Of a stretch of DNA of 33,070 nt, positions 1 to 33,070 are shown in pieces (the stretch's first letter is position 1; every line of letters starts with the position of its first letter). The stretch spans positions 1-33,070 of the forward strand of contig JAQGJY010000094.1 of assembly GCA_028290325.1 (NCBI GenBank), written 5' to 3'. The translations under genes were made by a program, and so were the position numbers. This stretch comes from Tardiphaga sp. (GTDB taxonomy: Bacteria > Pseudomonadota > Alphaproteobacteria > Rhizobiales > Xanthobacteraceae). A model generated the notes under the pieces. It saw nothing but the letters and a program-made list of their open reading frames with translations, searched no databases and had not been told where the DNA came from.

Positions 1-1634
1 GTCAACTCCCAGCGAACATCGTCGCGATTGCCGCGTGTGCCGATTTCATAGGTCGTGGCGCGCTGCGGCCGGATGCTGGTGAAGGGGATGACGGGAATCC
101 CCGGTCCCGACGCGCTCTCGCCGAAACTCGGCACCTCGGCGCTGCGCGAGACATTGCCGAACACCTGCACCGCGGGATCAACCTGCCACAGCACGCCGAA
201 CTTCGGACTCAGCAGATCGAACGACGTCGATCCCGATTGGTCGCCGTCAGTCAGAAATCGGTCTCGCCGATCGCGCGTCGCGTGCAGAAACTGCGCACCG
301 GCGACCAGCGCGATACTCGGCACGACGTAGAGCGAATTTTCCGCATAGACCGAGATATTTTTCGCGGTGTCGAGCGACGACGATGCCAGCGCGCCCTTCT
401 GTCCCGCCACGTTGACGAATTGCTGATTGTCGATGCTGCCGTTCAGCACGTTGACCCCGGCGACGAGGCGATTGCGCAAGCCGCCAATCACGCGGTCGTC
501 GGTGGCGCGTGCGAAGGCGCCGTAGTCCTGATAGCGATAATCGAGCCATTGGAAGATCGGATGCATCAGATGCCGATCGACACCGAATGCGCCGAATTCG
601 ACGATTGTATTCTCCAACCGCACTGTCGTCTTGTTGGCGACCCGCACTGTATCGATGTTGCGTTGCTGGTCGAGCGCGAGATTATTCGGCGCGGCGGTCT
701 GTGGCGAATTCAGCGCCGACGCTTTCGTCACCGTTCCGGGAATGCGCTGCCGCACTTCATTGGCGTTGATGTAGAAGCGCGTCTCGACGTCCTCGTTGAC
801 GCGGTAGCCGACGTTGCCGCTGACGCGCGTCGCTTGGCCTTCGCTGTGATCGCGGTAGCCGTTCGCCGCTTGCGTCGATGCCGTGAGAAAGCCGTCCCAC
901 GCCCCGTTCGCGCCGCCGGCGGATGCCTGCAAGCGGCGAAACCCGAACGCGCCGACGTCCAGACTCACCACATTGGTGAAAGGATCGCGACCCGATGGCG
1001 TGACGAAATTAATCGCGCCACCCAGCGCGTTCGCGCCGAAGCGCAGCGCGTTGCCGCCTTTATAGACCTCGACGAATTTATACGCGGTCGGATCGATCTC
1101 CTGAAAATCGCCGTAGCCGTCGGCCGTGTTGATCGGAACGCCATCCATGTAAAGCTGCACGCCGCGCAAATGGAAATTGCGCGACAGGCCCGATCCGCGG
1201 ATCGACAGCCGCGTGTCATCGCCCCATTTCGGCTGCGCGAACACGCCGGGCACGTAATCCAGGATGTCCTTGATGGTGTTGGCGACGGTCGTATTCTTGT
1301 AGGCCTCGGCGGGCACGATCGCGACGCCGCCGGGGGTGTGTTGGATTTCGCGTAACGCCGCTTGTGTGCTGAGCACCGTCAGCGAGGTTTGCGACACGCC
1401 GAGCCCGCCGGCCGGCGCCGGCTGTGGCGACGCGACGGTGCGCGGATTGCGCGTCAAGCGAGCGACATTGCGGGCGGGCCGCGGCGCGACGGCGGCGCGT
1501 GACCGCGGCTCATCGATGGTGACGGCCGGCAATCGCGAGCTTTGCGCCTTCGCGGCGCACGGCAGCGACAACGCGGCGGCGGAGATCAGAAAAACGACGC
1601 GCGTGCGCCAACGCAACGAAGAGGGTCGAAACAT
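1..1634 (-). CDS. TonB-dependent outer membrane receptor (C-terminus truncated by window edge)
   Basis: Manual minus-strand translation from ATG at 1634: MFRPSSLRWRTRVVFLISAAALSLPCAAKAQ (signal peptide-like)...NTIKDILDYVPGVFAQPKWGDDTRLSIRGSGLSRNFHLRGVQLYMDGVPINTADGYGDFQEIDPTAYKFVEVYKGGNALRFGANALGGAINFVTPSG (plug domain)...ATTYEIGTRGNRDDVRWEL at the edge. Frame is open to position 1. Absent from the ORF track because no stop lies inside the window. Confidence 0.93.
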   Translation of the reverse strand, partial: MFRPSSLRWRTRVVFLISAAALSLPCAAKAQSSRLPAVTIDEPRSRAAVAPRPARNVARLTRNPRTVASPQPAPAGGLGVSQTSLTVLSTQAALREIQHTPGGVAIVPAEAYKNTTVANTIKDILDYVPGVFAQPKWGDDTRLSIRGSGLSRNFHLRGVQLYMDGVPINTADGYGDFQEIDPTAYKFVEVYKGGNALRFGANALGGAINFVTPSGRDPFTNVVSLDVGAFGFRRLQASAGGANGAWDGFLTASTQAANGYRDHSEGQATRVSGNVGYRVNEDVETRFYINANEVRQRIPGTVTKASALNSPQTAAPNNLALDQQRNIDTVRVANKTTVRLENTIVEFGAFGVDRHLMHPIFQWLDYRYQDYGAFARATDDRVIGGLRNRLVAGVNVLNGSIDNQQFVNVAGQKGALASSSLDTAKNISVYAENSLYVVPSIALVAGAQFLHATRDRRDRFLTDGDQSGSTSFDLLSPKFGVLWQVDPAVQVFGNVSRSAEVPSFGESASGPGIPVIPFTSIRPQRATTYEIGTRGNRDDVRWEL

Positions 1635-1728
1635 GGGGTGATCCTGATGCCGGCATCGACGCCGGCGCATGCGATAAGCGATGAGATCGCGGCGCATGGA
1701 TCGCCGCGATCACGAGATCGTCTTGTCG

Positions 1729-2100
1729 TCAGGATGATGCGGGTGGCGCGCGCGCCTGCGCGTGCGAAGACTCGCGCGCGGCCATCGCGTCGGGACGGTA
1801 CGCCCGCCAGGCCACGCGATAGGCATGCCGTTCCGGAGTCGCGATCGCGGCGACGGGCGAACCGATCGGCGCGCCCGCATGGGTGACGCAGCACGCCGAA
1901 CAGGATCCGTCTCGCTTGTGGTGAACGGTGTTGCCCGGATCGGCGAGATCGGCCTTCTCGATGCTGGAGCAGATCGTGGCGGAATGCAGCGGATCGGACG
2001 CCGCGATACTCGCAGCCCAGCACGCACCGACCGGCGCAACGATCTGCACCAGGAGCGCGAGCAAAACGATCGGAAGCAATCGGCCCAACCGACGGCGCAT
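1729..2100 (-). CDS. DUF2946-like small secreted/membrane protein (123 aa)
   Basis: ORF MRRRLGRLLPIVLLALLVQIVAPVGACWAAS... has an N-terminal hydrophobic segment and a C-terminal CSACCVTHAG Cys/His motif. It lies directly upstream of the TonB receptor on the same strand, a typical DUF2946 context. Confidence 0.65.
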   Translation of the reverse strand: MRRRLGRLLPIVLLALLVQIVAPVGACWAASIAASDPLHSATICSSIEKADLADPGNTVHHKRDGSCSACCVTHAGAPIGSPVAAIATPERHAYRVAWRAYRPDAMAARESSHAQARAPPASS

Positions 2101-2424
2101 GATGCGGCCACCTTTCCTGCCGGCGAAATACCACGCGGCTCGAACCGAGTCGAGAACGGAGCACTCGGACGGAAATGCTCTAAATTAAGGCAGCGATCAT
2201 CGGCCTCCGCGCGCAGTTGAAAGAAGCGAAAGCCCAAATGCAATCATCACAACTGTTCCTGGCGCACGAACGATCGTTTCACGAGATGCTTGAATTTTAG
2301 ACGATCATTGCCAAAACAGATGACAAGATTGAAAAACTCGATTACCAAGGGTGCAACAGACAAACGCAAGGGCGTCTGGTGGTCCAAGTCTCGGGAGGAA
2401 CCCTGGCGCGCACAAGCGGCGTCA

Positions 2425-2462
2425 CCCCATCAAATCAAGAATAAATCTTATTGTTTTGGGGA
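2425..2462 (+). other. Candidate hairpin (CCCCA...TGGGG) upstream of the terminator at 2483-2512
   Basis: CCCCATCAAATCAAGAATAAATCTTATTGTTTTGGGG can form an imperfect stem (CCCCA/TGGGG plus AAGA/TCTT), by eye. Confidence 0.35.
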
Positions 2463-2482
2463 ATAGGGTCGACACAATGTTC

Positions 2483-2512
2483 CGAGCAGGGCGAGAGCCC
2501 TGCTCTTTTTTT
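2483..2512 (+). terminator. Strong intrinsic terminator on the plus strand
   Basis: GAGCAGGGC-GAGA-GCCCTGCTC followed by TTTTTTT. The T-tract is only on the plus-strand 3' side, so it does not serve the flanking minus-strand genes. Confidence 0.85.
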
Positions 2513-2528
2513 CGCGATATGGCAAAGT

Positions 2529-2804
2529 CTAGATCGGCAGTCCCATCAATTGCGACAGCCGCTCGATGTTGAAATAGCCGGCGCGAAACGCGCCGAACCC
2601 GGCGACGAAAATCACCAGCGAGATCAGAGTCGTCCACACCAATTTCGCGCGCATGCGAGAGACGATCGGCGCGCCGGGATCGGTGCCATCCGTCTGATCG
2701 CCGTCTTCATGCTGGCTCCGGACGCCGAACGGAAGCGTCACGAACAGCACGATCCACCACAACACAAAGTAGATCGCGAGCGCCGACGAGATCGTATAGG
2801 CCAT
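2529..2804 (-). CDS. DUF1467 family membrane protein
   Basis: 91 aa, MAYTISSALAIYFVLWWIVLFVTLPFGVRSQ...; two predicted TM segments. FVTLPFGVRSQ is characteristic of DUF1467 proteins found next to the epimerase in Rhizobiales. Confidence 0.85.
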   Translation of the reverse strand: MAYTISSALAIYFVLWWIVLFVTLPFGVRSQHEDGDQTDGTDPGAPIVSRMRAKLVWTTLISLVIFVAGFGAFRAGYFNIERLSQLMGLPI

Positions 2805-2944
2805 GAGATCAAGTCTTTCGGTTTTCGGTTTGCGAAGTGGAACGCGGAACAGTCATCGCCCTCTCCCTTCTGGGAGGAGCAAGATCGGTCGTGACGCAAT
2901 CGCGCCACCTCGTCGTCCGTGCCGGGTAATGGGCTATCCGCCGC

Positions 2945-3349
2945 TCAGCTCTCTTCGATCTCGACAAGCGCGCCGGAAAAATCCTTCGGATGAAGAAAGA
3001 GCACCGGCTTGCCATGCGCGCCGATCTTCGGTGTGCCGTCGCCAAGCACGCGCGCGCCTTCCGCGATCAACTGGTCCCGCGCCGCGATGATATCCGGCAC
3101 CTCGTAGCAGATGTGATGGATGCCGCCGTCAGCATTGCGATCGACGAATTTCTGGATCGGCGAATTCTCGCCCAGCGGCTGGATGAATTCGATCTTGGTA
3201 TTCGGCAACGTCGCGAAGACAGTGATGACGCCATGTTCCGGCAGCGCGACCGCGCCGGAAATCTCGGCGCCGAAAGCTGTGCCATAGATCCTCGCGGCTT
3301 TTTCCGCGTCCGCGACCGCGATCGCGACATGGTTCAGACGGCCGAGCAT
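2945..3349 (-). CDS. mce: Methylmalonyl-CoA epimerase (VOC superfamily)
   Basis: MLGRLNHVAIAVADAEKAARIYGTAFGAEISGA...GGIHHICYEVPDI...; typical MCEE/VOC motifs. Confidence 0.9.
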   Translation of the reverse strand: MLGRLNHVAIAVADAEKAARIYGTAFGAEISGAVALPEHGVITVFATLPNTKIEFIQPLGENSPIQKFVDRNADGGIHHICYEVPDIIAARDQLIAEGARVLGDGTPKIGAHGKPVLFLHPKDFSGALVEIEES

Positions 3350-3373
3350 ATTGGTTTCCTTCGACCTCGTTCG

Positions 3374-5044
3374 TCAGATCACTGACACCAACACCGAGGC
3401 AACGGTCTTCTTGCCCCACTGCTCGTTGATGGCGGCGCGCACCGCGCGCCGCACCGACTCCGCCATCGCGTCGGCATCGCGGCGCCGCGCCTTCGGGAGA
3501 TTTTCGACCGTCGTCACGACGATATCGAACACGATCTCCTCGATCGGCTCGCCGGCCTTGTTCTTCTCGGGGATGCCGAGCAGTTCGACCTGCGGATCAT
3601 CGGCGAGTTCGCCCGCCTCCGTCATCGTAATCGCGACGAAGGCCGCGCCCGCAAAGCCGAGCTTCTTGCGTTCGACGACAGCGCGCGATTTCGAATCTTC
3701 TAAAATAATGCCGTCCTTGTACAGCCGGCCTGACGGGATCTGTTCGATCACCGCCGGATCGCCCGGGCCGAGCCGGACCAGATCGCCGTTCTTGATGACC
3801 ATCACTTTCGGCACGCCGCAGGCGCGGGCAAGCTTGGCATGCTCGTTCAGATGCAGCGCCTCGCCATGCACGGGGATCAGCAATTGCGGTTTCACCCATG
3901 AGATCATGTCGCGGAGTTCGTCGCGGCGCGGATGGCCGGAGACATGCACCATGTTGGTCCGATCGGTGATGACCTCGATGCCCTGATTGACCAGCCCGTT
4001 GATGATGCCGCCGACGGCTTTTTCATTGCCGGGAATCGTGCGCGACGAGAAGATCACCGTGTCGCCTTTATTCAGCGTCACCTGCGGATGATCGTCATTG
4101 GCGATCCGCGACAGCGCCGCGCGCGGCTCACCCTGGCTTCCGGTGCACAGCGCCAGCACCTTGTCCGGCGGAAAGTGACCGTAATAATCGACGCTGCGGA
4201 AATTCTGCACGCCCTTGAGATGCCCGGTTTCGCGCGCGACCTGAACGACGCGATCCATGGCGCGGCCGACCAGCACGACCTCGCGGCCCGCCTCACGCGC
4301 GGCATTGGCCACGGCGCGAATGCGCGCGACGTTCGACGCGAACGTCGTGACGGCGACGCGGCCTTTCGCTTCCTTCACCAGCGCGGTGATGTTGGTGCCG
4401 ACTTCGGTCTCGGATGGCGAGCGCCCTTCGCGCACGGCGTTTGTCGAATCGCCGATCAGCGCCAGCACGCCCTGCTCGCCCAGTTCACGCAAGCGGCGCT
4501 CGTCGGTGGGGCTGCCGACCAGCGGCGTCGGATCGATCTTCCAGTCGCCGGTGTGCAACACGATTCCCAGAGGCGTGTGCAACGCCAGCGCATGTGATTC
4601 CGGGATCGAATGCGCCACCGGAATGAACTCGACATTGAACGGACCGATATCGACCCGGCTGCCGGACTCGACGATGGTGACCGGAATTTTCGGCGGGTTA
4701 CGTTCGGATGCGAGCTTCGCGGCGAACAGAGCCGCGCTGAACTTGGTCGCGTAGATCGGACATTTCAGCTTCGGCCACAAATCGATGATGGCGCCGAAAT
4801 GATCCTCATGCGCATGCGTCAGCACGAGGCCGACGAGGTTCTTCTTCTCTTTTTCGAGAAAGCGAATATCCGGCATGATCAGGTCGATGCCGGGCAAATG
4901 CTCCTCGTCGCCGAACGACACGCCGAGGTCGATCGCCAACCAGTTCCTCTGGTTGCCCTTGCTCAATCCGTAGATCGACAGGTTCATGCCGATTTCGCCG
5001 ACGCCGCCGAGCGGCGCGAAAGTCAGTTCGTCTGGTCGCGTCAT
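3374..5044 (-). CDS. rnj: Ribonuclease J (metallo-beta-lactamase/beta-CASP)
   Basis: 556 aa with LTHAHEDHFGAI (HxHxDH metal site), ALIGDSTNA, SGHPRRDEL and a C-terminal RNase J domain. Confidence 0.95.
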   Translation of the reverse strand: MTRPDELTFAPLGGVGEIGMNLSIYGLSKGNQRNWLAIDLGVSFGDEEHLPGIDLIMPDIRFLEKEKKNLVGLVLTHAHEDHFGAIIDLWPKLKCPIYATKFSAALFAAKLASERNPPKIPVTIVESGSRVDIGPFNVEFIPVAHSIPESHALALHTPLGIVLHTGDWKIDPTPLVGSPTDERRLRELGEQGVLALIGDSTNAVREGRSPSETEVGTNITALVKEAKGRVAVTTFASNVARIRAVANAAREAGREVVLVGRAMDRVVQVARETGHLKGVQNFRSVDYYGHFPPDKVLALCTGSQGEPRAALSRIANDDHPQVTLNKGDTVIFSSRTIPGNEKAVGGIINGLVNQGIEVITDRTNMVHVSGHPRRDELRDMISWVKPQLLIPVHGEALHLNEHAKLARACGVPKVMVIKNGDLVRLGPGDPAVIEQIPSGRLYKDGIILEDSKSRAVVERKKLGFAGAAFVAITMTEAGELADDPQVELLGIPEKNKAGEPIEEIVFDIVVTTVENLPKARRRDADAMAESVRRAVRAAINEQWGKKTVASVLVSVI

Positions 5045-5859
5045 TACTGTGTTGCCTTTGCCGACGCGATATCGCCGAAATAAACGTCTCCGGCCGCAAT
5101 CGGGATTCGTTTGTGGTCCGTTGTGACCACGATCATACAGCCGGTGTCATCAATGGTGTCGAATATTCCCGATATAACCGAGGTTCCGGTTTTTATCGAG
5201 ACCGCCTGGCCCAGTCCCGCCGCGCGCTCCAGCCACAACGCCCGGACATCCGGAAAGCCGCGGCCGTTGTTCCAGATGCCTCGCATCTCCTGCCATGAAT
5301 CGGAAAGCGCGGCGAACAGGTCTTCCGCGCTGGCGCTGACGCCCAGCGCATGGAGACAGGCCGTCTCGTAGGGCATATTCTCGGGCGTGGCGACCACGTT
5401 GGTGCCCATGCCGACGACGACGGCCAGCTTGCCGTCCGGCCTGGCCTCGGCTTCCAGATTCATCCCGACCAGCTTGGCGCCGCCGGCGAGAATGTCGTTC
5501 GGCCACTTGAGCCGATAGTCGTTCGCGGCGGAGTCCGGGGCACGTCGCACGGCTTCGGCGCTGACCTGTCGCAACGCTTTCTCGAGCGCGAGACCGGCGG
5601 CGAAGCCAAGCGTCGCGGCGACGGACGGCGTGACGTCGAGAATTTCCAGAACCGAGCTGGCGAGATTACCGCGCGGCGCGACCCACGCGCGATTGCGCCG
5701 GCCGCGACCGGCCGTCTGCATCGTCGTCACGAACCAGCATGGCGCCGGCCCGCCCGCGCGGGCGTGGTCCATCGCGTTGGTATTTGTCGAGCCGGTCTCG
5801 TCGAACACCTTAAGTCCAACGCCGGCACGTCTCGCTTGAGGCCCCAGCGCAAACGCCAT
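5044..5859 (-). CDS. birA: Biotin--[acetyl-CoA-carboxylase] ligase, catalytic domain only
   Basis: ETGSTNTNAMDHARAG...QTAGRGRRNRAWVAPRGNLASSVL...LKWPNDIL. No N-terminal HTH. Start overlaps nothing but abuts nuoN; its stop overlaps the RNase J start (TAATG). Confidence 0.92.
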   Translation of the reverse strand: MAFALGPQARRAGVGLKVFDETGSTNTNAMDHARAGGPAPCWFVTTMQTAGRGRRNRAWVAPRGNLASSVLEILDVTPSVAATLGFAAGLALEKALRQVSAEAVRRAPDSAANDYRLKWPNDILAGGAKLVGMNLEAEARPDGKLAVVVGMGTNVVATPENMPYETACLHALGVSASAEDLFAALSDSWQEMRGIWNNGRGFPDVRALWLERAAGLGQAVSIKTGTSVISGIFDTIDDTGCMIVVTTDHKRIPIAAGDVYFGDIASAKATQ

Positions 5860-7305
5860 TTAGAAAAGCGACTTCGCGGCGGTGGTCGCAGCGCTGACCA
5901 GCGGCCCCGGATAGACAAAGAACAAGATCACTAACAGCCCGGAGACCGCGAGCACCGCGCGCAACTCGATCCGCATCGGATCGACCGCGCCCTTCGGCTC
6001 ATCGAAATACATCAGCTTGATGATCATCAGGTAGTAATAGGTGCCGACGACGCTGGCCAGCACGCCGACGACAGCGAGCGTGAACAGCCCGGCCTTGATC
6101 GCCGCGACGAAGACATAGAACTTCGCGAAGAACCCCGCCAGCGGCGGAATGCCGGCCAGCGAGAACAGCAGCATCGCGAAAATGAAGGCGAGCATCGGAT
6201 TGGTGCGCGACAGGCCCGCGAAATCCGCCACGGTCTCGGCCGGCTGGCCATTGCGTTTCATGGTGAGGATGACAGCGAAGGTTCCCAGCGTCATCGCCAC
6301 GTAGATCGCAATGTAAACGAGCACGCCCTGCACGCCCTCGACCGTGCCGGCGGCGAGGCCGACAAGGGCGAAGCCCATGTGGCCAATCGACGAATAGGCC
6401 ATCAGGCGCTTGATGTTGCTTTGGCCGATCGCGGCGAACGAGCCCAGCACCATCGAGGCGATGGCGACGAACACGACGATCTGCTGCCACTGCGCCGCGA
6501 CGCTCGGGAACGCGGTCAGCGCCACGCGCGTGAACACCGCGATCGCGGCCACCTTCGGCGCGGAGGCGAAGAACGCCGTCACCGGCGTCGGCGCGCCTTC
6601 ATAGACGTCTGGCGTCCACATGTGGAACGGCACCGCCGAGACCTTGAAGCACAGCCCTGCGAGCAGAAACACGAGGCCGAACACGAGACCGATATTGCCG
6701 CCCTTGGCCACCGCCGCGATGCCTGCGAAGTTGACCGTTCCGGTAAAGCCGTAGATCAGCGACGCGCCATACAACAGCATGCCCGACGACAGCGCGCCGA
6801 GAACGAAATACTTGAGGCCGGCCTCGGTGGATTTGGCATTGTCGCGGTGGCTGGCGGCAACCACATAAAGCGCGAGGCTCATCAGTTCGAGGCCGAGATA
6901 CAGCATGATCAGATCGCCGGCCGAGATCAGGATCATCATGCCGACGGTCGAGAGGATCACCAGAATGGCGTATTCGAAAATCCTGCGCGATTGATCGGCG
7001 AGAAATTCGGTCGAGAGGATCAGCGTCACGCCGGAGCCGATCAGCGCGAGGATCTTCAGGAAGCGCGCGAAATCATCGACGATGAAACTGCCGCCGAAAG
7101 TGACGAGCTTGCCGGCCGGCAGCGTCACGATCAGTCCGCCGGTGACGATCAGCAACACGACCGCCAACGTGGTGACGAGGCCCGTGGCTTGCGGCCCGCG
7201 AAACGCGCCAAGCATCAACAGCACCATCGCACCCGCCGCGAGCACCAGCTCGGGCAAGATCGGCAGCAGCGAATATCCGGCCATCTCAAAGGTCATATCG
7301 TTCAT
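5860..7305 (-). CDS. nuoN: NADH-quinone oxidoreductase subunit N
   Basis: 481 aa polytopic; [77 protein letters not shown]. Confidence 0.97.
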
Positions 7306-7317
7306 CCCCGGCGCGCC

Positions 7318-8835
7318 TTACGGCAGCGCGGCTGCCTTCACGGCTGAAATCGCGGTGGAATAATTGGTGACGAGCTGCTGGATCGACGCCGCCGACATGT
7401 CGAGCACCGGCTTCGGATAGATGCCGAGCAGGATCGTCAGGATCAGCAGCGGCACCAACGTCAGGCTCTCGCGCAAAGTCAGATCCTTGATCGACGCCAG
7501 CGACGGCTTCGTCAGCTTGCCGAACACGACCTTGCGGTACAGCCACAGCGCATAGGCGGCCGAGAGAATGACGCCGAGCGTCGCGAAGGTCGCGGTCGTC
7601 ACCGAGGCCTTGAAGGTGCCGAGCAGCGTCATGAATTCACCGACGAAGCCGGAGGTGCCGGGCAACCCGACATTGGCCATCGTGAACACCATGAACGTCA
7701 CGGCATAAAGCGGCATGCGATTGACGAGGCCGCCATAGGCCGCGATCTCGCGGGTATGCATGCGATCGTAGACGATGCCGACGCAGAGGAAGAGCGCGCC
7801 CGACACGACGCCATGCGAGATCATCTGGAACACGCTGCCGGCGACGCCCTGCGTGTTGCCGGCGAAAATCCCCATCGTCACGAAGCCCATATGCGCGACC
7901 GACGAATAGGCGATCAACTTCTTGATATCCTCCTGCATCAACGCGACCAGCGACGTATAAATGATGGCGATGGCGGAGAGCGCGAACATCAACGGCGTGA
8001 AGTAGATCGAGGCCTCGGGAAACATTGGCAGCGAGAAGCGCAGGAAGCCGTAGCCGCCCATCTTCAACAAAATCGCCGCGAGCACCACCGAGCCCGCCGT
8101 CGGCGCCTCGACGTGGGCGTCCGGCAGCCAGGTGTGGACCGGCCACATCGGCATCTTGACCGCGAACGACGCGAAGAACGCCAGCCATGCCCAGATTTGC
8201 AGATTGCGCGGCACGGCGGTCTGCATCAGCGTCGGGATGTCGGTGGTGCCGGCATTCAAGTACAGCGCCATGATCGCCAGCAGCATCAACACCGACCCAA
8301 GCAGTGTGTAGAGGAAGAACTTGAACGAGGCGTAGACGCGACGCGGCCCGCCCCAGACGCCGATGATGAGGAACATCGGGATGAGGCCGCCCTCGAAGAA
8401 CAGGTAAAACAGCACCAGATCGAGCGCCGAGAAGGTGCCGATCATCAGCGCTTCGAGAAACAGGAAGGCCATCATGTATTCGCGCACGCGCAGCGTGATC
8501 GATTTCCAGCTCGCGACGATGCAGAACGGCATCAAGGCGGTGGTCAGGATCACGAAGGGCAGCGAAATGCCATCCACGCCCATGTGATAGCTGATGCCGT
8601 TGGCCAGCCAGTCGACCTTCTCGACGAACTGAAATCCGGGCATGGCCGCATCAAAGCGCAGCACCAATATCAGCGAGACGCCGAACGTGATGACCGTGGT
8701 CCACAGCGCGATCCAGCGCGCATTGCCGCGCGCCGCCTCGTCATCACCGCGGCTGAGATAGATCAGGATCGCGCCGAGGACCGGAAGAAACGTGACCACC
8801 GACAGGATCGGCCATGTCACAACTGAAGCCGTCAT
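7318..8835 (-). CDS. nuoM: NADH-quinone oxidoreductase subunit M
   Basis: The track ORF extends to 9039, but the homologous start is [24 protein letters not shown] at 8835, overlapping the nuoL stop (TAATG). [18 protein letters not shown] and [37 protein letters not shown] are present. Confidence 0.96.
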
Positions 8836-10940
8836 TACTGGCCCCCCAGGCCGAAGGTGAACCAGGTGATGAAGCCAGCGACGCCGATCAGCATGGCGAA
8901 AGCGTAGTGATAGAGATAGCCGGTCTGGACTTTGACGACGCCGCGCGTGACGTCGAGCACGCCGGCCGCGATGCCGTTTGGCCCGAAGCCGTCGATGACG
9001 TAGCCGTCCCCCTTCTTCCACAGGAAACGGCCGAGCCATTTCGTCGGACGAACGAAGATCACGTCATAGAGTTCGTCGATGTACCATTTGTTGAGCAGGA
9101 ACTTGTACAGCCCCTGATGCTGGGTCGCGAGCTCGACCGGCAGATAGGGTCGGCGGATATAGAACAACCATGACACCAGAAAGCCCAGCGCCATCATCAC
9201 CGTCGGCAGGAAGGCGACGGTATGCGGAATATGGTGCATCTGGTCGATGATGCCCGGCTTCATTTTCAGCGACTCGCGGAAGAACTCCTCGATGCCGTGG
9301 CCCGCGAACAATTCCTTGAACGGAAACCCCGCGAGGATCGAGCCGGCCGACAACACGCCCAACGGCACGAGCATCCAATACGGCGCTTCATGCGCGGCAT
9401 CGGCATGCGCCTGATCGTGCGCGGTGCCGTGAAAGGTCTTGAAGATCAGACGCCACGAATAGAAGGACGTGAGCCCCGCCGCGACGACCGTCATCAGGAA
9501 CGCGTAGAGCGCGAAAGGGTTGTGCGCGACGTAAGCCGCTTCAATGATCGCATCCTTGGAAAAATATCCGGCGGTCAGCGGGAAGCCCGTCAGCGCCAGC
9601 GTGCCGATCACCATCGTGACGTAGGTGTAGGGAATCTTGCGCCACAGCCCGCCCATGTTGCGGATGTCCTGCTCGTGGTGCATCGCATAAATCACCGCGC
9701 CGGAGCCCAAGAACAGCAGCGCTTTGAAGAAGGCGTGCGTAAACAGATGGAACATCGCAACCGAATAGGCCCCCGCTCCGAGGGCGACGAACATGTAGCC
9801 GAGTTGCGAGCATGTCGAATAGGCGACGATGCGCTTGATGTCGTTCTGCACAAGGCCGACCGTGGCGGCGAAGAACGCCGTCGTCGCGCCGAAGAACATG
9901 ACAACCGCCTGCGCGTTCGGGGCAGCCTCGAATAACGGCGACAACCGCGCGACCATGAACACCCCGGCAGTGACCATCGTCGCGGCGTGGATCAGCGCCG
10001 ACACCGGCGTCGGGCCTTCCATCGCGTCCGGCAGCCAGGTGTGCAGCAGGAACTGCGCCGACTTCCCCATCGCGCCCATGAACAGCAGCAGGCAGGTCAA
10101 TGTCAGCGCGTCGGCCTGCCAGCCGAAGAAGTTGATCGTCTTGCCACCGAGACTCGGAATGGCGGCGAAAATCGTGTCGAAGTCGGTCGAGCCGACCAGC
10201 ATGAAGATGGCGAAGATGCCGAGCGCGAAACCGAAATCGCCGACACGGTTGACGACGAACGCCTTGATCGCGGCCGCGTTGGCCGACGGCTTCTGAAACC
10301 AGAACCCGATCAGCAGATAGCTCGCGAGACCGACGCCTTCCCAGCCGAAGAACAGCTGCACGAGATTGTCCGCGGTCACCAGCATCAGCATCGCGAACGT
10401 GAATAGCGACAGATACGCCATGAAGCGCGGGCGGTTCGGATCCTCGTCCATGTAGCCGATCGAATACAAATGCACGAGCGACGATACCGTCGTGACCACG
10501 ACCAGCATCACCGCCGTCATCGTGTCGACGCGCAACGTCCACGCGATCTGGAGATCACCGGAATTGATCCAGGGCAGCAACACGATGCGATAGTCGTGAT
10601 GGCCGAAGCCGACATCAAAGAATGTCACCCACGCCAATGCCGCTGAAACCATCAGCAGCGCGGTGGTGATGAGTTCGGCGACGCGCGAGCCAGCCGCCGC
10701 CGGTTCGGTCGCGTGGTGATCATCGTGCTCGTCATGGGAGGCGTGGATGACCGACGCATCGCCGCCGACAGGGGCGGCGTGGCTGTGCCCTTGATTGTCG
10801 TCGGCATGGGCATGGGCATGATCGTCGTGGCTGTGCTCGACGATGTCGCCGCTCGGGTGCCGCGCATGGGCGCCATACAACGCTATCGCGCCAGCGAGGA
10901 TCGCGCCGAGCAGCGGCAAAAATACAAGAGCTTGAATCAT
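8835..10940 (-). CDS. nuoL: NADH-quinone oxidoreductase subunit L, with a His-rich N-terminal insertion
   Basis: 701 aa; [58 protein letters not shown]. Insertion [31 protein letters not shown]...[15 protein letters not shown]. Confidence 0.97.
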
Positions 10941-10954
10941 CAGATTCTTCCCTG

Positions 10955-11003
10955 GCGCATGATCTGGTCCGAAAACCGGAGGCCATTCTTCGCGATCATG
11001 CGC
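10955..11003. repeat. RIME/REP-like palindromic intergenic element
   Basis: GCGCATGATCtggtccgaaaaccggaggccattcttcgcGATCATGCGC: 10-bp perfect terminal inverted repeat with internal CCGAAAACCGG. It resembles a palindrome family widespread in Rhizobiales intergenic regions (recalled, not searched). Confidence 0.65.
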
Positions 11004-11004
11004 A

Positions 11005-11322
11005 TCAGCCCTTCATCAGATTGATGTCTTCAACCGCGATCGAGCCACGGTTGCGGAAATAGACCACCAGCACCGCGAGACCGATCGCCGCTTCGGCGGC
11101 GGCGACGGTCAGCACCAATAGCGCGAAAACCTGGCCGACAATGTCGTTCATGAAGGTCGAGAACGCGACGAGATTGATGTTGACGGCAAGCAAGATGAGC
11201 TCGATCGACATCAGGATCACGATGACGTTCTTGCGATTGAGGAAGATGCCGAGAATGCCCAAAGTGAACAAAATCGCCGCGACCGAGAGATAGTGTCCGA
11301 GGCCGATGCTCATTTCACCCAC
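11005..11322 (-). CDS. nuoK: NADH-quinone oxidoreductase subunit K
   Basis: [49 protein letters not shown]. Start may be 11322 or the internal Met at 11313. Confidence 0.96.
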
Positions 11323-11948
11323 TCCCCCGCATCCGCGTCTTGCAGGCCCTGCCCGACCGCGACCTTGCGGACCTCCATGGCCAATGCCGGCGTTCGCGCG
11401 TTCTGCACGTTGATGTCCTGCCGTTTGACGCTGGCCTTATGGCGCAGCGTCAGCACGATCGCGCCGATCATGGCGACGAGAAGCACGAGACTGGAGAGCT
11501 GGAAGTAGTGAATGTATTTCGTATAGAGCACGAGGCCGAGCGCCTGCGTGTTGCTGACGCCGGTCGGGATCGGCGACGTGATCGTTGTCGCGATATTCGG
11601 ATTGATCGCCCATCCGCCGGCGACCAGCAGCAGCTCCGCCAGAAAAATCGCGCCGATCAGCAGACCGAACGGCAGATATTCAAGAAAGCCCGCGCGGAGT
11701 TGCGCGAAATCGACGTCGAGCATCATGATGACGAACAAGAACAGCACCGCGACCGCGCCGACATAGACGACGATCAGCAGCATCGCGAGAAATTCCGCGC
11801 CCATCAGGATGAACAGGCCAGAGGCATTGACGAAAGCCAGGATCAGAAACAGCACCGAATGCACCGGGTTGCGCGACGCGATCACCATCACGGCGGACGC
11901 GACGCAGATGCCTGCGAACAGATAAAAGAACAATGCGGGAAAGATCAT
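11310..11948 (-). CDS. nuoJ: NADH-quinone oxidoreductase subunit J
   Basis: [80 protein letters not shown]. Confidence 0.96.
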
Positions 11949-11957
11949 GTGCTCATC

Positions 11958-12446
11958 TCACCGGTACGGCGCGTCGAGCTCGATCGCCTTGGCGATCTGG
12001 CGCTCCCAGCGGTCGCCATTGGCGAGCAGCTTGGCCTTGTCATAATATAATTCCTCACGAGTCTCGGTCGCGAACTCGAAGTTCGGGCCCTCGACGATCG
12101 CATCGACCGGACAGGCCTCCTGGCACAGCCCGCAATAGATGCACTTCACCATATCGAGGTCGTAGCGCACCGTGCGGCGCGTGCCGTCGTTGCGACGCGG
12201 ACCGGATTCGATGGTGATGGCCTGCGCCGGACAAACGGCCTCGCACAGCTTGCAGGCGATGCAGCGTTCCTCGCCATTGGGATAACGGCGCAGCGCATGC
12301 TCGCCGCGAAAGCGCGGTGAGATCGGGTTCTTCTCGAACGGATAGTTCAAGGTCGGCTTCGGCTTGAAGAAATAACGCATCGCGAGGAAGAACGCGGACA
12401 CGAATTCCGTCAGCAGCAGCGAGCGCGCGGTGGTGGCAATATTCAT
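11958..12446 (-). CDS. nuoI: NADH-quinone oxidoreductase subunit I (two 4Fe-4S)
   Basis: [16 protein letters not shown] and [16 protein letters not shown] ferredoxin motifs. Confidence 0.97.
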
Positions 12447-12453
12447 GACGTCC

Positions 12454-13494
12454 TCATTGCGGCGCCAAACCGCCGAATTGCAGCACGGCGGCGACGATGA
12501 TGACCATTGCCAGCGACAACGGCAGGAACACCTTCCAGCCCAGTCGCATCAGCTGGTCGTAGCGATAGCGCGGCACGATCGCCTTCGCCATCGCGATCAG
12601 GAAGAACATAAAGAACGTCTTGAGCACGAACCAGATGACGCCCGGCACCCAGGTGAACGGAGCGAACGGAATCGGCGACAGCCAGCCGCCGAGGAACAGG
12701 ATCGTCGCCAGCGCGCACATCGTGGTGATGGCGACGTATTCGCCGAGCATGAACAGCAGATAGGGCGTCGAGCCGTATTCGGTCATGAAGCCGGCGACGA
12801 GCTCGGATTCCGCCTCGACGAGATCGAACGGCGGACGGTTGGTTTCCGCCAGCGCCGAGACGTAAAACACCACGAACATCGGGAACAGTGGCAGCCAGTA
12901 CCAGCCGAACAGGCCGAGCTTGGTGTCCTGCGCGGCGATGATCTGCGTCAGGTTCAGCGAACCGGCGCAGAGCAGCACGGTGATGATGACGAAGCCGATC
13001 GAGACCTCATACGACACCATCTGGGCTGCCGAGCGCAAAGCCGCCATGAACGGATACTTCGAATTCGACGACCAGCCCGCCATGATGATGCCGTAGATCG
13101 ACAGCGACGAGATCGCGAAAATATACAACACGCCGACATTGATATCCGCGATCACCCAATTGAGGTTGACGGGGATCACCGCCCATGCCGCCAGCGCGAG
13201 CACGCAGGAGACAAGCGGCGCCAGCAAGAACACGCCTTTATTGGCGCTCGACGGTATCACCGGCTCCTTCAGCACGAACTTCAACAAGTCGGCGAAAGAT
13301 TGCAGCAGGCCGAACGGGCCGACCACGTTGGGTCCGCGACGAATTTGGACCGCCGCCCAGATCTTGCGATCGGCGAGCAAAATGTAGGCGATCGCGATCA
13401 GCAACACGACGAGCAATAACAGGCTCTGCGCGATCATGATCAGCGCGGGCCACAACGTCCCCGTCCAAAGCGGGCTTGAAAAGAATTCAGCCAT
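12454..13494 (-). CDS. nuoH: NADH-quinone oxidoreductase subunit H
   Basis: [63 protein letters not shown]. Confidence 0.97.
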
Positions 13495-13504
13495 CAGGTC
13501 ACGC

Positions 13505-15556
13505 TCATTCCGCCGCGGTCAGCATCTGGCCGGACGCCAGGCGCGCGCATTCGGCCATCACGGCCGATGCCCGCGCGATCGGGTTGGTCAGATAGAAGTC
13601 GGTCACGCCGCTCTTGAAGGTCGCCTTATCGACGCTGCCGCCGCGCGCGGCAAGCGCATTGATCGACGACGCGTCGCCAGCGGCGATGGCGTCGATCCGG
13701 ATCAGATGCGGCACGGCCTTGAAGATCGCCTGCCGCAACGCCGCCAGTGAATCGTAAGGCAGCTTATGCCCGAGCACGTCGGACAACGCGCGGATCACCG
13801 CCCAGTCCTCGCGCGCGTCGCCCGGCGGGAAGCCGGCGCGCGCCGCGATTTGCACCCGGCCCTCGGTGTTCACATAGAGGCCTGATTTTTCGGTATAGGC
13901 GGCGCCGGGCAGGATGACGTCAGCGCGATGCGCGCCACGGTCGCCGTGGGTGCCGATATAGACCACGAAGGCCCCGGCGGCGGGATCGATCTCGTCCGCG
14001 CCGAGCGAGAACAGCACGTCCGCTTCACCCGCTTTGCGCAATCCACCGGCGAAGCCGATGTCGAGCGCGCCAACCGCCGACGCGGCGGACTGCAAAACCC
14101 CGAAGCCGTTCCAGCCTTCGCCAAGCGCGCCAATGTCGAGCGCCAGTTTGGCGAGCATCGCCATCACAGCGGCGCCATCGGGCCGCGATGCGACGCTGGC
14201 GCCAACCAGCACGATCGGATGCTTGGCGTTCTTCAGCACGTCACTGAAGGAATGCTGGCCATCGACGAGATCGCTCAGCGAGTCCGTGCCCGCGCCGATA
14301 TGATCGTAGCTGTAGGTCAGATCGGCCGCCTCGCCGATCACGCCGATCTTCATCTGGCCCGATCGCCAGCGCTTGCGGATGCGCGCATTCAAAATCGCGG
14401 CTTCCTTGCGTGGATTTGAGCCGACGATCAGCAGCGCGTCGGCCTGCTCGATGCCGGCGATGGTCGGATTGAAGATGTAGGACGCGCGACCAGCGGCTGG
14501 ATCGAACGCATCGCCGATCTGCGTGGCGACGTGGGTCGAGCCAAGCCTGGCCAGCAGATCCTTCAGCGCGAACATCTCTTCCACGGCGGCAAGATCGCCG
14601 GCCACCGCGCCGATGCGCGAGCCATCGACGCCCTTCACCTTCGCCGCGATCGCCGCGAAGGCTTCGGGCCACGATGCCGCGCGCAGCTTGCCATTCTCGC
14701 GAATATAGGGCCGGTCGAGCCGCTGACTCCGCAAGCCATCGACGACATGGCGCGTCTTGTCGGAAATCCACTCCTCGTTCACGGCTTCATTGACGCGCGG
14801 CAGGATGCGCATCACTTCGCGACCGCGCGTATCGACCCGGATCGCGGAGCCGACGGCATCCATCACGTCGATCGACTGCGTCTTGGTCAATTCCCACGGA
14901 CGCGCGGCGAACGCATAGGGTTTCGACGTCAATGCTCCGACCGGGCAGATATCGACGAGGTTGCCCTGCAATTCCGATGTCAAAGCCGACTCAAGGAACG
15001 TCGTGATCTCCATGTCCTCGCCGCGTCCGGTCGCGCCCATTTCAGGCACGCCGCAGACTTCCGCCGCGAAGCGCACGCAGCGCGTGCACTGAATGCAACG
15101 GTTCATCGAGGTCTTGACCAGCGCGCCGAGATATTTGTCCTCAACCGCGCGCTTGTTCTCGGCGAAGCGCGTGCTGTCGACGCCGTAGCCCATCGCCTGA
15201 TCCTGCAAGTCACACTCGCCGCCCTGATCGCAGATCGGGCAATCCAGCGGATGGTTGATCAGCAGGAATTCCATCACGCCTTCGCGTGCCTTCTTGACCA
15301 TCGGTGAGCGCGTCGAGATTTCCGGCGGTTCGCCTTTCGGACCGGGCCGACAATCGCGCACGCCCCACGCGCAGCTAGCAACCGGCTTCGGGCCACCCTT
15401 CACCTCGACAAGACACATCCGGCAATTGCCGGCGATCGACAACCGCTCGTGATAGCAAAACCGCGGAATCTCGGCGCCGGCCGCTTCGCACGCCTGCAAC
15501 AGCGTGTATTCGGCGGGAACGTCGATCTCTTTGCCGTCGATGATGAGGATCGTCAT
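13505..15556 (-). CDS. nuoG: NADH-quinone oxidoreductase subunit G
   Basis: 683 aa; [56 protein letters not shown]. Confidence 0.97.
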
Positions 15557-15612
15557 GGCGTCAGAACTTTCCGAACTCGCAAATCAATGGCGTGCCGCAC
15601 GAAAACATCGCT

Positions 15613-16938
15613 CTACTCCGCCGCGATCATGTGCACGGGATCGAGGATGCCCTGATCGCCGACCACAGCCTTGCGGCTGAAATCGTCGATGCGGCGCTCG
15701 ATTTCCGGACGGAAGGCGCGGATCAGACCCTGGATCGGCCACGCGGCGGCGTCGCCGAGGGCGCAAATCGTGTGGCCCTCGACCTGCTTCGTCACCTCAA
15801 GCAGCATATCGATCTCGCGCTTCTGAGCGCGGCCCTCCACCATGCGGCTGAGCACGCGCCACATCCAGCCGGTGCCCTCGCGGCATGGCGTGCACTGACC
15901 ACAACTCTCATGCTTGAAGAAATACGAGATCCGCGCGATCGCGGCGACCACGTCGGTTGATTTGTCCATCACGATGACGCCGGCGGTGCCGAAGCTGGAT
16001 TTGACGGCTTTGGTGCCGTCGAAATCCATGATCAAATCCTGACAATCCGCCTCGGGGATCAACGGACACGACGCGCCGCCCGGAATGATCGCCAGCAGAT
16101 TGTCCCAACCGCCGCGAATGCCGCCGCCGTGCTTCTCGATCAGCTCGCGGAACGGAATGCTCATCGCGTCTTCGACGACACAGGGCGTGTTGACGTGGCC
16201 GGAGATGCCGTAAAGTTTGGTGCCGACATTGTTGGCGCGGCCGATGCCCGCGAACCAGGACGCACCGCGTCGCAAGATGTCTGGCGCGACGGCGATCGAC
16301 TCGACGTTGTTCACCGTCGTCGGGCAGCCATAAAGCCCGACATTGGCCGGGAATGGCGGCTTCAGACGCGGCTGACCCTTTTTGCCTTCGAGGCTTTCGA
16401 GCAACGCCGTTTCTTCACCGCAGATATAAGCGCCCGCGCCATGCGCGACATAGAGATCGTAAGGCCAGCCGTGAATATTGTCCTTGCCGATCAGCTTCGC
16501 CTCATAGGCTTGATCGATCGCCGCTTGCAGGTGCTCGCGCTCGCGGATGAATTCGCCGCGCACGTAGATGTAGCCGACATGCGCGCCCATGGCGCAGCCC
16601 GCGATCAGGCAGCCCTCGACGAGAAGATGCGGATCATGCCGCATGATCTCGCGGTCCTTGCAGGTGCCGGGTTCGGACTCGTCGGCGTTGACGACGAGAT
16701 AGCTCGGCCGCCCGTCGGCATTGTCCTTCGGCATGAACGACCATTTCAGGCCGGTCGGAAATCCCGCACCGCCCCGGCCGCGCAGGCCGGAGGCTTTCAT
16801 CTCGCTGATGATCCAGTCGCGACCTTTCTCAATGATCGCCTTGGTGCCGTCCCAGGCGCCGCGACGGCGCGCGCCATCGAGGCCCCAGTCGTCGAGGCCG
16901 TACAGGTTTCGGAAGATGCGGTCCTTGTCGTCGAGCAT
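15613..16938 (-). CDS. nuoF: NADH-quinone oxidoreductase subunit F
   Basis: [57 protein letters not shown]. Confidence 0.97.
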
Positions 16939-16954
16939 GACTTCAGACTTTCTC

Positions 16955-17161
16955 TCAGCGGATCGATTGCATGTAAGCGAGACCGGCGGCGCAACCGCCG
17001 AAGGTCAGGGCCCACAGCAGGCTGGATTCGAGGGAGGCGTTCAGACCGTAGCGTTGCAGCAGGAAGATGAACGCCGCCGCTGCGACCGTATGCATCGCAA
17101 TATAACGCCAGTGCTTCATCATTCCCGCGCTCCGCGGTTCGGTGGTGGGGCGATCGATCAT
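16955..17161 (-). CDS. Small (68 aa) predicted membrane protein between nuoE and nuoF
   Basis: [68 protein letters not shown], with two hydrophobic segments. Its ATG overlaps the nuoE TGA (ATGA at 17158-17161). Internal start at Met14/15 possible. Confidence 0.7.
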
Positions 17162-18024
17162 TTTTTCGGACCCTTGCCGGCGCCGCCGGGAGACGTTTTG
17201 CGTTTTCCAGGTTTGGCGCCAGCGGTGTCGTTGGTCTTTTTCGGCGTCGGATCACCGGATGGCGCGTCAGCCTGGGTGGCGTCGGCGGCTGGAGCCTGCG
17301 GCGCCGGGCTGTCGCGCCGACTCGCCGACTCGCCTGCCCTCTTCGCATCGGCATCCTGCAACGCGGCACCACCGCCGCCATGGGTCGTCGGCGTGTCCGC
17401 CGGCTTCTGCAGCGCGTTGATATCCTTCAGCGTCGTCGGCCCGCCCGCCGGTGCTGCGAACTGGCGACCATGCTGCGGGCCGGGCTTGGGCGGCGTACCA
17501 GCGGCGAAGCCGTCCAGCACCTTACCCAAACTGTCCGCGGTCAGATCCTCGTAAGTGTCCTTCCAGATCATCACCATCGGCGCATTCACGCAGGCCCCCA
17601 GGCACTCGACCTCTTCCCACGAAAAGTCATTGTCCGCCGACAGATGAAACGCATCGTGATGGATTCGGCTTTTGCAAACCTCGATCAGATCGCCGGCGCC
17701 GCGCAGCATGCAGGGCGTGGTGCCGCAGACTTGAACGTGGGCCTTTTTGCCGACCGGCTGCAATTGAAACATCGTGTAGAACGTCGCGACTTCCAGCGCG
17801 CGAATATAGGGCATCGCCAGCATGTCCGCGACGTGCCGGATCGCGGCTTCCGAGACCCAGCCGCCCATCTGCTCCTGCGCGCGCCACAAAATCGCGATCA
17901 CCGCCGAAGCCTGACGGCCGTCCGGATATTGCGCGATCTGCTTCTGAGCCCATGCGAGATTCTCCGCCGTGAATGCGAAGCTCGCGGGCTGGACTTCTTT
18001 CGGGGCCAAACGGCGGACGGACAT
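17158..18024 (-). CDS. nuoE: NADH-quinone oxidoreductase subunit E with long Pro/Ala/Gly-rich C-terminal extension
   Basis: Probable start [18 protein letters not shown] at 18024 (track ORF begins at 18066). 2Fe-2S ligands in [15 protein letters not shown] and [15 protein letters not shown]. The last ~115 residues are low complexity. Confidence 0.94.
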
Positions 18025-18029
18025 AGGCT

Positions 18030-18224
18030 TCAGTCTCTCAATGAGCGCGGCGCGCGGCGCTCGCATTCAGTTTGTTGACCCGGTCGAGCCAGACCGCGCT
18101 CGATGCGCCCCGGCGTCATTTTCGGCGACAGGTTGGCGCGAGAAATATAACCGCGCTGCCACGCGCCGGCGCCCGACACCAGGCCGGTCGCGCGATCGAA
18201 CGTCAGGAGCGGCTGCGAGCTCAT
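18030..18224 (-). CDS. Hypothetical 64-aa protein between nuoD and nuoE
   Basis: [64 protein letters not shown]. Its ATG overlaps the nuoD stop (ATGA at 18221-18224) and its stop is 5 nt before the nuoE ATG. It is the in-frame tail of the 285-aa track ORF 18030..18887, whose upstream part is a shadow of nuoD. Confidence 0.5.
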
Positions 18225-19411
18225 CGATCGACCTCGCCGAACACGATATCGAGCGAGCCGAGAATCGCCGAAACGTCGGCCAGCAAATGGCCCTTGCAGA
18301 TGAAATCCATCGCCTGCAAATGCGCGAAACCCGGCGCCCGGATCTTGCACTTGTAAGGCTTGTTGCTGCCGTCCGAGACGAGGTAGACGCCGAACTCGCC
18401 TTTCGGGGCTTCGACGGCCACATAGACCTCGCCCTCGGGAACGCGAAAGCCTTCGGTGTACAGCTTGAAGTGATGGATCAGCGCTTCCATCGAACGTTTC
18501 ATCTCGCCGCGACGCGGCGGAAACACCTTGTTGTCGGCGACGGCGACAGCTCCCTGACCGGACGGTTCGCGCAGCTTGGCAATGCACTGACGCATGATCC
18601 GAACCGACTGCCGCATCTCTTCCATGCGGATACAATAACGATCGTAGCAATCGCCGTTCTTGCCGATCGGAACATCGAAATCCATCTCGGCATAACATTC
18701 GTAAGGCTGCGATTTGCGAAGATCCCATGCCGCGCCGGAACCGCGCACCATCACGCCGGAGAATCCCAACGCCCACGCCTGCGCCAGCGTCACGACGCCG
18801 ATGTCGACGTTGCGCTGCTTGAAGATGCGGTTGCCGGTGAGCAAGGTTTCGAGATCGGCGACCACGCCCAGGAACGGCTCGCACCACGCCTCGATATCGT
18901 CGATCAGTTTCGGTGGCAGATCCTGATGAACGCCGCCGATTCGAAAGTAGGCTGCATGCATGCGCGAGCCGGATGCCCGCTCATAGAACACCATCAGCTT
19001 CTCGCGTTCCTCGAAGCCCCACAGCGGCGGCGTCAGCGCGCCGACATCCATGGCCTGGGTGGTCACGTTGAGAAGATGCGACAGGATGCGGCCGATCTCG
19101 CAGTACAGCACGCGGATCAACTGGCCGCGACGCGGCACCTCGATGCCGAGCAGCTTTTCCGCCGCGAGGCAAAACGCGTGCTCCTGATTCATCGGCGCGA
19201 CGTAATCGAGCCGGTCGAAATACGGAAGCGCCTGCAGATACGTCTTTTGCTCGATCAGTTTCTCGGTGCCGCGATGAAGCAGACCGATATGCGGATCGAC
19301 GCGCTCGACGACTTCGCCGTCGAGTTCGAGCACTAAGCGCAGCACCCCATGCGCGGCTGGATGCTGCGGTCCGAAATTGATCGTAAAGTTGCGCTGATTT
19401 TGGTGAGTCAT
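18221..19411 (-). CDS. nuoD: NADH-quinone oxidoreductase subunit D
   Basis: [54 protein letters not shown]...; 396 aa. Confidence 0.98.
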
Positions 19412-19413
19412 GG

Positions 19414-20028
19414 TCAGACTTTCGAGCCTGCCTTCTCGTCGCCCGGCAGCACGGGATAGTCCGCGCCTTCCCAGGGCGAGAGGAAATCGAATTTACGGAA
19501 TTCCTGATTGAGCCGCACCGGTTCATAGACCACGCGCTTCTCGGCATCGTCGTAACGCACCTCGACGAAGCCGGTCAGCGGGAAATCCTTCCGCAACGGA
19601 TGGCCGTCGAAACCGTAATCGGTCAACAGCCGGCGCATGTCCGGATGGCCGGTGAAGATCACGCCGTAGAGATCGTAGCATTCGCGCTCGAACCAGTCCG
19701 CGCCGGGAAACACGTCGATGATCGAAGGCACCTGCGTGGTCTCGTCGGCCTCGGCGCGCAGCCTGATCCGCGCGTTCATCGTCGGCGACATCAAATGATA
19801 AACCACATCGAAACGCTTCTCGCGGCCGGGATAGTCGACCGCCGTGACATCAATGAAGCTGATAAAACGACAGCCCGGATCGTCGCGCAGAAACGTGGCG
19901 ATCTCAACGATACGCGCGGCCTCGACGTTCAGCGTCAGTTCCCCGAACGCGACAGCATGGCCCGTCACCGCGCCCGCCAGCGCGCCAGCAATCGTCTGGC
20001 CAAGTGTATCGAGAGCCGTATCGTTCAT
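19414..20028 (-). CDS. nuoC: NADH-quinone oxidoreductase subunit C
   Basis: Probable start [15 protein letters not shown] at 20028 (track ORF extends upstream). [55 protein letters not shown]. Confidence 0.96.
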
Positions 20029-20065
20029 GCGGTCGCTTTCATTCGCGTCGATGTGGTTCAGCAGG

Positions 20066-20680
20066 TCAGCGTTCGATCGTGCCGGTGCGGCGGATTTTCT
20101 TCTGCAGCAGCAGCACGCCGTAAAGCAGCGCTTCGGCCGTCGGCGGGCAGCCCGGCACATAGATGTCGATCGGCACAATCCGGTCGCAACCGCGCACCAC
20201 GGAATAGGAATAGTGATAGTAACCGCCGCCATTGGCGCAGGAGCCCATCGAGATGACGTAGCGCGGTTCCGGCATCTGGTCGTAAACCTTACGCAGCGCC
20301 GGGGCCATCTTGTTGGTCAATGTGCCGGCGACGATCATCACGTCGGACTGACGCGGCGAGGCGCGCGGCGCGAAGCCGAACCGCTCGACGTCGTAACGCG
20401 GCATCGATACCTGCATCATCTCGACGGCACAGCACGCCAGACCGAACGTCATCCACATCAGAGAGCCGGTGCGGGCCCAGGTGATCAGATCGTCGGTCGC
20501 GGCCACGAAGAAGCCCTTGTCGGACAGTTCGTGGTTCACCTCGAGGAAGTACGGATCGTTCTCACCGACCGGCCGGCCCGTGTTCGGATCGAGAATACCG
20601 GTCGCGGCCGGCGCCACCATCGGGCTGCCGATCGACGGCGTCGCATTGGCGACATTCGCGGTGTGAGGACTCAATCCCAT
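20066..20680 (-). CDS. nuoB: NADH-quinone oxidoreductase subunit B
   Basis: [98 protein letters not shown]. Start at 20680 or 20701. Confidence 0.97.
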
Positions 20681-21036
20681 TCGAGCGCGCCTTTCTTCCA
20701 TTCATAGGCAAAGCCGATGGTCAGAACGCCGAGGAACACCATCATCGACCAGAAACCCGTCGCGCCGAGTTTTCCGAAGGTGACCGCCCACGGAAACAGA
20801 AACGCGACTTCCAGATCGAAAATAATGAACAGGATGGCGACAAGGTAGAACCGCACGTCGAATTTCATGCGGGCATCGTCAAATGCGTTGAATCCGCATT
20901 CATAGGCGGACAGCTTTTCCGGATCCGGCTGCTGGTAGGCGACCAGAAACGGGGCCACCAGAAGTGCCGCGCCGATGACGGTCGCGATACCAATGAATAC
21001 CACCAAAGGCAGATAGTTTTGCAAGATGCCGTTCAT
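20671..21036 (-). CDS. nuoA: NADH-quinone oxidoreductase subunit A
   Basis: [85 protein letters not shown]. Confidence 0.97.
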
Positions 21037-21086
21037 CGGCGATCCTTTTCCGCGACAGGAGGATGCGGGAGATTCGTGTCAGATTG

Positions 21087-21115
21087 GAATTATTCTGAGG
21101 CTTAGCGCAGCGCAA
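21087..21115 (-). promoter_or_regulatory. Putative sigma70-like promoter of the nuo operon
   Basis: Minus strand TTGCGC - 17 nt - TAATTC, located 51-79 nt upstream of the nuoA ATG. Pattern match only. Confidence 0.3.
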
Positions 21116-21182
21116 CAAGGGGCGCAAGGCAAGGCCGGTCCTTGCAGCTTTGCGTGGACCGTATGGACCGTCGGTCGGCGGT

Positions 21183-23465
21183 CTAACCGTTCACCCGATC
21201 GACCCGCGCCACCACTTCCTTGGCGCGAAGTTGCGCGATGATCGCGCTCAGATGCTTGAGGTCATAGACCTCCAGATCGATCGTCAATTCGGTAAAATCC
21301 GGCGACCGTCGGAACATGCCGATATTGTCGATATTGCCGTCGTGCTCGGCGATCACGGCGGCGATCTGAGCGAGGCTGCCCGGCTCATTGACGTTGTGCA
21401 CCTCAAGCCGCGCCGGGAACCGCTGCGGCGAGGTTTCATCGATATCCCAGCGCACATCCAGCCAACGCTGCGGCTCGTCCTCATAATCCTTCAACGCCGG
21501 CGACTGGATCGGATAGATCGTGATCCCCTCGCCCGGCGTCACGATCCCGACAATCCGATCCCCCGGCACCGCGCCGCCATTGGGGGCGAATTTTACCGGC
21601 AAGTCGGAATTGATGCCACGAATCGGAATGGCGGAGGTCGTTTTTGCCGGCGAGGTCTTGGATTTGGCATCGGCCGCGTCGCCCGGCTTGCCGCCAAAGC
21701 GCGTCACGCGCTCTTCCTTGTAGTCGGGATACATCGCGCGCGCGACGTCCGACGCGCGCAGGTCGCCGCGCCCGACCGACGCCATGACGTCGTCGATCGA
21801 GGTCCGCGCCAGTCGCGGCAGGGCACCCTTCAACTTGTCATCGGCGTAGATGATTTTCGCCCGCGCGAACAAGCGTTCGACGATGCGGCGGCCGAGCCCG
21901 GCATACTGATCCCTCACCGCCGTGCGGGTGGCACGACGGATCGCCGCGCGGGCCTTGCCCGTCACCGCCAGCGATTCCCACGCGGACGGTGGAGCCGATT
22001 GCGCGGGCGACGTCAAAACCTCGACTTCGTCGCCGTTTTCCAGCTCGGATGACAGCGGCGCGAACTTGCCATTGATCTTGCAGCCAACGGCGGAATTGCC
22101 GACGTCCGTATGAACGGAATAAGCGAAGTCGATGACATTGGCCTTGCGCGGCAGCGCGATCAGTTTGCCCTTCGGCGTGAAGCAGAACACCTGATCGTGA
22201 AACAGCTCGAGCTTGGTGTGCTCCAGAAACTCTTCCGGATTGGCACTTTCCGCCAGAATCTCAATGGTATGGCGCAGCCACGCGAAGGCATTGGATTCGC
22301 GGTTCAACAGCTCGGTCGGCGATCCCGCGCCGTCCTTGTAGAACGCATGCGCAGCGATGCCGAATTCGGCGATCTGGTCCATCTCCTGCGTGCGGATATG
22401 CAATTCGACGCGCTGATTGCCAGGACCAATCACCGTGGTGTGGATCGAGCGATAATCGTTCTGCTTCGGCGTCGAGATGTAGTCCTTGAACCGCCCCGGG
22501 ACGACCGGCCAAGTGGTGTGGACCACGCCGAGCGCGCGATAGCAGGATTCAATGTCCGACATGACGATCCGGAAACCGTAGATGTCGGACAGTTGCTCGA
22601 ATCCGACGGATTTCCGCTCCATCTTGGTCCAGATCGAAAATGGACGTTTGCGTCGGCCGGTCACTTCGGCAGCCATGCCGTATTTCGCCAGATTGGCGGA
22701 CAGCTGGGTTTCGATCTCCCCGATCAGATTGCGATTTCGATCAGCCAACGCATCCAGCCGCTGCATCACGACCGCGTGAGCCTCGGGATCAAGAACGCGG
22801 AACGACAGCTCCTCGAGCTCCTCGCGCATCTCCTGCATGCCCATACGTCCGGCGAGCGGCGCATAGATGTCGAGTGTCTCCTCGGCGATGCGTTTGCGCG
22901 ACGCCGGCGGCATGAACTCCATCGTCCGCATGTTGTGCAGGCGATCGGCCAACTTGATCAGCAGGACGCGGACATCGTCGGCGATCGCCAACAGCAGCTT
23001 GCGAAGGTTTTCCGCCTGTTTGGCCTCGCGCGAGACCAATTCGAGGCGCTTGAGCTTGGTCAGGCCCTCGACCAGCGCGCCGATCTCGGCACCGAAGATA
23101 TTGTCGATCTCGGTCCGGGTGGCCTCCGTGTCCTCGATCGTATCGTGGAGCAGCGCCGCGACGATGGTGGCGTCGTCGAGCTTGAGGTCGGTCAGGATCG
23201 CGGCGACTTCGAGCGGATGCGAGAAATACGGATCGCCCGAGGCGCGCTTCTGCTCGCCATGCGCCATCATCGCGTAGACATAGGCGCGGTTGAGCAGGTC
23301 TTCGTCCGTATCGGGATTATAGGCGCGGACGCGATCGACCAGATCGTATTGGCGCATCATCTTGACGCGCGAGGCGCGCGGGGGCTTCGGCGTCACATCG
23401 GGGACCACAACAGCATCCGAGGCAGCCTGCATCTGTTGCGATGTCCGCCGCCTGCCTGCCATCAA
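21183..23465 (-). CDS. rsh: Bifunctional (p)ppGpp synthetase/hydrolase (RelA/SpoT homolog)
   Basis: HD hydrolase motif AALLHDTIEDTEAT, synthetase region SDIYGFRIV...RFKDYISTPKQNDYRSIHTTV, TGS domain, and C-terminal ACT domain. Start uncertain (23465 or downstream). Confidence 0.95.
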   Translation of the reverse strand: MMAGRRRTSQQMQAASDAVVVPDVTPKPPRASRVKMMRQYDLVDRVRAYNPDTDEDLLNRAYVYAMMAHGEQKRASGDPYFSHPLEVAAILTDLKLDDATIVAALLHDTIEDTEATRTEIDNIFGAEIGALVEGLTKLKRLELVSREAKQAENLRKLLLAIADDVRVLLIKLADRLHNMRTMEFMPPASRKRIAEETLDIYAPLAGRMGMQEMREELEELSFRVLDPEAHAVVMQRLDALADRNRNLIGEIETQLSANLAKYGMAAEVTGRRKRPFSIWTKMERKSVGFEQLSDIYGFRIVMSDIESCYRALGVVHTTWPVVPGRFKDYISTPKQNDYRSIHTTVIGPGNQRVELHIRTQEMDQIAEFGIAAHAFYKDGAGSPTELLNRESNAFAWLRHTIEILAESANPEEFLEHTKLELFHDQVFCFTPKGKLIALPRKANVIDFAYSVHTDVGNSAVGCKINGKFAPLSSELENGDEVEVLTSPAQSAPPSAWESLAVTGKARAAIRRATRTAVRDQYAGLGRRIVERLFARAKIIYADDKLKGALPRLARTSIDDVMASVGRGDLRASDVARAMYPDYKEERVTRFGGKPGDAADAKSKTSPAKTTSAIPIRGINSDLPVKFAPNGGAVPGDRIVGIVTPGEGITIYPIQSPALKDYEDEPQRWLDVRWDIDETSPQRFPARLEVHNVNEPGSLAQIAAVIAEHDGNIDNIGMFRRSPDFTELTIDLEVYDLKHLSAIIAQLRAKEVVARVDRVNG

Positions 23466-23546
23466 GTATCAGCCTCGCTGTATGAAAGATCCGCGCCTAG
23501 CTTCGCATATTTGCAGCAAACGCCAAGGCAAGATCGCCTGACTTCG

Positions 23547-23562
23547 GTGTGATCCGTCACAC
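23547..23562. promoter_or_regulatory. Perfect inverted repeat upstream of rsh, possible regulator site
   Basis: GTGTGA-TCCG-TCACAC, about 80 bp upstream of the longest rsh start. Confidence 0.35.
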
Positions 23563-23733
23563 AAACCTTAACGTCATTTAAGCCATCGCAAGATCGCGCG
23601 GCCAGCCCGGCGTTTCGAACGAACGATACGGACCAATTATGACAAAGCCCGGACCAAGCCGCCGGACGGGCCTCTCGATCCTCGTCTGCAACATCCCGCG
23701 CGCCGCCAGCAGCCAACCGCGCGCGGCTGAAAC

Positions 23734-23764
23734 CAAAAGAGGCCCCGGTCAAACCGGAGCCTCC
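23734..23764 (-). terminator. Intrinsic terminator downstream of rpoZ
   Basis: Minus strand GGAGGCTCCGGTTTGACCGGGGCCTCTTTTGG: GC-rich stem followed by a short T run. Confidence 0.75.
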
Positions 23765-23829
23765 AAACAGGTTCATGTTGCCAATGACGGCCGGGTTGAC
23801 TGTCCGATCGTGACGACGGCCCGATGGAC

Positions 23830-24222
23830 CTATTCGTCTTCTTCCGGCACGTCTTCCGGAGGCGCCAGACCTTCGAGGCCCTTCAGCAGCTCTTCCTCGG
23901 TCATGCGCTCGACCGCGACTTCGGTATCGTCGGCGTCGACGCTGGCGCCAGCGGACCCGATCAGAGGCACCGTATCCGGCTCCGGCTCATCGACTTCCAC
24001 GAATTTCTGGAGGGAATGAACCAGTTCTTCGCGCAAATCTTCCGGCGAGATCGTCTCGTCGGCAATTTCACGTAGAGAAACAACTGGGTTCTTGTCGTTA
24101 TCCCGATCGATGGTAAGCTGGGAACCAGACGAAATCATGCGGGCGCGATGCGCGGCCAGCAGGACCAGATCGAACCTATTGTCGACTTTATCGATGCAAT
24201 CTTCGACGGTGACGCGCGCCAT
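23830..24222 (-). CDS. rpoZ: RNA polymerase omega subunit
   Basis: [58 protein letters not shown]; start at 24222 (track ORF begins at 24252). Confidence 0.95.
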
Positions 24223-24607
24223 GAAATGTCGCTCCGTTACAATTGGAACCAAGTGGGGTGATTGAGCCCTACCTATAGAGGCGGCCGGTCTTGCGCAAGA
24301 ACCAATTTAGGAGGCTGTCAAGTCAAACGCTCGCCGGCTAGCCCGCTGAGTCGATATGCGACTCTCACGCGAGCGACGATCGCGGCAACTTGTCGCGATT
24401 ATTAACGACGTAACGGACGTGAACACCAATTCGCTTCATTGCATCGGCAAAGAACCTTCTTTACGCATGGCTGAGATGACGTCGATTATCCGAGGTCTGG
24501 CCTCACACACAGCCGTGACGTCCATAACAGGTCGGCTTTCCGGGCCTTTATCCTGATCCTGATTGACGCGCGGCCCGCCGCGCAAAAAATTCAAACAACC
24601 GACTGAG

Positions 24608-25255
24608 ATGAGAAACTTGATGTCCCCAGCATCCAACAAGATCGCTTTATTCATCGATGGCGCGAACCTCTATGCGACCGCCAAAACACTCGGATTCGAT
24701 ATCGACTACAAACGCCTGCTCAAGGAGTTTCAGAGCCGTGGCACCTTGGTGCGCGCGTTTTACTACACCGCGATCATCGAGGATCAGGAATATTCGTCGA
24801 TTCGACCGCTGATCGATTGGCTCGATTACAACGGCTACACCGTCGTCACCAAAGCGACGAAGGAATTCATCGATGCCGCCGGACGCCGCAAGGTGAAGGG
24901 CAATATGGATATCGAGCTCGCCGTCGATGCGATGGAACTGGCGGAGCACGTCGATCAGATCGTGTTGTTTTCCGGCGATGGCGACTTCCGCTCATTGGTC
25001 GAGGCCGTGCAACGTCGTGGCGTCCGCGTCACCGTGGTATCGACCATTTCCAGTCAGCCGCCGATGATTGCCGACGAACTGCGCCGACAGGCCGACGTGT
25101 TTACCGATCTGATGGAATTGCAATCGAAACTCGGTCGCGATCCGGCGGAGCGCCCGGCTCCGCGCGAGCCGCGCCATGCGCCGCAGTTCTTGCAACGATC
25201 GGTGACGTCCGCTTCCGTCGCACCGCGCGGCAATGATGACGCTTTCGAAGATTAA
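24608..25255 (+). CDS. NYN domain (LabA/DUF88-like PIN-fold) protein
   Basis: KIALFIDGANLYATAKTLGFDIDYKRLLKEF...KGNMDIELAVDAMELAEHVDQIVLFSGDGDFRSLVEAVQRRGVRVTVVS, with conserved Asp motifs. Start at 24608 or 24620 rather than 24563. Confidence 0.9.
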   Translation: MRNLMSPASNKIALFIDGANLYATAKTLGFDIDYKRLLKEFQSRGTLVRAFYYTAIIEDQEYSSIRPLIDWLDYNGYTVVTKATKEFIDAAGRRKVKGNMDIELAVDAMELAEHVDQIVLFSGDGDFRSLVEAVQRRGVRVTVVSTISSQPPMIADELRRQADVFTDLMELQSKLGRDPAERPAPREPRHAPQFLQRSVTSASVAPRGNDDAFED

Positions 25256-25952
25256 GACAGAGTCAAATGGCAGGCCGGCGCGTGACCGATCGGTCGCCGC
25301 CGGCCTTTTATCTGTTGTCGAACTCAGTGAGCCGGGTCGGGATTGTCCGCTCTGCCCGCGGCTGGTCGAGTTTCGCCACGCCGCGCGCGCGAAAAACCCG
25401 GATTGGTTCAACGCGCCAGTGCCGACATTCGGCGGCCAGGATGCCGCATTGCTGATCGTTGGCCTCGCCCCCGGCATGCAGGGCGCGAACCGCACCGGGC
25501 GGCCGTTCACCGGCGACTATGCGGGCGATCTGCTTTACGCGACGCTGAAAACCTATGGCTTCGCGGAAGGCGATTATCAGGCGCGGCCCGACGACGGCTT
25601 TACGTTGCGCGATTGCCGAATCGTCAACGCCGTCCGATGCGTGCCGCCACTCAACAAGCCGCTGCCCGTGGAGATCAACACGTGCCGCCAGTTTCTGATC
25701 GCGACGATGACGCAAATGCCCCGGCTGCGCGCGATCGTGGCACTCGGCCGCATCGCCCATGATTCGACGTTGAAGGCGCTCGGCCTGCGCGCCGCGGCCG
25801 CATCGTTCGGGCACGGTGCGGTGCATCGGTCCGGCCACATCAAGCTCTACGACAGCTATCACTGCTCGCGTTACAATACGAACACGCGCGTGCTGACGCC
25901 CGCGATGTTCGAAGCGGTGTTCGCGAAGGTGCGTGAGGATATCGACGGCTAG
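25233..25952 (+). CDS. Uracil-DNA glycosylase, family 5 (UDGb)-like
   Basis: CPLCPRLVEFR, LLIVGLAPGMQGANRTGRPFTGDYAGDLLY, IVALGRIAHDSTLKAL, DSYHCSRYNTNTRVLTPAMF. Overlaps the 3' end of the NYN gene by 23 bp. Confidence 0.88.
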   Translation: MMTLSKIKTESNGRPARDRSVAAGLLSVVELSEPGRDCPLCPRLVEFRHAARAKNPDWFNAPVPTFGGQDAALLIVGLAPGMQGANRTGRPFTGDYAGDLLYATLKTYGFAEGDYQARPDDGFTLRDCRIVNAVRCVPPLNKPLPVEINTCRQFLIATMTQMPRLRAIVALGRIAHDSTLKALGLRAAAASFGHGAVHRSGHIKLYDSYHCSRYNTNTRVLTPAMFEAVFAKVREDIDG

Positions 25953-25955
25953 AGG

Positions 25956-26531
25956 TTAGATAGGATTGGCTTTCAGCCAGGCCAGCACGTCGCCCGCGTT
26001 TCGATCCGGTGGAAATACCGGATAAAATACGTGCGTGATGACGGCGTCATCGATGATCAATGCCATGCGCTTCAGCAGCGTCTCGCCACCGGCCTCCATC
26101 GTCGGCAGTTTCAGCGCCGTTGCGAGCGCACGATCGTGATCCGACAACACGGCGAACGGCAGATGTAGCCGGCCCGCCATTTCAGTTTGATAATCATTGT
26201 CCTGGGTCGAGAGGCCGAAGACGTGCTTGGCGCCGGCCGCCTTCAGCTCGGCGAAAAGATCGCGGAAGGCACAGGTCTGCGGCGTACATCCGCGCGCGCC
26301 GGGGATCATGTCCCAATCGTCAACCAGCGCGATCTTGCCGGGCTCGCCGGTGCGCGGATAAGCAAACACGACGGTGCGCCCGGTCAATTCCGCCAGAACG
26401 ACCGAGGTGTCGTCGGTCGCGCGCAACGCGATCGGTGGGATTGTCATGCCCTCGAGATGGTCGGCGCCACCGTCATCGACTGGCGCCGGGATCGCGCTCC
26501 AATCCACATCGAGAAGATTTTTCTGGTTCAT
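25956..26531 (-). CDS. Peroxiredoxin (PrxQ/Bcp-like redoxin)
   Basis: VVFAYPRTGEPGK...WDMIPGARGCTPQTCAFRDLFAELKAAGAKHVFGLSTQDNDYQTEMAGRLHLPFAVLSD; CxxxxC active-site motif. Confidence 0.85.
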   Translation of the reverse strand: MNQKNLLDVDWSAIPAPVDDGGADHLEGMTIPPIALRATDDTSVVLAELTGRTVVFAYPRTGEPGKIALVDDWDMIPGARGCTPQTCAFRDLFAELKAAGAKHVFGLSTQDNDYQTEMAGRLHLPFAVLSDHDRALATALKLPTMEAGGETLLKRMALIIDDAVITHVFYPVFPPDRNAGDVLAWLKANPI

Positions 26532-26557
26532 TTGTTGACGCCGCTCCGATCGTCAGA

Positions 26558-27037
26558 TTAGCCACGCGCGCGCAGGATGCGGCCCTTTTCCCGTGACCAG
26601 TCGCGCTTCTTTTCGGTATCGCGCTTGTCGTGAAGCTGCTTGCCCTTGGCCAGCGCCAATTGCAGTTTCACGCGACCGCGCTCGTTGAAATACATTTTCA
26701 GCGGCACCAGCGTCATGCCCTGGCGCTCGACCGCACCCATCAGCTTGTTGATCTGCTTGCGATGGAGCAGCAATTTACGCGGCCGCTTCGGCTCGTGGTT
26801 GAACTGGTTGGCCTGCAAATATTCAGGGATGTTGCAGTTGATCAGCCAGATCTCGCCGTTCTTCGGATCGGCATAAGACTCAGCGATCGTCGATTTGCCG
26901 TTGCGGATCGATTTGACCTCGGTGCCGGTCAGCGCGATGCCGGCCTCGAACGTATCCTCGATGGCATAGTTGAACCGCGCCTTGCGATTCTCCGCCGCCA
27001 CCTTGATCGGACGTTCTTTCTTCTCAGCCATCGTCAA
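26558..27037 (-). CDS. smpB: SsrA-binding protein
   Basis: [42 protein letters not shown]...[21 protein letters not shown]. Likely start at the second Met. Confidence 0.97.
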
Positions 27038-27089
27038 ACACTCTGCGCCGTCGATCGACGCGTTATCAAGCCACCGGGCAATGACCCGA

Positions 27090-27509
27090 TCAGGCTCGCT
27101 TGCTCAAGAGATCACGAATCTCGGTCAGAAGTTCCTCTTCGCGAGTGGGCTTCGGCGGCGCGGCGGAAATCGCCTCGTCCTTGCGCTTCAACTTGTTCAT
27201 GAAGCGGATCGCCATGAACAGCACGAACGCGATAATGACGAAGTTGATCGTGAGCGTCAGGAAATTGCCCCAGGCCAGCACCGCGCCCTGCTTCTTCGCA
27301 TCGACCAGGTTGGTTGCCGTCACGGTTTTCGCGAGGCCGGTGAAGTAGTTCGAGAAGTCCAGACCACCGGTGAGCGCGCCGACGATCGGCATGATGATGT
27401 CGGCGACCATCGAGGTCACGATCGCGCCGAAGGCCGCGCCGATGATGACGCCGACCGCGAGATCGACGACATTGCCCTTCATGGCGAACTCACGAAACTC
27501 CTTCAACAT
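27090..27509 (-). CDS. mscL: Large-conductance mechanosensitive channel
   Basis: [49 protein letters not shown]. Confidence 0.97.
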
Positions 27510-27536
27510 ACAAAGCCCCTAGGCCATTCAAAGAGA

Positions 27537-28427
27537 CTAATTCAGCAAGCCGGCGTGAACCATGGCGTCGCGGATGATCCGTCCCGTCGGCGCCGTGACC
27601 GGCATCAACGGCAAACGCACCTCTTCATCGAGACGGCAGAGCAGTTTGAGCCCGTGCTTGGCGCCTGCCAGGCCTGGCTCCTTGAAGATGGCGTCATGCA
27701 ATGGCGTCAATCGGTCCTGAATCTTGAGCGCCTCGGCATAGTCGCCCTTCAGCACCGCCGTCATCAGATCGGCGCAGGCTTTCGGCGCGACATTGGCGAC
27801 GACCGAGATACAGCCGTGCCCCCCCGCCGCCATATAGGCCAGCGCCGTCATATCCTCGCCCGACAACTGGATGAAGTCAGGCCCCATGGCGTGACGTTGC
27901 TGCGAGACGCGGGCCAGGTTGGCGGTCGCATCCTTCACGCCGGCGATGTTCTTCAACTCGAACAACCGGGTCATCGTTTCCACCGACAAATCGACCACCG
28001 AGCGCGGCGGAATGTTGTAAATGAAGATCGGAATTCCGACGGCATCGTTGACGGCCTTGAAGTGGTGATACATGCCCTCTTGGGTCGGCTTGTTGTAATA
28101 GGGCGTGACCACCAATACGGCGTCGGCGCCGGCCTTCTCGGCGTGAACAGCGAGGCTGACGGCCTCCTTGGTTGAATTGGAACCCGCGCCCGCGATGGTC
28201 GGAACGCGGCCCTTGGCCTCGTCGATGCACCACTCGACGATCTTCATATGCTCGTCGTGACTCAGCGTCGGACTTTCACCCGTCGTACCGACCGGAACCA
28301 GACCATGCGTGCCTTCGGCGATCTGCCAGCTGACCAGGGCACGGAACGCCGCCTCATCCACGGCGCCATTTTTGAACGGCGTGACCAAGGCGGTGTATGA
28401 GCCCCGAAATTGCGTCTTGGCTGCCAT
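27537..28427 (-). CDS. dapA: 4-hydroxy-tetrahydrodipicolinate synthase
   Basis: [52 protein letters not shown]...[17 protein letters not shown]...[12 protein letters not shown]. Confidence 0.97.
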
Positions 28428-28652
28428 GATCTGTCTCCGAACGTGCTCCTGACCGAGCTATCGCCCTGTCATAACGCCTCAAGCGATGCGGCGAAAGGGC
28501 CCGGTCCGCGGGGCATCAGTCCTGGATCGGCCGCGATTTGGCCGTGGTGCTGCGCGATCAGACAGCGGGCGAAGCGTCGTCATTGGTGATTTGTCCACCA
28601 TTTTCAGCAAAAGTTGCCGACAATCGATTATTGCCGTTGCGAAGGAATTGCC

Positions 28653-30872
28653 GTGCTGAGACCAGCTTCCACCTCCCGCTTCCTCTGGACCACGTCGGCG
28701 CTGACCGTTCTCGTCCTCGGCGTCGGTGCAATCTCAATCGAGGCCTTTGCACAAGTGCCGATGCCGAAGCCGCGCCCGGTGTCGCGCAATACCGTTCCGC
28801 ACACCACAGCCTCGCTTCCCGCCGATGCGGCCGCGCCGATGCGCCTCGCGCCGCAAGTGCCTGCGACATCAGCGGCGCCGGCGCTGCTTCCGGCCACGCG
28901 CCAACACTCCGCACCGGCGCGCCGCGCGGTTGTGCCGGCCGCCGTGGCGACGTCCGGCTCCGCCTCGCAAGGCGACAGGGATGCGCTCGCCAATGTCATC
29001 GAGCTGATCCGCAATCGCAAATCGAGCGAGGCCGGGACGGCGGTGGGCGATATTTCCGACCCGGTCGCGCGCAAGCTGGCGGAATGGATTTTCCTGCGCA
29101 GTGAAAATAACGGCGCCTCGGTCGAACGCTATCGCACGTTTTTCGCGACCAACCCGAGCTGGCCATCGCAGACCTTCTTGCGCCGCCGGGCCGAAGCGGT
29201 CTTGTGGGATGACAAACGCGACGACAGCACCATCATCGGTTACTTCCAGGATGAGAAACCGCTGTCGGGCAAGGGCCGCCTGTCGCTCGCCAAGGCACTG
29301 CTCGCTCGCGGCGATCGCGCGGGCGCGGAACGTCTGGTGCGCGAGGCATGGCGTGGCGACCAGATGTCGGCCGACACGGAAAGCGCGGTGCTCGAGATGT
29401 TCGGATCGCTGCTGACCGGCGGCGACCATAAAGCGCGCATGGACCTGATGCTCTACGGCGCCGATCACGACGCCGGCATGCGCGCCGCCAAACGCCTCGG
29501 CGCGGGCTATGTCGCGCTCGCAAGGGCGCGGACTGCCGTCGCCAAAAAAACCGATGGCGCGAAATCCCTGCTCGACTCCGTGCCGCAGGAATTACGCAGT
29601 GACCCCGGCTACATCTTCGCCCGCATTCAACAGTTGCGCCGCGAGGAAAATTTTGCCGCGGCCGGCCAATTGATGTTGAGCGCGCCGCGCGATCCCAGCC
29701 GCCTGTATAACTTCGACGAATGGTGGATCGAGCGCCGTCTGCTGGCGCGCAAGCTGCTCGATAGCAACGAGCCGCGCACCGCCTATCTGATCGCGCGCGA
29801 TGCGGCGCTGCCGCAGAAGGACATCTACAAGACCGAGCAGGAATTTACCGCGGGCTGGATCGCGTTGCGGTTCCTGAAAGATCCGGCCACGGCCGCGCAG
29901 CATTTCGCGCGCATCGGCGTCGGCAGCGTCAATCCCACGGCGCTGGCCCGTGCCGGTTATTGGCAGGGTCGCGCCGCCGAAGCCGCCGGTCGGTCGTCGG
30001 ACGCGCGTCAGGCCTATGCGTCGGCGGCCGAACAATCGACGAGCTATTACGGGCAGCTGGCCCGCGCCAAACTCGGTTTGCCGCAGATCGATCTCAACAC
30101 CGCGCCGTCCGGCCGCGCCCGCGGCGTCGAGCGACTCGAGATCGTGCGTGCCGTGCAGTTGCTTTATGCGCTCGACGAAGGCGAGCTGGCGTTGCCGATC
30201 TTTGGCGATATGGGGGAAAACGGCGATCCGGACGCGCTGCTCGGCCTGGCGGAACTGGCATCGCGCAACAACGACGCACGCGCGATGCTGATGGTTGGCA
30301 AGGCCGCTCTCAATCGCGGACTGCCGTTCGATTTCTATGCCTATCCCGTTTCGGGCATTCCGGCCTTCAAACCGATTGCGCCGGACGTCGAACGCTCCAT
30401 CGTCTATGCGATCGCGCGGCAGGAAAGCGCCTTCAATCCCGCCGTCGTCTCGCCGGCCAACGCCTACGGCCTGATGCAGGTCACGCCCGATGCGGGGCGC
30501 TATGTGACCAAACGATACGGCGCGAGCTTCGATCTCGGACGCCTGAAGACCGACTCGGTCTACAACGTCACCGTCGGCGCGGCCGAGCTATCGAGCCTGA
30601 TCGAAGATTACCGCGGCTCCTACATCATGACCTTCGCGGGCTACAATGCCGGGCGCGGCAGCGTGCGCAAATGGATCGAGCGTTACGGCGACCCGCGCGA
30701 TCCCAAGGTCGATGCCGTCGATTGGGTCGAATCGATTCCCTTCGCCGAGACCCGCAATTATGTTCAGCGAATCATGGAGAACCTGCAGGTCTATCGCGCG
30801 CGTTTCGGCGGCGGCACGCGCTTGCAGATCGATGCCGACCTGCATCGCGGCGCTTTGGCAAGCGCGGACTAG
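28653..30872 (+). CDS. Soluble lytic murein transglycosylase (SLT domain)
   Basis: GTG start (MLRPASTSRFLWTT...), then an N-terminal hydrophobic segment. C-terminal SLT domain: AIARQESAFNPAVVSPANAYGLMQVTPDAGRYVTKRYG...FAGYNAGRGSVRKWIERYGDPR. Confidence 0.93.
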   Translation: MLRPASTSRFLWTTSALTVLVLGVGAISIEAFAQVPMPKPRPVSRNTVPHTTASLPADAAAPMRLAPQVPATSAAPALLPATRQHSAPARRAVVPAAVATSGSASQGDRDALANVIELIRNRKSSEAGTAVGDISDPVARKLAEWIFLRSENNGASVERYRTFFATNPSWPSQTFLRRRAEAVLWDDKRDDSTIIGYFQDEKPLSGKGRLSLAKALLARGDRAGAERLVREAWRGDQMSADTESAVLEMFGSLLTGGDHKARMDLMLYGADHDAGMRAAKRLGAGYVALARARTAVAKKTDGAKSLLDSVPQELRSDPGYIFARIQQLRREENFAAAGQLMLSAPRDPSRLYNFDEWWIERRLLARKLLDSNEPRTAYLIARDAALPQKDIYKTEQEFTAGWIALRFLKDPATAAQHFARIGVGSVNPTALARAGYWQGRAAEAAGRSSDARQAYASAAEQSTSYYGQLARAKLGLPQIDLNTAPSGRARGVERLEIVRAVQLLYALDEGELALPIFGDMGENGDPDALLGLAELASRNNDARAMLMVGKAALNRGLPFDFYAYPVSGIPAFKPIAPDVERSIVYAIARQESAFNPAVVSPANAYGLMQVTPDAGRYVTKRYGASFDLGRLKTDSVYNVTVGAAELSSLIEDYRGSYIMTFAGYNAGRGSVRKWIERYGDPRDPKVDAVDWVESIPFAETRNYVQRIMENLQVYRARFGGGTRLQIDADLHRGALASAD

Positions 30873-30962
30873 GCGCCGGCGGGCTTGACCTGGTCGCGCG
30901 GCAAACCGACAACCGGGTGAAGAAGCGCGCCGCGCTGACGCGGTCGCCTCAAAACACCGGGA

Positions 30963-31856
30963 ATGCCGATGACCTCAACCTTCCGCGACGTCACATGCTC
31001 GTCCGCCGACGGCCTCAATCTCCACGCCCGCGATTACGCGTCCGCCCGGGTCGGCACGACGCTGCCGGTTCTGTGCCTGCCCGGCCTCACCCGCACGACC
31101 GACGATTTCGACGTCATCGCAACCGCTTTGTCGCAAGACGCAGTGGCACCGCGCCGCGTCGTCGCGATCGATTATCGCGGACGTGGTCTCTCCGACCACG
31201 ATCCGGATCCGGCCAAATACAGCGTGCCGGTGGAGGCCGGCGACGTTCAGGCCGTCGCAACTTCATTGGGGATCACCAAGGCCATCATGATCGGCACCTC
31301 GCGCGGCGGCATGATCGCGATGGTCTTGTCCGCCACCCAGCCCGCGATGGTGGCGGGCGTCGTGCTCAATGACGTCGGTCCGGCGCTGGAGATGACGGGG
31401 CTCATACGCATCAAGGACTACATTGCCAAGGATCGGATTCCGACGTCGTGGGACGAGGCTGCTGCCGGCATCAAGGCGTTGTTCGGCCGCGACTTTCCGA
31501 ACCTGGCCGATGCCGACTGGATGGCTTGGGCCAAGCGCGGCTTCGTCGCGCGTGACGGACACTTGGTCAAGACCCACGATCCGGCTTTGGCGGCGGCCTT
31601 CGCCGGGATCGATCCGGCCAACCCACCGCCCCCGGCGTGGAAGCTGTTCGACAAGATGGTCGGCAAGCCGCTGATGTTGATTCATGGCGGCCGCTCGGAC
31701 CTGCTGTCCGCGCAAGGGGTGCGGGACATGGTGGACCGGCGACCGGACATCGATCTGGTCGAGGTCGCGGATGAAGGCCATGCGCCATTGCTGGCGGATC
31801 CGCCGACGATCGGCCGGATCGCCGCCTTTTGCGCACGCTGCGACGGTGGCGGCTAG
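30963..31856 (+). CDS. Alpha/beta hydrolase
   Basis: PVLCLPGLTRTTDDFD, VVAIDYRGRGLSDHDP, IMIGTSRGGMIAM (nucleophile elbow GTSRGG), VADEGHAPLL (catalytic His). Confidence 0.93.
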   Translation: MPMTSTFRDVTCSSADGLNLHARDYASARVGTTLPVLCLPGLTRTTDDFDVIATALSQDAVAPRRVVAIDYRGRGLSDHDPDPAKYSVPVEAGDVQAVATSLGITKAIMIGTSRGGMIAMVLSATQPAMVAGVVLNDVGPALEMTGLIRIKDYIAKDRIPTSWDEAAAGIKALFGRDFPNLADADWMAWAKRGFVARDGHLVKTHDPALAAAFAGIDPANPPPPAWKLFDKMVGKPLMLIHGGRSDLLSAQGVRDMVDRRPDIDLVEVADEGHAPLLADPPTIGRIAAFCARCDGGG

Positions 31857-31914
31857 CTCCACCAATGCGGCAGGAATTGGCCGCAACTAACTGATATCAA
31901 TATTTAATCTACGA

Positions 31915-31948
31915 AAGCCGTCCGGATTCATCCGGACGGCTTTTTTTT
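31915..31948 (+). terminator. Intrinsic terminator of the alpha/beta hydrolase gene
   Basis: AGCCGTCCGGAT-TC-ATCCGGACGGCT followed by TTTTTTTT. Confidence 0.93.
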
Positions 31949-31975
31949 AACTGGACTGGTCTCGCACAGGTCAAC

Positions 31976-32007
31976 GAAAAACCCCCGGCGATTGCTCGCC
32001 GGGGGCT
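31976..32007 (-). terminator. Intrinsic terminator of the porin gene
   Basis: Minus strand GCCCCCGGCGA-GCAA-TCGCCGGGGGT followed by TTTTCG. Confidence 0.88.
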
Positions 32008-32042
32008 TCGAACTCAGATCAGATGGCCCGAAGGCAACCGGA

Positions 32043-33070
32043 TCAGAAGTTGCGCTGAGCGCGGACGTTCAGCGAGACCGTGTCCTGGTCCTTGAAGTTG
32101 TAGACGGCGGTCGGCTTCGGAGAGGTCGCACCGGGCTGGAAGACTGCCGAACCGGTGAAGTTCTGATCGAGGCGGAAGTACATGACTTCAGCCGAGAAGG
32201 TCAGGTTCTTGACGGGAGTCCAGCGGGTCACGAGACCAACCTGTGCAACGTTGAAGTTCGGGTTGCACGAGAAGTCGGCCGAGAGGTTCGCAATGCCGCG
32301 AGCACCAATGTAGCTAGCACACATGCTTGCTGCAGCGTTCCCGTTGTAACGGACAGCCGAATAGCTGCCGAACAGGCTGGACGACCAGTAAGCATCCCAG
32401 TTGTGGTTGAAGGCACCGCGGATGCCATAGGCTTCCGTCAGTTCAATGCCGCCGCCCGGAATGTAGACGCCGTCGGAGGTGGCACCAAAGCCAACGCTCT
32501 GATACGCGCCACCGCTACCCGAACCGAACATCGCGAAGCTGGGCGAAGCTGCGCTGGTCGAGATGACGTTCTTGGTGTCGCCGCGAGCATAGGACGCATC
32601 GATCTTGATGTCGTCGCCAGGTCCCGTCGGCAGGTTCTTGATCTGCAAGGCGGCCATGACCGAACCACCCCACTTCGCGTCCGGATGCCCGGAAAGTTCC
32701 GAAGCAGCGGTCGGAATGCCACCGGCGCCAAGCGTGTTGTAGGAGCCGTTGACTTCGTGCAGAGCGCCCGACAGCTGGAAGAGACCCCAAGCCTGATCGA
32801 CGCGGATGTTGCCGACGAGATCAGGAGCGCGAACGCCAGCGTAGGCGTTGGAACCGGTACCGAGAACGCCGATCGGCGTTGTAGCGCTAATGTTGTAAAC
32901 AGCGGTACGGTTGAACACGGTCGGATCATCGAGACCGATGGTGGCCGAAACGCCGTTGCCGAACTGCGCGGTGTACTGGATGTTGTTCACGCCGGTGACG
33001 GTGTCATGACCGCCGAGCAGGAACGACGAGTTGTTGCCCGGATACCCATGCCACGGTGTCGCGTAGGCCG
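32043..33070 (-). CDS. Porin (alphaproteobacterial Porin_2 family), N-terminus beyond window edge
   Basis: Frame remains open from 32990 to 33070: AYATPWHGYPGNNSSFLLGGHDTVTGVNNIQYTAQFGNGVSATIGLDDP...; ends VSLNVRAQRNF with terminal Phe, typical of outer-membrane beta-barrels. Confidence 0.9.
   Translation of the reverse strand, partial: AYATPWHGYPGNNSSFLLGGHDTVTGVNNIQYTAQFGNGVSATIGLDDPTVFNRTAVYNISATTPIGVLGTGSNAYAGVRAPDLVGNIRVDQAWGLFQLSGALHEVNGSYNTLGAGGIPTAASELSGHPDAKWGGSVMAALQIKNLPTGPGDDIKIDASYARGDTKNVISTSAASPSFAMFGSGSGGAYQSVGFGATSDGVYIPGGGIELTEAYGIRGAFNHNWDAYWSSSLFGSYSAVRYNGNAAASMCASYIGARGIANLSADFSCNPNFNVAQVGLVTRWTPVKNLTFSAEVMYFRLDQNFTGSAVFQPGATSPKPTAVYNFKDQDTVSLNVRAQRNF

Follow-up and report, generated by a model that had tools for sequence, protein, structure and literature searches.

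In the 33,070-nucleotide stretch of Tardiphaga sp. DNA analyzed here (contig JAQGJY010000094.1, positions 1 to 33,070, hereafter the window), the gap between two minus-strand genes harbors a conserved, free-standing small-RNA gene homologous to ar9, whose predicted transcript (2355-2512, plus strand, about 158 nt) would probably pair with and sponge a second small RNA, alpha-R8. The latter, which is called MmgR in Sinorhizobium and SisA-D in Caulobacter, is the partner of ar9 and not the same RNA. Support for the pairing comes mostly from its uniqueness within the genome, its conservation and a set of compensatory events seen in sequence comparisons, more than from covariation counts.

A conserved small-RNA gene between DUF2946 and DUF1467

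An earlier note on this DNA had drawn attention to an AT-rich gap of about 430 bp between two minus-strand genes. The gap is real, measures 428 bp, and separates a DUF2946 gene (1729-2100, minus strand; name confirmed by Pfam) from a DUF1467 gene (2529-2804, minus strand; Pfam PF07330, E 3e-29), the convergent neighbor that marks the locus across the order and is followed by mce, rnj, birA and nuoN. Its GC content in 150-bp windows is 46-55%, as compared to values that are mostly 60-75% toward DUF2946 and 55-65% toward DUF1467, so the impression of an AT-richer gap was correct. Also present as described were a plus-strand intrinsic terminator (9-bp stem at 2484-2505, loop of 4, seven T; found on the plus strand only), a CCCCA...TGGGG hairpin (2425-2461) and, upstream of that hairpin, the segment GGGAGGAACCC (2393-2403).

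We revised the extent of the element and the account of its promoter. The element had been placed at 2244-2513 and does end at the terminator, but the conserved position of the promoter puts the predicted transcript start near 2355, where the ar9 match described below also begins, and not at 2244. No convincing -35/-10 box had been recognized, and a sigma-70 consensus scan of the gap was likewise empty, failing to pick up the TACCAA box; conservation nevertheless points to a degenerate promoter at 2293-2348. Its predicted elements are a -35-like box ATGACA (2320-2325, plus strand), which is nearly invariant as RTGACA in relatives, and 17 nt away a -10-like box TACCAA (2343-2348, plus strand), which reads GGCTAC or TCTACC in relatives, where the spacing is fixed. 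Alignment shows the relatives' promoter to be well conserved (RTGACA, 16-17 nt, GGCTAC), and because the window carries a degenerate copy of it, no box stood out when the sequence was first read. TGAC also occurs upstream of ar9 outside the order. Further upstream, a conserved box (2293-2316, plus strand; AATTTTGAACAnnCnTTGCCGAAA in relatives) is kept in Tardiphaga, Bradyrhizobium and Rhodopseudomonas and may be a regulator-binding site; in Tardiphaga relatives it forms an imperfect dyad (CAATTTTGAAC...GCCGAAATTG), and the window's copy of both box and dyad is degenerate.

From 19 relatives we obtained a consensus fold in which hairpin 1 (CAGAC...GTCTG, 2357-2378) varies among G-U, A-U and G-C pairs in its stem, hairpin 2 (TGGCGCGC...GCGGCGTCA, 2404-2424) carries compensatory A-U, G-U and G-C changes as well as a C-G to U-A change, and the intrinsic terminator (2484-2512, stem plus U7) is kept with A-U to G-C double changes. 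These three elements thus show compensatory or wobble-preserving changes in fold and alignment. The CCCCA...TGGGG hairpin (hairpin 3) belongs to the window's own fold, being variable in relatives and absent from the consensus structure. Between hairpins 1 and 2 lies the putative alpha-R8 pairing site GGTGGTCCAAGTCTCGGGAGGAA (2378-2400), and between hairpin 3 and the terminator a mostly unpaired segment, AGGGTCGACACAA (2465-2477), is nearly invariant in Bradyrhizobium-group relatives; all of these features are on the plus strand. The predicted RNA folds better than 200 of 200 shuffles (z -2.35). The element is conserved, keeps its genomic position and promoter, has hairpins in which some changes are compensatory, ends in a terminator and shows no coding signal; all this supports the original suggestion of a plus-strand small RNA, and comparative sequence evidence supports a conserved gene for it in the 428-bp gap.

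Homology to ar9 and syntenic conservation

The element had at first been matched to no RNA family, and the Rfam/Infernal scan proposed as a check returned nothing at the gathering threshold. A permissive scan, however, revealed a full-length match of 2355-2511 to ar9 (RF02343, model positions 1-149 of 149) at 29.3 bits (E 0.0066), which is below the curated cut-off of 45 bits; with this sub-threshold match and its synteny to Sinorhizobium meliloti SmrC9/sra32/SmelC289, the statement that it matches no family no longer holds. Our own ar9 model (R2), which counts the window sequence among its building sequences, matches 2371-2512 at E 2e-37. RF02343 scores above its cut-off in 6 of 61 genomes of the order, the window's genome not among them, and the ar9 model had no match in 14 control genomes, Caulobacter vibrioides included. 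We discarded a second R2 match in one genome (G010, locus L285) as a merely terminator-like stretch, and likewise the weak Rfam matches to SNORD53, sbrA, BSnc120 and SBRMV1, which reflect chance or have the terminator alone in common.

The RNA stretch was found in all 17 other Tardiphaga genomes searched (77-87% identity, E down to 1e-42). A 19-base query taken from the conserved core recovered at least 118 named stretches possessing the ar9 core, among them Bradyrhizobium, Rhodopseudomonas, Nitrobacter, Afipia, Methyloceanibacter, Afifella and Microvirga; core conservation in these 118 was not used as evidence of constraint since that very motif had found them, the less biased searches being those by model and by synteny. 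Almost every locus with sufficient flanking sequence has the RNA convergent with DUF1467, beyond which come methylmalonyl-CoA epimerase, RNase J, BirA and NuoN (G155 was omitted from the synteny count because no DUF1467 neighbor was found). Where only the other side could be reached, as in most Bradyrhizobium loci, the DUF2946 gene lies upstream as in the window. Unlike the window, Bradyrhizobium and Rhodopseudomonas, the other Tardiphaga loci had no DUF2946 within about 1.5 kb. Two records with the ar9 core bear non-alphaproteobacterial names, one titled Frankia sp. RB7 (L162), which also has DUF2946 at the Bradyrhizobium spacing, and one titled uncultured Francisellaceae (L148); both are probably misnamed or contaminated.

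Connecting the window to ar9 proper is a locus (L038) with ar9 at 137 bits, which is flanked by DUF1467, mce and rnj in one direction and by proS (prolyl-tRNA synthetase) in the other. In S. meliloti, SmrC9/sra32/SmelC289 lies in an SMc01933/proS context (PMC2780559), and nearly all reported SmelC289 relatives adjoin the prolyl-tRNA synthetase gene (PMC3927594). The window has the DUF1467, mce, rnj, birA and nuoN side in common with the L038 type, and its upstream neighbor is DUF2946, not proS; the segment AAGTCTYGGGAGGA occurs in both the window RNA and the L038 ar9. Because the same gene order is found in a genome with an unmistakable ar9, we interpret the window RNA as a divergent, syntenic ar9 homologue, and because it scores below the Rfam threshold we do not call it a certified member.

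Predicted pairing with alpha-R8 encoded in trans

Genes for alpha-R8 adjoin the N-formylglutamate amidohydrolase (FGase) gene (PMC12559287), and we found alpha-R8 beside FGase in the window's genome and in each relative where FGase was located. The alpha-R8 core, UUUCCUCCCUAGACUUGGGCCGC, runs antisense to that of ar9, GGUGGUCCAAGUCUCGGGAGGAA, such that 22 of 23 positions pair with a single mismatch at C2392. The ar9 side of this duplex (2378-2400) is the most conserved part of the window RNA, being invariant or compensated across the order and the class, and it is unique in the genome: a search that allowed up to 3 mismatches to the 20-mer GGTCCAAGTCTNGGGAGGAA returned two sites only, ar9 itself (0 mismatches) and the antisense strand of alpha-R8 (1 mismatch, G-U in the RNA), with 0 occurrences for the reversed control pattern. 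The longest near-perfect pairing spans 23 positions, versus at most 20 in 1000 dinucleotide shuffles. In many genomes the next match of the ar9 covariance model is the antisense strand of alpha-R8. The two RNAs are encoded apart, ar9 on contig C172 and alpha-R8 on contig C24 of the same genome, and so would meet in trans.

Co-folding energy was rejected as proof of the pair, not being discriminating by itself and forming no main part of the evidence: the gain was equaled by 18 of 300 shuffled alpha-R8 sequences, 9 of 300 random window segments and 0 of 300 shuffled ar9 sequences. Single-molecule predictions do not show the GGGAGGA part of the site as strongly unpaired. Second alpha-R8 copies in Tardiphaga (L314, L317, L318) keep UUUCCUCCCUAG and are altered in the extension that pairs with ar9, and ar9 may, judging from these differences, discriminate between alpha-R8 siblings.

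Conservation and compensation of the predicted pairing

Of the 61 genomes of the order, 55 yielded an alpha-R8. Both RNAs were readable in 44 genomes, and the complementarity was found in all 44, at about 19-23 bp in 43 of them and at 15 in the remaining one (G043). GGGAGGA served to locate 40 of these 44 ar9 cores; the other four, taken from the model match alone, pair too, three of them via G-U changes inside GGGAGGA. Compensatory events include a G-C pair changed to A-U on both sides in G051, the same kind of replacement at a different position in G057, and the loss of one base in both RNAs at matching positions in the Rhizobiaceae-like G059. Outside the order, syntenic ar9 in four genomes (G100, G153, G069, G089) pairs with an independent alpha-R8 of the same genome, in G089 across 19 of 19 positions with two compensatory double changes. 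We excluded a fifth candidate, G159, since its 28-bp perfect match is trivial, the two RNAs being opposite strands of one locus.

Of the single changes in ungapped cores, 22 preserve the predicted pairing and 11 disrupt it, 5 of the latter falling in two genomes, G043 and G045. This count is moderate evidence, and transitions in any case tend toward G-U pairs. The position equivalent to 2392, opposite the U after UUUCCUCCC of alpha-R8, is C in 23, T in 11 and G in 2 of the ungapped Hyphomicrobiales cores and never A, and A does occur there outside the order (L293, L299, L301); we interpret it as a conserved mismatch inside the predicted duplex. In five loci (L012, L016, L018, L053, L263) the alpha-R8-complementary segment has tandem extra copies upstream of the core, with a unit of about 16 nt (e.g., CGGTCCAAGTCTTAAG) and five extra AAGTC in L018. 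A sponge might carry such repeated pairing segments, and these loci are possibly multivalent sponges.

Proposed function and competing readings

The model that we favor builds on Caulobacter crescentus, in which CrfA is a proven sponge that uses a G/A-rich loop to bind the UUUCCUCCCU core of SisA-D and lowers SisA about five-fold (PMC12559287). By analogy, the exposed GGUCCAAGUCUCGGGAGGAA segment of the ar9-type RNA would base-pair with the alpha-R8 core. The duplex would take in the first arm of the terminator hairpin as well as the CU-rich, anti-Shine-Dalgarno stretch that alpha-R8 presumably uses against the ribosome-binding sites of the mRNAs it silences. In so doing ar9 would keep alpha-R8 off its mRNAs, perhaps promoting its decay, and alpha-R8 targets would be relieved in the manner of CrfA. 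Within this model we infer transcription, pairing in the cell, the direction of control from ar9 onto alpha-R8, and any involvement of Hfq. In S. meliloti, the amount of polyhydroxybutyrate stored is held down by MmgR, which is itself responsive to nitrogen and carbon status (PMC7143759); ar9 would therefore presumably tune the carbon/nitrogen balance.

Should the pairing be real, control could also be reversed or mutual, with alpha-R8 setting ar9 abundance and ar9 acting on mRNAs via, for example, the 2465-2477 segment. That segment is the second nearly invariant, mostly unpaired part of the RNA, and over-expressed SisA lowers CrfA as well in Caulobacter (PMC12559287). We nonetheless consider this arrangement unlikely, as the alpha-R8 pairing site is the only part kept across the whole order and class, whereas the 2465-2477 segment is limited to the Bradyrhizobium group.

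Clearly less probable still is a conventional trans-acting small RNA that acts on mRNAs, or on the ribosome via GGGAGGA, with the alpha-R8 match being incidental or a relic of common origin. Both the resemblance of GGGAGGA to a ribosome-binding site and the unexceptional ar9:alpha-R8 co-folding energy would agree with such an RNA, but the complementarity, which has no second instance in the genome, extends 11-15 nt past GGGAGGA and has been maintained through compensatory changes.

We give almost no credence to a small-protein leader or ribosome-binding site. GGGAGGA would make a good Shine-Dalgarno sequence, but no start codon follows it at a conserved distance in any lineage examined, and frame-breaking indels lie downstream of it in relatives. 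The 73-aa ORF at 2351-2572, in which the earlier note had seen no known family, has no Pfam match, and its alignment contains indels that are not multiples of three, so we rejected a small protein at this locus. Equally remote is an orphan terminator left by a lost or moved gene and attached to no functional RNA, for which only the absence of a plus-strand protein gene speaks and which is excluded because promoter, body and terminator are kept together at a fixed position across the order.

Possible origin and significance

One locus outside the order (L298; G159:C188, about 1520-1640) carries an alpha-R8-like RNA and an ar9-type RNA on opposite strands beside DUF1467/mce, the alpha-R8-like RNA having its own terminator-like hairpin and T-run, and this arrangement may hint at how ar9 arose. 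The alpha-R8 model also weakly matches the antisense strand of ar9 loci in four genomes (G100, G069, G153, G155; E 0.002-0.3), part of these scores being due to the complementary core. We tentatively speculate, with the odds rather against it, that ar9 and alpha-R8 are an ancient sense/antisense pair of Alphaproteobacteria, in which ar9 began as a transcript antisense to an alpha-R8 copy at the DUF1467 locus and, once the sense copy had decayed, persisted as a dedicated alpha-R8 sponge.

That SmrC9/ar9 is expressed has been known since 2007, and the literature searched reports for it no function, target or partner, nor any ar9:alpha-R8 (ar9:MmgR) interaction; the RNA is of a known kind, but that literature apparently describes neither its predicted partner nor its predicted mechanism. 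Our analyses offer alpha-R8 as a specific partner candidate across Hyphomicrobiales and beyond, and extend the ar9 family to Bradyrhizobium and Rhodopseudomonas, which the Rfam cut-off had missed. They further suggest that Alphaproteobacteria in general, and not Caulobacter alone, place alpha-R8 under the control of a second RNA. Links of alpha-R8 are known to carbon storage (S. meliloti) and to starvation adaptation (Caulobacter).

Comparison with known systems

Compared with ar9, the window RNA has the same convergent arrangement with DUF1467, mce and rnj (proS lying beyond in a Rhizobiaceae-like genome) and the same predicted order of a 5' hairpin, a conserved AAGUCUYGGGAGGA middle segment, a second hairpin and a Rho-independent terminator. 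It is similar in length to S. meliloti SmrC9, which was mapped at 149 nt and detected by Northern blotting (PMC2780559), with a band of about 165 nt in another study (PMC2573895), versus the roughly 158 nt predicted here. It differs from the reported ar9 members, which are confined to Rhizobiaceae, Brucellaceae and Phyllobacteriaceae (PMC3927594), in that it scores 29.3 bits against a cut-off of 45 and belongs, together with its close relatives, to Nitrobacteraceae and other families. With CrfA it shares the design of a separate small RNA bearing a G/A-rich segment complementary to the alpha-R8 core, and where protection in CrfA spans 15 nt (G49-C63), the window RNA is predicted to form 22 of 23 pairs that reach into the alpha-R8 terminator arm.
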